Of a stretch of DNA of 64,000 nt, positions 1-64,000 are shown piece by piece. A program made the position numbers and the translations under genes. The notes beneath the pieces are model-generated. The model ran no database searches, had not been told where the DNA came from, and saw only the letters and a program-made list of their open reading frames with translations. Source of the stretch: Coriobacteriaceae bacterium EMTCatB1 (GTDB lineage: Bacteria > Actinomycetota > Coriobacteriia > Anaerosomatales > Anaerosomataceae); contig BDLO01000001.1 of assembly GCA_001950395.1 (NCBI GenBank), positions 657,979-721,978 on the forward strand, given 5' to 3'. Numbering within the stretch: position 1 is the stretch's first letter; each line of letters opens with the position of its first letter.

Positions 1-233
1 TGAAGGGTCAGCTGGTGTTGTCCCTTGAGAGCACGCGCTCGCGCATGACTCGCATCGGCAAGAGCGCGGTCACGGACACGGAGCTGCTCTCGATCGACGA
101 GCTCATCGCCAAGATCGACGCCGTCACCGCCGAAGACGTCCACCAGCTCGCGCGACGGCTGTTCGAGCAGCCGAAGACGCTTGCCATGATCGCCCCGCTG
201 CAAGCGGACGCGGTCGCAGACCTCGTACAATGA
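1..233 (+). CDS. M16 family zinc peptidase, C-terminal end only
   Basis: This is the last 76 codons of a gene that starts before the window; the frame is open from base 3. The visible part begins KGQLVLSLES and runs into TRSRMTRIGKS, the pattern of the C-terminal domain of M16 (insulinase/MPP-like) peptidases. The HxxEH zinc site would lie upstream, so catalytic competence cannot be judged. It ends 19 bp before dapB. A peptidase of this family just before dapB is a familiar order in Gram-positive genomes, which suggests one transcript. Confidence 0.75.
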   Translation, partial: KGQLVLSLESTRSRMTRIGKSAVTDTELLSIDELIAKIDAVTAEDVHQLARRLFEQPKTLAMIAPLQADAVADLVQ

Positions 234-252
234 CCGACAGGGGGTGGAGACG

Positions 253-1017
253 ATGATCCGTGTCGTCGTGACGGGAGCGGCCGGGAAGATGGGGCGCGAG
301 GTTGTCCGCGCGGTGACTGCGGAGCCCGACATGACGGTCGTGGCCGCAGTGGATCCGCTGCACGCCGGCGAGGTCGTGGAGGGCATCCGCGTGACGGGCG
401 ACCTTCGTGACGCCATCCAGGCGAGCTCGCCAGACGTGCTCGTCGACTTCACCCGCCCCGACGCGGTCGCTGCCAACGTGCGGACGGCCGCCTTGGCCGG
501 CGTCGACTGCGTCGTCGGCACGACGGGCGTGCCGCTGGAGACCTTCGGCAGCATCGCGGCCGAGGCGCCTGAGGGGGTGTGCGTGTTCGTCGCGCCCAAC
601 TTCGCGATCGGCGCGGTGCTCATGATGCGATTCGCGCGCGAGGCCGCACAGTACCTCCCGCACGTCGAGATCATCGAGCTCCATCACGATCGCAAAGCCG
701 ATGCTCCGTCAGGCACGGCCATTCGGACGGCTGAGGCCATCGCGCAGGCACGAGCCCAGGTGCCTGCGGCTCCGGGACGCGAGACGGAGGTCGCCGAGGG
801 CGCCCGCGGCGCGGTGGTGGCGGGCGTGAGCGTGCATTCAGTGCGCCTTCCCGGCCTCGTCGCGCATCAGGAAGTCGTCTTCGGCGGACCGGGTCAGACG
901 CTCACCATCCGGCACGACTCGCTCGATCGCACCAGTTTCATGCCCGGCGTCGTGCTCGCCGTCCGTTCCGTCCGTGAGCGGAGCGGGCTCGTCGTCGGCC
1001 TCGAGGAGCTGCTCTGA
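253..1017 (+). CDS. dapB: 4-hydroxy-tetrahydrodipicolinate reductase
   Basis: DapB reduces 4-hydroxy-tetrahydrodipicolinate to tetrahydrodipicolinate with NAD(P)H in the cytosolic lysine/diaminopimelate pathway. The 254-residue protein has the dinucleotide-binding GAAGKMG (residues 8-14), the CVVGTTG segment, and the catalytic/substrate-binding motif HHDRKADAPSGT with H144-H145 and K148. Length is normal for the family. I chose ATG 253 because an AGGGGGTGGAG ribosome-binding site precedes it; a GTG at 244 in the same frame would lie inside that site. It is followed 2 bp later by lysC, so the two are almost certainly cotranscribed. Confidence 0.95.
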   Translation: MIRVVVTGAAGKMGREVVRAVTAEPDMTVVAAVDPLHAGEVVEGIRVTGDLRDAIQASSPDVLVDFTRPDAVAANVRTAALAGVDCVVGTTGVPLETFGSIAAEAPEGVCVFVAPNFAIGAVLMMRFAREAAQYLPHVEIIELHHDRKADAPSGTAIRTAEAIAQARAQVPAAPGRETEVAEGARGAVVAGVSVHSVRLPGLVAHQEVVFGGPGQTLTIRHDSLDRTSFMPGVVLAVRSVRERSGLVVGLEELL

Positions 1018-1019
1018 CG

Positions 1020-2246
1020 GTGTCCTCTGCCGGCCCCATCGTGGTCATGAAATTCGGCGGCACGTCCGTCGCGACGGCTGATGGCCGCGCGCTTCTGGCC
1101 CGCCGCGTGCAAGAGCAGCTCGAGGCCGGCAAGCGTCCCGTCGTGGTGGTCTCGGCCATGGGACGCAGAGGCGCACCATACGCGACCGACACCCTGCTCG
1201 ACCTCGTGGCCGAGCGGTCCGTGTCGCCACGCGAACGGGATCTGCTGGCGTCTGTCGGGGAGACCATCTCGGCTGTGGTGGTGGCAAGCGAGCTCAGGGC
1301 GGCCGGCGTGGACGCCGAGGCGTTCTCGGGGGCCGAAGCAGGGATCTTCACTGATGGAACGCACGGCAACGCGACCGTCACGGAGGTGCGACCCGGCGCC
1401 GTGCTGTCCGCGCTCGCGAGGGGAGCGGTGCCCGTCGTCGCGGGGTTCCAGGGCGTCGGCCCCGACGGAAGCGTCACGACGCTCGGCCGCGGCGGCAGCG
1501 ACACCACGGCGTGCGCCCTCGGCATCGCGCTGGCGGCGGACTCTGTCGAGATCTACACGGACGTCGACGGCGTGATGACCGCTGATCCGCGGTCGTGCTC
1601 GGAGGCGTCGGTCCTCACCGTCATCCGATCCGACGAGCTGCACCAGATGGCCCAGCACGGCTCCCGCGTCGTCCACACGCCGGCAGCCGAGCTCGCGGCC
1701 GCAAGCGGCATCGAGGTGCGCGTGAAGAACACGTACTCGGACCACCCAGGCACGCTCGTCGCCGACATCGCGTCGTACCAGCCCAGGTCGGTGGCCACGG
1801 CCGTCTCGCACATCCGCGGCGTCGCGCGGTTCACCGTCGACCTCAGTGCGCCGTCCGGTTCGCACGAGCACACGCGCGCGCAGACTCTCGTCTTCGAGGC
1901 GATGGCCGACGCGTCCGTCTCGCTCGACATGTTCACGCCTGCAGGCGGGCGGCTCCTTTTCACAGTCGCTTCCGCCGACGTACCCGTGGCCAGCGACGCT
2001 CTCGAGCGGCTCGGACGCTCGTTCACGGTGGAGCAGCCGCTCGCGAAGGTCACGCTCATCGGCGCCGGGATGCACGGCGTGCCTGGAGTCATGGCTCGGG
2101 TCGCACGGTGCCTCGACGACGCCGGCGTGCCGATCCTGCAAGCCGCTGACAGCCACACGACCATATCGGTGCTCGTCCCCGACGAGATGGCCGACGCCGC
2201 TGTCCGTGCCCTTCACGCGGGGTTCCGGCTCGGCGACGACCGGTGA
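1020..2246 (+). CDS. lysC: aspartate kinase
   Basis: Aspartate kinase phosphorylates L-aspartate, the first step of the lysine, DAP, methionine and threonine pathways. The 408-residue protein has the N-terminal KFGGTS motif at residues 11-16, the GRGGSDTTA motif of the amino-acid kinase fold, and two C-terminal ACT segments (about 265-400) expected to bind inhibitory amino acids. Length matches monofunctional enzymes. It uses a GTG start 2 bp after the dapB stop. It lies between dapB and dapA, so three steps of one pathway are adjacent. Feedback regulation by lysine or threonine is likely from the ACT region, but the effector cannot be read from sequence. Confidence 0.94.
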   Translation: MSSAGPIVVMKFGGTSVATADGRALLARRVQEQLEAGKRPVVVVSAMGRRGAPYATDTLLDLVAERSVSPRERDLLASVGETISAVVVASELRAAGVDAEAFSGAEAGIFTDGTHGNATVTEVRPGAVLSALARGAVPVVAGFQGVGPDGSVTTLGRGGSDTTACALGIALAADSVEIYTDVDGVMTADPRSCSEASVLTVIRSDELHQMAQHGSRVVHTPAAELAAASGIEVRVKNTYSDHPGTLVADIASYQPRSVATAVSHIRGVARFTVDLSAPSGSHEHTRAQTLVFEAMADASVSLDMFTPAGGRLLFTVASADVPVASDALERLGRSFTVEQPLAKVTLIGAGMHGVPGVMARVARCLDDAGVPILQAADSHTTISVLVPDEMADAAVRALHAGFRLGDDR

Positions 2247-2291
2247 GCTAGCCGGAAACCGTCGCGCCCTGTGTGGCACAATACGAGGTGT

Positions 2292-2309
2292 CAGACCGCA
2301 ACCGGTCTG
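2292..2309. repeat. Inverted repeat upstream of dapA
   Basis: CAGACCG and CGGTCTG form a perfect 7-bp inverted repeat around the loop CAAC, inside the 99-bp gap between lysC and dapA. There is no T-run after it, so it is not an obvious terminator. A CACAAT sequence at 2277-2282 could be a weak -10 element. The repeat could be a repressor site or a small 5' leader hairpin. Confidence 0.35.
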
Positions 2310-2345
2310 TCGAGCTTTGCCTCGGAGATGGATGAGGAGCGCATC

Positions 2346-3284
2346 ATGAGCACGCCGCGTTTCGGACGCTTGATCACCGCGATGGTCACGCCGTTCACGC
2401 CGGACCTCGAGCTCGACCTGCCACGGGCCCAGGAGCTCGCGCTGCGGCTTCTGGACGAAGGCTCCGACGCTCTGGTCCTGTGCGGAACCACCGGGGAGTC
2501 GCCGACGGTCTTCTACGACCAGAAGATGGACCTTTTCCGTGCCGTCATCGAGTCGGTCGACGGACGCGCGCCGCTCATCGCGAACGCGGGCGACAACTGC
2601 ACGGAGGACTCCGTGGCATTCGCGCGCGACGTCGCGAAGCTCGGCGTCGACGGTTTGATGGCGGTCGTCCCGTACTACAACAAGCCGCCGCAGGAGGGTC
2701 TGTACCGGCACTTCCGTGCGATCGCCGAGGCCGTCGACCTTCCGATCGTGCTCTACAACATCCCTGGGCGCTGCGTGATCAACATGGAGCCGGCCACCAT
2801 CCTGCGCCTTGCGCACGACGTGGAGAACGTCGTCGCGCTGAAGCAGGCGAACTCCGACCTGGCGCAAGCAGCGGCCGTCATCGCGGACGCTCCCGAGGGC
2901 TTCGAGGTGTTCGCCGGAGACGACGAGCTCACGCTGCCCATGATGGCTTTGGGCGGAACGGGCGTCATCTCAACCATCGGCAACATCGCAAGCGCGCGCT
3001 TCCGCGAGATGGTGTATGCGCAGGCAGATGGCGACCACACGCGAGCGCTCAGGATCCACCTCGAGCTCCTGCCGCTCATGAAAGCGCTGTTCATGACGAG
3101 CAACCCCATCATGGTGAAGAAGGCGCTCGAACTGCTCGGCTTCCCGGTCGGCGGCCTCCGGCTGCCCCTCGTGGAAGCCACCCCCGAACAGACCGCGGAG
3201 CTTGCTCGCGTGATGCGACACCTCGGCATGATCGCGTCAGGCGTCACGTCGCAAGCGCATCGATACGAAGGAGAACGACGATAG
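2346..3284 (+). CDS. dapA: 4-hydroxy-tetrahydrodipicolinate synthase
   Basis: DapA condenses aspartate semialdehyde with pyruvate, the committed step to DAP and lysine. The 312-residue TIM-barrel protein has CGTTGES (T48, T49), PYYNKPPQ (Y110, Y111), YNIPGR with the catalytic Y137, and ALKQAN with the Schiff-base lysine K166. The reading frame stays open upstream to 2271, but ATG 2346 is preferred because GAGGAG lies 6 bp upstream and the protein then begins at the usual family position. A 99-bp gap after lysC with an inverted repeat may allow separate control. The rnj gene starts 4 bp after its stop. Confidence 0.95.
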   Translation: MSTPRFGRLITAMVTPFTPDLELDLPRAQELALRLLDEGSDALVLCGTTGESPTVFYDQKMDLFRAVIESVDGRAPLIANAGDNCTEDSVAFARDVAKLGVDGLMAVVPYYNKPPQEGLYRHFRAIAEAVDLPIVLYNIPGRCVINMEPATILRLAHDVENVVALKQANSDLAQAAAVIADAPEGFEVFAGDDELTLPMMALGGTGVISTIGNIASARFREMVYAQADGDHTRALRIHLELLPLMKALFMTSNPIMVKKALELLGFPVGGLRLPLVEATPEQTAELARVMRHLGMIASGVTSQAHRYEGERR

Positions 3285-3288
3285 CCGC

Positions 3289-4962
3289 ATGACCAAGAGA
3301 AAAGAACGCCTTCGCGTCGTCCCGCTCGGCGGGCTCGACGAGATAGGCAAGAACATGACCGTGCTCGAGCTCGGCAACGACATGATCGTCATAGACGCCG
3401 GGCTGATGTTCCCAGACGACGACACGCCTGGGGTGGACCTCATCCTTCCGGACTATTCCTACGTCCTCAAGCGCAAGGAGAAGCTGCGCGGCATCGTCAT
3501 CACCCACGGCCACGAAGACCACACGGGCGCGCTGCCGTACCTGCTCAAGGACCTCGGCCAGCCGGTCCCGGTGCTCGGCACGCGGCTCACGCTCGGGCTC
3601 GTCAAGGGCAAGCTCGAAGAGCACCGCATCACGAAAGCGAAGCTTCGCGAAGTGCGACCGGGGAGCCACGTCAGCCTCGGGCTTTTCGGCCTCGACTTCC
3701 TCGCGGTGAACCACTCGATACCAGACGGCGTTGCGGTCTTCGTGCGCACCCCCGTGGCGACTGTGCTGCACACCGGCGACTTCAAGCTCGACCAGACCCC
3801 GATCGACGGACGGCTCACGGACTACGCGGGCTTCACGAAGGCAGGCCGCGCCGGCATCACGCTCTTGTTGAGCGACTCGACGAACGCAGACTCGCAAGGC
3901 CACACCCCCAGCGAGGCGGTCGTCGGGGAGACGCTCCGCTCGATCTTCGCGCAGGCGTCGGGACGCATCATCGTGGCGTCCTTCGCGTCGCACATCCATC
4001 GGGTGCAGCAGGTCTGCGACGCCGCGCTCGCATCCGGCCGCAAGGTCGTCGTGACCGGCCGGTCCATGATCAACAACACGCGCATCGCACGGGATCTCGG
4101 GTACCTGCAGATCCCCGACAGCGAGATCCTCGACGCCTACGAGATGCGCGACTTGCCGCCGGAGAAGGTGGTCGTGCTGTGCACGGGAAGCCAGGGCGAG
4201 CCGCTCTCGGCGCTCGCGCGCATCGCGAACAGAGACCACAAGACCGTCTCGGTGGAGCCGGGCGACACGGTGATCATCGCGGCTTCGCCGGTCCCGGGGA
4301 ACGAGAAGGCGGTCTCTCGCGTCATCAACCGCCTCCACAAAGCCGGCGCGACGGTCATCCATAAGGGTTCAGCTCAGGTCCACGTCTCGGGTCACGGCGC
4401 CGCCGAAGAGCTCAAGCTCATGTTGAACATGACGCGTCCTCGGTACTTCGTGCCGGTCCACGGGGAGACGCGCCACCTTCACGCGCACGCAAAGCTCGCG
4501 GCATCGGTCGGCGTCGCGGAAGATTCTGTGTTCGTGCTCGAGAACGGCCAGTGCCTCGAGGTCGACGAAAGCGGAGCTCGGATAGCCGAGCACGTCGAGA
4601 GCGGCGTGAAGTACGTAGACGGGCTGTCGGTGGGCGATGTCGGCCAGGTGGTCCTTCGTGACCGGCAGGTCCTGTCCAGCGACGGCATCGCGATGGTCGT
4701 CGTCGTGGTGGACGCGCAGACCGGACGCGTGGCCGCCGAACCGGAGATCGTCATGCGCGGCGTGGTGCTCACCGGTTCGGATGAGGTCGACGTGCTCGCA
4801 GAGATGCGCGCTCGTGTCCAGAAGGTGCTGGCACGCACGGCAGCCGAAGGCGTGACCGACCACGGCGTCATCAAGAAGGCGCTTCGAGACTCGCTGTCGT
4901 CGTTCGTGTGGGAGCACAGCCGTATGCGTCCGATGATCATCCCCGTCGTGCTGGAGGTCTGA
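3289..4962 (+). CDS. rnj: ribonuclease J
   Basis: RNase J is a zinc-dependent ribonuclease with endonuclease and 5'-3' exonuclease activity, central to mRNA turnover and rRNA maturation. The 557-residue protein has the metallo-beta-lactamase motif HGHEDH at 73-78, later metal ligands in the NHSIPDG and LHTGDF regions, a beta-CASP domain, and a C-terminal domain ending RMRPMIIPVVLEV, typical of RNase J. Length is normal. It lies 4 bp after dapA, a neighbour order common in actinobacteria. RNase Y is encoded in the same window (15122-16651), so this organism carries both RNase J and RNase Y. Confidence 0.94.
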   Translation: MTKRKERLRVVPLGGLDEIGKNMTVLELGNDMIVIDAGLMFPDDDTPGVDLILPDYSYVLKRKEKLRGIVITHGHEDHTGALPYLLKDLGQPVPVLGTRLTLGLVKGKLEEHRITKAKLREVRPGSHVSLGLFGLDFLAVNHSIPDGVAVFVRTPVATVLHTGDFKLDQTPIDGRLTDYAGFTKAGRAGITLLLSDSTNADSQGHTPSEAVVGETLRSIFAQASGRIIVASFASHIHRVQQVCDAALASGRKVVVTGRSMINNTRIARDLGYLQIPDSEILDAYEMRDLPPEKVVVLCTGSQGEPLSALARIANRDHKTVSVEPGDTVIIAASPVPGNEKAVSRVINRLHKAGATVIHKGSAQVHVSGHGAAEELKLMLNMTRPRYFVPVHGETRHLHAHAKLAASVGVAEDSVFVLENGQCLEVDESGARIAEHVESGVKYVDGLSVGDVGQVVLRDRQVLSSDGIAMVVVVVDAQTGRVAAEPEIVMRGVVLTGSDEVDVLAEMRARVQKVLARTAAEGVTDHGVIKKALRDSLSSFVWEHSRMRPMIIPVVLEV

Positions 4963-4963
4963 C

Positions 4964-5779
4964 GTGGGCGTTCTCTCGGCCATCGTGCTCGGCGTCGTGC
5001 AGGGCGTCACCGAGTTCCTGCCGATCTCCTCCGACGGGCACCTCGCGCTCGCGTACCACGCTCTCGGCATGAAGCCCGACCTCACGTTCGAGGTCTTCTT
5101 GCACTTCGCGACGCTTATCGCGATGCTGATCTACTTCCGAGCGGACGTCGTCGCGTTAGCCCGCTCCGCCGTGTCCTGGCGACCGGACAACGCCGACGAG
5201 CGACGCGCGCTCGTCCGAATCGCAGGCGTCACGGTCGTGAGCGCAGTGGTCGCCCTCACGATCTCGCCGATCGTGGAGCCCGCGAGCGACTCGATCCCGT
5301 GGATCGGCGCCGGCTTCCTCGTGACCGCTGCGCTGCTGGCTACGGGGGAGACGATGGCGCGCAAGCGCGAGCTTACCGTCGAACCCTCCGCGCTGTCGGC
5401 GGCTCCAGTGGCGCTCATCGGTGTGCTCCAAGGGCTTGCTGCGCTTCCCGGCGTATCTCGCTCCGGTTCGACCATCTCCGCAGGGATGTTCGCAGGGCTG
5501 GCACGCGAGAAGGCGGCACGGTTCTCGTTCCTGTGCGGCATCCCCATCATCGCGCTGGCCGCCGCCAAAGACGGGCTCGACCTGCTCTCGGGCTCTGCGT
5601 CGCTTCCCGGCCTTCCTCAGTCCGTCGCTGGATTCGCTGCCGCCGCCGTGGCAGGGTACATCGCGATCGCCGGCCTCTTGGGGCTCGTGAAGCGGCACGG
5701 CCTATGGGTGTTCGCGGCGTATACGGGGCTCCTCGGAGCAGGTATGCTCGTGTTTGCGGCATTCGCGCAGAAGGGGTGA
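4964..5779 (+). CDS. uppP: undecaprenyl-diphosphatase (BacA/UppP)
   Basis: UppP is a membrane enzyme that dephosphorylates undecaprenyl diphosphate, recycling the lipid carrier for peptidoglycan and other wall polymers. The 271-residue protein is strongly hydrophobic. It has the two family motifs: GVVQGVTEFLPISSDGH near residues 10-26, with E17, and LPGVSRSGSTI near the middle. In most homologues the first motif reads PISSSGH; the aspartate here is unusual. It starts with GTG 1 bp after the rnj stop and ends 2 bp before ftsK, so the genes are translationally coupled. Confidence 0.93.
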   Translation: MGVLSAIVLGVVQGVTEFLPISSDGHLALAYHALGMKPDLTFEVFLHFATLIAMLIYFRADVVALARSAVSWRPDNADERRALVRIAGVTVVSAVVALTISPIVEPASDSIPWIGAGFLVTAALLATGETMARKRELTVEPSALSAAPVALIGVLQGLAALPGVSRSGSTISAGMFAGLAREKAARFSFLCGIPIIALAAAKDGLDLLSGSASLPGLPQSVAGFAAAAVAGYIAIAGLLGLVKRHGLWVFAAYTGLLGAGMLVFAAFAQKG

Positions 5780-5781
5780 CG

Positions 5782-8016
5782 ATGGCACGCTCCGACTCTC
5801 GCACGCGCCGTCCCTCGCGTTCGACAGACGCGCGTCGCACGCGCACGCGATCTGCTCAACCTGCGCGCGCGCTCGACGAGGACACGCGCCAGGAGATCGC
5901 GGGCGTGCTCCTGTGCGCTGGGGCGTTGGCGCTCGCCATATCCGTTGCGAGCCCCGAGACCGGCGTCATCCCGCGCTACGTCGCCAGAGGGCTCGCTCTC
6001 GGCATCGGCATCGGCGCCTACGTGATGCCCATCGCTGTGCTCTTGTGGGGCGCGAGCTTCTTCGTCCGCTCAGTCCGCGTCAACGAGGCTCGCGTCGGGG
6101 GCGGCATAGCCCTCGTCCTCGTCTCGGTGATATCGATCGCAGCCGTCGGGGCGCCCGCAGCCGTCTTCTGGGAGCATGGCGTGCTCTCCTCGCGCGGCGG
6201 GTACGTCGGAGCCGGCATCGCCTGGGCGCTCCGCACGCTCTTCGGGAGCGCGATCTCCTACGTCCTGCTCGTCGCCCTCGCCGTGGTCGGGCTGGTCGTG
6301 GCGGGGATGTCGCTGTCCGAGCTCCTCGAGCGCGCCGCCGGCTTCGTGCGCCGCGCTCCGCAAGAGCCGCAGATCATCGAGCCGGCATCCAAACGCAGAA
6401 GAGTCCCTGAGCAGCCGACGCTCCCGCTCCAAGACGCGACGCCGGACGTCGACGCCGTCGCTGCGCGAGCTCGACAGAGGCGCACCGACCCGGAGGCGCG
6501 GCGCGTGACGGTTCCGACGACCGCCGTGGTCGCCCCTCGTCCGGCCGAGGGGTTCGAGCTTCCTCCGATGTCCCTTCTGAAGCGCAGCACGGCAGGCCCT
6601 GGCGTGCACAGAGCCAACGAGCGCGAGCTCAAGGCCACCGCTCACGCCATCGAGCAGACGCTCGCCACCTTCGACGTGCCCTCGCGCGTCGTCGGCTGGA
6701 TACCAGGACCCACGGTGACGATGTTCGAGGTCGAGATCGCCCGCGGCGTGAAGGTGGGCTCGGTCACGCGCCTGGCGGACGACCTCGCGCTCGCGCTCGC
6801 AGCGCCCACGATCCGCGTCTTGGCTCCGATCCCAGGCAAGAGCTACGTGGGCATCGAGGTGCCGAACGAGCGGCGGCTGACGGTCACCCTTGCAGACGTG
6901 CTCGACGCTGGCGCGGCCGCTCACCCGAGCCCGCTTCTGCTGGGGATCGGCAAGGACGTCTCCGGGGAGTCCGTGCTCGCGGACCTCGCTCCGATGCCGC
7001 ACCTGCTCATCGCGGGCGCGACGGGCACCGGCAAGAGCGTCTGCATCAACGCGATCCTGATGTCGATACTCATGCGAGCAACGCCAGCCGAAGTGCGGCT
7101 CATACTCATCGACCCCAAACGAATCGAGCTCAGCCTGTACAACGGCGTGCCGCACCTGTACGTGCCCGTCGTGACTGAGCCGAAAGAGGCGGCTTCGGCG
7201 CTCGCGTGGGCCGTGGGGGAGATGGAGGCGCGGCTCAAGCTCCTGCAGAAGGCGAACGCACGCAACATCGCGCAGTACAACGCCGCCGTGCACGACGGGC
7301 GAGGGCCTGAAGGCGCAGAGCCGCTGCCGTACATCGTGATCGTCATCGACGAGCTCGCAGACCTCATGCTCGTGGCGGCCAAAGAGGTCGAGGACTCGAT
7401 CTGCCGGCTCTCAGCGCTTGCGCGCGCCGCTGGCATCCACCTCGTTGTGGCCACGCAGCGGCCGAGCACCGACATCATCACGGGGCTCATCAAGACCAAC
7501 ATCACGAACCGCATCGCATTCGCGGTGTCGTCGGGTATCGACAGCCGCGTCATCCTCGACCAGCCAGGCGCTGAGAAGCTGGTGGGCCAGGGCGACATGC
7601 TGTTCTCGATGCCGGTGTGGCCAAAGCCGAAGCGCATCCAGGGGGCGTTCGTCACCGAAGACGAGATCGTCGCGGTGGTCGACCACCTGAAAGCGCAGGC
7701 ACAGCCCGATTACCACGAGGAGATCCTGCACCTGAAAGTGACGCAGGGCGGCTCGTCTGACGCCGAGGCCGACGAAGACCCGCTGCTGTGGGAAGCGGCG
7801 GACCTGGTCGTGACCACCGGCATGGGCTCTACGTCGCTCCTCCAGAGGCGCCTCAAAGTCGGGTACGCTCGTGCGGGACGCATCATGGACATGCTGGAGG
7901 CTCGCGGCATCGTCGGACCGCCAGACGGCAGCAAGCCTCGCGAGGTCCTCGTGGACGTCGAGGAGCTCGAAGCGATCAAAGCCTTCGATCGCGAAGACTC
8001 GCGAGACGAGGAGTGA
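5782..8016 (+). CDS. ftsK: DNA translocase FtsK/SpoIIIE
   Basis: FtsK is the septum-located, ATP-driven DNA pump that clears chromosomes during division. The 744-residue protein has an arginine-rich start, four or more membrane segments between about residues 35 and 190, a linker, and the motor. The Walker A is GATGTGKS (412-419) and Walker B lies in YIVIVIDELADLML. They are followed by VVATQRPSTDIITG, and a C-terminal gamma winged-helix domain recognisable from LLQRRLKVGYARAGR. ATG 5782 follows an AGGGGTG site 2 bp after uppP. The frame is open far upstream, overlapping uppP, but that part has no family similarity. Confidence 0.94.
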   Translation: MARSDSRTRRPSRSTDARRTRTRSAQPARALDEDTRQEIAGVLLCAGALALAISVASPETGVIPRYVARGLALGIGIGAYVMPIAVLLWGASFFVRSVRVNEARVGGGIALVLVSVISIAAVGAPAAVFWEHGVLSSRGGYVGAGIAWALRTLFGSAISYVLLVALAVVGLVVAGMSLSELLERAAGFVRRAPQEPQIIEPASKRRRVPEQPTLPLQDATPDVDAVAARARQRRTDPEARRVTVPTTAVVAPRPAEGFELPPMSLLKRSTAGPGVHRANERELKATAHAIEQTLATFDVPSRVVGWIPGPTVTMFEVEIARGVKVGSVTRLADDLALALAAPTIRVLAPIPGKSYVGIEVPNERRLTVTLADVLDAGAAAHPSPLLLGIGKDVSGESVLADLAPMPHLLIAGATGTGKSVCINAILMSILMRATPAEVRLILIDPKRIELSLYNGVPHLYVPVVTEPKEAASALAWAVGEMEARLKLLQKANARNIAQYNAAVHDGRGPEGAEPLPYIVIVIDELADLMLVAAKEVEDSICRLSALARAAGIHLVVATQRPSTDIITGLIKTNITNRIAFAVSSGIDSRVILDQPGAEKLVGQGDMLFSMPVWPKPKRIQGAFVTEDEIVAVVDHLKAQAQPDYHEEILHLKVTQGGSSDAEADEDPLLWEAADLVVTTGMGSTSLLQRRLKVGYARAGRIMDMLEARGIVGPPDGSKPREVLVDVEELEAIKAFDREDSRDEE

Positions 8017-8042
8017 GCGGCCCGATCTGAAGGGAGGCCCCG

Positions 8043-8825
8043 ATGCCGGTTGGACAGCGGCTTGCAGACGAGCGGCGCGCTCAGGGCAAGAGCATGGCCG
8101 ACATCTGCGCTGCGACGCGCATCATGGCCTCCAAGCTTGACGCGTTGGAGCACGATCGGCACGACGAGCTTCCTGCTCCGGCGTACACGCGGGGCTATAT
8201 CAGCGCCTACGCGAAAGCCCTCGGCTTGGATCCAGCGCCGTTCCTCGCGGAGTACGAGCGGGACATCGGCTCTGCGGCATCCGGCGTCCGTCTGTCTGAG
8301 ATGCCGGAGATCGAATCTGTGGTCCCGCTCGGGCACCAAGCGCACGCGGTGCCGAAGAAGGTCTGGATCGCAGCGATCGCGATCGTGGCCGCCGTGTCGC
8401 TCGTGGCGTGGGCTGCACGCCTGATCGGCGGCTCGTCTGACGAGCTCCCTCCCGTGCCGCCGGTAGAAGCCACGTCCAGCTCTGCGCCCGCATCAGCCAC
8501 GCCCGGCGTTTCGGTTCCTGAGACGGCGCCAGCCCAGACGAGCGGGGAAGCGCCCTCCGGGGCGCCTCAGGAGACCTCTGGGCCGTTCGTCGTGCGCGTG
8601 TCTATCGCTCCCGGCGCCGCTTCGTGGCTCCGCGTGACGGTGGATGGGAGCCTGGCGTACGAGGGGACGCTCACCGGCGGTTCGTCGAAGGAGTGGACGG
8701 TCCAGCGCGAGGCCGTCGTCCGTGCGGGCAAGCCCAGCGTCGTCACGGTCACGCGGGACGGCGTTCCGGTATCATTCGCTAGCGCGGGCGGCGTCGGTGT
8801 CGCCACCATCACAGCATCTCCGTGA
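8043..8825 (+). CDS. RodZ-like helix-turn-helix membrane protein
   Basis: The 260-residue protein begins with an HTH_25-type helix-turn-helix (about residues 4-70, including LPAPAYTRGYISAYAKALG). It then has one transmembrane segment (about 107-128), a Ser/Pro/Ala-rich extracytoplasmic linker, and a C-terminal DUF4115-like beta domain (about 185-250). This is the RodZ layout; RodZ links MreB to the envelope in rods. A GGGAGG site lies 5 bp before ATG 8043. It follows ftsK by 26 bp, a frequent neighbour in Gram-positive genomes. No mreB is visible here, so a direct role in rod shape is inference. Confidence 0.8.
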   Translation: MPVGQRLADERRAQGKSMADICAATRIMASKLDALEHDRHDELPAPAYTRGYISAYAKALGLDPAPFLAEYERDIGSAASGVRLSEMPEIESVVPLGHQAHAVPKKVWIAAIAIVAAVSLVAWAARLIGGSSDELPPVPPVEATSSSAPASATPGVSVPETAPAQTSGEAPSGAPQETSGPFVVRVSIAPGAASWLRVTVDGSLAYEGTLTGGSSKEWTVQREAVVRAGKPSVVTVTRDGVPVSFASAGGVGVATITASP

Positions 8826-8835
8826 GAGGATCGCC

Positions 8836-9333
8836 ATGGCCAAGGAGCAGAGCTTCGACATCGTCTCGCAGGTCGACATGCAAGAGATCGACAACGCCGT
8901 ACAGCAGGCCCTCAAGGAGGTCTCACAGCGGTACGACCTCAAAGACACGGGTGCGACGATCTCGCTGGACCGCAAGGCCGCTCAAGTGACGGTCACCGCT
9001 CCCAGCGACTTCGTGTTGCGGCAGGTCAAAGACGTGCTCGCGAGCAAGCTCGTGCGTCGGGGCATCGACCTCAAGGCGCTCGGATGGGGGAGCCCGCAGA
9101 CGGCGTCAGGCGGAACCGTCCGCGTCACGGCCACGATCGTCAACGGCATCCCCGACGACGTCGCCCGAAAGATCTCGAAGGACGTGCGTGACCTCAAACG
9201 GAAGGTGCGCGTGGCGGTCGAAGGCGACAAGCTCCGGGTCTTCTCCGCCAGCCGAGACGAGCTCCAGGGAGTGATCGCGCACCTGAAGGCGCAGGACTAT
9301 GGGATCCCGCTCCAGTTCACCAACTACCGGTGA
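8836..9333 (+). CDS. YajQ family nucleotide-binding protein
   Basis: The 165-residue protein matches the YajQ/UPF0234 family from end to end: it starts with AKEQSFDIVSQVD and ends DYGIPLQFTNYR. YajQ proteins bind nucleotides or RNA, and some members are reported as c-di-GMP effectors; which ligand applies here is unknown. I chose ATG 8836 because AGAGGA sits just upstream and the family N-terminus starts there; the frame is open further upstream inside the RodZ-like gene. It lies between the RodZ-like gene and rimO. Confidence 0.88.
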   Translation: MAKEQSFDIVSQVDMQEIDNAVQQALKEVSQRYDLKDTGATISLDRKAAQVTVTAPSDFVLRQVKDVLASKLVRRGIDLKALGWGSPQTASGGTVRVTATIVNGIPDDVARKISKDVRDLKRKVRVAVEGDKLRVFSASRDELQGVIAHLKAQDYGIPLQFTNYR

Positions 9334-9337
9334 GACC

Positions 9338-10633
9338 GTGGCTGCGACGCCTTCGGTCGCGTTCGTGACGCTCGGCTGCCCGAAGAACGAGGCGGACTCG
9401 GACGCCATGGCGGGGGCCCTCGGGCAGTCCTTCCGCATCGCTCGCGACGCCGAGGACGCCGACGTGCTGGTGGTGAACACGTGCGCGTTCATCCGAAGCG
9501 CCGTCGAGGAGGCCATCGACGAGATCCTCGCCGCCGTCGAGTGGAAGGCCGCGAGGCCGGGACGACGGCTCGTCGTGACCGGGTGTCTGCCGTCTCGCTA
9601 CGGCGATGAGCTCGCGCCTGAGCTGCCGGAGGTGGACGCCTTCGTCCCAGTCGCTGAAGAGGGCGCCATCGCCTCTGTCGTCGCATCTCTCACGCGGAGC
9701 GACCTGGCCGCGGGCTCGTCGCCCACGCCGCTGCGGGCGGTTCCCACGCCGACCGCCTATCTCAAGATCTCGGACGGCTGCGATCGCCGCTGCTCGTACT
9801 GCACGATCCCTGCCATACGCGGCCCGTACCGCAGCCGGCGCGAGGACGAGGTCGTCGCTGAGGCCGAGATGCTGGTCGCAGGGGGCGTCAGGGAGATCGT
9901 GCTCGTCGGCCAAGACGTGTCTCGCTGGGGGACTGACCTCGGCGTCGAGCGAGGGCTCCACGACCTGCTCGCTCGAATCGCCGCGATCGACGGCGACTTC
10001 CGCGTGCGCGTGATGTACCTGCAGCCAGACGGGGTGACCGACGCGCTCTTGGAAGCCATGGCGTCCGCGGAGAAGGTCTGCACGTACCTCGATATCCCCG
10101 TGCAGCACGCGTCGCGCACGGTGCTGCGCGCCATGGGCAGACGGGGCGATGCAGAATCCCTGCTGCGCCTGGTCGAGCGCATCCGCGGGTACCTGCCGGA
10201 AGCGACGCTGCGCACGACCGTCATGGTCGGCTTCCCTGGCGAGACGAGGCGCGACGTGGACGAGCTCGCGCGATTCTTGGAGGCGGCGCGGTTCGACTAC
10301 GTAGGCGTGTTCGCCTTCTCGCCGGAGGACGGCACGAAAGCGGCCGCCCTCCAAGGGCAGGTCCCCGAGCGAACCAAGAAGGCGCGCGCGCAAAGGATAC
10401 GCGACCGTGCAGACGAGATCGGCGCCTCGCGCGCTGCACGGTGGGTGGGACGGACCGTCCGCGTGCTGGTCGAGGGGGAGGAGGAGGGCCTTGCGGCAGG
10501 CCGCACGGAAGGACAGGCCCTCGAGATCGACGGCGTCACCCTGTTTCCTGGAGACGTTCGACCTGGCGAATTCGTCACGGTCCGAGTCCTTGAGTCGCAC
10601 GGGTACGACTTGTACGGGGAGGTCCAGCCGTGA
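9338..10633 (+). CDS. rimO: ribosomal protein uS12 methylthiotransferase RimO
   Basis: RimO is a radical-SAM enzyme that methylthiolates an aspartate of ribosomal protein uS12. The 431-residue protein has an N-terminal UPF0004 domain with VTLGCPKNEADSD (C14), the radical-SAM CxxxCxxC at C148, C152 and C155, and a C-terminal TRAM domain from about residue 370. The start LGCPKN and short linker separate it from the related tRNA enzyme MiaB, encoded at 19007. GTG 9338 fits the family N-terminus, although its ribosome-binding site is weak. Its stop overlaps the pgsA start in a GTGA. Confidence 0.93.
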   Translation: MAATPSVAFVTLGCPKNEADSDAMAGALGQSFRIARDAEDADVLVVNTCAFIRSAVEEAIDEILAAVEWKAARPGRRLVVTGCLPSRYGDELAPELPEVDAFVPVAEEGAIASVVASLTRSDLAAGSSPTPLRAVPTPTAYLKISDGCDRRCSYCTIPAIRGPYRSRREDEVVAEAEMLVAGGVREIVLVGQDVSRWGTDLGVERGLHDLLARIAAIDGDFRVRVMYLQPDGVTDALLEAMASAEKVCTYLDIPVQHASRTVLRAMGRRGDAESLLRLVERIRGYLPEATLRTTVMVGFPGETRRDVDELARFLEAARFDYVGVFAFSPEDGTKAAALQGQVPERTKKARAQRIRDRADEIGASRAARWVGRTVRVLVEGEEEGLAAGRTEGQALEIDGVTLFPGDVRPGEFVTVRVLESHGYDLYGEVQP

Positions 10634-11235
10634 GCCCGCTCAAGAGCCTCGCCAACCGCGTGACTCTAGTCCGCATCGTGCTCATACCGATCTTCCTCGC
10701 GATCCTGCTCGCCCGGCTGCCCGTGTGGGGCCCGTGGCTCGCTGCGGCGGTGTTCGCGCTGCTGGCAGGGACCGACGCCGTGGACGGCTACCTCGCTCGA
10801 TCGCGCAACGAGGTGACGACCTTCGGGAAGTTCATCGACCCGATCGCAGACAAGCTCCTCGTGACGGCTGCGCTCGTCGCCCTCGTCGAGCTCGGCCGGC
10901 TCCCGTCGTGGATCGCCGTGCTCATCATCAGCCGCGAGCTCGTCGTATCGGGGCTGCGGCTGGTCGCCGTCGCCGAGGGGCGCGTGATCGCCGCGTCTGT
11001 CTACGGCAAGGTCAAGACCGTGCTGCAGACGATCGCGATCATCGCGTTCATCGTCAAGGACAGCTCTGTCATCGTGGACGTCGCGGGATCTCAGGCGGCA
11101 CGCCTGTTCGGGTACGCTGCCTGGGTCGTGATGGCGGCGGCGATGGTCGCGACCGTGGCGTCGATGGTCGACTACTTCTACCACGCTCGGGACATGCTCG
11201 CCGGACCGTGGTCGCGAGGAGGAGACGATGGCTGA
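10630..11235 (+). CDS. pgsA: CDP-diacylglycerol--glycerol-3-phosphate 3-phosphatidyltransferase
   Basis: PgsA makes phosphatidylglycerol phosphate in the membrane. The 201-residue protein has several transmembrane helices and the full CDP-alcohol phosphatidyltransferase signature: D49, D52-G53, A56-R57, G66, D70 and D74. The overlapping GTGA junction with rimO and the overlap with cinA downstream mark one operon. The rimO-pgsA-cinA-thpR-recA order is widespread in Gram-positive bacteria and supports the PgsA assignment over other enzymes that share the motif. Confidence 0.9.
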   Translation: MSPLKSLANRVTLVRIVLIPIFLAILLARLPVWGPWLAAAVFALLAGTDAVDGYLARSRNEVTTFGKFIDPIADKLLVTAALVALVELGRLPSWIAVLIISRELVVSGLRLVAVAEGRVIAASVYGKVKTVLQTIAIIAFIVKDSSVIVDVAGSQAARLFGYAAWVVMAAAMVATVASMVDYFYHARDMLAGPWSRGGDDG

Positions 11236-12448
11236 TCGTCCCTTGGCAGCCGTCCTCACCGTCGGCACCGAGATCACGACGGGCCTGCGGCTCGACACCA
11301 ACACCGCGCACATCGCGGCAGCGTGCACGGCCGCGGGCTACCGCGTCACAGAGGCCGTCAGCGTCCCAGACGACCGTGACCGCATCGCGAGCGCGATCGC
11401 ACGGCTCGCCCGCGAGAACTCGCTCCTGATCGTGACGGGAGGTCTCGGGCCCACGCACGACGACGTCACGCGCGAAGCGGCCGCACAGGCACTCGGCAGG
11501 CCGCTTCGGCGCGACCCCGCCCTCGTCGAGCGGCTGCAGGCCATCGCCGACCGCCACGGCGACGAGCGCGCGCGAGAGCAGGTTCTCGGCCAGGCAGACG
11601 TGCTCGAAGGCGCCCGCGTCATCGAGCCCGAAAGCGGCACCGCCCCCGGTCAGGTCGTCGAGGCCGGCTCCTCGCTCGTCGTGCTCCTTCCAGGGCCGCC
11701 GTCGGAGATGCGACCCATGCTGGAGGAGGTGCTGGGGTCGAGGCGAACGGCGCCAGAACCGATCGTCCTCCGCTGCGCACGCATCGCGGAGTCCGACGCG
11801 CAGCTCCGGGTCGAGGACGCGCTCGCCGCCTTCCCGAAGATAGAGCTGACGCTGCTCGCGTCGCCGGCGCTGGTCGACGTCGTGCTGATGGACGCGGGCG
11901 CAGGCCGAGACGCCCTCGTGGAGGCAGCGCAGGCCGCCGCGCTCGCGCTTGGCGAGGCGTGCTACTCGATGGACGGCGCGTCGCTTCCAGAGGCCGTGGT
12001 GCGGCTGGCGCGCGCTACGCTGTGCACCCTCGCGACGGCCGAGTCGTGCACGGGCGGGATGGTCGCATCCGCGATCACCGACGTCCCGGGCGCTTCGGAC
12101 GTCTTCGTCGGAGGGGTGGTGGCGTACAGCAACGCGCTCAAACGGTCGTTGCTGGGAGTCCCGGAGGAGGTCCTCGCCGAGCACGGCGCGGTGTCGCGCG
12201 AGACCGCTCACGCGATGGCTTCCGGCGCTCTGCGCCTGGGAGCCCGCGTCGCGGTCGCCACCACGGGGATCGCAGGACCTGGCGGCGGCACGTCTGACAA
12301 GCCGGTCGGGCTCGTGTGGACGGCGGTCGCGACGCCTGAGCGCGTCGAGGCCTACCGTCTCAAGCTGCACGGCGACCGCCAGGGCGTTCGGCAGCGCTCC
12401 ACGGTGCACGCGCTCGACTTCGTGCGGCTTACGCTCGAACGGATGTAG
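11228..12448 (+). CDS. cinA: CinA family competence/damage-inducible protein
   Basis: The 406-residue protein has the two CinA domains. An N-terminal MoaB-like domain (about 1-170) carries TVGTEITTG and VTGGLGPTHDD. The C-terminal nicotinamide-nucleotide amidohydrolase domain (about 255-405) carries ATAESCTGG and TTGIAGPGGG. CinA enzymes deamidate NMN and/or hydrolyse ADP-ribose in pyridine-nucleotide salvage. The ATG at 11228 lies inside the end of pgsA, an 8-bp overlap. cinA just upstream of recA is a classic arrangement, and readthrough into recA is possible in addition to the recA promoter. Confidence 0.92.
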   Translation: MADRPLAAVLTVGTEITTGLRLDTNTAHIAAACTAAGYRVTEAVSVPDDRDRIASAIARLARENSLLIVTGGLGPTHDDVTREAAAQALGRPLRRDPALVERLQAIADRHGDERAREQVLGQADVLEGARVIEPESGTAPGQVVEAGSSLVVLLPGPPSEMRPMLEEVLGSRRTAPEPIVLRCARIAESDAQLRVEDALAAFPKIELTLLASPALVDVVLMDAGAGRDALVEAAQAAALALGEACYSMDGASLPEAVVRLARATLCTLATAESCTGGMVASAITDVPGASDVFVGGVVAYSNALKRSLLGVPEEVLAEHGAVSRETAHAMASGALRLGARVAVATTGIAGPGGGTSDKPVGLVWTAVATPERVEAYRLKLHGDRQGVRQRSTVHALDFVRLTLERM

Positions 12449-12457
12449 CGAGAAGCA

Positions 12458-13039
12458 GTGCGCGGATTCTTTGCCATCGCGCTGACGGACCCAGCACGGC
12501 AGCTGCTTACCGACGCCTGCGAGGCATTTCGCGACGCGGCGCCGTCGTGGAGATCCGAGAAGTGGGTCGACCCTGCGAACTACCACATCACCCTGGCCTT
12601 CTTGGGCGAGCAGCCCCGCGAGCTCACAGACGCCCTCGTGACGCGCGTGACGCCTGCGGTGGGCCGCTTTCGACCCTTCCAGCTTGAGCTCGCAAGCATC
12701 GTCGCTGCGCCGCGACCGCGAGCCGCCACGATGCTCTGGGCGACCGTGCACACCGGCGAGCGCGAGTCGGCCGAGATAGCCGCGATACTCCGCGACGCCG
12801 CGAGCGACCTCGGCGTCGAGCCGCCGCGCCGTCCGTTCGCGGCGCACGTCACGCTCGTGAGGGCGCGCCGACCGCGGCCGGCGCCGGACGACGCGCTCGC
12901 GGCAGCCTCAGAGGTGGTCGCGGCACGCAGCCGCTTGGGCACCGTGTCAGTGGGGGAGGTCATACTCTGTTCGAGCACCCTCACTCCCCGCGGGCCGGTG
13001 TACGAAGCCGTCGAGAGGATCCAGCTGCGCGGGGATTGA
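12458..13039 (+). CDS. thpR: RNA 2',3'-cyclic phosphodiesterase (2H family)
   Basis: This 193-residue protein is a 2H phosphoesterase of the ThpR/LigT type, which opens 2',3'-cyclic phosphates on RNA ends. Both catalytic HxT motifs are visible: YHITLAFLGE near residue 45 and FAAHVTLVRA near residue 130. It starts RGFFAIAL, the usual family beginning, at GTG 12458, 9 bp after cinA. The stop codon TGA (13037-13039) lies inside the TTGACA -35 box of the recA promoter, so the gene and promoter are fused at the base level. Confidence 0.88.
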   Translation: MRGFFAIALTDPARQLLTDACEAFRDAAPSWRSEKWVDPANYHITLAFLGEQPRELTDALVTRVTPAVGRFRPFQLELASIVAAPRPRAATMLWATVHTGERESAEIAAILRDAASDLGVEPPRRPFAAHVTLVRARRPRPAPDDALAAASEVVAARSRLGTVSVGEVILCSSTLTPRGPVYEAVERIQLRGD

Positions 13040-13062
13040 CATCGAACAGATGTTCGTATAGC
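13036..13062 (+). promoter_or_regulatory. recA promoter
   Basis: A consensus -35 TTGACA is at 13036-13041. The best -10 is TATAGC at 13057-13062 with a short 15-bp spacer, or TAGCGT at 13059-13064 with 17 bp. The -35 overlaps the thpR stop codon. The spacer is filled by a perfect SOS box, so LexA binding should block polymerase directly. Confidence 0.7.
13043..13056. promoter_or_regulatory. LexA operator (SOS box) of recA
   Basis: CGAACAGATGTTCG matches the Gram-positive/actinobacterial SOS consensus CGAAC-N4-GTTCG with both half-sites perfect. It sits between the -35 and -10 of recA. The same motif occurs upstream of the lexA gene in this window. Confidence 0.9.
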
Positions 13063-13114
13063 GTGGTAGACGCCTCAGGGGTCGCCCGACACGGGTCGAA
13101 GGAGCAGAGGAACC

Positions 13115-14137
13115 ATGGAAACCGAGAAGGAGAAGGTGCTCGATCTGACGAGAGAGCAGATCGAGCGGAAGTTCGGCAAGGGGTCGCTCATGCGGCTCGG
13201 CGAGCACGCCGCGGTCGCAGGCATCAGCGCAATCCCCACGGGGTCGCTCGCCCTCGATGCCGCGCTCGGCATCGGCGGGGTCCCGCGCGGGCGCATCGTC
13301 GAGATCTTCGGCCCCGAGTCGTCCGGCAAGACGACGCTCGCCTTGCAGATCGTCGCCGAAGCGCAGCGCATGGGCGGCGTCGCCGCGTACATCGACGCCG
13401 AGCACGCGCTCGATCCAACGTACGCCGCCCGGCTCGGCGTGGACATCGACGAGATCCTCATCTCCCAGCCCGACACCGGCGAGCAGGCGCTCGAAATCGC
13501 AGACATGCTCATCCGCTCGGGAGCGATCGACGTCATCGTCGTCGACTCGGTCGCGGCTCTCGTGCCACGGGCAGAGCTCGAGGGCGAGATGGGCGACACG
13601 ACGGTCGGCCTCCAGGCCCGGCTGATGAGCCAGGCGATGCGCAAGCTGGCCGGCTCCCTCAACAAGTCCAACACCACCTGCATCTTCATCAACCAGCTGC
13701 GCGAGAAGGTCGGCGTCATGTTCGGCAACCCCGAGACGACCTCGGGAGGGCGCGCCCTCAAGTTCTACGCGTCCGTGCGCATCGACGTCCGCCGCATCGA
13801 CTCCATCAAGCAGGGATCCGAGATCGTGGGCAACCGCGTCCGTGCCAAGGTCGTCAAGAACAAGGTCGCGCCGCCGTTCCAGCAGGCCGAGTTCGACATC
13901 ATGTACGGACAGGGCATCTCGAAGGAAGGAAGCCTCCTCGACCTCGGCGTGGAGGAAGGCGTCGTGGCGAAGTCCGGAGCGTGGTACACCTACGGCGACG
14001 AGCGGCTCGGGCAAGGTCGCGAGGCGGCGAAGGACTTCCTTCGCGAGCACACCGACATACGAGACCGGATCGAGCAGGAGCTCCGCGAGAAGCTCGGGCT
14101 CCCCGACCCGGTGCGCAGGGACGACGCCGACGCATGA
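13115..14137 (+). CDS. recA: recombinase RecA
   Basis: RecA forms ATP-dependent filaments on single-stranded DNA, drives homologous recombination, and triggers LexA self-cleavage. The 340-residue protein has Walker A GPESSGKT (66-73), the Walker [11 protein letters not shown], the conserved catalytic FINQLREK and the L2-loop region [14 protein letters not shown]. No intein is present. It is preceded by its own SOS-controlled promoter and overlaps recX by an ATGA. Together with lexA at 26158 it completes the SOS sensor-repressor pair. Confidence 0.97.
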
Positions 14138-14784
14138 CGCAATCGGGGCGCATCACCGAGATCGAGCAGCTTCCAGGATCGAGGAGAGCTCGCCGCATCT
14201 GGGTCGACGACGCGCCGTTCCGGGTCACGTCTGCAGCGGTCGTGAAAGCGCTGTCGCTTCACGTCGGCGACGAGGTGGATCCCGGCGAGATCCTGCAACA
14301 GCTGGAGGAGGCGGAGCGCTCGGCGGCGCGTGACCGGGCTTTGAAGCTGCTCTCGTACCACGACTTCAGCACGGACATGATGTCCAGGAAGCTCATCGAC
14401 GACGGCTATCCTCAAGCTGTCGTCGAGGCGACGGTGCGCCGTCTCGTGGACGCGGGCTTGCTCGACGACGCCAGGTACGCCGAGGCCGTCGCCCGTTCCC
14501 GGCTTCGAGCTGGGTACGGGCCGCGCGTGGTGCGGCGAGACCTGGCTCGCGCTGGGCTGCCTGAGGACCTCATCGAGCGCGCGCTTCTCGCTGCTGCCGA
14601 CGACGGGTTCGGCGAGGATGCAGCGTCGGCAGCGCGCCGGCTTGCGAGACCCGGCGACGACGTGAGGCGTCTCGCTGGACGGCTCGCGCGGCGCGGGTTC
14701 GACGCCGCCGCAGCGTACGAAGCGGCTCGCACGGCACTCGGAGACGACGAGGCATGCGACGAGTTCCCGCTCTCCGACGATTAG
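14134..14784 (+). CDS. recX: regulatory protein RecX
   Basis: RecX limits RecA filament activity. The 216-residue protein is built of the repeated three-helix RecX units. Signature segments are [20 protein letters not shown] (about 66-85), [21 protein letters not shown] (about 96-116) and [20 protein letters not shown] (about 129-148). The start ATG 14134 overlaps the recA stop (ATGA), so translation is coupled and dosage follows recA under SOS control. Length is within the family range. Confidence 0.92.
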
Positions 14785-15121
14785 GGCGGCGCCCCCGAGT
14801 CCTGCGTCCTTGACGCTCGACGCGCCTGGCAGGTACCATCAGCACGGCAAATGTGATCGAAGCGATGTCTTCTCAGACGTCGTTATACATGCAGGAACCG
14901 GTACCGACCACTTCTTGCGCAGGGCTCTTGGGTCCTGCTGAACGCACATAGGCGTCGAACCGAGTCCTCATGTGTTCTATCGCACTTGCCGGGCGCGTGG
15001 GCGTCCGGCGCTGACCGGTCGTGACGGGGCGTGACGTCCCATCCCTTCCGGCGCAGGCCGTGCGCGCAGCGCACAGACCCAGGCGCCCGCATCGTACGAC
15101 GCGAACGGAAGGAGGGGACAC
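14785..15121. other. 337-bp intergenic region with the rny promoter
   Basis: No coding region is credible here; the short open frames are arginine-rich and lack ribosome-binding sites. It contains a plausible promoter (14810-14839) and then about 280 bp of probable 5' untranslated leader before rny. GTCT and AGAC around 14867-14878 make a small hairpin. A long leader before a ribonuclease gene could allow self-regulation, as is known for other RNase genes, but I see no specific element. Confidence 0.5.
14810..14839 (+). promoter_or_regulatory. Predicted rny promoter
   Basis: TTGACG (14810-14815) and TACCAT (14834-14839) are separated by 18 bp, a good match to a housekeeping sigma-70 promoter. 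It lies just after recX and would transcribe the leader and rny. Confidence 0.5.
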
Positions 15122-16651
15122 ATGCCAGTCGTATACGTCCTCGTCTCCCTCGTCCTCGGCGTGGCCATCGGTTACTTGGCTCATCGCTACTTCGTCTCCG
15201 ACGCGATCGCGCGTTCCCGCGAGTCCGCCGAACGCCTTCTCGAAGACGCAAAGCGCCAAGCCGAGACGACCAAGAAGGAGATGCTCCTCGAGGCCAAGGA
15301 CGAGATCTTCAGGATGAAGGCTCAGGCCGAGGAGGAGAATAAAGAGCGCCGCAAGGACCTCGCTGCGCTCGAGAACCGATTGATGCAGCGCGAAGAGGCG
15401 CTGGAGCGCCGGGCCGAGACCCTCGACAAGCGAGAGCATCAGCTCTCCAGCATGCAAGGCCAGATCCAGAAGATGGAGAGAGATCTCCAGGAGGCCATCG
15501 CTCAGGAGCGCGAGCGGCTGGAGGCCCTCGCCGGAATGACGACGGAGCAGGCCCGTCAGGTGCTCCTCGAGCGCGTGCGCCAGGACGTCACCCACGACGC
15601 GGCCATGATCATCCGCGAAGCCGAGACGCGTGCTCGCGAGGAGGCGGAGCGCAAGGCCCGCAACATCGTGAGCATCGCCATCCAGCGGGTCGCCGCAGAC
15701 CACACCGCGGAGTCGACGGTGTCAGTCGTGCACATTCCGTCGGACGACCTCAAGGGCCGGCTCATCGGCCGCGAGGGCCGCAACATCCGTGCCTTCGAGC
15801 AGCTGACCGGCATCAACCTGATCATCGACGACACACCTGAGGCGGTGATCCTCTCGTCGTTCGACCCGGTGCGCCGCGAGATCGGACGCGTGACTCTCGA
15901 AGGGCTCATCGCCGACGGTCGCATCCATCCGGCCCGGATCGAGGAGATGTTCGCGAAGGCCACCGCGCTCGTCGAGCAGCAGATCCGCGACGCCGGCGAG
16001 GCAGCGGCTTTGGAGGTCGGCATCCCCAACCTGCACAGCGACCTCATCAGGACCCTCGGACGCCTGAAGTTCCGCACGTCGTACGGGCAGAACGTCCTCA
16101 AGCACTCGCTCGAGGTCGCGTACCTCGCGGGCGTCATCGCGAGCGAGCTCGGCGTGGATCCGAAGGTCGCCAAGCGCGCTGGGCTCCTGCACGACATCGG
16201 CAAGGCGATCGACCACGAGGTCGAAGGGCCGCACGCCGTGATCGGCGCCGACCTCGCGCGCCGTCTTGGAGAGTCGCCCGACGTGGTCCACTGCATCGAA
16301 GCGCACCACGCAGACGTGGAGCCGGCCACGGTGGAAGCCGTCATCGTCCAGGCCGCGGACGCGGTCTCGGCGTCTCGCCCGGGCGCTCGGCGCGAGACGC
16401 TCGAAAGCTACATCAAGCGTCTCGAGAAGCTGGAGAAGATCGCCGAGTCCCACAAGGGCGTCGAGAAGTCCTACGCCATGCAGGCCGGCCGCGAGATCCG
16501 CGTCATGGTCAAACCCGACGAGATCTCGGACGCCGAGTCCACCGTGCTGGCACGCGAGATTGCGAAGCAGATCGAAGAGGAGCTTCAGTATCCCGGCCAG
16601 ATCAAGGTCATGGTCATCCGGGAGAGCCGAGCCATCGAGTACGCGAAGTAG
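15122..16651 (+). CDS. rny: ribonuclease Y
   Basis: RNase Y is a membrane-anchored endoribonuclease that starts mRNA decay. The 509-residue protein has an N-terminal transmembrane segment (about 3-22) and a long charged coiled coil (about 28-195). A KH domain follows with [10 protein letters not shown], and then an HD domain with [12 protein letters not shown] and EAHHADVEP, and the usual end [27 protein letters not shown]-type site lies before ATG 15122. The recA-recX-rny order is shared with many Gram-positive genomes. The GHKL ATPase gene follows after 15 bp. Confidence 0.96.
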
Positions 16652-16666
16652 AGCGGTGCACGCGCC

Positions 16667-17746
16667 ATGAGCGACGATGCGGAGCGCCTCATAGAGTTCG
16701 TGTCGTCCGTCTCCGGCGACGCCTTCCTTAAAGTCGAGGAGACCTTGGGCGACGGGTTCGTCCGGCTCAAGGTCTCCGAGGCAGAGCGTCGACAGGCGAA
16801 GCACGACATCCGAAGCGTCGAGGACGTCGTCGTGGAGCTCTTGCGCAACGCTCGCGATGCGCACGCCCAGCGCATCTTCGTCGCCACGACGCGCGAAGGG
16901 GACGAGCGTCGGCTGACCGTGGTCGACGACGGCGTCGGCATCCCGAGGCACCTGCACGAGGCCGTGTTCGAGCCGCGCGTCACAAGCAAGCTCGAGACGA
17001 TGGTCGTCGACCGGTGGGGCGTGCACGGACGCGGCATGGCCCTGTTCTCCGTGCGGCAGAACGCACGGTCGGCCCGCGTAGCGTGCTCGGCTCCCCACAA
17101 GGGCTGCTCGATCTCCGTGACGGCCGACCTCACCGACCTCCCGGAGCGCAACGACCAGTCCTCGTGGCCCGAGGTGGAGCCCGACGAAGGCGGCGCTCTG
17201 CGCGTCGTCCGGGGCCCGCACAACATCGCCAGACGCGTGGTCGAGTTCGCGTGCGAGCACCCCGAGATCGAGGTCTACCTCGGTTCGGTCGTCGAGATCG
17301 TCGCGACGGCCGCCGCGACCGCTCGCGCCGCCCTCGAGCCGAGCGACCTGCTCTTCTGCGACGACCCTGCCTCCGTCCCCGTCTGGCAGCGTCCCGCCGT
17401 GTGCGCGGACGCCGAGGAGCTCGTCGAGGTGGCGCGCGAGATCGGGCTCGAGATCTCTGAGCGCTCCGCCCATCGCATCCTGGCGGGCGAGGTGGAGCCG
17501 CTGCGTAACGTGCTCGACGCCGTGGCCCCAAGCCCGCGCCCGTCCGCTCCGTCGCAGCCGGACATCTACCGCGATCGTCGTTCGCTGAAGATCGCACGAG
17601 CCGACGTGTCCGCGTTCACCGCAGAGCTCGAAGACGCGTTCGACGTGCTCGCGGAGCGCTACTACCTGCGGCTGAAGGGCGAACCGAAAGTGAAAGTGCT
17701 GGGGGACGAGATCCGCGTCCGCTTCTTGATAGAGAAGGACGAGTGA
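16667..17746 (+). CDS. GHKL-type ATPase of unknown function
   Basis: I recognise the fold but not the family. The 359-residue protein has a complete Bergerat ATP site: N-box ELLRNARDA with E57 and N61, G1 box VVDDGVGIP (D87-D88, G89, G91), and G2 box GVHGRGMA (118-125). No sensor, DHp, receiver or MutL endonuclease motif is visible, so it is not an ordinary histidine kinase. Residues about 195-300 and the basic C-terminus match nothing I know. ATG 16667 is 15 bp after rny, and the stop is 122 bp before spoVS. This place between an RNase and a putative RNA-binding regulator suggests a regulatory or RNA-linked role, but that is inference. Confidence 0.65.
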   Translation: MSDDAERLIEFVSSVSGDAFLKVEETLGDGFVRLKVSEAERRQAKHDIRSVEDVVVELLRNARDAHAQRIFVATTREGDERRLTVVDDGVGIPRHLHEAVFEPRVTSKLETMVVDRWGVHGRGMALFSVRQNARSARVACSAPHKGCSISVTADLTDLPERNDQSSWPEVEPDEGGALRVVRGPHNIARRVVEFACEHPEIEVYLGSVVEIVATAAATARAALEPSDLLFCDDPASVPVWQRPAVCADAEELVEVAREIGLEISERSAHRILAGEVEPLRNVLDAVAPSPRPSAPSQPDIYRDRRSLKIARADVSAFTAELEDAFDVLAERYYLRLKGEPKVKVLGDEIRVRFLIEKDE

Positions 17747-17775
17747 TGCGTGTGGCGAGCGTCACCGCGTCTCGG

Positions 17776-17781
17776 TATACT
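17776..17781 (+). promoter_or_regulatory. Predicted spoVS promoter -10 element
   Basis: TATACT at 17776-17781 is a strong -10 hexamer in the 122-bp gap after the GHKL gene, 87 bp before the spoVS start. The -35 region 17 bp upstream (TGGCGA) is poor. Confidence 0.4.
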
Positions 17782-17868
17782 CGATTCGCCCAAGCAACAG
17801 TCACGACGTTCGAGAACCGCAGCCCACTCCGTAGCGAGACCGCACAAGCGACGCAGCAGGAGGCGCAC

Positions 17869-18144
17869 GTGGAAGTCCTCAAAGTCTCCAGCAAGTCCAG
17901 CCCCAACTCTGTGGCAGGAGCGCTCGCCGGCGTCATCCGCGAGCACGGGGCCGTCGAGATCCAGACCGTCGGCGCGGGAGCGCTCAACCAAGCGATCAAG
18001 GCGATCGCCATAGCTCGAGGCTTCGTCGCTCCGATGGGGCAGGACCTCGTGTGCACGCCCGCGTTCGCCGACATCGAGATAAACGGCGAAGAGCGCACCG
18101 CCATCCGGCTCCTCGTCGAGCCGCGCGTCTCACGCCACGGCTAG
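17869..18144 (+). CDS. spoVS: SpoVS family regulatory protein
   Basis: The 91-residue protein matches the SpoVS family throughout, beginning VEVLKVSSKSSPNSVAGALA and carrying GAGALNQAIKAIAIARG. SpoVS is a small Alba-like, probably nucleic-acid-binding protein; in Bacillus it influences sporulation, but it is also common in non-spore-formers. The frame is open back to 17743, but GTG 17869 is clearly the start: AGGAGG is 5 bp upstream and the family begins here. It has its own likely promoter and lies between the GHKL ATPase and the PHP gene. Confidence 0.93.
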   Translation: MEVLKVSSKSSPNSVAGALAGVIREHGAVEIQTVGAGALNQAIKAIAIARGFVAPMGQDLVCTPAFADIEINGEERTAIRLLVEPRVSRHG

Positions 18145-18157
18145 CGATCCAGCCGCG

Positions 18158-19003
18158 ATGGCGGTCGACCTGCACATACACAGCACCGCCTCCGACGGCG
18201 CGTATGACGCAGCCGCTCTCGTCCGTATGTGCGCCTCCGAAGGGCTCACGGCGCTCGCGATCGCGGACCACGACTCCGTGGAGGCCGTCGACGCCGCCCG
18301 CGCGGAAGCGGCTCGGATCGCCGGGCCGCGCCTCATACCAGCAGTCGAGCTCTCTGCGCGAGCCGCAGACGGCCGCTCGATCCACGTGCTCGGCTACCAC
18401 ATCGACCCCGCGTCAGACGCTCTTCTCGGCTTCCTGGCAGAGCAGCGCGCCGAGCGCCTCCGTCGCGCGGAACGCATGGTCGCCTCGCTTGCGTCTGCGG
18501 GCTACGCCGTCACGATGGACTCGGTGATCGCTCACGCCAACGGCGGCTCAGTGGGACGCACGCACGTCGCGTTGGCTCTGGTGGAGCACGGAGCCGTCCC
18601 ATCGATCGGGGCTGCGTTCACGCACCTCATCGGTCGCGGTCGACCGCACTACGTGCCCAAAGAGGTCCCAGACGCCGGTACGGCCATCGAGGCGCTCCAC
18701 GCGGCGAACGGCCTCGCGGTGCTGGCGCACCCTGCCGTAAGCGGCGTCGTCGACCTCGTCGAACCGCTTGCCCGGCAGGGACTCGACGGCGTCGAGGCGT
18801 ACCACGCGCAGCACGATCACGAGCAGCGGCTCGCTCTGGCCGAGCTCGCCGCACGGCTCGGGCTCGTCGCCACTGGCGGCTCGGACTTCCACGGGCACCC
18901 CGGCGACACCGCTCGCCTCGGCGCAGGGGGAGCTCCGGACAGCGTCGTCGCTGACCTCGCCGCCCGCCTCGAGTCGCGCACGCGCACGACGCAGGAGGCG
19001 TGA
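18158..19003 (+). CDS. PHP domain phosphoesterase (YciV/RNase AM-like)
   Basis: The 281-residue protein is a metal-dependent PHP phosphoesterase. Visible metal ligands are HIHST (H6, H8), D13, ADHDS (D37, H38, D39), E64, H76/H81 and the late GGSDFHGH. The arrangement matches the YciV/TrpH group, some members of which hydrolyse 3',5'-nucleoside bisphosphates and trim RNA 5' ends. It is not the PHP domain of a DNA polymerase; no polymerase sequence is attached. It lies 13 bp after spoVS and 3 bp before miaB, so an RNA-metabolism role fits the neighbours. Confidence 0.82.
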   Translation: MAVDLHIHSTASDGAYDAAALVRMCASEGLTALAIADHDSVEAVDAARAEAARIAGPRLIPAVELSARAADGRSIHVLGYHIDPASDALLGFLAEQRAERLRRAERMVASLASAGYAVTMDSVIAHANGGSVGRTHVALALVEHGAVPSIGAAFTHLIGRGRPHYVPKEVPDAGTAIEALHAANGLAVLAHPAVSGVVDLVEPLARQGLDGVEAYHAQHDHEQRLALAELAARLGLVATGGSDFHGHPGDTARLGAGGAPDSVVADLAARLESRTRTTQEA

Positions 19004-19006
19004 GGC

Positions 19007-20347
19007 GTGCGGACCTACCACATCGTCACGTTCGGCTGCCAGATGAACAAGCACGACTCCGAGCACATCGCGGGGCTGCTTGAGTCGGAGCTCGGCCTCG
19101 AACCAGCCGAGGAACTGCGCAGCGCGGACGTCATCGTGTTCAACACCTGCGCCGTCCGAGAAGGGGCGGAGGAGCGGCTGCGCGGGCAGGTCGCCACGCT
19201 CAAACCGCTCAAGGTTGCGAACCCGGACCTCGTCATCGCCGTCGGCGGCTGCGTGGCCCAGCACGCGAAAGAGCGGCTGTTCGAGCTCTTGCCGCACGTC
19301 GACGTCGTCTTCGGCACGCACAACATCGCCGAGCTGCCCGACTTGATCGAGCGGGCAGCGCGCTCGCGCGGGCGCGTCGCCGCGGTGCCGGAATCGTGCG
19401 AGCGCGACCTCGAGTCGACCCCGTCGATCCGCGAGAGCAGGTGGCACGCGTGGCTGCCCATCGCTGTCGGCTGCGACAACTTCTGCTCGTACTGCATCGT
19501 GCCATACACGCGCGGCCGTGAGCGCTCGCGACCGATCGAAGAGGTCGTCGCCGAGGCCGAGCGCTTGGTCGCCGACGGCGTCGTCGAGATAACGCTTCTC
19601 GGCCAGAACGTGAACTCCTACGGCCGCGACCTCTATGGCGAGCCGCGGTTCGCCGAGGTCCTGCGGGCGGTCGCGCGCACAGGGGTCGCCCGGCTCCGAT
19701 TCGTCACGAGCCACCCGAAGGACCTCTCCGACGAGACCCTCGCCGCCATCGCAGAGGAGCCCGCCGTCTGCGAGTACCTGCACCTGCCCGCGCAGAGCGG
19801 ATCGACCCGCATCCTGAAGGCGATGAACCGCGGCTACACGCGCGAGCAGTACCTCGCCGCCGTGGAGCGCGCCTACGCTGCGGTGCCGGGCCTCGCGCTG
19901 TCGGGCGACATCATCGTCGGTTTCCCTGGCGAGAACGACGAGGACTTCGAGGACACGCTGGACCTCGTCCGTCGCTGCCGGTACGACCAGCTGTTCACCT
20001 TCCTGTACTCGCCGCGCCCGGGCACGAGGGCAGCGAGGATGACGAGCGACGTGCCCCGAGAGGTGGCGCAGGGTCGGTTCGACCGGCTCGTCGATCTCGT
20101 GCAGCAGATGGCGCTCGAGAAGAACCGCGCAGAGGTCGGAAACGTCGTCGAAGTGCTGGTCGAGGGCGTCTCGAAGCGCGATGCCGCGATGCTGACCGGG
20201 CGCACGAGAAGCAACAAGCTCGTGCACGCCCCGCTGCCTCCTGGTGTCGAACCGGCCGCCCTCGAAGGCTCGCTCGTCTCGGTCCGCGTCACCGAGGCGC
20301 ACCCGTGGCACCTGGTCGGCACGGTCGCTGGGTATCAACGCCTGTAG
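19007..20347 (+). CDS. miaB: tRNA-2-methylthio-N6-dimethylallyladenosine synthase MiaB
   Basis: MiaB adds the 2-methylthio group to i6A37 in tRNAs. The 446-residue radical-SAM protein has VTFGCQMNKHDSE with C11, FNTCAVRE, VGGCVAQ, the CxxxCxxC at C156, C160 and C163, and a C-terminal TRAM domain. FGCQMN marks it as MiaB rather than RimO. AGGAGG sits 8 bp before GTG 19007. Its substrate modification comes from MiaA, encoded at 21739 in the same gene run, with one unrelated gene between. Confidence 0.95.
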   Translation: MRTYHIVTFGCQMNKHDSEHIAGLLESELGLEPAEELRSADVIVFNTCAVREGAEERLRGQVATLKPLKVANPDLVIAVGGCVAQHAKERLFELLPHVDVVFGTHNIAELPDLIERAARSRGRVAAVPESCERDLESTPSIRESRWHAWLPIAVGCDNFCSYCIVPYTRGRERSRPIEEVVAEAERLVADGVVEITLLGQNVNSYGRDLYGEPRFAEVLRAVARTGVARLRFVTSHPKDLSDETLAAIAEEPAVCEYLHLPAQSGSTRILKAMNRGYTREQYLAAVERAYAAVPGLALSGDIIVGFPGENDEDFEDTLDLVRRCRYDQLFTFLYSPRPGTRAARMTSDVPREVAQGRFDRLVDLVQQMALEKNRAEVGNVVEVLVEGVSKRDAAMLTGRTRSNKLVHAPLPPGVEPAALEGSLVSVRVTEAHPWHLVGTVAGYQRL

Positions 20348-20371
20348 GCGAGCGTGCTGGAGGTGAGCACG

Positions 20372-21739
20372 ATGTCACGCAGGTTCTTCGGGATCATCGC
20401 GCCGCATCCGCCGATCATGGTCCCGGAGGTCGGCGGACCGGAGTCTGAAGTCACGGAAGACTCCGCCGCAGCGATGCGGCGGGCCGCGCAGATGCTGCAC
20501 CGTTACGACCCTGACGTCCTCGTCGTCATGTCGCCGCACGCTCCAGGCGTGTCCGACGCGTTCGTGGTCGAGACCTCTCCGCGCGTCTCCGGCTCGCTTG
20601 CGCAGTTCCGTGCGCCGCAGGTGCGGATCGACACTCGCACCGACACGCGCCTCGCTCGCGAAGTGGTGGAAGCCGCCACGGAAGCCGGTATCCCCGTCAT
20701 CGACCGCTCGGAATACCCTGCGCTGCACCCCGGCGTCTTGGATCACGGCTACCTCGTGCCGATGAGCTTCCTGGACCCGGACGGGCGCTACCCCGTCGTC
20801 GTGCTGTCGCTTTCGTGGCTGCCGCTGTCTGAGCACCGCCGATTCGGCGCCGTCATCGCGGGTGCAGCCGAACGGCTGGGTCGCCGCGCCGCTTTCGTCG
20901 CGAGCGGGGATTGCAGCCACCGCTTGACGCCGAGCGCTCCAGCGGGGTACTCGCCGCGGGGCGCCGTCTTCGATGCGATGCTCGTCGACGCGCTCAAGCA
21001 CGACCGCCTCGACGACCTCGTCAACACGGACCTGGCGTTCGCTGAGGAGGCGGGGGAGTGCGGGCTGCGCTCGTTCGTCACGCTCTCTGGCTTCCTGCCG
21101 GGAGCGTCCACCCGCGTCCTCGCCTACGAGGGGCCGTGGGGCGTCGGCTACCTCACGGCGGTGGCGGGCGACGCTGCGCTGCTCGACGAGCTCGCCACGC
21201 CGGAGTCCGGCGTCCGTGGCGGGATGCCCGGCGACGAGGAGTCCCCGCCGGTCGCGCTGGCTCGCAGGGCCATCGAGACCTACGTCCGCAACAGGCGAGT
21301 GATCGACCCTGGGCCCGCGGAGGGATTGCTCGCCCGACCGGCTGGCGCCTTCGTGAGCCTCCACCGTCGCCACGAGCTCCGTGGGTGCATCGGCACCATC
21401 GCGCCCACCGCCCCGACGCTCGCGCAGGAGATCGTCCACAACGCGATCCAGGCAGCGACGGCCGACCCACGGTTCCCGCCGCTTGCGCCAGACGAGCTGG
21501 ACGACCTCGAGATCTCCGTCGACGTGCTGCACGAACCAGAGCCGTGCTCGTTCGATGACCTGGACCCGAAGCGCTACGGCGTGATCGTGAGCGCCGACTG
21601 GCGCCGAGGGCTGCTGCTGCCTGACCTCGAAGGGGTCGACACGCCGGAGCAGCAGGTCGCGATCGCGATGCGGAAAGCGGGCATCGCGCCAGGCGAGCGC
21701 GTGCGCCTCGAGCGTTTCCAGGTGGACCGGTACCGGTGA
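20372..21739 (+). CDS. MEMO-AMMECR1 fusion protein
   Basis: The 455-residue protein joins two conserved domains. Residues 1 to about 265 are MEMO/extradiol-dioxygenase-like, with metal-site segments [14 protein letters not shown] and SGDCSHRL. Residues about 285-450 are AMMECR1, with the hallmark LRGCIG at 336-341. In many genomes these two plus a radical-SAM protein are annotated as the AmmeMemoRadiSam system, whose biochemical role is not settled. The radical-SAM partner is not in this window. ATG 20372 has GGAGGTGA 5 bp upstream. The stop overlaps miaA by one or a few bases. Confidence 0.88.
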
Positions 21740-22734
21740 TGGCTGTCGCGACGAGAGCTCGAGACACGAGAAGAGTCGTCGCGGTCGTCGGTCCGACGGG
21801 CGTCGGCAAGTCGGCCCTCGCCGAGTCGCTCGCCGAGCGTCTCGGCGGCGAGGTCGTCAGTGCGGACTCGATGCAGGTCTATCGTGGCATGGACGTCGGC
21901 ACCGCGAAGGTCCCTGCGGCCGAGCGCCGCGTGCCGTACCACTGCATCGACCTGGTCGAACCGGGAACGCCGTTTTCTGCCGCCGTGTATCAGCAGTGCG
22001 CACGCCGTGCCATCGAAGACATCATGGCGCGCGGCAAGACGCCCGTCGTGTGCGGCGGAACCGGGCTGTACGTCCGTGCCGCGCTCGACGACATGCGGTT
22101 CCCGGCAGGGGAGATCGCATCGCCCGTCCGGGAGGAGATCGAGGCGCTCGCCGAGCGGCTGGGTCCCGAGGGCCTGCACGCTCGACTCGCAGAAGTGGAT
22201 CCAGCGTCGGCCGCGCTCATCCACCCGAACAACGTGCGCCGCACGATCCGCGCGTTCGAGATGGCGGCGCACGGCGTCTCGTACGCCGAGCAAGCGTCGC
22301 GCTTCTCGGAGCGCGTGGCCGCGTACCCGACCGTGTTCGTCGGGCTCACGATGCGACGAGACCGTCTGTACGCGGCCATCGAGAAGCGAGTCGACCGCAT
22401 GCTCAGCGCTGGGCTCGTCGACGAGGTGCGATCGCTCTTGGCACGCGGCTACCGCGAGGCGCTTACCGCGCGGCAAGCCATCGGATACAAGGAGCTCGTC
22501 CCGGTCCTGGAGGAGGGCGCTCCGCTTGACGAGGCCGTAGCAGCCATCAAGCAGGCGACGCGACGGTACGCGAAGCGGCAGCTCACGTGGTTCCGGGCCG
22601 ATCCACGCATCCGATGGATAGACGTCACCGACGAAACGCCGGAAGCAGTGCTTTCCGAGGCGCTTCTGCTGGTAGAATCGGCGGAAGCGCAGGTCTCGGC
22701 GACTGGGGAGGACGGATGCAGCTCGGATTCGTGA
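21739..22734 (+). CDS. miaA: tRNA dimethylallyltransferase MiaA
   Basis: MiaA prenylates A37 of tRNAs reading UNN codons, making the substrate for MiaB. The 331-residue protein has the P-loop GPTGVGKS (18-25, K24), the DSMQVYRGMDVGTAK motif and CGGTGLYVRA. ATG 21739 overlaps the previous stop as TGATG; a GTG at 21736 giving a GTGA overlap is equally possible and would add one residue. Its last 19 bp overlap the dapF start, and a likely dapF promoter lies inside its 3' end. Confidence 0.94.
   Translation: MAVATRARDTRRVVAVVGPTGVGKSALAESLAERLGGEVVSADSMQVYRGMDVGTAKVPAAERRVPYHCIDLVEPGTPFSAAVYQQCARRAIEDIMARGKTPVVCGGTGLYVRAALDDMRFPAGEIASPVREEIEALAERLGPEGLHARLAEVDPASAALIHPNNVRRTIRAFEMAAHGVSYAEQASRFSERVAAYPTVFVGLTMRRDRLYAAIEKRVDRMLSAGLVDEVRSLLARGYREALTARQAIGYKELVPVLEEGAPLDEAVAAIKQATRRYAKRQLTWFRADPRIRWIDVTDETPEAVLSEALLLVESAEAQVSATGEDGCSSDS
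22670..22678 (+). promoter_or_regulatory. Predicted extended -10 promoter of dapF
   Basis: TGGTAGAAT (extended TGn plus -10 TAGAAT) lies in the end of miaA, 37 bp before the dapF start. The identical 9-mer lies upstream of the NlpC/P60 and RsiG-like genes on the other strand, which supports a real promoter class. No good -35 is visible. Confidence 0.4.
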
Positions 22735-23576
22735 AGATGCACGGCATCGGCAACGACTTCGTCGTGATCGACGACCTCGACGGCACGCTCGATCTGGACG
22801 CGACAGCCGTCGAGTGGATCTGCGACCGTCACTTCGGGATCGGCGCCGACGGCGTCATCGTGGTCCGCCGGGCGACGAGCCCTGACGCCGACCTCTACAT
22901 GCACTTCTTGAACGCCGACGGCACGCTCGCTGAGATGTGCGGGAACGGCATCCGGTGCCTGGTGAAGCACGCGGTCGACACGGGGATCGTGCCTTCCGAT
23001 GCCGAGAGCGTCGCCGTCGAGACGCTTGCGGGGATCAAGCGCGTCTCCTTCGAGCGCGACGATGCGGGCATGATGACGGTCGCGAGAGTCGACATGGGCG
23101 TTCCCGGCCTCACCCCGGATGCCATCCCTGTGGACCTGACGGGCGACATGGTGTACGACTGCCCGCTCGACACGCCGTACGGGACCGTGCGCATCACCGC
23201 CGTGAGCATGGGCAACCCGCACGCGGTCATCTGGGTCGACGACGTGGATGCAGCGCCGGTCGACACCGTCGGTCCCGCCGTCGAGACCCACCCCGCCTTC
23301 CCGAAGCGCACGAACGTCGAGTTCGCCGAGCTCGTGGACGACACCCGGATACGCGTGCGCGTCTGGGAGCGCGGGGTCGGCGAGACGCTCGCGTGCGGCA
23401 CGGGTGCGTGCGCCACCGTCGTCGCGGCAGTCCTGTCGTGCAGGACGGGGCGCTTCGCAACCGTCGAGCTTCCGGGCGGCGAGCTCGACATCCGCTGGCA
23501 CGAGGACGACCACGTGTACTTGACCGGCCCTGCGACCACGGTGTTCGCCGGTTCGATCGACGTTCCCGAAGAGTGA
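22716..23576 (+). CDS. dapF: diaminopimelate epimerase
   Basis: DapF converts LL-DAP to meso-DAP for peptidoglycan and lysine, without cofactor. The 286-residue protein begins with KMHGIGNDFVVID and has both catalytic cysteines: C75 in MCGNGIR and C227 in ACGTGACA. ATG 22716 follows GGGGAGGACGG. It overlaps miaA by 19 bp. With dapL starting 82 bp downstream, the LL-DAP producing and consuming enzymes are adjacent. Confidence 0.95.
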   Translation: MQLGFVKMHGIGNDFVVIDDLDGTLDLDATAVEWICDRHFGIGADGVIVVRRATSPDADLYMHFLNADGTLAEMCGNGIRCLVKHAVDTGIVPSDAESVAVETLAGIKRVSFERDDAGMMTVARVDMGVPGLTPDAIPVDLTGDMVYDCPLDTPYGTVRITAVSMGNPHAVIWVDDVDAAPVDTVGPAVETHPAFPKRTNVEFAELVDDTRIRVRVWERGVGETLACGTGACATVVAAVLSCRTGRFATVELPGGELDIRWHEDDHVYLTGPATTVFAGSIDVPEE

Positions 23577-23584
23577 GCACGTTC

Positions 23585-23593
23585 TGCTACCAT
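23585..23593 (+). promoter_or_regulatory. Predicted dapL promoter -10 element
   Basis: TGCTACCAT (TGn plus TACCAT) lies 9 bp after dapF. A 6-bp inverted repeat, GGCTCC/GGAGCC at 23606-23622, follows it in the leader, and AAGGAGAT precedes the start codon. Together they suggest separate control of dapL. Confidence 0.35.
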
Positions 23594-23657
23594 TACGCGC
23601 AACCTGGCTCCAGCCGGGAGCCGCTGCAGTCCGAGCGATGAAGGAGATGTCAGGCCC

Positions 23658-24815
23658 GTGAGAACCGCTTCCCGTATCGCGAACCTCCCCCCGTACCTCT
23701 TCGCCGAGATCGACCGCAAGAAGGAGGCGAAGCAGGCGCAGGGCATCGACGTCATATCGCTCGGCATCGGGGATCCAGACACGCCCACGCCAGAGCACAT
23801 CGTCGACGCGATGGCGCGTGCCATCCGCGACCCGAAGAACCACCAGTACCCGTCGTACTCCGGGGCGAAGCGCTACCGGGAAGCAGCGGCGGAGTGGATG
23901 CGGCGCCGGTTCGGCGTCGAGGTCGATCCCGCTACCGAGGTGCTCGCGCTCATCGGCAGCAAGGAGGGCATCGCGCACCTCTTCCTCGCATTCGTCGACC
24001 CCGGCGACTACACGCTCGTGCCTGGCGCCGGCTACCCCGTGTACCACACCGGCGGGATCCTCGCCGGCGGCCAGAGCTGGTTCATGCCGATGACCGAGGA
24101 GAACGGATTCCTCGCTGACTTCGAGAGCACCCCACCAGAGGTGCTCGCCAAGGCGAAGATGATGTTCATCTCGTATCCGAACAACCCCACCTCGGCGATC
24201 GCCAACGAGGAGTACTTCGACCGCGCTATCGCGTTCGCGCGCGAGCACGACCTGCTGCTCGTCCACGACAACGCGTACTCGGAGATCGGCTTCGACGGCT
24301 ATCGCCCGCCGAGCATCCTCGAGCGGCCGGGCGCCAAGGACGTGGCGATCGAGCTGTTCAGTCTCTCGAAGGCGTACAACATGACCGGATGGCGAGTCGC
24401 CTTCGCGGTCGGCAACGCGTCCGCCATCAAGGCGCTTGGCACCGTGAAGAGCAACATCGACTCCGGCGTGTTCACCGCGATCCAGGATGCCGCCATCGAG
24501 GCGCTGCTTGGGCCGCAAGACTCGATCTCTGAGCTCTGCGCCCTCTACCAGCGCCGGCGCGACCTCGTCATCGACACGCTTTCGCGCATCGGGCTCAAAG
24601 CGCAGACGCCGAAGGCCACCATCTACGTGTGGGCGCGCGTACCCGAGGGGTACACCTCTGCAGCGTTCGCGGAGAAGGTGCTCGAGGAGGCGAACGTGAT
24701 CGTCGCCGCCGGCACCGCGTACGGACCGAGCGGTGAAGGGTACATCCGTATCAGCTTGACCACACCGGACGACCGCCTCGAAGAGGCCCTCGAACGGATC
24801 AAGAACACGTTGTAG
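23658..24815 (+). CDS. dapL: LL-diaminopimelate aminotransferase
   Basis: DapL transfers an amino group from glutamate to tetrahydrodipicolinate, giving LL-DAP in one step and bypassing the acylated routes. The 385-residue class I/II PLP aminotransferase starts [19 protein letters not shown]. It has [21 protein letters not shown], and the PLP lysine K238 in [12 protein letters not shown]. The N-terminal pattern and neighbourhood (dapF upstream; dapA and dapB in the window) favour DapL over a general aspartate aminotransferase, though related enzymes can look similar. GTG 23658 has AAGGAGAT 9 bp upstream. Confidence 0.87.
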
Positions 24816-24835
24816 GGAGCCTTACGACGGATCGC

Positions 24836-26161
24836 ATGCCCGAACGGGCCACCGGATACGTCCCCGCCGCGGCTGAGCGCGCTGAGAGAGCGGTCCTCGT
24901 CGGCGTCGACCGGATCGGCGACAAGCGTCCGCTCGCGTGGGACCTCGAGGACGACCTCGCTGAGCTCGCGCGCCTCGCCGACACCGCAGGTCTCGAGGTC
25001 GTCGGCACCGTGACGCAACGGCTCGCGAAGCCCGAGGCCAAGACCTTCATCGGCACCGGCAAGGCCGAGGAAGTGGCGCGCCTCGCCAGGGAGCGCGAGG
25101 CCACCGTCGTCGTGCTCGACGACGAGCTCACTCCGAGCCAGCAGGCGAACCTCGAGCGGCTGCTTCCGGATGTCCGCGTCATCGACCGCACGGCGCTCAT
25201 CCTCGAGATCTTCGCGCAGCACGCCGTGAGCTACGAAGGAAAGCTCCAAGTGGAGCTCGCGCAGCTCGAGTACCAGCTGCCTCGGCTGAAAGGCATGTGG
25301 GAGCACCTCGAGCGCGAGCGGCTCGGCGGCGGCAGGGGAGCGCGTTTCGGGGCAGGCGAGTCGCAGCTTGAAACGGACCGCCGCCTCACGCGCAAGCGCA
25401 TCGCCGAGCTGAAGCGAGAGATTGCTGCCATAGCCCGCCATCGCGAGACCCAGCGCCGTGCTCGCGTCGGCTCCGGCGTCTTCCGTATCGCGCTCGTCGG
25501 CTACACCAATGCCGGGAAGTCCACGGCGCTGAACGCGCTCACCGACGCCGGCGTGTTGGTGGAAGACAAGCTCTTCGCCACGCTCGACGCCACGACCCGC
25601 CGCCTCGAGTTGCCGATGGGCCGCGAGGCCACGATCACCGACACCGTCGGTTTCATCAACAAGCTGCCGCACGGGCTGGTCGAGTCGTTCCGCTCGACGC
25701 TCCAAGAAGCCAGAGAGGCCGACCTCCAGCTGCACGTGGTTGACGCGTCGTCGCCGCACGCCGCCGCACGCATCGCCGCCGTGAACGAGGTGCTCGCGGA
25801 GATCGGAGCGAACGACCGGCGCCAGCTGCTCGTGTTCAACAAGTGCGATCTGGTCGCAGCAGACGACCTGGCTCGGCTCGAGCGGGCGTGGCCGAACGCG
25901 GTCTTCATCTCGGCGGCCAGCGGCCGTGGCATGGACGTGCTCGTGGACCGATTGGCGCAAGAAGCCGCACGCCTCGACGAGCCGGTGCGGGTCACGATAC
26001 CGTTCTCGCGCGGCGATCTGGTCTCAGCGCTGCACGAAAGAGGGACCGTGCTGTCGGAGGAGCACACGCCTGCGGGCACGGTCATCACAGCGCGCGTGCC
26101 GCACGACCTAGCGGCCCGCCTCGACCCGTTCCGTACGGACGAGGACGCGCAGGACGGCTAG
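24836..26161 (+). CDS. hflX: ribosome-associated GTPase HflX
   Basis: HflX is a GTPase that splits stalled or stress-arrested 70S ribosomes. The 441-residue protein has the HflX N-terminal domain (about 15-190, with [28 protein letters not shown] and QLEYQLPRL), the loop [20 protein letters not shown], then the G domain with G1 GYTNAGKST (222-230), G3 DTVGF and G4 NKCD. It is complete. Its TAG stop shares the palindrome CTAG (26158-26161) with the convergent lexA stop, so there is no room for a terminator between the two genes. Confidence 0.95.
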
Positions 26162-26781
26162 AGCCGCCGGAAGAGCGCCACGACCTTGCCGAGGATCCGC
26201 GCGTCGCGCACGTAGATGGGCTCCATCGCGCTGTTCTCGGGCTGAAGGCGGATCCTGTCCGCTTCGCGGTAGAAGCGCTTGACTGTCGCCTCGTCCTCGA
26301 TGAGCGCGACGACGATGTCTCCGTTGTCCGCGGTGGCCTGCTGTCGCACCACCACGAAGTCGCCGTCCAGGATGCCCGCCTCGATCATGCTGTCGCCGCG
26401 CACGCGGAGGATGAACGTCGACTCGCCCGCGAACTCGGCGGGCAAGGGGAGGGTCGCCTCGATGTTCTCCGCAGCCAGGATCGGCTGTCCCGCGGCCACC
26501 GAGCCCACGAGCGGAACGGCGGTCACGGCCCGCGGGTCCACACCTCGCTCCGTGTCGCGGAAGTCCAAGACCTCCAGCGCACGGGGCTTGGTGGGATCGC
26601 GGCGGATGTAGCCGTGCTTCTCGAGCGCCGACAGGTGCGCGTGGACCGTCGACGACGACGAAAGCCCCACTGCCTCGCCGATCTCCCGGACCGACGGGGG
26701 ATACCCCCTGCGGTGGATCTCCGACCTGATGAAGTCCAGGATCTGCTCCTGGCGGCGGGTGAGCCGTGGCTGGTACTCCAT
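26158..26781 (-). CDS. lexA: SOS repressor LexA
   Basis: LexA represses DNA-damage genes until RecA filaments stimulate its self-cleavage. The 207-residue protein has an N-terminal winged helix (about 1-68, [30 protein letters not shown]), the A97-G98 cleavage site in SVAAGQP, and the catalytic dyad S131 (RGDSM) and K168. ATG 26781 follows AGGGGGCGAC; the frame is open upstream but without homology. The promoter TTGCAT-17 bp-TAGACT has its -35 overlapped by a near-perfect SOS box, so lexA is probably autoregulated. It diverges from the LysM gene and converges with hflX. Confidence 0.96.
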
Positions 26782-26812
26782 GTCGCCCCCTCGTCCCGGG
26801 ACTGTCACGCCC

Positions 26813-26841
26813 AGTCTAGCGCGTCCGCGCGCGCGATGCAA
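26813..26841 (-). promoter_or_regulatory. lexA promoter
   Basis: On the minus strand, -35 TTGCAT (26841-26836) and -10 TAGACT (26818-26813) are separated by exactly 17 bp. The SOS box at 26839-26852 covers the edge of the -35. Confidence 0.65.
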
Positions 26842-26852
26842 ACATGCGTTCG
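26839..26852. promoter_or_regulatory. LexA operator A (near-consensus)
   Basis: CAAACATGCGTTCG differs from CGAAC-N4-GTTCG at one position. It overlaps the lexA -35 box, so it is the likely autoregulatory site and probably weaker than the two perfect boxes beside it. Confidence 0.6.
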
Positions 26853-26860
26853 ATTCTCGC

Positions 26861-26889
26861 TTGAAATACGAACACCTGTTCGCTACTCT
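26861..26889 (+). promoter_or_regulatory. Promoter of the LysM (YneA-like) gene
   Basis: -35 TTGAAA (26861-26866) and -10 TACTCT (26884-26889) are 17 bp apart. SOS box B fills the spacer and box C lies 5 bp after the -10, which predicts tight LexA repression. Confidence 0.65.
26869..26882. promoter_or_regulatory. LexA operator B (perfect SOS box)
   Basis: CGAACACCTGTTCG has both half-sites of the SOS consensus. It is centred 30 bp from box A and lies in the spacer of the LysM gene promoter. Confidence 0.88.
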
Positions 26890-26894
26890 AGCTT

Positions 26895-26908
26895 CGAACA
26901 GGCGTTCG
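26895..26908. promoter_or_regulatory. LexA operator C (perfect SOS box)
   Basis: CGAACAGGCGTTCG has both perfect half-sites. It is centred 26 bp from box B, just downstream of the LysM gene -10. Confidence 0.88.
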
Positions 26909-26971
26909 ATAGATGTCAGACCTTCCGCGTAGCATGAGGCGCGTCGACAGCACACGACGAAGGAGCGAACG

Positions 26972-27337
26972 ATGAAGACCGGACGCACGCGAGCGACGAT
27001 CATCCAGGCGCTGGGAGCTGTTCTGTCCCTGACGCTTCTGCTGGCCGCGATCGCACATGCGGGAGCGACTGCGTCCCCGAGTGCTGGAGCCACCGAAACG
27101 ATCGTGGTCGTCGTACGGCCAGGCGACACGCTGTGGTCGATCGCGCGGCGTTGCGACGTGCCTGGCCGATCGATGCCTGAGAAGGTCGCCGCCATACGCG
27201 CCGCCAATGACCTCGCCACCGCAATGATCCGGCCCGGACAGACCCTCGTGGTGCCAGTAGTGGGCGACCGCCGCCAAGTCGCGCAAGGCCCGGCTGGCGA
27301 TCGGGTTCGCGAAGCTCCGCAAATCGAGACGAGGTGA
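26972..27337 (+). CDS. SOS-controlled LysM membrane protein, YneA/DivS/ChiZ-like division inhibitor
   Basis: The 121-residue protein has one N-terminal transmembrane or uncleaved signal segment (about 11-30) and an extracytoplasmic LysM domain (about 44-95, with [13 protein letters not shown] and [10 protein letters not shown]). It ends in a short polar tail. This is the layout of YneA in Bacillus and of the Rv2719c/ChiZ and DivS proteins of actinobacteria, SOS-induced proteins that delay septation. The gene diverges from lexA, is covered by two perfect SOS boxes, and precedes nrdR, the same order as in mycobacteria. Sequence identity outside LysM is low, so the assignment rests on architecture, operators and synteny. 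Confidence 0.8.
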
Positions 27338-27425
27338 TGCAGCCGAAGACACGCATCCGCGCTCGCGAACGGCGCCCTTTCGTGCGCACCTCCAGACGAA
27401 CCATCGGCCGACTCTGAGATAGTCG

Positions 27426-27454
27426 TTGCGACGCAATATGTTGTGTGCTAGTCT
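27426..27454 (+). promoter_or_regulatory. Predicted nrdR operon promoter
   Basis: TTGCGA (27426-27431) and TAGTCT (27449-27454) are separated by 17 bp, 30 bp before the nrdR start. The spacer contains a candidate NrdR box. Confidence 0.5.
27431..27446. promoter_or_regulatory. Candidate NrdR box 1
   Basis: ACGCAATATGTTGTGT is a 16-bp imperfect palindrome (12 of 16 positions symmetric) that resembles the NrdR box consensus ACACwATATATwGTGT. It lies between the -35 and -10 of the nrdR promoter. Confidence 0.6.
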
Positions 27455-27461
27455 CGGACGT

Positions 27462-27477
27462 GGCCTAGATGTGGGGG
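27462..27477. promoter_or_regulatory. Candidate NrdR box 2 (weak)
   Basis: The core CTAGATGT at 27465-27472 matches the core of actinobacterial NrdR boxes, but the outer positions are poor. It starts exactly 31 bp after box 1, the spacing known for paired NrdR boxes, which is the main reason to note it. Confidence 0.35.
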
Positions 27478-27483
27478 TGGCGC

Positions 27484-27930
27484 ATGCGGTGTCCGTACTG
27501 CGGTCACGAAGAGACGAAGGTGGTCGACTCGCGGGTCTCTGAGTCTGGCGACGCGATCCGCAGACGGCGCGAGTGCTTGCAGTGCGCCAAGCGGTTCACG
27601 ACGTACGAGCGCCGCGAAGACGTGCCTCTGATGGTCATCAAGAAGGACTCCAGACGGGAGCCCTTCGACAGAGGGAAGCTCTTGCGCGGGCTTGTCGTCG
27701 CCACCGCGAAGCGCAACGTGACGACCGCCCAGCTGGAGGCGCTGATCGACGACATCGAGGCCGAGCTGCACAACTCGTTCAGGTACGAGGTGCGCGCGAA
27801 AGATCTTGGCGACATGGTGCTCAAGAGGCTGCTGGAGCTGGACAAGGTCGCGTACATCCGGTTCGCGTCCGTCTACAAGCAGTTCCAGGACCTCGACGAG
27901 TTCACCTCGGAGCTCAAGAAGCTCGAGTGA
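27484..27930 (+). CDS. nrdR: transcriptional repressor NrdR
   Basis: NrdR senses ATP/dATP and represses ribonucleotide reductase genes. The 148-residue protein has the N-terminal zinc ribbon [16 protein letters not shown] with C3 and C6, plus the second pair in [14 protein letters not shown]. An ATP-cone domain follows from about residue 46 ([17 protein letters not shown]). ATG 27484 fits the family start; an upstream ATG at 27469 would add five residues without similarity. It is followed 67 bp later by nrdD, so regulator and target probably share a transcript. Candidate NrdR boxes lie upstream. Confidence 0.95.
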
Positions 27931-27997
27931 GCATCCGGTCGGGCATCTGTCCCGGCCATCTCGGTGACGGCAGGCGTTGGTTGGAAGGAAGGTCACG

Positions 27998-30124
27998 ATG
28001 GTTCTCGAGCGTACAGTCAACGTCATCAAGCCAGCGCCGGCCCCTCGCGCCGCCGACTCCACGGACATCGCGCTCCTCGTGGCGACCTCCTCACGCCAGG
28101 AGATCGACTCGTGGGACCGCTCCAAGATCGCAGACTCGCTCGTCAAGGAGACCGGCGTCGATCGCGCTCTGGCCGAAGAGATCGCCCTGTCGGTCGAGGA
28201 CCGCATCGACCGGACCAACCTGCTCACCGTCACCACAGCGATCATCCGCGAGTTCGTCGACCTCGAACTCCTCGAGCGCGGTCTCACGACCACGCTGAAG
28301 CGGCACACGCACCTTGGCCTTCCGATGTGGGACGTCGAGCAGATCATCACGAATGCCAACAAGGAGAACAGCAACACCACGCACAACCCCGAGTCCATCA
28401 ACCTCACGCTCGCTGAGACGATCCTCAAGGAGTACGCGCTCAGGAAGGTCTTCTCCGAAGACGTCGCGGAAGCGCACTACGTCGGCGACATCCACATCCA
28501 CGACCTTGGTTTCATCATCCGCCCGTACTGCGGCGGCCACAGTCTCGAGTACATCAAGAAGTACGGGCTGAACCTGCCGAACATCACGAGCGTGAGCAAG
28601 CCCGCCAAGCACGCAGAGGTCCTGATCGGCCACATGGTCAAGATGGCGAGCGCTCTCCAAGCTCACTACGCTGGAGCAGTGGGATGGGAGGCCGTCAACA
28701 TCTTCTTCGCGCCGTATCTGGTCGGAAAGACCGAGGAGGAGCTGGACCAGCTCGCGCAGATGCTGATCTTCGAGTTCAACCAGCTCGCCGGCGCACGGGG
28801 ATCGCAGGTCGTCTTCACCGACTTCAACCTGTACTTCAACGTGCCGCGGCACTTCGCCGACACTCCAGCCATCGGCCCAGGCGGCGTCTACACCGGCAAG
28901 ACGTACAAGGACTACGAGAAGGAAGCGCAAGCGTTCCTGCGAGCGATGTTCAACGTCTACATGCGCGGTGACGCGCACGGGAAGACCTTCGTGTTCCCCA
29001 AGCCGCTCCTGCATATCAACGACGATTTCTTCAACACGCCTGGGCACGAGGAGTTCCTCGACCTCGCGTGCGCGGTCGCGAGCAAGCAGGGCATCACGTA
29101 CTTCGTGTTCGACCGCGGCGACGAGGTCACGGTCTCGCAGTGCTGCCGTCTCAAGCTGAAGCTCTCCGAAGAGCAGCTCCAAGAGACCAGCACGCCGGAG
29201 CGCATGCGCTTCTCAGCGCTGCAGAACGTGACCATCAACCTGCCGCGCATCGCCTACAAGGCGAACGGCAACGACCAGGCGCTGTTCATGGAGCTGAACA
29301 AGGCCCTCGAGCTCGTGGCGAAAGCGCACATCCAGAAGCGCGAGTTCATCCGCGGACTTCTCGACTTGGGTTCCGAGGGCCCGCTCGGGCTGCTCACTCT
29401 CGACTTGGACGGCTCGCCGTACCTCAACATGGACCGACTGACCTACCTGGCAGGTCTCATCGGCCTGAACGAGCTCGTGCAGGTCCACACCGGCCAGCAG
29501 CTGCACGAGTCGGACGAGGCGCTCAGGTTCGGTCTCAAAGTCGTCGCAGCCATGAATCTGAAATGCCGGGAGCTTTCCGAACGGTATGGCATCCACCTGG
29601 TCTTGGAGGAGACTCCGGCCGAGTCAGCTGGCTACCGGCTCGCCAAGCTCGATCTCAAGTACTGGCCGACGCAGGCGGCATCCGTGATCAAGGGCGATCC
29701 GTCCACCGGCCACTGCTACTACACGAACTCGGTTCACCTGGCCGTCGACGCGCCGATCGATTACATCGAGCGGGTCGAGAAGCAGTCCCGCTTCCATCCC
29801 TTGATCGAGGCGGGCGCCATCGTGCACGTGTGGCTCGGCGAGAGCGAGCCGGATCCTCAGGCCATCAAGTCCTTCGTCGCCAAGACGTTCCGCAACACGC
29901 AGTGCGCGCAGATCGCATTCAGCCCCGAGTTCACGGTGTGCGAGACGTGCCGCCGCACGAGCAGAGGGCTCAAGACGCAGTGCCCGTTGTGCGGCTCCCT
30001 CGACGTCTACGGCGTCACGCGGATCGTCGGCTACTTCAGCAAAGTTCAGACATGGAACCGCAGCAAGGTGGCCGAGCTCTACGACAGGGTGCGGACCGAC
30101 CTCTCCGGCGTCGCGAAGGCGTGA
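27998..30124 (+). CDS. nrdD: anaerobic (class III) ribonucleoside-triphosphate reductase
   Basis: NrdD reduces ribonucleotides under strict anaerobiosis with a glycyl radical. The 708-residue protein starts with an ATP-cone-like region (about 35-95) and has the class III barrel with HNPESINLTLAE and QCCRLKLKL. Four zinc cysteines (CETC and CPLC) follow, then the glycyl radical motif RIVGY with the radical residue at G678. ATG 27998 has AAGGAAGG upstream. The activase NrdG is encoded downstream with a small thioredoxin-like gene between them. No class I or II reductase is present in this window. Confidence 0.95.
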   Translation: MVLERTVNVIKPAPAPRAADSTDIALLVATSSRQEIDSWDRSKIADSLVKETGVDRALAEEIALSVEDRIDRTNLLTVTTAIIREFVDLELLERGLTTTLKRHTHLGLPMWDVEQIITNANKENSNTTHNPESINLTLAETILKEYALRKVFSEDVAEAHYVGDIHIHDLGFIIRPYCGGHSLEYIKKYGLNLPNITSVSKPAKHAEVLIGHMVKMASALQAHYAGAVGWEAVNIFFAPYLVGKTEEELDQLAQMLIFEFNQLAGARGSQVVFTDFNLYFNVPRHFADTPAIGPGGVYTGKTYKDYEKEAQAFLRAMFNVYMRGDAHGKTFVFPKPLLHINDDFFNTPGHEEFLDLACAVASKQGITYFVFDRGDEVTVSQCCRLKLKLSEEQLQETSTPERMRFSALQNVTINLPRIAYKANGNDQALFMELNKALELVAKAHIQKREFIRGLLDLGSEGPLGLLTLDLDGSPYLNMDRLTYLAGLIGLNELVQVHTGQQLHESDEALRFGLKVVAAMNLKCRELSERYGIHLVLEETPAESAGYRLAKLDLKYWPTQAASVIKGDPSTGHCYYTNSVHLAVDAPIDYIERVEKQSRFHPLIEAGAIVHVWLGESEPDPQAIKSFVAKTFRNTQCAQIAFSPEFTVCETCRRTSRGLKTQCPLCGSLDVYGVTRIVGYFSKVQTWNRSKVAELYDRVRTDLSGVAKA

Positions 30125-30138
30125 AGGGAAGCGAAGCG

Positions 30139-30384
30139 ATGGAAGTCAAGTTGTTCGTCAAAGAGGACTGCCCGCGCTGCCCAGCCGCGAAGCGGGCGTG
30201 CGAGGGCATCGACCACCTGCGGATCTACGACGTGGACTCGATCGACGGCCTTGCGGAGGCGTCGTTCCACGGCGTGCTCGCGACCCCGACGATCATCGTC
30301 GTGGACTCCTCCGGCCGCGAAGTCGCAGCATGGCGCGGCGTCGCGCCCGAGCCGAGCGAGCTCCACGCCGTTCTCGCGAATTAG
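30139..30384 (+). CDS. thioredoxin/glutaredoxin-like protein
   Basis: This 81-residue protein has a CPRC redox motif (C11, C14) near the start of a thioredoxin fold and the conserved cis-proline segment ATPTIIVVD. It is too short for a standard thioredoxin and resembles the glutaredoxin/NrdH-like group. It lies 14 bp after nrdD and 9 bp before nrdG. A dedicated electron donor for the anaerobic reductase is plausible, but class III enzymes often use formate or NrdH/thioredoxin, so the link is inference. Confidence 0.78.
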   Translation: MEVKLFVKEDCPRCPAAKRACEGIDHLRIYDVDSIDGLAEASFHGVLATPTIIVVDSSGREVAAWRGVAPEPSELHAVLAN

Positions 30385-30393
30385 GGGGCAGGC

Positions 30394-31107
30394 GTGACGC
30401 CTACGACGACTCTGGCAGCCCGCGTCGCAGCCTGGCAGCCGGTGAGCATGCTCGACTGGCCAGGCCGGGTGGCGGCCACCGCCTTCATCAGCGGATGCCC
30501 GTTCCGGTGCGCGTACTGTCACAACCCCGACTTGATCGCCGCGCGCCCGCACGGAGAGGAAGCGGATGCGCTGATCGAGCACCTCGTGAGCCGCCGCGGG
30601 TGGATCGACGGCGTCGTCATCACGGGCGGTGAACCGACGAGCGATCCGGAGCTCGTGCCGCTGCTGGAAACGCTCAACGACATCGGCATTCCCGTCAAGC
30701 TCGACACGAACGGCAGCCGGCCTGAGACGCTCGCCCGCGTCCTCGAGAACGGACTCGTGCAGATGGTCGCGCTCGACGTCAAGACCGTGCCCGAACGCTA
30801 CGACGCGCTCACGGGCTGGCCGGGCTCCGCGCGTGCGGTCGACGAGAGCATCCAGGTCGTCTTGGACTCGGGCGTCGACCACGAGTTCCGGACGACTGCG
30901 TGGCCGGGCGCGCTCACAGTAGACGACTTTCCGCGTATCGCACGCCGTCTTGAGCGGGGTCGGCGCTACGTGATCCAGCAGTTCCGCCCCGAGCAGACGC
31001 TTCGCCCTGAAGCGGCCGACGTGCTGCCGTTCAGCCCGGATACGCTCAGGAGCATCGCCGCGCTGTGCAATGAGCACATCCCGACCGTGGTGAGGGGTGC
31101 TGCCTGA
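30394..31107 (+). CDS. nrdG: anaerobic ribonucleotide reductase activating protein
   Basis: NrdG is the radical-SAM activase that installs the glycyl radical on NrdD. The 237-residue protein has the cluster motif CPFRCAYC (C35, C39, C42), then VVITGGEPT and a C-terminal region [10 protein letters not shown]. It starts [19 protein letters not shown], which fits NrdG2-type proteins. GTG 30394 lies 9 bp after the thioredoxin-like gene. Its stop overlaps the dut start as TGATG. Confidence 0.9.
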
Positions 31108-31538
31108 TGGAGCTGCGCATCAAACGCCTCGACCCCGATCTTCCGCTGCCGCGATATGCGCACGAAGGCGACGCCGGGCTCGACCTTTTTGCGGCCGCGG
31201 ACGTCACCCTCGCGCCATTCGAGCGCGCGCTCGTCCCGACGGGCATCGCGGTAGCGATCCCTGAGGGATACGCGGGGTTCGTGCAGCCTCGGAGCGGGCT
31301 TGCCATACGGCTGGGTCTTGGCCTCGTGAACAGCCCGGGGCTCATCGACAGCCACTACCGTGGGGAGATCAAGGTCGTCGCGGTAAACCTCGATCCCACG
31401 GAGCCCATCACGATCAAGCGCGGCGACAAGGTCGCGCAGCTCGTCATACAGCAGGTCGCCCGGGTGCGGCTCGTCGAGACTGACGAGCTCGACCAGACAG
31501 CGCGAGGGGAGGGGGGCTTTGGCAGCACCGGCGTCTGA
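31107..31538 (+). CDS. dut: dUTP diphosphatase
   Basis: Dut hydrolyses dUTP to dUMP and keeps uracil out of DNA. The 143-residue trimeric-type protein shows the five motifs: [39 protein letters not shown] and the C-terminal arm [10 protein letters not shown]. The start overlaps nrdG (TGATG) and the 3' end overlaps the Nudix gene by 20 bp. Its place after nrdD and nrdG makes a dNTP-supply operon. Confidence 0.95.
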
Positions 31539-32028
31539 GCCCCCACGCATACGCGTGGCTGCCGCCATCCCGGTCGCCGACGGGCTCGTCGTCGTCATCC
31601 AACACAAGCGAGGCGCGTCGTACGCACTGCTTCCTGGAGGGGGAGTCGCACGAGGCGAGTCGCTCGCTGAAGCCCTGGTCCGAGAGGTCCGTGAAGAGAT
31701 CGGGCTCGGCATCTCCCTCGATCGGCTCCTGCTCGTCAACGACACCATCGCACCCGATGGAAGCAAGCACGTCGTGAACCTCACGTTCCTCGCGCACGCA
31801 GTGACGCCGATCGAGGAGATCTCACCGCGCGACCCTGCGATCGACGCCGTCGAAGTCGTCCCGCTCGACCGGCTCGCGCAACTCGACCTGCGGCCGCCGA
31901 TCGGGCGCGAGCTTTTCGCAACGCTGACCGCCGACGAGGGCCTGAGGGCGCCTGCGTACCTTGGGTCGCTGTGGACGCCCGAGCCGGATCGACGTGACGC
32001 TGGAAGAGGATCCGACGATGCGCACTAG
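31519..32028 (+). CDS. Nudix hydrolase
   Basis: The 169-residue protein has a Nudix box with the GX5EX7REUXEEXGU pattern: [20 protein letters not shown] followed by IGL. The substrate cannot be read from sequence; nucleotide sanitation is likely given dut and nrd upstream. The only suitable start is TTG 31519 with AGGGGAGGGGGG upstream, so the first 20 bp overlap the end of dut. The last 20 residues are polar and look disordered. Confidence 0.82.
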
Positions 32029-32169
32029 CACAACTTGTCATAAGCCGCTCGCTCTCGTGCACACGCGCGGCTTCGCGGGAGGTGGTGCCAGGCGCCGCTA
32101 CCGCTAGAGCACAGCACTTCTTTGCATCGCTTTGCTTGCACGATTCGACTCACGGAGAGGACTGGTGCG

Positions 32170-33594
32170 ATGGAGAAGCTCTTCAAGCTCAAAGAGCGCG
32201 GTACTAACGTCAAGACGGAGGTGCTCGCCGGCGTCGCGACGTTCATGACGATGGCGTACATCATCTTCGTCAACCCGGGCATCCTGTCCGCTGCTGGCGT
32301 GCCGTTCGCGGGCGCCGCGACGGCCACGGCTCTCGGAGCTGCCCTGATGTGCATCTGCATGGGGCTGTTCACCAACCGTCCGCTCGCTCTCGCGTCTGGC
32401 ATGGGGCTGAACGCGGTCGTGACCTTCTCGGTCATCGGGTTCCAGCAGGCCAACGTTCCGTGGCAAGTCGGCATGGCGGTCATATTCGTCGAGGGTCTCG
32501 TGATCCTGGCCCTCGTCCTGACCGGGCTGCGCGAAGCGGTCATGGACGCCATCCCGATCGACCTCAAGCGCGCGATCGGCGTCGGCATCGGCCTTTTCAT
32601 CACGACCATCGGCCTCAACGAGGGCGGCATCATCCAGCCGAATTCGGCCACGCTCATCTCGCTCGGGGACTTCACCCAGAAGTACGTGTGGGTGACCCTC
32701 ATCGGCTTGATCGCGATTCTCATCTTCATGGCGCTGCGCATCAAGGGCGACATCTTGTGGGGCATCGTCACCGCCACGATCGCAGCCCTCGTGCTCGGCG
32801 TGACGTCGCTGCCAAAAGGCGGCCTCGTGGCCCCGCTGGACTTCAGCACCTTCTTCGCGCCGTTCCAGACGGTCGACGGCGGTACGATCGCGCTCGCGAA
32901 GGTGTTCACGCCGTCGCTCCTGCTCATGGTCTTCGCGATCATGCTCACCGACTTCTTCGACACCATGGGAACCGTGATCTCGATCGGCGAGCAGGCCGGC
33001 TTCGTGGACGAGAACGGCAAGGTGCCGGGCATCCGCAACATCCTCACCGTCGACTCCATCGCCGCGAGCGTGGGCGGCCTGTTCGGCGCAAGCTCCATCA
33101 CGACCTACATCGAGTCTGCCGCAGGTGTGGCTGAGGGCGGCCGCACGGGTCTCATGCCGATCGTCACCGGCGTCCTGTTCGCGCTCTCGGCATTCTTCGC
33201 ACCGGTCATCGCGATGATCGGCGGCGGGTACGACGTGGGCAACGCGGCGCACTTCGCGCAGCTGGCTGGAGCAGGTTTCACTGTCCCTGAAGGCTCGTAC
33301 TACATGTATCCGATAACGGCAGGAGCACTCATCGTCGTCGGATTCCTGATGATGCGCACCGTGCGCGACATCCCGTGGACCGACCTCGAGGAGGCGTTCC
33401 CGGCGTTCCTGACGATCGTCGGCATACCGCTCACCTACAACATCAGCTACGGCATCGGCCTCGGGTTCATCAGCTACGTGCTCCTCAAGGTCTTCCACAA
33501 GAAGGCGAAGCAGGTGCACCCGCTGATGTGGGTGGTCTCGGTCGCATTCGCGATCACGTTCGTCCTGCCCGCCATCGAGAAGCTCATCGGTTAG
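32170..33594 (+). CDS. NCS2 family purine permease (AzgA/GhxP-like)
   Basis: The 474-residue protein is a polytopic permease of the AzgA/GhxP type (COG2252-like). Diagnostic stretches are VKTEVLAGVATFMTMAYI, FVNPGILS, ASGMGLNAVVTF, MLTDFFDTMGT and ASSITTYIESAAGV. These proteins import adenine, guanine or hypoxanthine by proton symport. ATG 32170 follows GGAGAGGA. It is separated from the Nudix gene by 141 bp and has the uracil permease 9 bp downstream. No purine riboswitch is recognisable in the leader. Confidence 0.88.
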   Translation: MEKLFKLKERGTNVKTEVLAGVATFMTMAYIIFVNPGILSAAGVPFAGAATATALGAALMCICMGLFTNRPLALASGMGLNAVVTFSVIGFQQANVPWQVGMAVIFVEGLVILALVLTGLREAVMDAIPIDLKRAIGVGIGLFITTIGLNEGGIIQPNSATLISLGDFTQKYVWVTLIGLIAILIFMALRIKGDILWGIVTATIAALVLGVTSLPKGGLVAPLDFSTFFAPFQTVDGGTIALAKVFTPSLLLMVFAIMLTDFFDTMGTVISIGEQAGFVDENGKVPGIRNILTVDSIAASVGGLFGASSITTYIESAAGVAEGGRTGLMPIVTGVLFALSAFFAPVIAMIGGGYDVGNAAHFAQLAGAGFTVPEGSYYMYPITAGALIVVGFLMMRTVRDIPWTDLEEAFPAFLTIVGIPLTYNISYGIGLGFISYVLLKVFHKKAKQVHPLMWVVSVAFAITFVLPAIEKLIG

Positions 33595-33603
33595 GAGCGC
33601 ACA

Positions 33604-34956
33604 GTGGCTGATACTGCTCGCGTCATACAGACCGACGAGAAGCTGCCGCTCATTCAGGCGGTGCCGCTGTCGGTCCAGCACCTCATGGCGATGTTCGGCG
33701 CGACGGTCCTCGTGCCGTACCTCACTGGCCTGCATCCGGGTATCGGCTTGATGACCTCTGGCATCGGCACGATCGTGTACCTGATCTGCGTCCGCAACAA
33801 GATCCCCAGCTACCTCGGCTCCAGCTTCGCCTTCATCGCGCCGTTGATCGCTGTGGGCGGGGGAGCCGTGGGAGGCGTCGCCAAGTCGCCGGAGAGAATC
33901 CCGTACGCGCTCGGGGGCCTGGTCGCAGCCGGCATCGTCTACATGATTGTCGCCGGCATCATCAAACTCTTCGGAACCGACTGGCTGAACAAGGTCCTTC
34001 CGCCGGCCGTCGTTGGAGCCGTCGTCATCGTCATCGGACTCGGGCTTTCCGCCGTGGCCGTCAAGATGGCCATGTTCCCCGGCGCAGACCCCTCGAAAGG
34101 CGTGGACCCGAAAGGCCTCGCAGTGGCCGCAGTGACGCTCCTGTCAGCCATCGCGTTCTCGTCGTACCTGAAGGGTTTCGCCCGGACGATACCGGTGCTC
34201 TTGGGCATCGTCGTCGGTTACCTCGTGTCCATCCCGCTCGGCATGGTGAGCTTCGACGGCATCGCCCAGGCCAAGTGGATCGACTGGCCGTGGCAGTACT
34301 TCACCTATCCGAAGTTCGAGCTGAACGCGATCTTGATCATCGCGCCGGTCGCGCTGGTGGTCGTCGTGGAGCACATCGGCCACCTGCTCGTCATCAACGA
34401 GATCACGGGCAAGGACTTCACCCCGATGCTGCCTGAGTCGCTCTTCGGCGACGGCCTCGCAACGGCGCTCTCGGGTGCAGTGGGCGGGACGCCGTCGACC
34501 ACGTACGCCGAGAACATCGGCGTCATGGCCGTCACGAAGGTCTACACGACGCAGGTCTTCTGGTACGCAGGTGCGCTCGCGTTCATCATCGGCGGGTTCG
34601 TCCCGAAGCTCTCGGCATTGATCAGCTCGATCCCGACCCACGTGATGGGCGGCGTCTCGCTGCTGCTGTTCGGCCTGATCGCGTCGAGCGGCCTGCGCCT
34701 GCTCGTCGACTCCGGCATCGACTACAGCCACAGCCGGAACCTCATCCTGTCGAGCGTCGTCCTCGTCGTCGGGATTGGCATGGAGACTGGCGGCTTCACG
34801 ATCCCGCTCGGCAACTACACGATCCCCGGCATGGCGCTCGCAACGCTGCTCGGCGTCGTCCTCAACCTCATTCTGCCGAAAGAGCCCGAGGGTGCCGCAT
34901 TGGACTCGCCGGACTTCACGGGCGAGCTGCAAGCGGAGGCCTCGCACGAAGCGTAG
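33604..34956 (+). CDS. uraA: uracil permease (UraA/PyrP, NCS2 family)
   Basis: The 450-residue protein is a polytopic NCS2 nucleobase transporter. Diagnostic segments are LSVQHLMAMFGATVLVPYLT, SYLGSSFAFIAP, VEHIGHL and GGTPSTTYAENIGVMAVT, which point to the uracil branch. GTG 33604 follows the purine permease by 9 bp, so the two are cotranscribed. The operon ends at the terminator at 34967. Hpt and Apt, which would salvage imported bases, are encoded at 48115 and 46547. Confidence 0.9.
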   Translation: MADTARVIQTDEKLPLIQAVPLSVQHLMAMFGATVLVPYLTGLHPGIGLMTSGIGTIVYLICVRNKIPSYLGSSFAFIAPLIAVGGGAVGGVAKSPERIPYALGGLVAAGIVYMIVAGIIKLFGTDWLNKVLPPAVVGAVVIVIGLGLSAVAVKMAMFPGADPSKGVDPKGLAVAAVTLLSAIAFSSYLKGFARTIPVLLGIVVGYLVSIPLGMVSFDGIAQAKWIDWPWQYFTYPKFELNAILIIAPVALVVVVEHIGHLLVINEITGKDFTPMLPESLFGDGLATALSGAVGGTPSTTYAENIGVMAVTKVYTTQVFWYAGALAFIIGGFVPKLSALISSIPTHVMGGVSLLLFGLIASSGLRLLVDSGIDYSHSRNLILSSVVLVVGIGMETGGFTIPLGNYTIPGMALATLLGVVLNLILPKEPEGAALDSPDFTGELQAEASHEA

Positions 34957-34966
34957 GCGCCACTGA

Positions 34967-35013
34967 GCAGAGCGCGGTGCGCAGATCCGCGTGCCGCGCT
35001 CTGCGTCTTCTTA
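34967..35013 (+). terminator. Rho-independent terminator after uraA
   Basis: GCAGAGCGCGG (34967-34977) pairs perfectly with CCGCGCTCTGC (34994-35004), and the stem is followed by GTCTTCTTAT. The loop holds a further small GCG/CGC pairing. It ends the permease operon. Confidence 0.85.
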
Positions 35014-35192
35014 TCTAGAACCGTGTGGATACGTTCGCGTCCACGGAAAGCGAACTCGTGCGCGGCACACGATGCTGCGCCACACCACGTTCCATCGTTC
35101 TCCTCACGCGTGCCTTCTATGTGTGATAATACGTCTTATGTAAAGTCTGTCTTATCGAACTACAGCAGCCCGATCCTGAACCTGCGCGCTCG
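35014..35192. other. Non-coding region with an AT-rich patch
   Basis: There is no credible gene between the terminator and the convergent 105-residue gene. Positions about 35115-35160 are unusually AT-rich for this window. They hold a direct repeat GTCTTAT (35133-35139 and 35149-35155) and a GATAAT sequence (35125-35130) that resembles a -10 box. Confidence 0.4.
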
Positions 35193-35510
35193 TCACTCCC
35201 CCTCGTGCGACGGCTCCACGTAGACTTCCTCGAACTCGGCCGCAGTCATCTCGTCGAGATCCATCTGCGCCTGCTCGAGCCACGCTAATGCCTCGTCGTA
35301 GTCGTCGAAGTCCGCCAGGACCGTCACGTCTTCTTCGTCATCCAGTCGGACGGCCTCGACGCGATAGACGGCGACGTCCTCGGGGACGTCGATGGCAGGG
35401 CGCCTCCACAGGATGTCGTCTCGCCACTCGAGGTCGAGGTCTCCTTGCGCGTCAAGCCGTATGAGTCTCAGGCGAAAGAAGTCCTTCGCTTCCCCGAACA
35501 CGTGAGCCAT
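35193..35510 (-). CDS. Acidic hypothetical protein
   Basis: I do not recognise this 105-residue protein. It is strongly acidic, especially from residue 50 on (DDEEDVTVLADFDDYDEA and a Glu-rich tail), with no membrane segment or cysteine pair. ATG 35510 is chosen because the part before it has no conservation-like features and an upstream GAGGTC can serve as ribosome-binding site. It is the last gene of the minus-strand run that starts with iorA, 13 bp after the SH3 gene. Confidence 0.55.
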   Translation of the reverse strand: MAHVFGEAKDFFRLRLIRLDAQGDLDLEWRDDILWRRPAIDVPEDVAVYRVEAVRLDDEEDVTVLADFDDYDEALAWLEQAQMDLDEMTAAEFEEVYVEPSHEGE

Positions 35511-35523
35511 GACATGACCTCGC

Positions 35524-35976
35524 TTACTCCTCGAGCCGCGTGTAGCTGCCGCCAGCGGCCACCCAACCCTCAGAACCATCCACGTCGCGGACGTGATACC
35601 ACCCTTCGCCCTTCTCGATGAGCAGAAGGCGCTGCCCGGCAGTCAGCCGCTTGACCACGGCCGATCCGGTGCTTGGGCGCTCGCGCAGGTTGAGCCCGTC
35701 GATCAGCACGACGACCGCAGCGCCGGCTGCCGGTCCCTCCTCCCCTGCCGTTTCCTGAGAAGGACTTCCAGTCGCTGGATTTGCCGCGTCGGTCGCGTCT
35801 TGAGATGGGGATTGCGTGGACTCGCGTGATCCCCGCTGAGAGCGCGAGACCGCGTCTCTGTACGAAGCGAACGCGCCGAGCACCATCCACGCGACGACCA
35901 CGAGAGCCGTCACCGCGGCGACTGCACGCACGAGGTACGGGACGCGGCGCTCATCCGTGCGTTCGAACAGGTCCAT
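35524..35976 (-). CDS. Membrane-anchored SH3b domain protein
   Basis: The 150-residue protein has a transmembrane segment near residues 14-36, then a Ser/Gln/Ala-rich linker (about 42-85). A C-terminal bacterial SH3 (SH3b) domain follows (about 88-150: LIDGLNLRERPSTGSAVVKR, LLLIEKGEGWYHVRD, SEGWVAA). SH3b domains usually bind cell-wall material outside the cell. No catalytic domain is attached. It lies between two small unassigned genes downstream of paaK, so its link to amino-acid metabolism may be only operon sharing. Confidence 0.75.
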   Translation of the reverse strand: MDLFERTDERRVPYLVRAVAAVTALVVVAWMVLGAFASYRDAVSRSQRGSRESTQSPSQDATDAANPATGSPSQETAGEEGPAAGAAVVVLIDGLNLRERPSTGSAVVKRLTAGQRLLLIEKGEGWYHVRDVDGSEGWVAAGGSYTRLEE

Positions 35977-35993
35977 CGAGCCCCCTCACGGCC

Positions 35994-36536
35994 TCAGATG
36001 TACAGACCGCCCCCGTACACGACGTCGTCCTCAAGCCGGTACTTGCCTTTCAAGTGAGCGATGGCGGCATCGGCGGAATCGAGGTAGCGACGGATGCCCG
36101 GCAGATCGACAGCCGCGAGCTGATCGAGCGTAGCCGGCCCTGTCGCCTCGGATATCGCCTCGGCCTGCTCTGCGACGAGCTCGGCAGCGTCGCTCAAGTC
36201 GTCTGCAAGAGGAATGAGCTCCTTCGGCAGCGGCATGGTTGCGAGCTCAATCGCATCGACGCGCATCCTCGAGGCGACCTCTCTGAGAGCCTTTCGGTCC
36301 TCGTGCCCGTCGTCGAGGGCGAACGCGATCAGGTCGCCGTCGCTCGCGTCGGCCAGCCGCTTGACGACTGCCGCGAACGAATCCAGCCCCGCCCGTACGC
36401 CTTCCCTGCGGCCGATGAGCGTGATGAGATACCGCTTCACGGTGCGTCGCCACAGGAGCAACGCGCCGACGACGACGCCCGCGAGGACGATCGCAGCCAG
36501 CGCTGCGAGGAGCACGATCGTGAGGGCTCTGTCCAC
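35994..36536 (-). CDS. Hypothetical membrane-anchored helical protein
   Basis: I do not recognise this 180-residue protein. It has one N-terminal transmembrane helix (about 5-28) followed by a basic patch WRRTVKRY, which suggests a cytoplasmic C-terminal domain. That domain is predicted largely helical, rich in Ala/Leu/Asp (about 45-165), and ends in VVYGGGLYI. GTG 36536 lies 1 bp after the paaK stop, so it is translationally linked to paaK. Confidence 0.6.
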   Translation of the reverse strand: MDRALTIVLLAALAAIVLAGVVVGALLLWRRTVKRYLITLIGRREGVRAGLDSFAAVVKRLADASDGDLIAFALDDGHEDRKALREVASRMRVDAIELATMPLPKELIPLADDLSDAAELVAEQAEAISEATGPATLDQLAAVDLPGIRRYLDSADAAIAHLKGKYRLEDDVVYGGGLYI

Positions 36537-36537
36537 G

Positions 36538-37842
36538 TCACTCCACTCGACGGTTGTCGATGACCCGCTTCGCCTTGCCCGCGGTCCGCTCTATTGTACC
36601 TGGCTCGACGAGCGTGACTCTCGCGTGCAGGCCGACGACAGAGTATATCTTCTCCGCGACGCGCCTCGTGAACCCGACGAGGTCCGCCATAGCGTCGGAG
36701 AAGATGGCTTCCGCGACCTCGATCCGCACCTCAAGATCGTCCATCGGCCCGTCACGGTTGACGACGATGAGGTAGTGCGGCTCCACGCCCTCTATCTGCA
36801 TGAGCGCGTCTTCGATCTGCGAGGGGAACACGTTCACGCCGCGTATGATGAGCATGTCGTCCGTGCGAGCACGCACCTTCCGCATCCTAGCCGACGTACG
36901 CCCACAGACGCACGGACGTGTGTCGATCGTCGTGAGGTCGTGTGTGCGGTACCGGAGAACCGGGAACGCCTCTTTCGTGAGCGTCGTGATGACGAGCTCC
37001 CCCTCCTCCCCCTCTTCGAGCGGCTCGCCGCTTTCCGGATCGACGACCTCGAAGAGGAAGTGGTCTTCGGCCATGTGCAGGCCGCACTGATGCTCGCACT
37101 CGCCTGAGACTCCAGGGCCCATGACCTCAGACAAGCCGTAGTTGTCTGTGGCAAGGATTCCCAGCCTGCGCTCGATTTCCTCGCGCATCCCTTCTCCTGA
37201 CGGCTCCCCGCCGAACAGCCCGACCCGGAGCGGAAGGGACTTCACGTCGACGCCCATCTGCTCGGCGACCTCGGCGATGTACAGGGCGTAGCTCGGAGTG
37301 CAGACGAGCGCCGTGGTCCCGAAGTCCTGCATCATCATGAGGTGCCGCTCGGTGTTTCCAGCACCGGCCGGGAACACCGTTGCTCCGATGCGCTCGATGC
37401 CGTAGTGCATGCCCCAGCCGCCAGTGAACATGCTGTAGAGGAACGCCATCTGGACGCGGTCCTTGGCAGTGACGCCAGCGGCCGACGCGATCCGAGCCGT
37501 CAGTTCCGTCCACGTGTTGAGGTCGCCGCGGGTGTAGCCGACCACGATCGGCTTCCCCGTCGTTCCCGACGACGAGTGGACGCGCACGACCTCCTCCATC
37601 GGCACGGCGAACATGCCGAACGGGTAGGTGTCACGCAGCGCGGACTTGTCCGTGAATGGCAGCAGCCGCACGTCGTCGAGCGAGCGCATGTCCTTCGGGT
37701 GCACGCCCCGGGCTTCGAGCTGCTCGCGATAGTACGGAACGCGGTCGTACACCCACGCGACTGTCGCCTGAAGGCGCCTGAGCTGCAGTGCCTTCAGGTC
37801 GTCGCGAGACATCGTCTCGTATTCAGGGTTCCATATCGGCAT
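36538..37842 (-). CDS. phenylacetate--CoA ligase family protein (PaaK-like), copy 1
   Basis: The 434-residue protein is an adenylate-forming ligase of the PaaK family, which activates aryl-acetates to CoA thioesters with ATP. It shows the P-loop [22 protein letters not shown], a C-terminal [19 protein letters not shown] and the final lysine region AGKAKRV. A CxxxC-type pair, RPCVCG, precedes the hinge. ATG 37842 has AAGGAG upstream and overlaps livF by 20 bp. With iorAB in the same run it may interconvert aryl acids and aryl-acetyl-CoA; running in the ATP-forming direction is possible but unproven. Confidence 0.85.
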
Positions 37843-38572
37843 CGGACTGCTCCTTCCTGTGCCACGATCCAAGGTACGCCAACCGCACGTCGTCGTCGCA
37901 GCGAAGCTCCACCGCTGACCCTTGCACGACCAGGCGCCCTCCACGCATCACGTACCCACGGTCCGAGTGTTTGAGCGCGAGGTTCGCGTCCTGCTCCACG
38001 AGGAGCACGCCCAGACCGTCATCTCTGAGCTCGTCCAGCGCCTCGAAGATCTGCCCGACCACCTTGGGCGCGAGCCCGAGGGATGGTTCGTCGAGGAGCA
38101 TCACCTTCGGCTTCGACATCAGCGCCCGGCCGATCGCCAGCATCTGCTGTTCGCCGCCCGAAAGCGTTGCGGCGCGCTGCGAGAACCGCTCCTTCAGCAC
38201 CGGGAACAGCGCGAGCACACGGGCGAGCACGGCCTCGTCGACGCCCGTGGCATACGCGCCAAGCGAAAGATTCTCCTTCACGGTGAGCGACCCGAACAGC
38301 ATGCGACCTTCAGGCACGAGCGCAAGGCCGCGCCGCACGAGCTTCTCCGGAGCAACCCCGGTCACGTCGTCCGCTCCGAGCTTCACCGTGCCCGCTGAAG
38401 GCTGAAGCAGGCCTGCGACTGCCTTGAGCAGCGTCGACTTCCCTGCGCCGTTCGAGCCAAGCAGCGTGACGACCTCGCCGCTCCCGACCGTGAGCGAGAC
38501 CCCGCGGACGACCTCTATCCGCCCATAGCCTGCGTGCAGGCCCTCGATCTGCAGCAGGTCAGACACGATCAC
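37823..38572 (-). CDS. livF: branched-chain amino acid ABC transporter ATP-binding protein LivF
   Basis: The 249-residue ABC ATPase has Walker [10 protein letters not shown], signature [15 protein letters not shown] and Walker [14 protein letters not shown]. The ending AYLG is typical of LivF. It pairs with LivG to power the importer. The start is ambiguous between GTG codons at 38572 and 38566; both overlap the livG end. Confidence 0.9.
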
Positions 38573-39329
38573 CGACCTCTCCGAGGTACGCTTCCAGCAC
38601 CGCAGGATCTTTCTGGATGAGCAACGGCGGTCCCTCGGCTATCTTGCGGCCCTGGTCGATCACCACGATCTCGTCCGACACCTCCATGACGAGGCCCATG
38701 TCGTGCTCCACGATCAGCAGCGTCACGCCCGTGTCCCTGATGCGCAAGAGCGCGTCGGCGAGGTCCTCGGTCTCTCGGCCATCGAGCCCTGCCGCCGGCT
38801 CGTCGAGGAGAAGCAGCTTCGGGCGGGCAGCCAGCGCTCGCGCGACCTCGACCACACGACGAAGCCCGTGCGGCAAGTCCCCCGCCTTCCGGTGCGCGTG
38901 CCTCTCGATCCCCAGCATGCGCATGACGTGCGCCGCCTCGACCCGCGCCTCCCTCTCCTCGGCTCGAACCCGGGGAGCGCGCACCGCCGCCCCGAGCATC
39001 GACGCTCGAAGGCGAAGATGCATGCCCGCAAGGACGTTCTCCTCCACCGTCATCGAGTCGAACAGCCGGCTCTCCTGGAAGGTGCGGACCACTCCCCTAC
39101 GCACGACCTCGTGAGGGCGAAGTCCGATGAGCTCGGCGTCCGCGAAGGTTGCGCTCCCAGAATCTGGACGCTCGAACCCTGTGAGGAGGTTGAACACAGT
39201 GCTCTTGCCAGCGCCGTTCGGCCCGATGAGCGCCTTGATGGTCTGGGGATGCACGTCGAACGACAGGTCGCGCACGGCGTGCACGCCTCCGAACCGCTTG
39301 TCCAAACCTCGCACCCGAAGCAAGCTCAC
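38559..39329 (-). CDS. livG: branched-chain amino acid ABC transporter ATP-binding protein LivG
   Basis: The 256-residue ABC ATPase has Walker A GPNGAGKST, Walker B LLLLDEPAAGLDGRE and the LivG-type motif VVRTFQESRLFDSMTV. The signature reads LPHGLRRVVEVARALA, a variant like the LPYGxQR form usual in LivG rather than LSGGQ. GTG 39329 overlaps the livM stop as GTGA. Confidence 0.9.
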   Translation of the reverse strand: MSLLRVRGLDKRFGGVHAVRDLSFDVHPQTIKALIGPNGAGKSTVFNLLTGFERPDSGSATFADAELIGLRPHEVVRRGVVRTFQESRLFDSMTVEENVLAGMHLRLRASMLGAAVRAPRVRAEEREARVEAAHVMRMLGIERHAHRKAGDLPHGLRRVVEVARALAARPKLLLLDEPAAGLDGRETEDLADALLRIRDTGVTLLIVEHDMGLVMEVSDEIVVIDQGRKIAEGPPLLIQKDPAVLEAYLGEVGDRV

Positions 39330-40312
39330 GAGTCCTCACCCGCTTCGGCCTGTTTCCTCGTCGCGAAGCGAAGCGATGCGCCGCGAGCCCGCACGATGAG
39401 CGTCAGGACGACCGTCAGCCCCACGAGATCGGGCACCCAGTCCTGGATCGTCTCGGCCACGGCGCGAGGGATCCCCGGGAGGAGCGCCCCGGAGTATGGC
39501 AGCAGCGTGAAGGCCGTCATCGCCGCGAGCGGTCCGAGAAGAGACTCGCGCCCGCCCAAGACCACCGCCGCCATGAGCAGGATCGAGAAGTCGAGCCCGA
39601 AGCTCGAGGGCGAGATGAACCCAACCGCGTGCGCGTACAGCGCTCCCGCGAGACCCGCGAGCCCGGCAGAGAGCGCGAAGACCCGCACCTTCACCGCCGC
39701 CACGTCGATGCCGACGGCAAGAGCGCCCGGCTCAGTGGCGTGCAGCGCGCGCATCGCTCTCCCAGGCCGGGACAGCGTGATGTTCCTCGCCGCGAGGGCG
39801 ACCGCGAGCGCCACGGCCCACACGAGCACGCACAGCGCCGTCGGCGAGCGCAGCTCGAGCGGCCCGATGGAAGGGAACGGGATGTTCCCGAGGCCGTCGT
39901 TGCCGCCCGTGACCGCTCTTGCCTCCACGAACACGACGCTCATTATCTCGTTGAAGCCAAGCGTCGCCATGGCGAGGTAGTGGCCTTTGAGCCGCAGACT
40001 TGGAACGGCCACTGCCCAGCCCACCACGCACGCGAGCACGACTGCGAGCGCGACAGCGCCCAGCCACGGCACGCCAAGAGTCCCCGTCAGGAACGCGGAA
40101 GCGTAGGCGCCGACCCCGAAGAAGGCGGCGTGCCCAAGGGACACCTGTCCCGCGAACCCGAACAGCAGAGCGAGGCCGACCACGACGATCGCGTTCACGC
40201 CGACGAAGGTCAAGACCTTCAGCACGTACCTGTCCGTGACCACGAGCGGCACGGCCAGCATCGCCATCGCGACGATGACGCCGAACCACTGCCTCACCCG
40301 GAAAGCGTTCAC
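39326..40312 (-). CDS. livM: branched-chain amino acid ABC transporter permease LivM
   Basis: The 328-residue permease has about eight or nine transmembrane helices and the LivM landmarks GFAGQVSLGHAAFFGVGAYA, SLRLKGHYLAMATLGFNEI and SILLMAAVVLGGRESLLGP. GTG 40312 overlaps the livH stop (GTGA) and the 3' end overlaps livG in the same way. It forms the membrane channel with LivH. Confidence 0.9.
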   Translation of the reverse strand: MNAFRVRQWFGVIVAMAMLAVPLVVTDRYVLKVLTFVGVNAIVVVGLALLFGFAGQVSLGHAAFFGVGAYASAFLTGTLGVPWLGAVALAVVLACVVGWAVAVPSLRLKGHYLAMATLGFNEIMSVVFVEARAVTGGNDGLGNIPFPSIGPLELRSPTALCVLVWAVALAVALAARNITLSRPGRAMRALHATEPGALAVGIDVAAVKVRVFALSAGLAGLAGALYAHAVGFISPSSFGLDFSILLMAAVVLGGRESLLGPLAAMTAFTLLPYSGALLPGIPRAVAETIQDWVPDLVGLTVVLTLIVRARGASLRFATRKQAEAGEDS

Positions 40313-41187
40313 AGCTTCTCCCCGAGGTGGCGACCGAGGATGCCCTGCGGCCGAAGGACCAGGACGACGAGCAGCACGACGAGCGCCACCGCGTCTTTGT
40401 ACGTGCCCGACACGACCGCGACGGCGCCGCTCTCGAGCAAGCCCAGAACGAAACCCCCGACGATCGCGCCGACCGGATCGCCGAGCCCTCCGAGCAACGC
40501 CGCCGCGAAACCCTTGAGCCCCATGCGCGCCCCGACGTCGTACGCCGTCTGCGTTATCGGCGCGACCACCGCGCCAGCGAGCGCTCCGAGCGCCCCGGCC
40601 AGCCCGAACGAGAGCATCACCACCCGTGCGGTATCGACGCCGACGATCCGAGCCGCGTCGTGGCTGATGGAGCACGCGCGCATCGCCAGCCCCATCTTCG
40701 TCCAGCGGTAGAGGACCGTCAGCCCCACGGCGGCGGCAAGCGCAAGCACGAGCACCCATACGGCTTGGGGCTCGATCAGGGCGCCGCCCACAGAAAGCGG
40801 CTCTCCAGCGGTGAACGCCGGGAGGGCGCGCTCGTCCGGCCCGAACAGGTGTCGAGCTCCTGACTTGATCAGCATCGAGCAGCCGATGGTGATGATGACG
40901 AGCGCGAGGCCGCCGGCAGAGCGCGCAGGTCTCAGTGCAAGCCGCTCCACGAGACACCCCACGAGAGTCGTCGCCGCGACCGCTGCAAGGACGGAGACGC
41001 CGAGCGGCACGCCAGCAGCCATACCTGCCGCCGCAAGCATGCCGCCCAGCATGAAGAACTCGCCTTGCGCGAAGTTGATGATGCCGGTCGACGCGAACAC
41101 CAGCGTGAAGCCCAGCGCCATCAGCGCGTAGATCGCCCCGTTCTGCAGTCCCGACGCGACGAATTGCAGGACGTCTGCGCTGCTCAT
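40309..41187 (-). CDS. livH: branched-chain amino acid ABC transporter permease LivH
   Basis: The 292-residue permease carries LivH motifs: SGLQNGAIYALMALGFTLVF, NFAQGEFFMLGGM, SHDAARIVGVDTARV and the late FAAALLGGLGDPVGAIVGG. ATG 41187 is preferred; a GTG 6 bp upstream is possible. It is 19 bp after livJ. Together the Liv proteins form a complete importer. Confidence 0.9.
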   Translation of the reverse strand: MSSADVLQFVASGLQNGAIYALMALGFTLVFASTGIINFAQGEFFMLGGMLAAAGMAAGVPLGVSVLAAVAATTLVGCLVERLALRPARSAGGLALVIITIGCSMLIKSGARHLFGPDERALPAFTAGEPLSVGGALIEPQAVWVLVLALAAAVGLTVLYRWTKMGLAMRACSISHDAARIVGVDTARVVMLSFGLAGALGALAGAVVAPITQTAYDVGARMGLKGFAAALLGGLGDPVGAIVGGFVLGLLESGAVAVVSGTYKDAVALVVLLVVLVLRPQGILGRHLGEKL

Positions 41188-41206
41188 CGACACCGTCTGC
41201 CGCGAC

Positions 41207-42409
41207 TCACTGCTCGTCGAGGACCCACGCGCCGTTCTCGACGCGGTACAGCACCAGCTCCGACTCGGTCAAACCGTTGTGATCCTGCGGCGAGTACGTG
41301 AACGTGCCGCCGACGCCGACAAGACCTTTGGTCTGCTCGATCGCGTCCCGAAGCTTCGCGGGCGTCGCATCTCCCTCGATCCGCTTCAGAGCGTCGACGA
41401 CGATCAGGAAGGCGTCGTACGCGTGGCCCGCGAAGATGTCCGGAGACTCTCCGTACTTCGCGGTGTACGAGTCGATGAACTCGGTCGCGACCTTGTACGC
41501 TTCCGTGTCGGTGCCATACGCGCTCGGGACGAGGATCTTGCCTGCAGCGAAGCGGAATCCCTCAGCGCCGTCGCCAGCGCCTTGGATGAACTCCTTGCGG
41601 CCGTTGCCGGGCCCGCCGAACAGCGGCTGCGTCATGCCGAGCTGCTTCATGCCCTTGGCGATGAGCGCGGCCTCCTTGCCCGCGTTCCACATGAGGACCG
41701 CATCGGGCTTCGCGGCACGGATCTTCGTGAGCTGCGAGGACATGTCAGTGTCGCCCGGATTGAAGGTCTCGTCAGCAACGATCGTGACACCGGCTGCTGG
41801 CGCTTCCTTCACGATGATCGCGTGCCCGTCTTTGCCGTAGCCGCCGCTGTCCGAGATGACGGCCACCTTCGTCAGGCCCTTCCGCGCCATCGCTTTGAGG
41901 ACGAACGGCACCACGATGCGGTTCGGCCACGGCGTTTGGAACACCAGCGGGTCGAGCTGGTCGGTGATGACGGAGCCGCCGGCCATCGAGACCTGCGGGA
42001 CGCCCGCGCGCTGCACCTCGGCCCGCATCGCCATCGTCTGAGCAGTGCCCGTCGCACCGATGATTGCGAGCACTCCGTCCTGTTCGATGAGCTTCGACGC
42101 GGCGGCCGCGGCCTTTGCCGGATCGGTGGCGTCGTCCTCGAAGATCACCTCGATCGGATGGCCGTTCACGCCGCCGTTGGCGTTGATCGCATCTCTTTGA
42201 AGCTCGATGGCCTTCTTCTCGGGTATGCCGAGCCCGGCATAGGTGCCCGTGAGCGATACGACCACGCCGACCCGGTACGGTTCCTTCTGAGTCGTCCCGC
42301 TGCCGGCATCCGAGCCTCCGCCCTCTTTGGCGCCGCAGCCAGCGACCGCCCCTGCGAGCAGCGCGGCAACGACAAGCGCGGCTCCCCACCGCGCGCCTGA
42401 CCTCGACAT
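41207..42409 (-). CDS. livJ: branched-chain amino acid ABC transporter substrate-binding lipoprotein LivJ
   Basis: The 400-residue protein has a signal peptide with a lipobox AVAGC, so C25 becomes the lipidated N-terminus. A Leu/Ile/Val-binding-protein-like fold follows, with KEPYRVGVVVSLTGTYAGLG, ANGGVNGHPIEVIFEDDATD and GGYGKDGHA. ATG 42409 has GGAGGAGGC upstream. The ligand may be branched-chain or aromatic amino acids; the neighbouring iorAB favours aromatic, but residues that decide this cannot be judged by eye. Confidence 0.88.
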   Translation of the reverse strand: MSRSGARWGAALVVAALLAGAVAGCGAKEGGGSDAGSGTTQKEPYRVGVVVSLTGTYAGLGIPEKKAIELQRDAINANGGVNGHPIEVIFEDDATDPAKAAAAASKLIEQDGVLAIIGATGTAQTMAMRAEVQRAGVPQVSMAGGSVITDQLDPLVFQTPWPNRIVVPFVLKAMARKGLTKVAVISDSGGYGKDGHAIIVKEAPAAGVTIVADETFNPGDTDMSSQLTKIRAAKPDAVLMWNAGKEAALIAKGMKQLGMTQPLFGGPGNGRKEFIQGAGDGAEGFRFAAGKILVPSAYGTDTEAYKVATEFIDSYTAKYGESPDIFAGHAYDAFLIVVDALKRIEGDATPAKLRDAIEQTKGLVGVGGTFTYSPQDHNGLTESELVLYRVENGAWVLDEQ

Positions 42410-42463
42410 CGCCTCCTCCTTCCGAGCGCCCCGCTGCCGCGCGGCGCTCCCCTTCCCCTTCAC

Positions 42464-42898
42464 CTACGGCCTGAGGGCCGCGATGTCCTCCTGGGAGACC
42501 AAGCGCACCGGCCTGCCTTCGAGCAGGCGCAGCGCACGGTTCACGTCAGCGACGTTGATGACGACGAGGGTCGCCACCAACGAGTAGACGTACTCGATGT
42601 TGACGCCGGCTGCCGAGACGACCTTGAGCACGCTCGCGAGACCGCCGGGCACGTCAGGGACGTCGATGCAGATGACGTCGTCTACCCGCACCGTGAAGCC
42701 GGCTGCCTTCAACGCGCGTTCGGCGTCTTCGGGCTTGTCTACGACCAGACGCAAGATGCCGTAATCCGCGGTGTCGGACACCGAGAACCCGCGGATGTTC
42801 ACACCCGCGTCGCCGAGGATGCCGGTCACCTCGCTGACGCGCCCGGACTTGTTCTCGATGAACACTGAGATCTGCTTGACGGTCGGTCCGGTCGTCAT
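42464..42898 (-). CDS. Tandem ACT domain protein, copy 1
   Basis: The 144-residue protein consists of two ACT domains (about 5-70 and 72-142; KQISVFIENKSGRVSEVTGI, then VICIDVPDVPGGLASVLKVV). ACT domains bind amino acids and usually act as regulatory sensors. No catalytic domain is attached. ATG 42898 has AAAGGAG 7 bp upstream and overlaps the iorB stop (ATGA). A homologue lies next to the second paaK (58669), so ACT-PaaK pairing is repeated. Confidence 0.87.
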   Translation of the reverse strand: MTTGPTVKQISVFIENKSGRVSEVTGILGDAGVNIRGFSVSDTADYGILRLVVDKPEDAERALKAAGFTVRVDDVICIDVPDVPGGLASVLKVVSAAGVNIEYVYSLVATLVVINVADVNRALRLLEGRPVRLVSQEDIAALRP

Positions 42899-43485
42899 CG
42901 GCACGCTCCTTTCAAACATGCCGCCCTGCCGAGCTCGAACGCTTTGAGGTTCGCCTCGACGGTCGCCGGCGGGACTCGCGACGCGATCACCTCGGCCCAC
43001 GTCTCCTGAGACAGCGGCAGACCTGCCGACGCTGCCCCCAGGAGCACGACGTTCGCGGACTTCGACGACCCCGCCTCGCACGCCAGCGCTTCTGCGTCCA
43101 CGAATATCGCGCCTTCTTCGGCCAACGCCGCCTCGAGGCCGTCGGGCACCTGCGCCGCTCCCACGAGCACTGGCAGCGGCAGCACGATGCGCTGGTTCAC
43201 CACGAGGCGGCCTTCCCGTTTGAGAAGCGGCAGCCGCCGCGCCGCCTCGATCATCTCGAACGCAATGAGGTGGTCGGCGGTGCCGGGATCGACGACCGGG
43301 GACTGTACTTCCTCGCCGAACCGCACGAACGTGATGACGGAGCCGCCGCGCTGCGCCATCCCGTGGACTTCTGAGAGCCGAACGTCGTATCCCTCGGCCA
43401 TCGCGACCTTCGCGAGCACGTCTCCCGCAAGGATCGTGCCTTGGCCGCCCACGCCTGCGAGGACCACAGTGGTCACGCTGCTCAT
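42895..43485 (-). CDS. iorB: indolepyruvate:ferredoxin oxidoreductase subunit beta
   Basis: IorB with IorA oxidatively decarboxylates aryl-pyruvates to aryl-acetyl-CoA and reduces ferredoxin under anaerobiosis. The 196-residue protein has the gamma-type 2-oxoacid oxidoreductase pattern VLAGVGGQGTILAGDVLAK, VRLSEVHGMAQRGGSV and VNQRIVLPLPV. It overlaps iorA upstream (4 bp) and the ACT gene downstream (4 bp). Confidence 0.9.
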   Translation of the reverse strand: MSSVTTVVLAGVGGQGTILAGDVLAKVAMAEGYDVRLSEVHGMAQRGGSVITFVRFGEEVQSPVVDPGTADHLIAFEMIEAARRLPLLKREGRLVVNQRIVLPLPVLVGAAQVPDGLEAALAEEGAIFVDAEALACEAGSSKSANVVLLGAASAGLPLSQETWAEVIASRVPPATVEANLKAFELGRAACLKGACR

Positions 43486-45236
43486 CGCGCGCTCCCTCCC
43501 AGGTCACAGGCCGGGCCCGCAGGCACGATGGCGCCGAACCGGCAGACCTGCTCGCACTGCCCGCATCCGACGCAGATCGAGACGTCTATCTGCGCTTTGC
43601 CGGACTCGGTGCGGGAAATGGCTGGGCACCCGAGCTGGATGCACGCGCCGCACGCCGTGCACACGTCGTCGTCCACCGCGACCGGGTCCTTCGTGCACTT
43701 CGAGAGCAGCGCGCACGGAGACTTCGCTATCAGGACTGCGAGCGCAGGAGACGCGACGGCCTCTCGGAGCGCCGCGAGCGTCCCGTGGAGATCCATCGCA
43801 TCGACGGTCCTCACCCACTCCGCGCCACACGCGCGCGCGAGCGCCTCTAAATCGAGCTCGCGCCCGTGCGACCCCGAGAGCGTCACGCCTGACACCGGAT
43901 TGCCTTGGTGGCCGGTCATGGCAGTCGTCCGGTTGTCGAGCACGACGACCGTGCCCGCACCTCCGTTGTACGCCATGTGCACAAGGCCGGTGATGCCTGA
44001 GTGCGCGAACGTCGAATCGCCGATCACGCCGACCACGGGACGCTCGTTCTCGACGAGCGCCGCGCCGTAGGCCATGCCGACGCTCGCACCCATGCAGACG
44101 CACGAGTCCATCGCCGCAAGCGGCGGCGCGGCTCCCAGCGTGTAGCAGCCGATGTCGCCGGTCACGATCGCCTTCGTCTTCTTGAGCGCCCAGAACACCC
44201 CGCGGTGCGGGCAGCCGGGGCACATGAGCGGAGGTCGCTCGGGAAGCCCCTCAGGCGATACGCGACCCTCTTCGACCGGCAGGCCGAGCGCGGCCTTGAC
44301 CGTGGCGGGAGTGACCTCTCCCCACTGCGGGAGCGGGATCTCCTGCACCTGGACGCCCGCAAGCGACACGAGGTCGCGCACAAACGGGCCGAGCTCCTCC
44401 ACCACCACGACGCGTTCGACTGATGCGGCGAACTGGCGGACGAGGTCGTCCGGGAACGGGTGCACCATGCCGATCTTCAGGACCGATGCCTCCGGAAGCG
44501 CCTCGCAGACGGCGCGGTATGCAGCGCCATCCGCAACGACGCCGAGCTCCGTGCCACGCATCTCGATGCGGTTGAGCCCGGCGCTCTCAGAGTGCTCGCG
44601 CAGACGCGCGAGGCGACGCTCGAGATCCACCCTTCTGCGACGGGCGTTGGCGGGCACCATGACCCACTTCGCTGGATCTTTGACGTACGGTCGACATTGA
44701 GGAGCCACGCGCCCACCATCAAGCTCGACCACACCCTTCGAGTGAGACACTCTCGTCGTCGATCGGACGAGCACAGGCAGGTCGTACGTCTCAGACAGAT
44801 CGAATGCGAGACGCGTCATGAAAAGCGCCTCCGCCGGGTCTGCGGGCTCCAGCATCGGGACCTTGGCAGCGAACGCGTACCTGCGGCTGTCCTGTTCGTT
44901 CTGGGAGGAGTGCATGCCTGGGTCGTCGGCTACGAACAGCACGTAGCCGCCCCCGACGCCGGTGTACGCGAGCGTGAACAGAGGGTCGGCGGCGACATTC
45001 AGACCGACGTGCTTCATCGTCACGAGCACCCGTCCGCCTGCGAGGCTCACGCCTGCGGCGACTTCGGCGGCGACCTTCTCGTTGGGGGCCCACTCGCAAC
45101 GCACCCCATCGTATCGCGCAAGATTCTCGAGCGTTTCGGTCGAAGGCGTGCCCGGGTATCCGACGCCGACCGCGACTCCTGCCTCCCACGCCCCACGCGC
45201 GACGGCCTCGTTGCCCGACAACAGCGCACGCGCCAC
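43482..45236 (-). CDS. iorA: indolepyruvate:ferredoxin oxidoreductase subunit alpha
   Basis: The 584-residue protein joins an N-terminal pyrimidine domain (GNEAVARGAWEAGVAVGVGY, PGTPSTE), a TPP domain (GDIGCYTLGAAPP, MGASVGMAYGA, GDSTFAHSGITG, DNRTTAMTGHQ) and a C-terminal two-cluster ferredoxin (CTACGACIQLGC and CVGCGQCEQVC). This is the standard IorA layout. GTG 45236 is the start because AGGAGGTG lies just upstream; the frame is open further but has no homology. It leads the 12-gene minus-strand run. Confidence 0.93.
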   Translation of the reverse strand: MARALLSGNEAVARGAWEAGVAVGVGYPGTPSTETLENLARYDGVRCEWAPNEKVAAEVAAGVSLAGGRVLVTMKHVGLNVAADPLFTLAYTGVGGGYVLFVADDPGMHSSQNEQDSRRYAFAAKVPMLEPADPAEALFMTRLAFDLSETYDLPVLVRSTTRVSHSKGVVELDGGRVAPQCRPYVKDPAKWVMVPANARRRRVDLERRLARLREHSESAGLNRIEMRGTELGVVADGAAYRAVCEALPEASVLKIGMVHPFPDDLVRQFAASVERVVVVEELGPFVRDLVSLAGVQVQEIPLPQWGEVTPATVKAALGLPVEEGRVSPEGLPERPPLMCPGCPHRGVFWALKKTKAIVTGDIGCYTLGAAPPLAAMDSCVCMGASVGMAYGAALVENERPVVGVIGDSTFAHSGITGLVHMAYNGGAGTVVVLDNRTTAMTGHQGNPVSGVTLSGSHGRELDLEALARACGAEWVRTVDAMDLHGTLAALREAVASPALAVLIAKSPCALLSKCTKDPVAVDDDVCTACGACIQLGCPAISRTESGKAQIDVSICVGCGQCEQVCRFGAIVPAGPACDLGGSAR

Positions 45237-45288
45237 GCCCCACCTCCTGGATACCGGATAGCCGGCCATCGACCTGCTGGTTCGCCGA

Positions 45289-45297
45289 ATCATAACA
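45289..45297 (-). promoter_or_regulatory. Predicted iorA operon promoter (extended -10)
   Basis: On the minus strand TGTTATGAT gives an extended TGn motif and a -10 TATGAT, 53 bp before the iorA start. The -35 is weak. It lies in the 97-bp gap after the NlpC/P60 gene. Confidence 0.45.
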
Positions 45298-45333
45298 CAG
45301 CAGGTATGCAGAAGAAGCGGCAGCGGCGCTCGG

Positions 45334-46449
45334 TCAGAACCGTGAGGCCCCGACGTAGTCGCCCCTCGAAGCGATCCGTTCGGTGAGCGACGAGACCTTC
45401 ACGACGTCGCCCATCTGCGGCGCGTGTATGTAGTTCCCGTCCCCGGCATAGATGCCGACGTGGTGGACGCGCGATGGATCGCCGTCTGTGCCGAAGAACA
45501 CGAGGTCGCCTGGGCGCAGGAGGTCCAGGCGGTCCGGCGGGATGTGAGCGCCTGCTTGGAACTGCGCCGCGCTCGTCCGCGGCAGCGAGATGCCGATCTG
45601 GGCGTACACGTACATGCACAGCCCGGAGCAGTCGAACCCTGAAGGCGAAGCGCCGCCCCACACGTACGGCACACCCAGGTATCGCAGCGCGATGTCGACC
45701 GCCTCGGGGTGCCCGGCCGGCAAGTCTCCGACGGGCGTCGCCGGACGCCCTCTTCGCGCAGCGGCTGCGGCGGCTGCGGCACGAGCTCGCTCCTCGGCGA
45801 GCCGCCTCTGGCGCTCCTCCTCCTCTGCGATGAGACGCTTGACCTCGGCGTTGAGAGCCGACACGTACTTCTGCTGCTTGTCGATCGCCGCCCGGATGTC
45901 AGCCGCCTGGCGCTCGGCCTTGGCCTTGAGCGCTGCCTGTTCCTGCTCGCGGGCCTCCAAAGAGGCCTCGATCTCCTCGACGCGTCGCTTCGCCGCAGCC
46001 GCGTCCGTCACGAGCTGCGCGTCGTAGCGTCCGATGCGGCTTAGGAGATCCACGCGCACGATCAAGTCCTCGAACGACGTGGCTCCGAACAGGACTTCGA
46101 GCAAACCGGCGTCCTCGCCACGGTATATGGCGACCGCCCGCTCCTCCAGTCTGCTGCGCCGTTCCGAGAGATCAGCTTCGGCCTCCGTGAGCTCGGCTTG
46201 GGTCTTCGCGATCTGCCGACGGGTCTCGGCCAGCGCTTCCGCGATGGCGTTGTACTGCTCGACGGCGACCTCCAGCTCGTCGCTCATCCTCTGCAGCTCG
46301 GCCTGCGCCTGCTGCGCTTCTTGCTGCTTCGCCTGGATCTCGGGAGTCGACGGCGTCGCAACAGCACGCGGCGCAGTCCACGACGAGACGAGCGCCGCTG
46401 CCACGAGGATACCGACGGCACGAAGGTATGTCCGTCCGGTAGTCGGCAC
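45334..46449 (-). CDS. secreted NlpC/P60 peptidoglycan endopeptidase with coiled coil
   Basis: The 371-residue protein has a signal peptide (about 1-32) and a long coiled coil (about 37-235, rich in Glu/Ala/Arg, with a SFEDLIVRVDLLSRI stretch). A C-terminal NlpC/P60 domain follows (about 255-371), with catalytic C274 in GFDCSG, H330 in HHVGIY and H342. The layout matches RipA/CwlO-type hydrolases, which cut peptidoglycan stem peptides at division. GTG 46449 is preferred: AGGAGG is 5 bp upstream, while a GTG at 46455 would touch that site. Confidence 0.9.
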   Translation of the reverse strand: MPTTGRTYLRAVGILVAAALVSSWTAPRAVATPSTPEIQAKQQEAQQAQAELQRMSDELEVAVEQYNAIAEALAETRRQIAKTQAELTEAEADLSERRSRLEERAVAIYRGEDAGLLEVLFGATSFEDLIVRVDLLSRIGRYDAQLVTDAAAAKRRVEEIEASLEAREQEQAALKAKAERQAADIRAAIDKQQKYVSALNAEVKRLIAEEEERQRRLAEERARAAAAAAAARRGRPATPVGDLPAGHPEAVDIALRYLGVPYVWGGASPSGFDCSGLCMYVYAQIGISLPRTSAAQFQAGAHIPPDRLDLLRPGDLVFFGTDGDPSRVHHVGIYAGDGNYIHAPQMGDVVKVSSLTERIASRGDYVGASRF

Positions 46450-46510
46450 GCCCACCTCCTGCTGCGTCAGTGCTGCGATAGCGAGGCCGCCTTCGTGCGT
46501 GCTCGAGCTG

Positions 46511-46519
46511 ATTCTACCA
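46511..46519 (-). promoter_or_regulatory. Predicted extended -10 promoter of the NlpC/P60 gene
   Basis: TGGTAGAAT on the minus strand lies 62 bp before the hydrolase start, in the 97-bp gap after apt. The same 9-mer precedes dapF and the RsiG-like gene. Confidence 0.42.
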
Positions 46520-46546
46520 CGCGCCGCAGCCGCGTGCCCTGAGCAG

Positions 46547-47065
46547 TCACTCTACGTGGATGAGAGAGACGATCTTCGCGTCCTCGCCAAGCTTCGAACG
46601 ACCGCCGAGGAAGTCCAGCTCTATCAAGAACGCGAAACCTGCGCATCTCGCACCGGTCATCTCGACGAGATGGCGCTTGGCTGCAGCGGTCCCGCCTGTG
46701 GCCAACACGTCGTCGACGATGAGGACGTTGTCCACGGGACCGAGCGCATCTGCGTGGATCTCGAGCGAGTCGGTGCCGTACTCCAGCTCGTAGTCCGCCC
46801 GTGTCGTGCTCCACGGCAGCTTGCCCGGCTTCCTGGCCGGGACGAAGCCTGCACCGAGCTTGTATGCGAGCGCCCCACCGAAGATGAACCCTCGCGCCTC
46901 AGCGCCGAGGACCTTCGTCACTCCGGCACCCTCGAACTCTCGCGCGATCACGTCGATCGCCTCGCGGAAGCCCTCGGGGCTCGCGAGCAACGGCGTGATG
47001 TCCTTGAAGATGATGCCTTCCTTCGGGAAGTCCGGGATGTCTCTGATGTAGGAAGCAAGATCCAC
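46547..47065 (-). CDS. apt: adenine phosphoribosyltransferase
   Basis: Apt salvages adenine to AMP with PRPP. The protein has SYIRDIPDFPKEGIIFKDITP, GAEARGFIFGGALAY and the PRPP-binding VLIVDDVLATGGTA. The start is a real choice: ATG 47074 lies directly against its AGGAGG, leaving no spacing, whereas GTG 47065 has the same AGGAGG 9 bp upstream and begins VDLASYIRDIPD, which lines up with typical family N-termini. I prefer GTG 47065 (172 residues). It probably works with the purine permease and Hpt. Confidence 0.9.
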   Translation of the reverse strand: MDLASYIRDIPDFPKEGIIFKDITPLLASPEGFREAIDVIAREFEGAGVTKVLGAEARGFIFGGALAYKLGAGFVPARKPGKLPWSTTRADYELEYGTDSLEIHADALGPVDNVLIVDDVLATGGTAAAKRHLVEMTGARCAGFAFLIELDFLGGRSKLGEDAKIVSLIHVE

Positions 47066-47132
47066 TGTTCGCATCCTCCTCGTGTGGTCCGACATGACGA
47101 AGGCTACCAACTGCCGCGCGGAAGCGCCACCG

Positions 47133-48115
47133 CTAGAGCATCTCCTCAAGCGTCGCAAGCTGCTCCCGTGTGCCGAGCGCGATCAGCTCATCTCCCGCAG
47201 CGAGCCGCGTCTCGGGACCGGGGTTCGGGTTGAGAGCGTCTCCGGAGCGTACGGCGAGCACGAACACGCCGGTCTTGTCGCGTATCTGCGCCTCAGCGAT
47301 CGTCTGGCCGGCGATCTCGGACTGGCCGTGACTCGCAGCGCGTCGAGACGGTACTCCAGGCCATCTCCGTGCATCACGACGTCCAAGTAATCCGCAACTG
47401 CAGGACGCATCAACATCGCCGCCATGCGCCTGCCGCCGATCACGTTCGGGGTGATCACCCGGTCGGCGCCCGAACTCAAGATCTTGCGTTCGGAGGCGAT
47501 GCTCGTGGAGCGCGCGACGATGAACAGGTCCGGGTTCAGCATGCGCGCAGTGAGCACCACGAACAGGTTGTCCGCGTCGGTGTCGACCGCGGCGACCAAT
47601 CCCTTGCCTCGTTTCACTCCCGCTTGCAGCAGGATCTCCTCGGACATGGCATCGCCGTGGACGAACAGCCATCCGGCCTCTTCGGCTGCGGCTCTACACT
47701 CCTCGCACGAGTCCACGACCACGAACGGCACTCCCTCGTCTGCCAGCGACCGCGCGACGACCGAGCCCACTCGGCCGATGCCGACGACGATGTAGTGATC
47801 CGACAGCTCAGAGATGCGCTTCTGCATCCGGCGGCCCTCCAGAATCGTGCGCAAGTGGCCTTCGACCATGAACTCGACGATGGTGCCGAACGAGTACCCG
47901 AGCGCTCCGACTCCCATGAGGATGAGACCCATGGTCAGCACGCGCCCAGCATCGCTCAAGGGACGGATTTCACGGAACCCTACCGTGGCGACTGTGATGA
48001 CAGTCATGTACAGGGAATCGAAGGGATGCCAGCCTTCGATGAGCGTGTAGCCGACCGTGCCCGCCACCAGGATCGCGGCCAGGAACCCGACCGCCCGCAG
48101 CAGTCGCCGCAACAT
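47133..48115 (-). CDS. potassium channel with RCK domain, interrupted by a frameshift
   Basis: The first frame (48115 down to about 47330) encodes two transmembrane helices with the filter segment ATVGFREIRPLS, then an RCK N domain (VVGIGRVGSVVARSL). After LDALRV the frame goes out of phase and continues in another frame as SEIAGQTIAEAQIRDKTGVF and EQLATLEEML, a clear TrkA-C domain, ending at 47133. The total span of 983 bp is one base short of a multiple of three, so one base is missing near 47325-47335. This may be a real mutation or a sequencing/assembly error; if real, the first-frame product loses the TrkA-C domain. Confidence 0.8.
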
Positions 48116-48660
48116 CAGCCCATCACCTCGTCGCGCACCACGGCGACGTACGGGAGATTCCGGTATCGACCGCCGAGATCGATGCCGTATCCCACGACGA
48201 ACACGTCAGGGATCTCGAGCCCTCGGTACGCGATGGGCACGTCGGCGATGCGGCGGGCGCGTCTGTCCATGAGAGCGCACACTGCGAGGCTCGCCGGCGA
48301 CCTGCCTGCCAAGACCCCTAACAGGTAGTGCAGAGTGAGCCCAGTGTCGACGATGTCCTCGACGACAAGCACGTGCTTGCCGCCGATGTCCTCGTCGAGG
48401 TCCTTCACGATGCGGACCGCTTCGCCGCTGCCGTACGACGATATGGCCATGAAGTCGAGCTTGAGATCCAACTGCACATGCCGACACAGGTCCGCAAGGA
48501 ACACGAGGCTTCCGCGGAGCAGCGAGACCAGCACGAGCTCCTTGCCCCGGTAGTCCTCGGTGATGCGCCGTCCCAGCCGCTCGCACGTCTCTGCGATCTC
48601 GTCTTCGGTGAGCATGACCCGCTCGATCAGCGGATCGTGGATCGTGTAGTAGCCGCTCAC
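48115..48660 (-). CDS. hpt: hypoxanthine phosphoribosyltransferase
   Basis: Hpt salvages hypoxanthine and guanine. The 181-residue protein has LVSLLRGSLVFLADL, the PRPP motif VLVVEDIVDTGLTL, and a C-terminal PDVFVVGYGIDLGGRYRNLP. GTG 48660 is in a GTG-A overlap with the preceding gene, and the stop overlaps the channel gene start as TGATG. It is commonly next to tilS and ftsH in other genomes, but not here. Confidence 0.94.
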   Translation of the reverse strand: MSGYYTIHDPLIERVMLTEDEIAETCERLGRRITEDYRGKELVLVSLLRGSLVFLADLCRHVQLDLKLDFMAISSYGSGEAVRIVKDLDEDIGGKHVLVVEDIVDTGLTLHYLLGVLAGRSPASLAVCALMDRRARRIADVPIAYRGLEIPDVFVVGYGIDLGGRYRNLPYVAVVRDEVMG

Positions 48661-49106
48661 AGCTCGTGGCCCTCGTCTGGGGCGATCCCGCCTCCGCTCT
48701 CGTGCGGAAGCTCTCGCCCTGGGATGCCGAATTTGAACAGCAGCTTTCGGAAGTCCTTCTGATACAGCAGCAGGATCCTCACCTCGGGATACAGCTCCCG
48801 CAGACGGCGGACCTTGCGGTTCTTCTTGGTGACGAGTTTCTGGCTCATCGTCGTGAGCTCGAGGTACAGGTCGTAATCGGGCAGGTAGAAGTCGGGCGCG
48901 AACGACGCGATGACGTTGCCGCGCGAGTCCCACTCGATGGGGAACGGCGTCGGCTCGTACTCCCAGCGCACGTGGTAGAAGTCCAAGATTCGCGCGGCCA
49001 CCCGTTCGCTGGGATGCGCGAACGCCGTGCGAGCTGCTTTCTCCGACTCCGGCAGCTCGCCCTGTCGTTCCTCGTCCTCGAGCGGTGCAGCGGCCATGCG
49101 TGTCAC
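48657..49106 (-). CDS. Small PD-(D/E)xK nuclease-like protein
   Basis: The 149-residue protein has no name I can give. Residues 65-95 read SFAPDFYLPDYDLYLEL followed by a basic stretch with K90, K94 and K95. This resembles the PD-(D/E)xK core (P71-D72, E83), although the canonical ExK lysine two residues after E83 is a threonine, so K90 would have to substitute. A helical basic tail, KNRKVRRLRELYP, follows. The GTG start at 49106 overlaps the MerR stop (GTGA); ATG 49097 is possible. It lies between merR and hpt. Confidence 0.55.
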   Translation of the reverse strand: MTRMAAAPLEDEERQGELPESEKAARTAFAHPSERVAARILDFYHVRWEYEPTPFPIEWDSRGNVIASFAPDFYLPDYDLYLELTTMSQKLVTKKNRKVRRLRELYPEVRILLLYQKDFRKLLFKFGIPGRELPHESGGGIAPDEGHEL

Positions 49107-49813
49107 ATCACGTCTTCGAAGGTCCTCGACAGGGCTCGGTGAAGCAGGGCCCGTTCAAGAGTCGCAGTGAGCTCGGTGAGCTTCGCGAGCGCCTCGAGCA
49201 GCTGCTGCCTGACTTCGGGAGTCCGGCTCATGTACGCGGGCATGAGCACTTGCGCGAAGAACGCGGCTTCCCTTTCCGCGAACGTCTCGTACATCCGCAG
49301 GTGACGCGGCTCGATCCCGAACTTGCGCAGATCCCAGCAGGCGTGGGCGATAGCCACGTCGGCCTGTGAAAGCTCGTCGCCTGATTCGCCTTCCACGAAC
49401 CCGATCAGCCCGAACTCCTCCAACTCCCGGAGGAACGCCACCGGTATCCCGAGCGACTCGGGAGCCCCCGACAGCGGAACGGTCTGGGCAGACTCGAGCG
49501 GCAATCGTGCCGTCTCCGTAGTGCTGACGATGCTGGCGATGTCCGCAGGGACGCGGCCCTTGTCCAAGTCGTCCAGTCGTTCACGGATGACGGCAAGGGG
49601 CATGTAGTGCTCCTTTTGCAGCGTCAAGACAAGCTCGAGCCGGGCGACGTCAGCCTCGTGGAACTTCCGGTAGCCTCCCGCCGTCCGCTCCGGGTTGACG
49701 AGCCCCTCCTCTTCCAGGAACCGGACCTTCGAGATGGTCAGATCCGGGAAGCGCGGCTTGAGCCGCTCGACGACCTCGCCGATCGTCATGTAGTCCTTGT
49801 GAGCGGTGGGCAC
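49103..49813 (-). CDS. MerR family transcriptional regulator (Rv1828-like)
   Basis: The 236-residue protein begins with a MerR winged helix: MTIGEVVERLK, TISKVRFLEEEGLVNPERT and GGYRKFHEADVARLELVLTL. A longer effector-type region follows (about 85-230). This pattern, with KPRFPDLTISK, matches the Rv1828 type of actinobacterial regulators. GTG 49813 is chosen because AGGGGG lies 8 bp upstream; GTG 49822 would abut it. The FHA gene ends 1 bp before this start, the same FHA-MerR pairing as in mycobacteria, where gcvH is also close. Confidence 0.85.
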   Translation of the reverse strand: MPTAHKDYMTIGEVVERLKPRFPDLTISKVRFLEEEGLVNPERTAGGYRKFHEADVARLELVLTLQKEHYMPLAVIRERLDDLDKGRVPADIASIVSTTETARLPLESAQTVPLSGAPESLGIPVAFLRELEEFGLIGFVEGESGDELSQADVAIAHACWDLRKFGIEPRHLRMYETFAEREAAFFAQVLMPAYMSRTPEVRQQLLEALAKLTELTATLERALLHRALSRTFEDVM

Positions 49814-49814
49814 C

Positions 49815-50267
49815 CTACACACCCCCTCCCTCGAGGAAGAGCAGCTGGAACCGCCCGATCTGGACCAGATCGCCGTGCTTCAAAGCGGCCTTGTCGACGC
49901 GCACGCCGCCGACGTACGTCCCGTTGAGCGAGCCCACGTCTTCGATCGTCACGCCGTTTGGCCCCACCTCGATCACCGCGTGGGCCCTCGAGACCGTCAC
50001 GTCGTTCAGGAAGATGTCGCTCGCAGGGTTGCGCCCGATCGTGAGACGAGGGCTCTCCAGGTAGAAGCGCTCGCCGGCGTCAGGCCCCTTCTGGACGACC
50101 AACACCGGGGCTCGATCGGGCTCAGCAGCGACGCCCGAGGGAGTCCCCGAGGCGGCGGATCCCACGGGCTCGAACGAAGCCGTGCTCTCGTGCAGCCGCG
50201 CGCCGCACGCCGCACACGTCTTGGCGCCGCTTGGGGCTTCGGCGCCGCACGCCGGACACACCTGCAT
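49815..50267 (-). CDS. Zinc-ribbon FHA domain protein
   Basis: The 150-residue protein has an N-terminal zinc ribbon (C4, C7, C18, C21), an Ala/Pro/Ser linker, and a C-terminal FHA domain (about 55-148). The FHA phosphothreonine-binding residues are recognisable: IGRN (G78-R79), SRAH (93-96) and NGT (115-117). It should bind threonine-phosphorylated partners. The GarA-type N-terminal ETTS phosphorylation motif is not present. ATG 50267 has GGAGGTGG upstream. Confidence 0.88.
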   Translation of the reverse strand: MQVCPACGAEAPSGAKTCAACGARLHESTASFEPVGSAASGTPSGVAAEPDRAPVLVVQKGPDAGERFYLESPRLTIGRNPASDIFLNDVTVSRAHAVIEVGPNGVTIEDVGSLNGTYVGGVRVDKAALKHGDLVQIGRFQLLFLEGGGV

Positions 50268-50299
50268 CGGGACCACCTCCGAGCGCTCCTGCGCCCGCC

Positions 50300-50560
50300 T
50301 CAGTCGAGGAACCCGAACTCCCGTGTCTTGAAGGAGTGCGCTATCTCTTCCTCAAGAGCGCTCGCGACCTCGGGGTTCTCGAGCACGTGGGCGAGCTTCT
50401 CCTCGTTCAGCCGGTTCTTCACGTACGGGTCGCTGAGCACGTCTGTGAGCTTCCGGCCGTTGTGGACCTCGCGGACGATGTACTCCACCACGCGCTCTTC
50501 CACGACGTCGGCCGCAAGTTCTTCCAGGAACGCCTGGAGCTTCTCGTTCAGACTCGCCAC
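50300..50560 (-). CDS. Small helical hypothetical protein
   Basis: I do not recognise this 86-residue protein. It is charged, cysteine-free and probably all-helical (LNEKLQAFLEELAADVVEER, then HNGRKLTDVLSDPYVKNRLN, ending FKTREFGFLD). There is no membrane segment. It lies 31 bp after the RsiG-like gene and 32 bp before the FHA gene, in one direction, so all are probably cotranscribed. Confidence 0.6.
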   Translation of the reverse strand: MASLNEKLQAFLEELAADVVEERVVEYIVREVHNGRKLTDVLSDPYVKNRLNEEKLAHVLENPEVASALEEEIAHSFKTREFGFLD

Positions 50561-50591
50561 GCTCGTCTCCTCACGTCGAAGGGCCTGCGGG

Positions 50592-50897
50592 TCACTCCTC
50601 GTCGTCCTCTTCCTCGGTCACGTCGACCGTGGAAACACCCCTGAAGTCGCTCGCTAGGATGTCGATCAGGCGCTCGATGTCGTGGGACGACACGACGTCC
50701 TTGCCGCTGCGCCGCTCCTCTTTCAAACGCCTCACGAGCTCAGCGCGCAAGATGTCGATCTTACCGTGCAGCACGCGCCTCCGGTAGCTCACGCGCTGCT
50801 CCTCGGCGTACAGCTCGTCGAGCAAAGCGCGCAGCTCCTCGATGGACTTCTCTTCCAGATTCACGAGCGGGGTGTCCTCGCTCTTCTTCTCCGTCAT
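50592..50897 (-). CDS. RsiG-like c-di-GMP-binding anti-sigma factor candidate
   Basis: The 101-residue protein is a two-helix coiled-coil-like protein. Residues 33-48 read EQRVSYRRRVLHGKID, which fits the RsiG c-di-GMP signature E(X)3S(X)2R(X)3Q(X)3D except that Q is H44: E33, S37, R40, H44, D48. In Streptomyces, RsiG with c-di-GMP sequesters the sigma factor WhiG; single-motif homologues that dimerise are described from deeper-branching actinobacteria. The sigma partner is not in the window. ATG 50897 begins TEKKSEDTP; an upstream GTG would add six residues. An extended -10 promoter lies 34 bp upstream. Confidence 0.65.
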   Translation of the reverse strand: MTEKKSEDTPLVNLEEKSIEELRALLDELYAEEQRVSYRRRVLHGKIDILRAELVRRLKEERRSGKDVVSSHDIERLIDILASDFRGVSTVDVTEEEDDEE

Positions 50898-50930
50898 GGC
50901 CGCCCCCTCCGTCATCCTTCTCCTCAGAGC

Positions 50931-50939
50931 ATTCTACCA
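50931..50939 (-). promoter_or_regulatory. Predicted extended -10 promoter of the RsiG-like gene
   Basis: TGGTAGAAT on the minus strand lies 34 bp before the RsiG-like start in the 89-bp gap after the lipoyl-transfer gene. No convincing -35 is seen. It would drive the RsiG-like, 86-residue, FHA, MerR and later genes. Confidence 0.42.
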
Positions 50940-50986
50940 GACACAGCACCTCAGCCGCAGGTTGAGAGTCAGCCCTTTCTGATTCC

Positions 50987-51760
50987 TTACCCGAGCCGCA
51001 CGCCGTACGACCCGGCGCTCCTCTCGGCTTCGTCGAGTTCAGGTTCCGAGAGCCGTCCCGGCTCGAACGTCACGCCGAGCGCCCGTTCGAACGACGCGAC
51101 CACGGCCTCGGCGATGAGCTCTATGGCTGGCGGCGTGCCGAGCGCATCTGCGAGCGTCATCGTGCTCGCCGCGAGCTGCGCTTGGGCCTCGGGATCGAGT
51201 TTGAAGATCCGCGACTCCAGCTCGACGTCACGAGAGCGCACGAACGAGCCGTGCTGAAGGCAGGCCTCCGACTGCCAGACCTGGGCGCTGCCCGAGAGCT
51301 TGGCCGCCCCAAGTGACAGGTCGGCGTGCGTCGCGTGAAGGTAGCACGCGCCCGCCCCCCTCGTTCCTCTCGGGCGCGCAGTGATCTCGGCAGCGACGCC
51401 GAGCGCCTGGTACGCGCCGGCGAGCGCGCGAGAGAACAGCCGGTAGCTCGCCACGACGCCCCGCGGGATCCCGTCCTCTACGCCGGCCACGACCGAGTAG
51501 GTGAGCTCGTCGTCGTGCAGCACGCCCCTGCCGCCCGTCGGCCGCCGCACCACGTCGGCGCCGAGCCGCCTGACCGTCTCCGCGTCGACGTCTCCCACGT
51601 CTTGGAATTTGCCGAGCGACACCGTCGGACGCCGCCACCGATACAGCCGGAGCGTGGGCGGCGCATCGCCACGTGACCGCGCCGCGAGCATCGCGGCGTC
51701 GACGGCCATGTTCCAGGCGCCGTCGCACGCCTCGTCGACGATGAGCCGCCACGCCCTCAC
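50987..51760 (-). CDS. lipoate/octanoyl transferase family protein (LipM-like)
   Basis: The 257-residue protein belongs to the biotin/lipoate A/B ligase fold. It has LGKFQDV, the hallmark [19 protein letters not shown] (72-90), a cysteine in GACYLH (C139) and K154 in [10 protein letters not shown]. The RRPTGGR form and the cysteine favour a LipM-type octanoyltransferase over a lipoate ligase. Its acceptor would be GcvH, encoded in the same run. GTG 51760 overlaps the gcvPB stop (GTGA). Confidence 0.8.
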
Positions 51761-53247
51761 TCGCTCGTGCGTGCCTCCGAAGGGGGCCTCCACGCCAAGT
51801 CGGGCTCCTTCACCGCACGCGCTTCGTCCAAACGGCGCACGGGCGTCGTGTACGGAGCGCCGTGCAGCAGATCCGGGTCCTGCTCCGCCTCTTTCGCGAT
51901 GGCAAGCATCGCGTCGACGAACGCATCGAGGGTCTCGAGCGATTCGGTCTCCGTCGGCTCGATCATGAGCGCTTCTTCCACGATGAGCGGGAAGTACACC
52001 GTGGGAGGATGGACGCCGTAGTCGAGCAGCCGCTTGGCGATGTCCAAGGTGCGCACGCCGTGCTTCTTTCGGAAGCGGGCGCCTGACGCCACGAATTCGT
52101 GCATGCACGAGCGCTCGTACGGGACTTCGAAGACGTCCTTGAGGCGTGCCATGAGGTAGTTGGCCGACACGACCGCCTGCTCCGAGACCTCCGCGAGACC
52201 GTCGCCGCCGACCCCGCGGATGTAGGCGTACGCGCGCACGAGCACCCCGAAGTTGCCAGCGAACGACCGCATCCTGCCGATCGAGCGTGCCGGTCGCGCA
52301 AGGGCGTATCCGTCGCCTTCCTGGACGACCACGGGCGTCGGGAGGAACTCCGCGAGCGTGTCTGTCACGCACACCGGCCCTGCTCCCGGGCCGCCGCCGC
52401 CGTGCGGCGTGCCGAACGTCTTGTGCAAGTTGATGTGCACCGCGTCGAAGCCCATGTCGCCCGGACGCACCTTGCCCATGATGGCGTTCAGGTTCGCGCC
52501 GTCGTAGTAGGCAAGAGCGCCTGCCTCGTGCACGAGCCGCGTGACCTCGAGGATGTTCTCATCGAACAGCCCGAGGGTGTTCGGATTCGTGAGCATGATG
52601 GCTGCCACGTCAGGGCCGAGCACGGCCTTGAGCGCCTCGACGTCCACGCCTCCGCGCTCGTCGCTCCGAACCTGGGTCACTTCGTACCCGCACATCGCGA
52701 CCGTCGCCGGGTTCGTGCCGTGCGCAGAGTCCGGGATGATCACACGCCGGCGCACGTCGCCGCGCGACTCGTGGTACGCTCGGATCACCATCAAGCCGGT
52801 GAGCTCCCCGTGCGCTCCCGCAGCCGGCTGGAGCGTCACCGCCGGCAGGCCAGAAAGCTCCGCGAGCGCTTCTTGCAGCCTGTGCATCAACCGCAGCGCC
52901 CCCTGGACGCTCTCTTCCGGCTGATACGGGTGGATCCCAGCGAACCCGTCGAGGCGGCACGCCCGTTCGCCGATGCGCGGGTTGTACTTCATGGTGCACG
53001 AGCCCAGCGGATAGAACCCGGTGTCTACCCCGAAGTTCAGGCCGGCCAGACGCTCGTAGTGGCGAGCGATCTCGACCTCGGTCACGTGCGGCAGCCTCGG
53101 CGGCTCCGCGCGCACCGCATCGCCCAACGCTGAGGCGAGATCCGTCTCGGGGACGTCGATCTCGGGCGGCACGACGCACGTCGACTCAGGCGCTCCGATC
53201 TCGAAGATGAGGCGGCCGAGGTCGCGGTCAGGACGCACTGCGCTCAC
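51757..53247 (-). CDS. gcvPB: glycine dehydrogenase (decarboxylating) subunit 2
   Basis: GcvPB with GcvPA forms the PLP-dependent P protein, which decarboxylates glycine and loads aminomethyl onto lipoyl-GcvH. The 496-residue protein has [24 protein letters not shown], and the PLP lysine K276 in [18 protein letters not shown]. The split two-subunit form is common in archaea and Gram-positive bacteria. GTG 53247 overlaps the gcvPA stop (GTGA). Confidence 0.96.
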
Positions 53248-54572
53248 AGCGACGCCACCTCCTTCACGAACGAGTCGATCTGCGCCCTCGTCCGCTTCTC
53301 GGTGGCAGCGAAGAGCACGACTCCTGACAGCCGCTCGTCGAACCGGCCAGCGTGGACGCCGGCCACGTACCCGCGCTGCAACATCGCAGCTTGCATGGCG
53401 GCGACGTCACCTTGGTACCTGAGCGCGAACTCGCGCGCGAACGACGCGGACGAGAACGGCTCGAACCGACCCGTCGCAAGCAGCGCATCGTGCAGGTAGT
53501 GCGCCTTCGCGATGCTCGCGCGCGCGATGCCTTCAAGCCCACGAGCGCCGACGGCGGAGAGGTAGACGGCAGCGGCAAGCGCGTTGAGCGAATGGTTGGA
53601 GCAGATGTTCGAGGTGGCCTTCTCACGGCGGATGTGCTGCTCGCGCGTCTGCATGGTGAGCACGAACCCCGGCTTCCCTTCAGCGTCGAGAGTGCGGCCG
53701 ACGATACGGCCCGGCATCTGCCGCAAGAACTCCGAGCGAGCGGCGAACAGCCCGAGCCCCGGACCGCCGAACGACATCGGGTTCCCGAGTGCCTGCCCCT
53801 CGCCCACCACGATGTCGGCGCCGAGAGCACCGGGCGCCTCCATGACGCCGAGCATGATCGGATCGGCTGCGACCACGGCGAGCGCGCCTGCATCGTGGGC
53901 GATCGAGCACGCAGCACGCACGTCTTCGACGCACCCGAAGAAGTTCGGCGAGGCGACCAGCACGGCCGCCGACCCTGCTGCCAGCTCGCTCAGACCGTCG
54001 AGGTCCGTGACGCCGTCACGGAATGGCGCCTCGACGACCTCGATGGTGCCGCCGCGCGCGTAGGTCCGCAGAACCTCGCGCCACTCGGGATGCACGGTCT
54101 CGCTCACGACGACGCGGTGCCGCTTGGTGACGCGCGCCGCCATCAGCGCGGCTTCCGCAAGCGCGGTCGCGCCGTCGTACACGGACGCGTTCGCGACGTC
54201 CATGCCTGTCAGGGCGCACACCATCGATTGGTACTCGTATATCGCCTGGAGCGTGCCCTGGCTCACCTCGGGCTGGTACGGCGTGTACGCAGTAAAGAAC
54301 GCCGGCTTGCTCACGACCGCATCCACGATCGCTGGGACGTAGTGGTCGTAGCAACCCGCGCCGGCGAACGAGACCAGGCCCGTCGCGTTCTCGTGCGCCA
54401 TCGCTTCGAGCTCGGCAGCGAGCTCCACTTCGCTCAGGCCGTCAGGGAGAGCGATCGGGCGGTCGAGCCGCGCTTCGGCGGGGATGGGCGCGAACAGCTC
54501 GTCTACCGAGGACACGCCGATAGCGGCGAGCATGCGTTCACGCTGCTCGCACGTCACGGGAACGAACCGCAT
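53244..54572 (-). CDS. gcvPA: glycine dehydrogenase (decarboxylating) subunit 1
   Basis: GcvPA is the other half of the P protein. The 442-residue protein starts [20 protein letters not shown] and has [48 protein letters not shown] and [18 protein letters not shown], all standard for this subunit. It is 3 bp after gcvH. Confidence 0.96.
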
Positions 54573-54575
54573 GGG

Positions 54576-54962
54576 CTACGCTTCCTCGGAGACGAAGGCC
54601 TCGTACTCGTCGGCGGTCATGAGCCCGTCGAGCGCGGCGTCTGGATCGGCGACGCGGACCTTGATCATCCAGCCGTCCTCGTAGGGGCTGGAGTTCACCA
54701 GCTCCGGAGAGTCGGCCAGCGCGTCGTTCACCTCGATGATCTCGCCTGAGACCGGCGAGAAGAGCTCTGAGACGGACTTGACGGACTCGATCTCGCCGAA
54801 CGAGTCGCCCGCAACGACCTCATCGCCGACGGATGGCAGGTCGACGTAGACGACTTCGCCCAGCTGGTCCTGCGCGTAGTCAGTGATGCCGACCGTCGCG
54901 ACATCTCCGTCGAGCCGGACCCACTCGTGCTCTCGGTCGTACCTCAGATCCGCCGGATACAT
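54576..54962 (-). CDS. gcvH: glycine cleavage system H protein
   Basis: GcvH carries the lipoyl arm of the glycine cleavage system. The 128-residue protein has the lipoylation lysine K62 in IESVKSVSELFSPVSGEI, and DREHEWVRLDGDVATVGITD at the N-terminus. Length is normal. It lies between gcvT (19 bp upstream) and gcvPA. The dihydrolipoyl dehydrogenase (L protein) is not in this window. Confidence 0.97.
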   Translation of the reverse strand: MYPADLRYDREHEWVRLDGDVATVGITDYAQDQLGEVVYVDLPSVGDEVVAGDSFGEIESVKSVSELFSPVSGEIIEVNDALADSPELVNSSPYEDGWMIKVRVADPDAALDGLMTADEYEAFVSEEA

Positions 54963-54981
54963 GCCTCGTGCTCCTTCCGCG

Positions 54982-56085
54982 TCACGACGCTGCCTTGTCG
55001 AGCGACGTCCCCTTCACGAACGGCGGCCTGACGACGACCGCCTTCGACACCTTCTTCCTGATGGCGACGCCAAGCTCCGTGCCCGGCGAAGCCAGCGCTG
55101 CCGGCACGTACGCGGTGGCGATGCCCTGCCGGAGCGTCGGCGAGAAGGTGCCGCTTGCCACCTTACCGACCTCGGTCTCGCCTTGCAACACGGGATAGCC
55201 GTGCCGTGGCACGCCTTCGTCCACCACAAGCCCGACCAGACGCTGCTTCGGTCCCACCTCCTTGATGCGAGCGATCGCCTCGCACCCGATGAAGTCTCCC
55301 TTGCCGAGCGATACCGCCCAGCCCAGACCTGCCGATATGGGATCCACACCGCGGTCCATGTCGCTGCCGTACAAGGCGTAGCCCATTTCGAGCCGAAGCG
55401 TGTCACGCGCCCCGAGCCCGCACGGCTGGACTTCAGGGAACGACAGGAGCAGCCGCCAGATCGCAACTGCGTTGCTTGCATGGCACACGATCTCGACCCC
55501 GTCCTCGCCGGTGTATCCGGTCCGCGCGAGAAGGACCGGGATGCCCCCGAGCCTCGCTTCGGCGATGCTGAAGCGGGAGGGCGGCTCGAATCCTTCGCCC
55601 ACAAGCTCCCCGATCACGCGCAGCGCCTGCGGGCCTTGCACGGCGATTAGACCGGTGCGGTCCGACTCGTCGACCGCCTCCACGCTCGCAGGCAGGTGGG
55701 ACGTGATCCAGTCCCAGTCAGCATCGTGGTTCGCCGCGTTCGCGATGACCAGGTACTCCAAGTCGCCGGTGTGGTACACGATGAGGTCGTCGATGATTCC
55801 GCCGTCCTCGTCGCACATGACGGTGTACACGGCCCTGCCGAGCTCGTCGATCTTGCCCAGGTCGTTCGTCACGATGCGCTGCAACGCGTCCTTGGCGTCG
55901 AACCCGAAGAAGCGGAACTCGCTCATGTGGCACACGTCGAACACGCCGACGCGCTGCCGCACGGCCAGGTGCTCCTCGATGATGCCTGCGTACTGCACGG
56001 GCATCTCCCACCCCGCGAACGGCACCATCCGGGCGCCGAGCGCGACGTGCTCGTCGTACAGGGGCGTGCGCTTCAGTCCGTCCAT
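54982..56085 (-). CDS. gcvT: aminomethyltransferase (glycine cleavage T protein)
   Basis: GcvT transfers the methylene group from aminomethyl-GcvH to tetrahydrofolate and releases ammonia. The 367-residue protein starts MDGLKRTPLYDEHVALGARM and has FAGWEMPVQY, TGYTGEDGVEI, GLGARDTLRLEMGYALYG and SGTFSPTLRQGIATAYVP. ATG 56085 has AAAGGAA 7 bp upstream. The gap to the preceding dacF-like gene is only 17 bp, which leaves no room for a glycine riboswitch directly in front of gcvT. Confidence 0.96.
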   Translation of the reverse strand: MDGLKRTPLYDEHVALGARMVPFAGWEMPVQYAGIIEEHLAVRQRVGVFDVCHMSEFRFFGFDAKDALQRIVTNDLGKIDELGRAVYTVMCDEDGGIIDDLIVYHTGDLEYLVIANAANHDADWDWITSHLPASVEAVDESDRTGLIAVQGPQALRVIGELVGEGFEPPSRFSIAEARLGGIPVLLARTGYTGEDGVEIVCHASNAVAIWRLLLSFPEVQPCGLGARDTLRLEMGYALYGSDMDRGVDPISAGLGWAVSLGKGDFIGCEAIARIKEVGPKQRLVGLVVDEGVPRHGYPVLQGETEVGKVASGTFSPTLRQGIATAYVPAALASPGTELGVAIRKKVSKAVVVRPPFVKGTSLDKAAS

Positions 56086-56102
56086 CGAGATTCCTTTCTG
56101 TC

Positions 56103-57389
56103 TCACCTGACCGCAGGCGTGTCGATCGTAAGCGACGCCCTCAGCTGACCGCCGAACACGCGGCGCCAGACGCGCGCGGCCCAGATCCGCACCCGCTCGT
56201 GCCACGCCGGGGCCCGGACGTCGCGAGCCGCGACCACCGGGATCTGCGTGACGATGGTGTCGCCTTGCAGAATCGTGAGCGTCCCGACCTTGTCGCCTCG
56301 TCGAACGGGAGCCCTTACGCCGGGAGTCACCGCGACGCTCGCCTCGATCGCACCGCGCACGTCGAACACGGGAGCGACGGCGCTCGTCGCCACAACAGCA
56401 GACACCGTCGCGTCAAGATAGTCCTCGACAGGCACGGCGGCAACCGTCGTACCCGCGGTCACCAGCTCCCGAAGGCGGTAGTGCGCAAATCCCCAGTCGA
56501 GCAGCGTGCGGGCCTCGACGAACCTCTCGTTCTCGCTTCGGGTGCCCAGCACGACGGCCACGAGCTCCACACCCTCGCGCTCGGCGGACGCCACGAGACA
56601 GTACCCTGCGTCGTCCGTCCACCCCGTCTTCACCCCAGTCGCACCGGGATAGGAGCCGATCAGCTTGTTCGAGTTCTCGTACCTCGTCAGCCCCCACGCG
56701 GCCGGCACGCTCACAGAGCGCATGCTCACGATCCTCCGGAACTCGGGGATCGAGAGCGCGTACCGGGCGATGACCGCCAGGTCGTGGGCGGTCGTGTAGT
56801 GTCCTGGAGCATCGAGGCCGTGAACGTTCGCAAAGTGCGTGTCCCGGGCGTCGAGCTGCTCGGCCTTGGCATTCATGCGCTCTACGAACGCCGCTTCGGA
56901 TCCCGCGACGTGTATGGCGAGCGCTGCGGCAGCATCGTTCGCTGAATGCACGAGCATCGCTTCGAGCAGCGATCTTGCGGTCATCCTTTGCCCAGAGACG
57001 AAGCCTGCTTCGGATTCGCCGACCGCCGCTGCCTTGGCGTCGACCACGACGGGCTCTTCGAGGTCCTTGATCGACTCGAGGACCACGATCGCAGTCATGA
57101 CCTTGGTGATGCTCGCCATCGCCCTTCGCTCGTCAGCTGCGCGCGACCACAGCTCCTGCCCGTCGCCGGTGACGAGCGCGCCCGCCGCGCACCGCAGACC
57201 AGGCGCGACAGCTTCGAGCTCGGGCGATGCGGAAACCGGCTTCCCGTCCACACGATCAGTCGACCAGACCGATCCAACGGCGGTCGCGGCCGATGACCAC
57301 ACGGCAACGGCGAGCGCACACGTTGCGAGCGTCTGCACGCCGCGCCTCAGGCGACGAAGGACGAGGGGCGGTTCAAGTCTGGAGTTCAC
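56103..57389 (-). CDS. dacF: D-alanyl-D-alanine carboxypeptidase (DacF-like)
   Basis: The 428-residue penicillin-binding serine peptidase trims terminal D-Ala from peptidoglycan stem peptides. It has an N-terminal signal/transmembrane segment (about 15-40) and the three motifs SITK (S93, K96), SAN (149-151) and KTG (254-256). A C-terminal extracytoplasmic extension with repeats of Val/Thr follows from about 330. GTG 57389 gives the expected N-terminus. It lies 7 bp after a TACAAT -10 box, so the mRNA is probably leaderless. It is first in the run leading into gcvT. Confidence 0.92.
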   Translation of the reverse strand: MNSRLEPPLVLRRLRRGVQTLATCALAVAVWSSAATAVGSVWSTDRVDGKPVSASPELEAVAPGLRCAAGALVTGDGQELWSRAADERRAMASITKVMTAIVVLESIKDLEEPVVVDAKAAAVGESEAGFVSGQRMTARSLLEAMLVHSANDAAAALAIHVAGSEAAFVERMNAKAEQLDARDTHFANVHGLDAPGHYTTAHDLAVIARYALSIPEFRRIVSMRSVSVPAAWGLTRYENSNKLIGSYPGATGVKTGWTDDAGYCLVASAEREGVELVAVVLGTRSENERFVEARTLLDWGFAHYRLRELVTAGTTVAAVPVEDYLDATVSAVVATSAVAPVFDVRGAIEASVAVTPGVRAPVRRGDKVGTLTILQGDTIVTQIPVVAARDVRAPAWHERVRIWAARVWRRVFGGQLRASLTIDTPAVR

Positions 57390-57396
57390 GACGCCG

Positions 57397-57402
57397 ATTG
57401 TA
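57397..57402 (-). promoter_or_regulatory. dacF -10 element, probably leaderless start
   Basis: TACAAT on the minus strand ends 7 bp before the GTG start codon, which places the expected transcription start at or next to the initiation codon. No Shine-Dalgarno sequence is present. Confidence 0.5.
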
Positions 57403-57461
57403 TCGGAAACGGAGCTTGTGGCATCCTGTTCAGCGACGGCAGGCAGATTCGGGGGACGACG

Positions 57462-57809
57462 ATGACGGGTTTTCGAGGCGCCAGACGGAGCGACGCGGGC
57501 TTCACGCTGAGCGAGATGATGGCGGTCCTGGTCGTCATCTCGGTGCTCGCGCTCATCGCCATCGCTTCGTACTTCGGCGCCACCAAGCGCGCTGCAGCGG
57601 CGGCCTGCATCGAGAACCAGCGGATCATCGAAGAAGCCATCCCCGTGTACATGAGCTTGCACAACGGCGAGAAGCCCGCCACCATCGACGACCTCGAAGC
57701 GTACGTCAGAACGTGGTCCAACGTGACCCGGTGCCCGGCTGACAAGAACGTCGAGCTCGTCCTCGACCCCGTGACGCTCAAGGTCTCGTGCCCGCTTCAC
57801 CCTAGGTAG
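57462..57809 (+). CDS. Type IV pilin-like protein
   Basis: The 115-residue protein has a class III (prepilin) signal: basic MTGFRGARRSDAG, cleavage after G13 before FTLSE, with E18 at position +5, followed by a hydrophobic helix (about 19-38). The mature C-terminal part is small and has two cysteines that could form a disulfide: C49, near the hydrophobic helix, and one in the NVTRCPADKN region; a third lies near the end. It fits minor pilins or pseudopilins. No prepilin peptidase, ATPase or assembly gene is in the window. It diverges from dacF and precedes the GGDEF-like gene. Confidence 0.75.
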   Translation: MTGFRGARRSDAGFTLSEMMAVLVVISVLALIAIASYFGATKRAAAAACIENQRIIEEAIPVYMSLHNGEKPATIDDLEAYVRTWSNVTRCPADKNVELVLDPVTLKVSCPLHPR

Positions 57810-57844
57810 ACTCGCCGCAAGGCGTTCGTGAAGGGAGTCTGGCC

Positions 57845-58672
57845 GTGAAGTACACGCGCTTCGAGAAGTTCGTCATCGTGCTGGGAGCCGCCGTCGTCGT
57901 CGCGAGCGTCATCGTGCCGCGGAATGTGGCTCCGCAGTGGCCCGAACTCGTCGCGCAAGCGCTGCTCTTCCTGACCTTCGCTGCGGCCGCGCACTGGGGC
58001 CGTAACGGGGGCTCCGTGGTCGCTACCGCATCGGCGCTCGCCTACGTCCTCACCAGAGTCCCGATGCTTGCCAGCCAGGGTCTGACGAATGACCTTGCCG
58101 GTGCACTGCTCGCCCGACTGCTCGCCTTCGCCATCGTAGGTATCGTGGGTGGCGAGGTCTTCGGGCGCATCAAGTACTTCCTCGCTCGCGTCGACGGCTC
58201 TGTCATGCTGGACGAGTACACGCAGGTCTACAACCGGAAGTACTGCTCGCAGGCGCTGCGTAATGCGATCGGGCAGTACCAGAGATACCAGACTCCCTAC
58301 TCTGTAGCGCTGCTGTCGCTCGCGCCCGCCTTGTTCGCTGAGTTGCGCCCTACACGGCAGCACTCGATCCTCAAGTCGGTGGCGAACCACATCAGGAGCG
58401 ACATCCGCCTCGTGGACGACGTCGGCTACCTCGGCGACGGACGGTTCCTCTTGATGTTCCCGAACACGCCCAAGAGCGGCGCTGAGATCGCGGCCGACCG
58501 CGTGCGCGCTGGCGTACGAGACTTGGTCGGAGCCAAGGACGAATCAGTCTCAACCACCGTCTTGAGCGTCGCAGAAGACGGCTCTGCGATCTGCGAGCTT
58601 GCACGCTCGCTTGAGCCCCAGGCGCCCCCGCGACTCGACGACGTGTGCGCTGGCGTGCAGGACGAGGGCTAG
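57845..58672 (+). CDS. Membrane protein with degenerate GGDEF domain
   Basis: The 275-residue protein has three or four transmembrane helices (about 8-24, 36-50, 58-75, 86-108), then a GGDEF-type fold (about 118-235; DEYTQVYNRKYC resembles the usual D-LTGLYNRR start). The active-site GGDEF is replaced by LGDGRF (196-201), which lacks the catalytic residues, so it should not make c-di-GMP. It may bind nucleotides or partners. GTG 57845 is 35 bp after the pilin gene. Its TAG stop shares CTAG (58669-58672) with the convergent ACT gene. Confidence 0.65.
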   Translation: MKYTRFEKFVIVLGAAVVVASVIVPRNVAPQWPELVAQALLFLTFAAAAHWGRNGGSVVATASALAYVLTRVPMLASQGLTNDLAGALLARLLAFAIVGIVGGEVFGRIKYFLARVDGSVMLDEYTQVYNRKYCSQALRNAIGQYQRYQTPYSVALLSLAPALFAELRPTRQHSILKSVANHIRSDIRLVDDVGYLGDGRFLLMFPNTPKSGAEIAADRVRAGVRDLVGAKDESVSTTVLSVAEDGSAICELARSLEPQAPPRLDDVCAGVQDEG

Positions 58673-59100
58673 TCGGCTTCGTAGAGCGCAGACGCGTCCA
58701 CGAGCGCGATGCCCGCTCGTGCCAGCGCCTCGCGCGCACGATCCGGTTCGTCGACGCGCAGTATGTCGATCGCTGCGTCCCCCGAGGGTTCCACGAAGCA
58801 GTACGCGTACTCTACGTTGATGCCGTCGGCCTGCAGCGCCTCCAGCACGTCGGCGAGCCCGCCGGGACGGTCCGGCACCTCGACCGCGAGGACTTCCGTG
58901 AGAGACGCCCCGAAGCCCGCGTCGTCGAGCACCTTCACGGCGCGCCTCGGAGTGTCGCAGATGATGCGCACGACGCCGAACTCCGTGGTGTCGGCTACCA
59001 TGAGCGCGCGCATGTTGATGCCTGCGTCACCCAGCGCCCGCGTAAGCTCCGCGAGCCGACCTGTCGTGTTCTCGAGGAAGACGCTGACCTGCTCGACCAT
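58669..59100 (-). CDS. Tandem ACT domain protein, copy 2
   Basis: The 143-residue protein has two ACT domains (VEQVSVFLENTTGRLAELTR, then VPDRPGGLADVLEALQADGI) and is clearly related to the ACT gene at 42464. ATG 59100 is preferred over a GTG 3 bp upstream because AAGGGGG is better spaced. It overlaps the paaK2 stop as TGATG. It probably senses an amino acid for the adjacent ligase; the ligand is unknown. Confidence 0.86.
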   Translation of the reverse strand: MVEQVSVFLENTTGRLAELTRALGDAGINMRALMVADTTEFGVVRIICDTPRRAVKVLDDAGFGASLTEVLAVEVPDRPGGLADVLEALQADGINVEYAYCFVEPSGDAAIDILRVDEPDRAREALARAGIALVDASALYEAD

Positions 59101-60407
59101 CACGCCGTGCCCCCTTCGTTCCGCAAGTCGAGGACGCGCTTCGCCTTGCCTTCGCTGCGCTGGATGGACTTCGGTTCCACGAGCTTCACGTCGATCGAGA
59201 TGGCGAGCGCAGACGCGATCTCCTGCGCCACCGTGCGCCTCAGGGCCTCAAGCGCCTTGACCTCGTCGAAGGCGATCTCAGGCGCGACCTCGACGTGCAC
59301 CTCGACGTGATCCATGACGCCGCGCTTCGTGAGCACCACCTGGTAGTGCGGCGCAACGCCCGGGATGCCGGTGAGCACTTGCTCGATCTGGCTCGGGAAG
59401 ATGTTCACGCCACGGATGATCAGCATGTCGTCGGTGCGGCCGGAGATGCGCTCGAGTCGTCGGAACGTCCGACCACATGCGCACTCGCCTGGCACGATCC
59501 GCGAGATGTCGCGCGTCCGGTACCGGATGACGGGGATGCCTTCTTTGGTGATCGTCGTGAAGACGACCTCGCCTCTCTCGCCGTCGGGAAGCGGTTGCAG
59601 CGTCTTGGGATCGATCACCTCGACGATGAAGTGATCTTCGTTGACGTGCAGACCGCACTTGTGGATGCACTCCGACGCGACCCCAGGCCCAAGCACCTCG
59701 GAGAGCCCGTAGATGTCGATGGCGACGATTCCCAGCGCCTCCTCGATCTGGCGACGCATGTTCTCGCTCCACGGCTCGGCGCCGAACACGCCGAACCTCA
59801 GCGGAAGCTCCTTCGGATCGATGCCCATCTCGAGCGCCGTCTCGCCGATCAGCAGCGCATACGAGGGCGTCGCGCCCAGGCCTGTCACGCCGAAGTCCTT
59901 GAGCACTTGCACCTGACGCTTGGTGTTTCCTCCGGAGATCGGAATCGTCGTCGCGCCCAGCCGCTCGCTTCCGTAGTGGACTCCGAGCCCACCGGTGAAC
60001 AGGCCGTACCCGTAGCTCACCTGGATGACGTCGTCGGGCGTCGCGCCAGCGCACACGAGCGTCCGAGCCATGAGGTCGGCCCACCTGTCGACGTCGCCTC
60101 GCGTGTATCCGACGACGGTGATCTGCCCCGTGGTGCCCGAGGAAGCGTGCACGCGCACGATGTCGCGGAGCGGTGCGGCGAACATGCCGTACGGGTACGC
60201 GGCCCGCAGGTCGTCCTTCACGGTGAACGGCAGCTTCGGAAGATCGTCGAGGGACGTGACGTCGCTTGGCTTGATGCCGGCCTCGTCGAACTTCCGCTTG
60301 TAGAGCGGGACGGCCGCATACACGCGCTCGAGCGTGGCTTTGAGCCGCTCGACTTGAAGCGCTTCCAGCTCCGAGCGCCCCATCGCTTCGAACTCAGGCT
60401 GGTACAC
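59100..60407 (-). CDS. phenylacetate--CoA ligase family protein (PaaK-like), copy 2
   Basis: The 435-residue adenylate-forming ligase has [40 protein letters not shown] and the final [11 protein letters not shown]. It is similar along its whole length to the PaaK at 36538 but not identical, so it is a paralogue with possibly another substrate. A cysteine pair ECACG precedes the hinge, as in copy 1. GTG 60407 follows AAAGGGG. Its only partner here is the ACT gene. Confidence 0.86.
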
Positions 60408-60436
60408 CCCTGTCCCCTTTCCCCTCCCGACAGCGC

Positions 60437-62308
60437 CTACGGGCCCAGTGTCGTCGACGTGGATGGCGACGAGGATACCACCTTCGTCCCGACGCGCACG
60501 ACCTCCTCGGCGGGACGGTAGACCGACTTGAAGGTGTCTTTCCGAACCTCTGCGCCGTTCTTCTTGACGGTGCGCGTGACGATGACCGAACGGCCCTTGA
60601 CGCCCTTCTCCTCGATCACGCGTGTCCCGACGGGAAGCGTCGGGTCAGGCACCTCCTTGATGGGGTAGTCGCGCAGGTCGAAGAAGTCGCTCGTGGTGTA
60701 GCTCACCTCGTATCCCGGGTCGGTGCCGTAGAGCGAGATCGTGATCGTCGAGGACGTGTACGACGTCGCGATGAGGATCCAGTGCTGGGTGTCGTTGCGG
60801 AACTTGAAGTCCGGCCCGCCCCAGGACACCGTCGCGTCGCGCCCCTTCGGATAGTGGCTGATGTAGAGCGAATGATTGTGCCGCTCCACCACCGGAAGAC
60901 CAGAGAAGAACACCGTGTTGAAGATGGTCGTCCCGACCTGGCACACGCCGCCGCCCAGCTGCGGCACGAGCTTGCCGTTGACGATGGCGTTCGCCTCTTG
61001 GTAGCCCTTCTCAGCGGTCCTGGGCCCTATGGTCTCATTGAACGAGAACACGCCGCCTGGCGGCACGAGCGTGCCGTCCAGAGCATCCGCCAGCAGGTGG
61101 ATGTTGTTCACACGCGGCTTGTTCGACGGCGAATAGTCGGTCGTGTAGGTGGAGATCCGCTCCTTGATCCCCATCGCTTTCGCCTTCTCGGTGGTGATCT
61201 CCGGCTCGACGCGCCTCATCGGCAGGTCGACCACGCGCTCTCCGTCTCCGGTGAGCGCGGCGAGCGCCGACTTCGAGAAGGCGTCGGCGTCGAGCGCGAG
61301 CCCGTCTTCGGACGGGACGATCGTCACCACGCCGTTCGAGACCTTGAAGGAGGCGTCCTTCGCCACCTTCCCCACCGAACCGACGATGGGCGTGAGCGTG
61401 CGAGAGACCTCCTCGCTCGCGAGGTAGCACTCGAGCATCGGATCCGCAGACCCGCTCGACTCGCTCGCCCTGAATGCCAGCCACTCGGCGATGGTCGCGG
61501 GATCGAGCGTCCATGAGGACTTCTCGTACCGCACTGTGAGCGGAGCGCTCACTGCTTTCTTGGCGGCCTCGTATGCGACTTGCGCCTGCTCGTCTTGGAT
61601 CGCAGGTGGAATCGGCACGAGCGCAAGCTCGACGGCGCGCTCGTCGCTGGCGAGCGCCTCGGCGATGGCCCGGCGCGCGCGGTCTCTGTCGATACCCGTG
61701 CCGTCCTGCGCTGGAACCAGCCGGACGGAGGTGCCGACGACCTCGACGGTGGAGTCCTTCGCTGGCTTCCCGACCGAACCATCGATGGCGTCGAAGAGCG
61801 CTGAGACCGCGTTGTCGTCGAGCTTCACGCGCAGCGGAAGCCGCTCAGCTCCGAACCACGCAGCCAACCGCTCCTTGACGGCTTGCAGCGGGTTCCTCGA
61901 GCGTCCGATCCGGTAGGCGGCCTGCGCGAGGCCGGTCGCATCGACCGACCCGCCGACTTCCTGCGCAGTGATCGACCACTCCTCGCCGCCAGCCTTCAAG
62001 ACCACAGTACGCCCGAGCACCTGCGTCGCGCCACGAGAGATCGCCGCGGCGGCCTCGTCGACGGTCTTGCCGCCGACGGCGACGCCGTCGACGCGCACGC
62101 CGGGATGGATACGCCCTGCTGAAGCCGCTGCGTCGACGGCGACTGCAAGAACGAGCACCGCCGCGACGACGATGGCGGCGACAAGCCCGGGCCTCGCAGT
62201 CAGCCGGCTCCACGCGCTCGCGCGCTCAGATGCGCGTCTGCGCGCTGCTCTGCCCTCGCTGCCATCAGGGGCAGGCGTGCGATCTGTCGTCTCGAAGTCT
62301 TGGCTCAT
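60437..62308 (-). CDS. VanW family cell-wall protein
   Basis: The 623-residue protein has a short cytoplasmic start and a transmembrane segment (about 42-63). It then has repeated PG_binding_4-like units (about 70-185, 190-320, 325-410, with [20 protein letters not shown]) and a VanW domain (about 430-560: [52 protein letters not shown]). A G5-like C-terminal end follows. VanW was first seen in glycopeptide-resistance clusters, but most family members have no known link to resistance. ATG 62308 has GAGGGACG upstream. Confidence 0.88.
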
Positions 62309-62355
62309 GCAGCAGCGTCCCTCGCACGGGAGAAAGAAGAGCGAATCGTCGCAGC

Positions 62356-62361
62356 AGTATA
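62356..62361 (-). promoter_or_regulatory. Predicted vanW-gene promoter -10 element
   Basis: TATACT on the minus strand lies 47 bp before the VanW start, in the 107-bp gap. A GC-rich hairpin (GCGAGC-AC-GCTCGC) overlaps the -35 region and may affect it. Confidence 0.38.
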
Positions 62362-62415
62362 CCTGACGCGAGCGTGCTCGCGCTCGGCTGTCACCGTATC
62401 GATGCACGCGCCCTA

Positions 62416-64000
62416 CTACTCGTCGGATATCGCGCGCTCGACGATCCCGATGTAGCGGCGGACGATCTCGTCTGCGCTTTCAGCCGAATCGCCCTCAGCG
62501 TGCACGTCCACTGACGCTTCCGACGGGTGCGGCAAGACCAAGGCCCAGCCGTGCTCCTCGATGATGCGCACGCCTTCGGTCATCTCGTGTTCGTGGTCCT
62601 GCGCGATCTCGGCCATAACCCGCATCACGGCGCCCTTGCGGGTGAAAGGACACGGGACGCTCGCGTGCTTGAGGTGGAACTCGGGCAGACCGCCGACCAC
62701 CTCATCGAGCGTCACGCCTCGCTGTTCGAGCATCTTCAGGAGCATGCCGATCGTCATGACCGCGTCGTACGACGCCAAGAAGTCCGGGAAGACGAATCCA
62801 CCCGTCTGCGACCCAGCGAATCCGATGGCCGGGTCGAGCGCCGCGGACGACAGGGCTCGCCGAGTCGTCCCCACGCGCACGAGGCGCCTATCGGCTCCGC
62901 AGATGTCTTCGATGACGCGCGAGGCGCTCACCGGCACTGCCAGCCCACGACCAGTCTCGTCCGTCTTGCACCAGAGGCAGGCCATAGCGTGCAGAGCCGT
63001 GTTGGGATTCAGTACCCGACCCGAACCTGTCACGAGCGTCACCCGCTCGGCGGTCGCGTCGATCGAGACGCCCAGAGCAGCGTCGAAGGAGCGGACGGCG
63101 TTGGCCAGCGTCTCGATCTGCGCATCCCGCTCCTCAGGCAGCACCCGCGTGCGCTCGGAGTCCACGAACGGGCGCAGCGCCACCAGCTCGACATCCCAAC
63201 CCATCGCAGCTTGAGAGAGCACGAAGGACGCCGGGCTGTGACCCATGTCGACCACCACGGTCTTGCGGTGCTTCACGAGAGGCGTCCCGCCCAGCGCCTC
63301 CAGTAGACCGGCCGTGTAGTACTCCAAGGCTCGCGGCGGGTAGAGGATCTCCCCGATGTCCTCGAAGAACGCGCGACGGAACTCCTGCCGGAAGTACAGC
63401 CGCTCCACCTTCTTCTCTTGCCACGGGGCGATGTCGATGCCGCGCTTGTCGTAAAAGTGGATCTCGACGGTCTGCGGGTCTCTGGCCGACGAGCACACGT
63501 GGATGCCGCCCTCGCACCGCGTGTCGCGCGTCGTGAACCTGGTCACTGCCGGCGATGCCACGCGCAGGTCACGGACGTGGCAGCCAGTCGCGTTCAGCCC
63601 AGCGACCACGGCGCGCTTGATCATGCGAGCGGCCCTGCTCGAGTCACGGCTCACGACGACGTGGCTCTTGCTCGGCAGAAGCGTGCCGAACGCCTGCGCC
63701 GCGTGCAGCGCGACGTCCGGGGTGACGTCGATGTTCACGAGCCCCGCGATGCCGTCGGCGCCGAACAAGGAGCGTATGCCCTTAGATTCCCAGATGAGCG
63801 AGGACGAGACGATGGCGCCTGCCTCGATGCGCTTGTACGGATAGATCTGCACGTCGTTGTTGAGCACGGCGCCGTGACCCACGACCGTCTCATCGCCGAC
63901 GGTGGCGCCCGGGTAGATACGGGCACGCGCCCGTACGTCCACCCTCCGGCACAGCACCGCGCCCTCGACGTCGGCTCCGGCGCCGACGAAGGAATCCGAC
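62416..64000 (-). CDS. sugar-nucleotidyltransferase/phosphomannomutase-like fusion, 5' end outside window
   Basis: The visible 527 residues are open to the window end; the N-terminal nucleotidyltransferase domain is expected beyond it. Residues near the window edge form left-handed beta-helix repeats (VGAGADVEGAVLCRRV, IYPGATVGDETVVGHGAVLN). The rest matches alpha-D-phosphohexomutase domains (SRDSSRAARMIK, VVVDMGHSPASF). The usual catalytic TASHNP is replaced by CSSARDP and the sugar loop GEQSGH by GSQTGG, so mutase activity is doubtful. This degenerate form is known in mannose-1-phosphate guanylyltransferase-type fusions. It probably supplies activated sugars for envelope polymers. Confidence 0.75.
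   Translation of the reverse strand, partial: SDSFVGAGADVEGAVLCRRVDVRARARIYPGATVGDETVVGHGAVLNNDVQIYPYKRIEAGAIVSSSLIWESKGIRSLFGADGIAGLVNIDVTPDVALHAAQAFGTLLPSKSHVVVSRDSSRAARMIKRAVVAGLNATGCHVRDLRVASPAVTRFTTRDTRCEGGIHVCSSARDPQTVEIHFYDKRGIDIAPWQEKKVERLYFRQEFRRAFFEDIGEILYPPRALEYYTAGLLEALGGTPLVKHRKTVVVDMGHSPASFVLSQAAMGWDVELVALRPFVDSERTRVLPEERDAQIETLANAVRSFDAALGVSIDATAERVTLVTGSGRVLNPNTALHAMACLWCKTDETGRGLAVPVSASRVIEDICGADRRLVRVGTTRRALSSAALDPAIGFAGSQTGGFVFPDFLASYDAVMTIGMLLKMLEQRGVTLDEVVGGLPEFHLKHASVPCPFTRKGAVMRVMAEIAQDHEHEMTEGVRIIEEHGWALVLPHPSEASVDVHAEGDSAESADEIVRRYIGIVERAISDE

What the first reader, a model, noticed from the sequence alone, without database searches (positions are those of the whole stretch)
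26972..27337. LysM membrane protein as SOS division checkpoint in a deep-branching actinobacterium
The 121-residue transmembrane-LysM protein has the architecture, regulation and neighbours (lexA, nrdR) of Rv2719c/ChiZ and YneA, although those differ strongly in sequence. It would extend a mycobacterial-type checkpoint to an anaerobic lineage.
Basis: partly seen in the sequence, partly recalled or inferred. Interest (0 to 1): 0.5.

Follow-up and report, generated by a model that had tools for sequence, protein, structure and literature searches.

The report
SOS-controlled LysM membrane division brake
This gene encodes a small membrane-anchored, cell-wall-binding protein switched on by DNA damage that very probably pauses cell division, a known bacterial strategy; the less expected part is that some related bacteria carry, at the same spot, tiny membrane peptides that lack the wall-binding domain.

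Summary
Window 26972-27337(+) encodes a 121-residue protein: one N-terminal membrane helix and one LysM domain, divergent from lexA and upstream of nrdR. Two perfect LexA boxes and one near-perfect box lie between it and lexA.

The LysM part is clearly YneA-like: all 54 family members match NCBIfam's YneA model. The membrane part alone shows no detectable similarity, and the window protein stays below the YneA cut-off (48.4 against 60 bits).

Nor is it an isolated extension: lexA-LysM-nrdR occurs in 54 of 57 intact loci of the order, and 61 of 80 phylum hits lie divergent to lexA. Of 21 genomes, 15 have a Pfam LysM match, each exactly one, always this gene.

New: 3 loci of the order, and 29 of 35 LysM-less lexA loci elsewhere in the class, carry a membrane-segment ORF without LysM instead (1.4 of 35 in shuffles), some only 36-38 residues.

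Verdict: new member of a known kind; mechanism inferred.

The parts
26972..27337 (+). SOS-linked membrane-LysM protein gene (121 aa)
   Evidence: ORF, AAGGAG before ATG; LysM 7.9e-12; best NCBIfam model YneA NF010723, below its cut-off
26984..27067 (+). N-terminal membrane helix, residues 5-32 (holds a signal-peptidase-like AHA)
   Evidence: helix 5-32; AHA motif
27110..27256 (+). LysM domain, residues 47-95, with G51-D52-T53-L54-W55
   Evidence: Pfam; 49 residues on 42 model positions, so 7 inserted residues; strands 42-47 and 91-96, helices 54-60 and 68-79
26839..26852 (.). LexA box, one mismatch (CAAACATGCGTTCG)
   Evidence: a CAAAC-form box lies in the first 100 bp of 55 of 58 order loci
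26869..26882 (.). perfect LexA box (CGAACACCTGTTCG)
26895..26908 (.). perfect LexA box (CGAACAGGCGTTCG), 63 nt before the LysM ATG
26960..26965 (+). ribosome-binding site AAGGAG
   Evidence: read from the sequence
26158..26781 (-). lexA, divergent neighbour
   Evidence: TIGR00498, 252.4 bits
27431..27446 (.). NrdR-box-like palindrome (2 mismatches) between the LysM gene and nrdR
   Evidence: only site in the window at up to 3 mismatches, found on both strands; 0.01 expected; consensus pattern recalled
27484..27930 (+). nrdR
   Evidence: TIGR00244, 198.7 bits
27998..30124 (+). nrdD, anaerobic ribonucleotide reductase
   Evidence: PF13597, 1.2e-148
13043..13056 (.). perfect LexA box before recA (13115-14137): same regulon in the window
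   Evidence: recA recognised by eye from its translation

Best explanation
The gene is part of the LexA regulon. DNA damage activates RecA, LexA is cleaved, and the tandem boxes between lexA and this gene are freed (shown: boxes and their conservation; inferred: induction). The product sits in the membrane by its N-terminal helix with the LysM domain outside (inferred from sequence and model). By likeness of the LysM part to YneA, it most likely blocks septal peptidoglycan synthesis: the membrane helix docks on the divisome (in B. subtilis on FtsW TM7) and the LysM domain holds nascent glycan, so cells elongate without dividing until LexA recovers. Removal is probably by an exported protease; the genome has one S41 (CtpA-type) peptidase. 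The division block and the FtsW target are inference from B. subtilis, not shown here.
For: LexA boxes, perfect and conserved (56 of 58 order loci have three or more boxes in 300 bp). Gene order lexA-LysM-nrdR in 54 of 57 intact loci; 43 of 43 class hits outside the order and 61 of 80 phylum hits divergent to lexA (a lower bound, since some lexA rows were not listed). 54 of 54 members match NCBIfam YneA, the next model 14; for the window protein YneA scores 48.4 bits, the next NCBIfam model 28.2, Pfam LysM 45.4. hhalign against 47 lexA-neighbour proteins, mostly Bacillota: 99.5%, E 3.9e-23, 69 columns (these 47 had been picked by the family HMM). Each of the 15 genomes with a Pfam LysM match (21 searched) has one, this gene. 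D52 and T53 sit in the GDT motif; in YneA D46 and T47 are needed for division block (PMC13396833, passages). Three SEDS proteins and one S41 peptidase in the genome.
Against: No expression or phenotype data. The N-terminal part alone shows no profile similarity to the Bacillota proteins (0.8% probability), so docking on FtsW is not supported by sequence. LysM domains are widespread, so kinship of LysM alone is modest evidence of shared function. The window protein is below the YneA cut-off, has Q12 where 38 of 54 members have E or D before the membrane helix, and ends in ETR while 45 of 57 have A at -3. Its AHA could be a cleavage site; 16 of 54 members have such a motif by a crude pattern. 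D of the GDT motif is D in only 27 of 54 members (T in 46). Two order loci (L110, L121) keep only the lexA-side box. Authors of PMC3998124 (passages) think that SOS control of division may have evolved several times in Gram-positives.
Confidence: 0.8

Rival explanations
1. An SOS-induced envelope protein that binds or remodels peptidoglycan (or helps a hydrolase, such as the SOS-boxed M23 peptidase elsewhere in the genome) without blocking division.
For: LysM only suggests wall binding. An M23 peptidase gene has a perfect LexA box 48-50 nt upstream in G000, G001 and G002, so the SOS response here probably touches the wall. ChiZ is described as a wall hydrolase (PMC3989709, passages).
Against: No catalytic domain found in the protein. 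All 54 members match the YneA model, the next model 14, and the position next to lexA is that of the division inhibitors YneA and SosA (PMC13396833, PMC6851548, passages).
Confidence: 0.12
2. The boxes serve lexA autoregulation only; the LysM gene is a passive neighbour with its own promoter.
For: lexA is normally autoregulated (recalled). Two order loci (L110, L121) keep the LysM gene with only the lexA-side box. No sigma-70-like promoter was found around the gene, so the start site is unknown.
Against: Three or more boxes in 56 of 58 order loci, the last one 57-130 nt before the LysM start as chosen by a script, and co-conservation of the gene with lexA.
Confidence: 0.06
3. The N-terminal segment is a cleaved signal peptide and the protein acts as a secreted LysM factor.
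For: A-H-A at residues 28-30 of the window protein; 16 of 54 members have a comparable motif by a crude pattern. That YneA is also processed is recalled, not read.
Against: 38 of 54 members lack the motif. Related loci keep a membrane segment without LysM, which suggests that the segment matters in itself, if those proteins do the same job.
Confidence: 0.1

Closest known systems
YneA (Bacillus subtilis; NCBIfam NF010723)
   Same: One N-terminal membrane helix, one LysM domain, divergent to lexA with LexA boxes; LysM part related, with the same long spacing between the LW..A and N positions (20 residues in 51 of 54 here; 19-21 in 38 of the 44 proteins of the mostly Bacillota set that the pattern fitted).
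   Different: 48.4 bits against a cut-off of 60; no detectable similarity of the membrane part; nrdR next door.
ChiZ / Rv2719c (Mycobacterium)
   Same: SOS-induced LysM protein described as a negative regulator of division (review PMC3989709, passages). The same lexA-LysM-nrdR order is seen here in an unnamed actinobacterial genus, g112 (L173-L175).
   Different: No named ChiZ sequence was compared. g112 proteins score lower to the family (31.2-36.5 bits) and to the YneA model (24.8 and 33.1 bits for two of three); L176, same family but another genus, had no match. ChiZ is reported as a hydrolase, with LysM apparently dispensable.
SosA (Staphylococcus)
   Same: Divergent to lexA, SOS-induced, single membrane segment; its last 10 residues are thought to mark it for turnover by CtpA (PMC6851548, passages).
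   Different: No LysM. It resembles the LysM-less proteins of L094, L114, L123 and L261-L295 rather than the window protein.
DivS (Corynebacterium glutamicum)
   Same: SOS-inducible division suppressor near lexA (PMC3989709, passages).
   Different: Described there as without significant homology to YneA; not compared here.

Membership tests
YneA equivalog family (NCBIfam NF010723) | score at or above the curated cut-off of 60 bits | tested here: not met
   48.4 bits, E 6.7e-13, yet the best of the listed models
YneA equivalog family (NCBIfam NF010723) | N-terminal membrane helix followed by one LysM domain | tested here: met
YneA equivalog family (NCBIfam NF010723) | divergent to lexA with LexA boxes between | tested here: met
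YneA equivalog family (NCBIfam NF010723) | wall-binding residues equivalent to D46 and T47 | tested here: met
   D52 and T53 in GDTLW; equivalence read from the motif, B. subtilis YneA itself not aligned; residues named in PMC13396833 (passages)
YneA equivalog family (NCBIfam NF010723) | membrane helix like that of YneA and docking on FtsW TM7 | tested here: inconclusive
   no profile similarity of the N-terminal part; docking not testable here
YneA equivalog family (NCBIfam NF010723) | blocks division when induced | not testable with these tools
   needs experiment
broad lexA-divergent membrane-LysM family (YneA-like) | LysM part related at profile level and gene beside lexA | tested here: met
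   YneA model matched by 54 of 54; hhalign 99.5% on a set pre-selected by the family HMM; 54 of 57 loci; phylum 61 of 80
ChiZ / Rv2719c | gene order lexA-LysM-nrdR | tested here: met
   the mycobacterial gene order itself is recalled
ChiZ / Rv2719c | sequence orthology to named ChiZ | not tested
   no named sequence available; only the unnamed genus g112
SosA | no LysM domain | tested here: not met
   LysM present
DivS | sequence homology to DivS | not tested
   no DivS sequence at hand

The most novel reading that the evidence does not exclude
LysM is an optional module of this checkpoint. The constant element at the locus is an SOS-boxed single membrane segment encoded beside lexA. In several lineages LysM appears to have been lost, leaving small membrane proteins, in some families only 36-38 residues (three loci of the window's order; 29 of 35 LysM-less lexA loci elsewhere in the class; in Bacillota three Gracilibacillus loci, about 31 residues, and staphylococcal SosA). 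These would be natural division-inhibitor micropeptides that act without holding peptidoglycan, so by a different last step from the one proposed for YneA. Common descent of the membrane segments, and their function, are not shown.
Probability: 0.4. Interest if true: 0.65.

Novelty: new member of a known kind. Interest (0 to 1): 0.45.

Why it matters
It places the LysM-type SOS division brake in an anaerobic actinobacterial order and suggests that YneA of Bacillota and the lexA-neighbours of Actinomycetota are related by their LysM part. In the genomes of the order where Pfam sees a LysM domain it is the only one, so LysM there appears dedicated to the DNA-damage response. The LysM-less proteins at the same locus offer natural variants for asking which part blocks division: the B. 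subtilis work says the membrane segment alone localises but does not inhibit, whereas SosA and a review of ChiZ suggest that LysM is not always needed.

Tried and rejected
Rejected: a LexA-regulated rnpA. The perfect site inside rnpA of G000 has counterparts in two other species of the genus, but the site spells codons for E-R-L-F, so protein constraint explains it (read from the sequence). Rejected: similarity of the membrane part with the Bacillota proteins; hhalign found none. Rejected: pseudogene remnants as the explanation of LysM-less loci in the order; no LysM-like stretch was found in three frames of L094, L114 or L123, and their distance to nrdR is like that of the other genes.

Led nowhere or weak: no sigma-70-like promoter or terminator around the gene. 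Foldseek ranked LysM structures first, but none at E below 0.001 (best 4uz2, 2.5e-3); a profile search of PDB sequences matched LytE at 2.2e-16; the g112 protein found no relative in PDB. The hhalign comparison used proteins already picked by the family HMM, so its score is not independent.

Literature: no paper in the held library joined Coriobacteriia, SOS and LexA. Rv2719c/YneA/LysM/lexA gave 4 papers, ChiZ/LysM/lexA 4, yneA/sosA/divS/lexA/conserved 3, a five-term search 1, SOS regulon in Actinobacteria 3. Cornish et al. 2012, which may already discuss Gram-positive SOS division inhibitors, was not held, so priority is not excluded. PMC3998124, PMC6851548, PMC3989709 and PMC9686372 were read only as passages; of PMC13396833 I saw the abstract, passages, section 6 and part 1 of 2 of the discussion.

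C-terminal motif: A at -3 and R at -1 each in 45 of 57 proteins of the order. R is also common at C-ends of long window ORFs (11 of 48, a crude greedy set), and the window protein lacks the A, so a turnover signal is only an idea.

Full report
What is there. Window 26972-27337(+) is an open frame of 121 codons with AAGGAG shortly before its ATG. The product has one N-terminal membrane helix (residues 5-32 in the AlphaFold2 model) and one LysM domain (Pfam residues 47-95, E 7.9e-12; model strands 42-47 and 91-96, helices 54-60 and 68-79; mean pLDDT 82.9, pTM 0.52). lexA (26158-26781, minus strand) is divergent, nrdR (27484-27930, plus) follows, and nrdD comes next. Between the LysM gene and nrdR lies an NrdR-box-like palindrome at 27431-27446 (2 mismatches to a recalled consensus; the only such site in the window, 0.01 expected), so nrdR probably has its own control.

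Regulation. Three LexA boxes lie between lexA and the gene: 26839-26852 (one mismatch), 26869-26882 and 26895-26908 (perfect). The 1.84 Mb genome has 8 perfect CGAACN4GTTCG sites: two here; one before recA; two at the start of a UvrD-type helicase gene; one about 0.5 kb before a DnaE-type polymerase; one 50 nt before an M23 peptidase gene; and one inside rnpA. In all 58 lexA loci of the order the first 260 bp hold at least one site with at most one mismatch, and in 53 a perfect one; dinucleotide shuffles gave 0.92 and 0.06 loci on average. 56 of 58 have three or more boxes in 300 bp; L110 and L121 have one. The commonest spacings there are 26-31 and 45-47 bp. The loci share ancestry, so these shuffles are not a phylogenetic test.

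Conservation in the order. A search of 61 genomes (own, same genus, family and order) with the protein found a match in 56, and lexA in 58. I fetched these lexA regions. Of 58 loci with a lexA N-terminus (the window included), 57 also hold nrdR, and 54 have a family ORF between the two. L068 ends at a contig end (its LysM gene and nrdR are on another contig, L067), and L094, L114 and L123 have a membrane-segment ORF without LysM. G029, the genome of L094, also has a weak match with a stop inside on another contig (E 0.002), not pursued. Invariant in the 54-member alignment: M1, W55, A58, N79 and P95. At T53 the residue is T in 46 of 54 and at D52 it is D in 27 of 54. E or D stands before the membrane helix in 38 of 54, but the window protein has Q12. 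Of 57 proteins (54 plus the three LysM-less ones), 45 end in R and 45 have A at -3; the window protein ends in E-T-R. Start codons in the relatives were chosen by a script.

A single LysM protein. Pfam LysM was sought in 21 genomes of the order. 15 have a match, each exactly one, and each is the family gene (in G003 on a contig apart from lexA). Six have none at this threshold: G004, G007, G009, G029, G030 and G031. The family profile still finds the gene in five of these six, all but G029. So in the genomes with a match LysM appears to be used only in this SOS-linked protein, within the reach of the Pfam model.

Wider distribution. With the alignment as profile, 105 of 149 class genomes match; 62 are in the order. 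All 43 matches outside the order are divergent to lexA within 1.5 kb. In the phylum sample 81 of 149 match, so 68 do not; leaving out G000, 61 of 80 are divergent to lexA and 19 are not by my count. Six of those 80 are also in the class set. Lower-scoring lexA rows were not listed, so 61 is a lower bound: G184, counted as a miss, has its family ORF divergent to lexA (L159). Some of the 19 lie 2-5 kb from lexA or on other contigs.

Relation to YneA and ChiZ. NCBIfam's YneA model is matched by 54 of 54 members; the next model is matched by 14. The window protein scores 48.4 bits against a cut-off of 60, so I do not file it as a YneA equivalog. A named scan with LexA kept the best 80 loci, 51 of which have a family ORF divergent to lexA (E below 1e-3 in a small ORF set). 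After dropping seven records (six Actinomycetota, one Armatimonadota), 47 of 73 remain; the other 26 had no match. Profile comparison with 47 such proteins gave 99.5%, E 3.9e-23 over 69 columns, but these had been picked by the family HMM, so the score is not independent; with the N-terminal parts alone (49 and 37 sequences) there was nothing. Kinship is thus shown for the LysM part only. An unnamed actinobacterial genus (g112, 5.6-6.2 Mb; Mycobacterium only by my recall) has a weaker member at the same place, with nrdR (L173-L175, 31.2-36.5 bits); L176, same family but another genus, had none. Against a single origin, the authors of PMC3998124 think that SOS control of division may have evolved several times in Gram-positives (passages).

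Mechanism. In B. subtilis YneA, the membrane segment binds FtsW TM7 and localises the protein, LysM wall binding (D46, T47) is needed to block division, and the membrane part alone localises but does not inhibit (PMC13396833: abstract, section 6, part of the discussion, and passages). SosA of Staphylococcus lacks LysM, and its last 10 residues are thought to mark it for turnover by CtpA (PMC6851548, passages). A review says that LysM of ChiZ appears not to be needed (PMC3989709, passages). The genome here has three SEDS proteins and one S41 peptidase. I therefore think this protein pauses division after DNA damage (about 0.8), with the FtsW route likely but less certain (about 0.55). Nothing here shows induction or a phenotype.

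LysM-less loci. Of the 38 class genomes outside the order without a family match, two had no lexA match and one a split lexA; I fetched the other 35 (20, 15). LexA boxes with at most one mismatch lie in the first 300 bp of 31 of these 35. In 29 of 35 an ORF with a membrane segment lies between lexA and nrdR or within 600 bp; shuffled intervals gave 1.4 on average, 5 at most in 60 rounds. As a control I took 20 phylum loci without a match: of 18 long enough, 3 had such an ORF, and one of the 18 (L318) holds a LysM protein that the 600 bp limit cut off. Most f19 proteins end in the membrane segment, and 14 of 20 f19 loci have an ORF with G-[ST]-[SA]-A-L, seen by eye also in some f18 proteins with and without LysM. 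Candidatus Aphodovivens avistercoris (NCBI: Coriobacteriia) has a similar one (L243). Families f17 and f20 have 36-38 residue proteins. Codon differences fall on third positions: 3, 2, 18 (L272 against L294) and 7, 1, 20 (L273 against L292), as for a selected protein; more distant pairs are less clear (18, 3, 27; 18, 9, 22; 29, 20, 29). The six loci without such an ORF are L274, L276, L277, L282, L286 and L287; L282 has one too short for my limit. None of five LysM-less proteins tested has an NCBIfam match, and none of four a Pfam match above cut-off. Their function is unknown; that they replace the LysM protein is inference from position and boxes.

Where it comes from. G027, G028 and G033 have contigs of the same lengths as the named records PHET01000001.1 (HGW-Actinobacteria-7), JAQIBK010000204.1 and JAENZW010000003.1. 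The class is Coriobacteriia by the likeness, by eye, of f19 proteins to that of Candidatus Aphodovivens. The order is probably OPB41/Anaerosomatales (PMC9686372, passages), which is my inference. That paper describes anaerobes; the window has nrdD.

Noticed in passing
L003:2778-3719 (G000 1417769 box), L321:473-1450, L336:1563-2480: An M23 peptidase gene has a perfect LexA box 48-50 nt upstream in three species of the genus, with differing central bases: a probable SOS-controlled peptidoglycan peptidase.
   Followed up: partly
L270, L271 (f17); L272, L273, L280, L292-L295 (f20): Membrane proteins of 36-38 residues beside lexA (in L280 within a longer frame); LexA boxes were seen in L270, L271, L273, L280 and L292 but not in L272 or L293-L295; third-position codon bias in close pairs.
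   Followed up: partly
L261-L269 and L281-L291 (f19): Mostly proteins ending in a membrane segment beside lexA; 14 of 20 loci have an ORF with a G-[ST]-[SA]-A-L motif.
   Followed up: partly
L217, L218, L239 (Gracilibacillus): Short single-membrane-segment ORF (about 31 residues) divergent to lexA, without LysM, where many other Bacillota have YneA.
   Followed up: no
order proteins, C-terminus (57 proteins): A at -3 and R at -1 in 45 of 57 each; might be a turnover signal. The window protein itself ends in ETR.
   Followed up: partly
window 27431-27446: NrdR-box-like palindrome before nrdR, suggesting autoregulation separate from the SOS gene.
   Followed up: partly
lexA intergenic regions of the order, the class and the named genome-contig loci: Neighbouring LexA boxes recur with spacings near 28-30 bp in these groups; 20 of 73 named loci outside Actinomycetota and Armatimonadota had no box.
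   Followed up: partly

What the first reader, a model, noticed from the sequence alone, without database searches (positions are those of the whole stretch)
50592..50897. RsiG-like protein with an altered c-di-GMP signature
Residues 33-48 fit E(X)3S(X)2R(X)3Q(X)3D with Q changed to H. The protein carries one motif copy, as in the dimeric RsiG forms of deep actinobacteria. Its operon holds an unknown 86-residue protein, an FHA protein and a MerR regulator, not the sigma factor, so a different partner is possible.
Basis: partly seen in the sequence, partly recalled or inferred. Interest (0 to 1): 0.62.

Follow-up and report, generated by a model that had tools for sequence, protein, structure and literature searches.

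The report
c-di-GMP switch likely controlling pili
The gene encodes a small protein that very probably uses the signal molecule c-di-GMP to hold back a sigma factor (WhiG) encoded elsewhere in the genome, and that sigma factor very probably switches on the type IV pilus; this is a known kind of switch, not previously described in this group of subsurface bacteria.

Summary
Window 50592-50915(-) encodes a single-motif RsiG (Pfam RsiG 67.6 bits, cut-off 27; also matches R. radiotolerans and Streptomyces RsiG structures). The "altered" signature is not unusual: His replaces Gln in 62/62 scored RsiG loci of this order, and published work shows a His-type single-motif RsiG (Conexibacter) binds c-di-GMP. 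The "different partner" idea fails: the genome carries a WhiG ortholog about 74 kb away (above NCBIfam's WhiG cut-off, three c-di-GMP-contacting residues conserved) and 12 GGDEF genes, and the structurally solved Rubrobacter RsiG lies in the same rsiG-FHA-ftsR neighbourhood. RsiG and WhiG co-occur across 396 phylum genomes (233 both, 139 neither, 12+12 discordant). No flagellin was found. In 35/35 genomes of the order with a readable pilC-pilA gap, a WhiG-type promoter (TAAAG-N14/15-GCCGATAM) lies 58-77 nt before pilA. Best reading: (RsiG)2-(c-di-GMP)2-WhiG switch over type IV pili, as in Rubrobacter, in Anaerosomatales. Binding and regulation are inferred, not assayed. The 86-residue neighbour is a conserved, unannotated helical family; it is absent in Rubrobacter and Solirubrobacter, so it is not an obligatory partner.

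The parts
50592..50915 (-). rsiG: single-motif RsiG anti-sigma factor (107 aa; 101 aa if it starts at the inner ATG at 50897)
   Evidence: Pfam PF22802 67.6 bits; PDB RsiG matches; one copy in the genome; 40/41 relatives
50754..50801 (-). c-di-GMP signature E39-S43-R46-H50-D54 (107-aa numbering)
   Evidence: sequence; alignment A2 with E39, S43, R46, D54 invariant in 35 sequences and H50 in at least 90%
50300..50560 (-). p86: conserved 86-residue helical protein of unknown function
   Evidence: 39-sequence alignment with invariant EER, G, Y; no Pfam, NCBIfam, PHROG or PDB family; AF2 all-helical, pLDDT 84
49815..50276 (-). FHA protein with N-terminal zinc ribbon, OdhI/GarA-like
   Evidence: Pfam FHA 72.4 bits; NCBIfam OdhI 115.5 bits, below the cut-off of 200; follows rsiG in 80/80 loci
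49103..49813 (-). ftsR: MerR-type regulator FtsR (alternative start at 49822)
   Evidence: NCBIfam NF050798 FtsR 215.5 bits, cut-off 150

Best explanation
The protein is a single-motif RsiG. As in Rubrobacter, two copies form an antiparallel coiled coil that binds an intercalated c-di-GMP dimer through the E-S-R-H-D motif of each helix. In that armed state it sequesters the WhiG-type sigma factor encoded at genome position C1:634189-634980. When c-di-GMP falls, WhiG is released and transcribes pilA (and a few other surface genes) from flagellar-type promoters, so the switch sets type IV pilus production. Shown here: family membership, the conserved motif, the WhiG ortholog with its c-di-GMP contacts, diguanylate cyclase genes, co-occurrence of the pair, and the conserved WhiG-type promoter before pilA. 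Inferred from the solved Rubrobacter and Streptomyces complexes: dimerisation, c-di-GMP binding, sequestration, direction of the effect.
For: RsiG. His variant normal and functional: and PMC8325347. WhiG: 315 bits to S. venezuelae WhiG versus 182 to E. coli FliA; above the NCBIfam WhiG equivalog cut-off, 370 versus 343; K37/G41/R42, aligned to the c-di-GMP contacts K57/G61/R62 of Sv WhiG, in 30/30 orthologs. 12 GGDEF matches, intact GG[DE]EF in 6 of the 8 read. Pair co-occurrence 233 both, 139 neither, 12+12 discordant in 396 genomes. No flagellin in 41 genomes. pilC-pilA gap: 33/35 with at most 2 mismatches to TAAA-N14/15/16-GCCGATAA versus 0.3 expected, reversed-pattern control at best 3; information content 1.8 and 1.65 bits in the -35 and -10 versus 0.24 in the spacer, so the elements are kept while the spacer drifts. 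In this genome the only two sites with at most 1 mismatch are both intergenic, 54 nt before pilA and 30 nt before a small secreted protein; 17 of the other 18 lie inside genes.
Against: No binding, two-hybrid or transcription data. rsiG and whiG are unlinked, so the pairing rests on homology, co-occurrence and elimination (whiG is the only flagellar-clade sigma gene among five sigma-region-4 matches). The 35 pilA promoters come from related genomes and are not independent. The AF2 job gives only a monomer helix and cannot test the dimer. Phosphodiesterases were not searched.
Confidence: 0.86

Rival explanations
1. RsiG here has moved to another partner (the 86-residue protein, the FHA protein or FtsR) and no longer controls WhiG.
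For: It is encoded directly before these genes, and the rsiG-FHA-ftsR order is kept in related loci.
Against: The same neighbourhood surrounds the R. radiotolerans RsiG that binds WhiG. p86 is missing in Rubrobacter, Solirubrobacter and some members of this order. WhiG is found in all 41 genomes of the order searched or in all but one of the more fragmented ones at full strength, and keeps its c-di-GMP contacts.
Confidence: 0.05
2. RsiG controls WhiG, and p86 is an additional modulator of the switch (for instance a co-factor or antagonist of RsiG) that ties it to the FHA/FtsR genes.
For: p86 is strongly conserved (invariant E21-E22-R23, G35, Y46) and lies between rsiG and the FHA gene in most Coriobacteriia and several other deep lineages.
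Against: No direct evidence of any contact; no known fold match; absent in lineages where the switch is known to work.
Confidence: 0.2
3. A degenerate RsiG relative that no longer binds c-di-GMP because of the His.
For: The Gln of the model proteins is replaced (sequence).
Against: The other four motif positions are invariant and His is kept in the aligned relatives outside Rubrobacter. His is the usual residue in single-motif RsiGs outside Rubrobacter, and C. woesei RsiG with His binds c-di-GMP (PMC8325347).
Confidence: 0.03

Closest known systems
Rubrobacter radiotolerans (RsiG)2-(c-di-GMP)2-WhiG switch (PDB 7lq2, 7lq3, 7lq4; PMC8325347)
   Same: Single-motif RsiG; WhiG encoded elsewhere; rsiG-FHA-ftsR neighbourhood; WhiG-type promoters in the type IV pilus cluster
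   Different: His instead of Gln in the motif; p86 gene between rsiG and the FHA gene; order Anaerosomatales (Coriobacteriia) instead of Rubrobacteria
Conexibacter woesei RsiG-WhiG (PMC8325347)
   Same: Single motif with His; c-di-GMP binding measured for the C. woesei protein; a Conexibacter relative (L069) has the same rsiG-FHA-ftsR neighbourhood
   Different: Other class (Thermoleophilia); no p86 in that relative
Streptomyces venezuelae RsiG-WhiG (PDB 6pfj)
   Same: Same motif and sigma partner family
   Different: Twin-motif monomer, controls sporulation; Streptomyces-type loci have no FHA/ftsR match next to rsiG

Membership tests
RsiG (Pfam PF22802) | Profile match above the curated cut-off | tested here: met
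   67.6 bits versus 27
RsiG (Pfam PF22802) | E(X)3S(X)2R(X)3[Q/H](X)3D signature in a long helix | tested here: met
   residues 39-54; predicted helix 25-69
single-motif RsiG | Only one motif copy, short protein | tested here: met
   107 aa, one hit
single-motif RsiG | Antiparallel homodimer | not testable with these tools
   only single chains can be predicted
RsiG-WhiG switch | WhiG-type sigma factor in the same genome | tested here: met
   C1:634189-634980
RsiG-WhiG switch | WhiG residues that contact c-di-GMP (K, G, R of sigma2) | tested here: met
   K37/G41/R42 in 30/30 orthologs
RsiG-WhiG switch | Genes to make c-di-GMP in the same genome | tested here: met
   12 GGDEF matches, 6 of 8 read with GG[DE]EF; c-di-GMP itself not measured
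RsiG-WhiG switch | c-di-GMP-dependent binding of WhiG by RsiG | not testable with these tools
   needs protein
Rubrobacter-type type IV pilus control | WhiG-type promoters in the type IV pilus cluster | tested here: met
   35/35 pilC-pilA gaps, 33 with at most 2 mismatches

The most novel reading that the evidence does not exclude
The conserved 86-residue protein is a new component of the c-di-GMP/RsiG/WhiG switch and couples pilus control to the FHA (OdhI/GarA-like) and FtsR regulators encoded in the same operon.
Probability: 0.15. Interest if true: 0.65.

Novelty: new member of a known kind. Interest (0 to 1): 0.45.

Why it matters
The published survey found single-motif RsiGs only in Rubrobacteria and Thermoleophilia; here they are found in nearly all sampled genomes (40/41) of one order of Coriobacteriia, together with WhiG and a conserved WhiG-type pilA promoter. 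Cultured Anaerosomatales are non-motile and bear pili-like appendages, and Parvivirga hydrogeniphila makes them only with ferrihydrite, not with soluble Fe(III)-citrate (PMC9686372). The switch is therefore a concrete candidate for how these cells decide to make pili on minerals. The rsiG-FHA-ftsR linkage, shared by several deep lineages and by Rubrobacter, is not mentioned in the main text of the RsiG evolution paper and deserves an explanation.

Tried and rejected
NCBIfam has no RsiG model that rings for any RsiG tried, so only Pfam was informative. Fold search with the p86 model: no match with E below 3. Pfam hits for p86 (YbeY, LIP, DUF2399, STI1-HOP) are all weak and scattered among members: treated as chance. 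Promoter hits with 2 mismatches in the own genome lie inside genes in 17 of 18 cases and were treated as background. A fold search with the RsiG model was not run, because a single long helix matches too much.

Full report
WHAT IS THERE. The ORF at window 50592-50915(-) encodes 107 residues (101 if the inner ATG at 50897 is used). It matches Pfam RsiG at 67.6 bits, cut-off 27, and in the PDB it finds the RsiG chains of Rubrobacter radiotolerans (7lq2, 7lq3, 7lq4) and Streptomyces (6pfj), E about 4e-10. The signature E39-S43-R46-H50-D54 is present once. It is the only match among 67 called window proteins, with 0.01 expected from shuffling. The genome (1.84 Mb, one contig, window at C1:657979-721978) has no second RsiG.

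THE HISTIDINE. The RsiG evolution paper (PMC8325347) states that His is frequent at this position in the first motif, that His can make the same stacking contact, and that the His-type single-motif RsiG of Conexibacter woesei binds c-di-GMP (Kd 25 uM alone, 1.7 uM with WhiG). In the loci fetched here, His occurs in 62 of 62 scored loci of this order (3 of 65 did not fit the search expression) and 43 of 44 other deep actinobacterial loci; Gln occurs in Rubrobacter-like loci such as L244 and L245 and in 18 of 19 Streptomyces-type loci. The residue is the norm, not an oddity.

THE PARTNER. The genome encodes a 264-residue sigma factor at C1:634189-634980, about 74 kb from rsiG. It scores 315 bits against S. 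venezuelae WhiG and 182 against E. coli FliA, passes the NCBIfam WhiG equivalog cut-off (370 versus 343), and keeps K37, G41 and R42, which align with the Sv WhiG residues K57, G61 and R62 that touch c-di-GMP. These three are kept in 30 of 30 orthologs read. The other sigma factors of the genome look like an RpoD, a SigB/F-type and two ECF-type proteins. There are 12 GGDEF matches. In 396 genomes of the phylum, RsiG and WhiG (at E <= 1e-55) are both present in 233, both absent in 139, and discordant in 24; several RsiG-only cases belong to family f31, where WhiG similarity lies near the threshold. All 20 listed class-mates from other orders lack both.

THE OPERON. In 80 of 80 loci the FHA gene follows rsiG, and ftsR follows in 78, the other two being close to a contig end. 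These loci include Coriobacteriia, Aquicultor, Solincola, Solirubrobacter and Conexibacter. They are the best 80 of 272 candidate loci by similarity, so this is not an unbiased sample. Locus L245 encodes a protein 117/118 identical to the crystallised R. radiotolerans RsiG, and it too is followed by FHA and ftsR. So a sigma-less operon is the ordinary setting of single-motif RsiGs and is no argument for a different partner. p86 is present in most Coriobacteriia but was not detected in L024, L042 and L118, in Solirubrobacter or in Rubrobacter, so it is not required for the switch. It is a conserved all-helical protein without a database family.

THE TARGET. None of 41 genomes of the order has a flagellin, so this WhiG is unlikely to drive flagella. 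The genome has a type IV pilus cluster at C1:858-877 kb. One of the two best matches in the genome to the flagellar-type promoter, TAAAGTGGCGTGCAGTAATGCCGATAC at C1:866771-866797(-), lies between pilC and pilA, 54 nt before the pilA start. I then read the pilC-pilA gap in the 35 genomes where it could be read. Every one has its best match 58-77 nt before the pilA ATG used there. 33 of 35 have at most 2 mismatches (7 have none), against 0.3 expected in shuffled gaps; the reversed pattern never does better than 3. Across 29 gaps with a 15-base spacer, the -35 and -10 carry 1.8 and 1.65 bits per column and the spacer 0.24, so the elements are kept while the spacer drifts. Relatives are not independent, so the count must not be read as 35 separate events. 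The second site with one mismatch lies 30 nt before a small secreted protein (C1:1227207); in two relatives perfect or near-perfect sites lie before putative multihaem cytochrome genes.

MECHANISM. Inferred by homology with the Rubrobacter complex: dimeric RsiG armed by a c-di-GMP dimer holds WhiG; falling c-di-GMP frees WhiG, which transcribes pilA. The identification of the order rests on relatives titled Anaerosomatales; 1.84 Mb and 67% GC fit Parvivirga (1.84 Mb, 67.65%; PMC9686372), but the species name is not established here. Cultured members are non-motile with pili-like appendages, and P. hydrogeniphila makes them only with ferrihydrite. A link between that response and this switch is a hypothesis.

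VERDICT. A well-supported new member of a known kind of switch, in a lineage where it was not described, with a strong prediction of its target.

Noticed in passing
window 50300-50560 (-): p86 is a strongly conserved 86-residue all-helical family (invariant E21, E22, R23, G35, Y46) with no Pfam, NCBIfam, PHROG or PDB family, usually between rsiG and the FHA gene.
   Followed up: partly
window 50987-56085 (-): A lipoate-ligase-like ORF and the glycine cleavage genes (two P subunits, H, T) lie just upstream of rsiG on the same strand; the linkage is kept in the order. A paper on the order proposes a reductive glycine pathway (PMC9686372).
   Followed up: no
window 58205-58534 (+): A weak, partial GGDEF match (33.9 bits) inside the window, about 7 kb from rsiG.
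   Followed up: no
genome C1:1226487-1227503 (L188): Two small secreted proteins of unknown function each preceded by a WhiG-type promoter-like site (2 and 1 mismatches), next to a LytTR-like response regulator.
   Followed up: partly
L199 and L202, position 1501: In two relatives a WhiG-type promoter-like site (0 and 1 mismatches) precedes a gene for a membrane-anchored protein with several CxxCH haem motifs, which could link the switch to electron transfer.
   Followed up: partly
genome C1:635000-635587 (L125): whiG is followed by a CheY-like response regulator gene and then rpsB-tsf.
   Followed up: no
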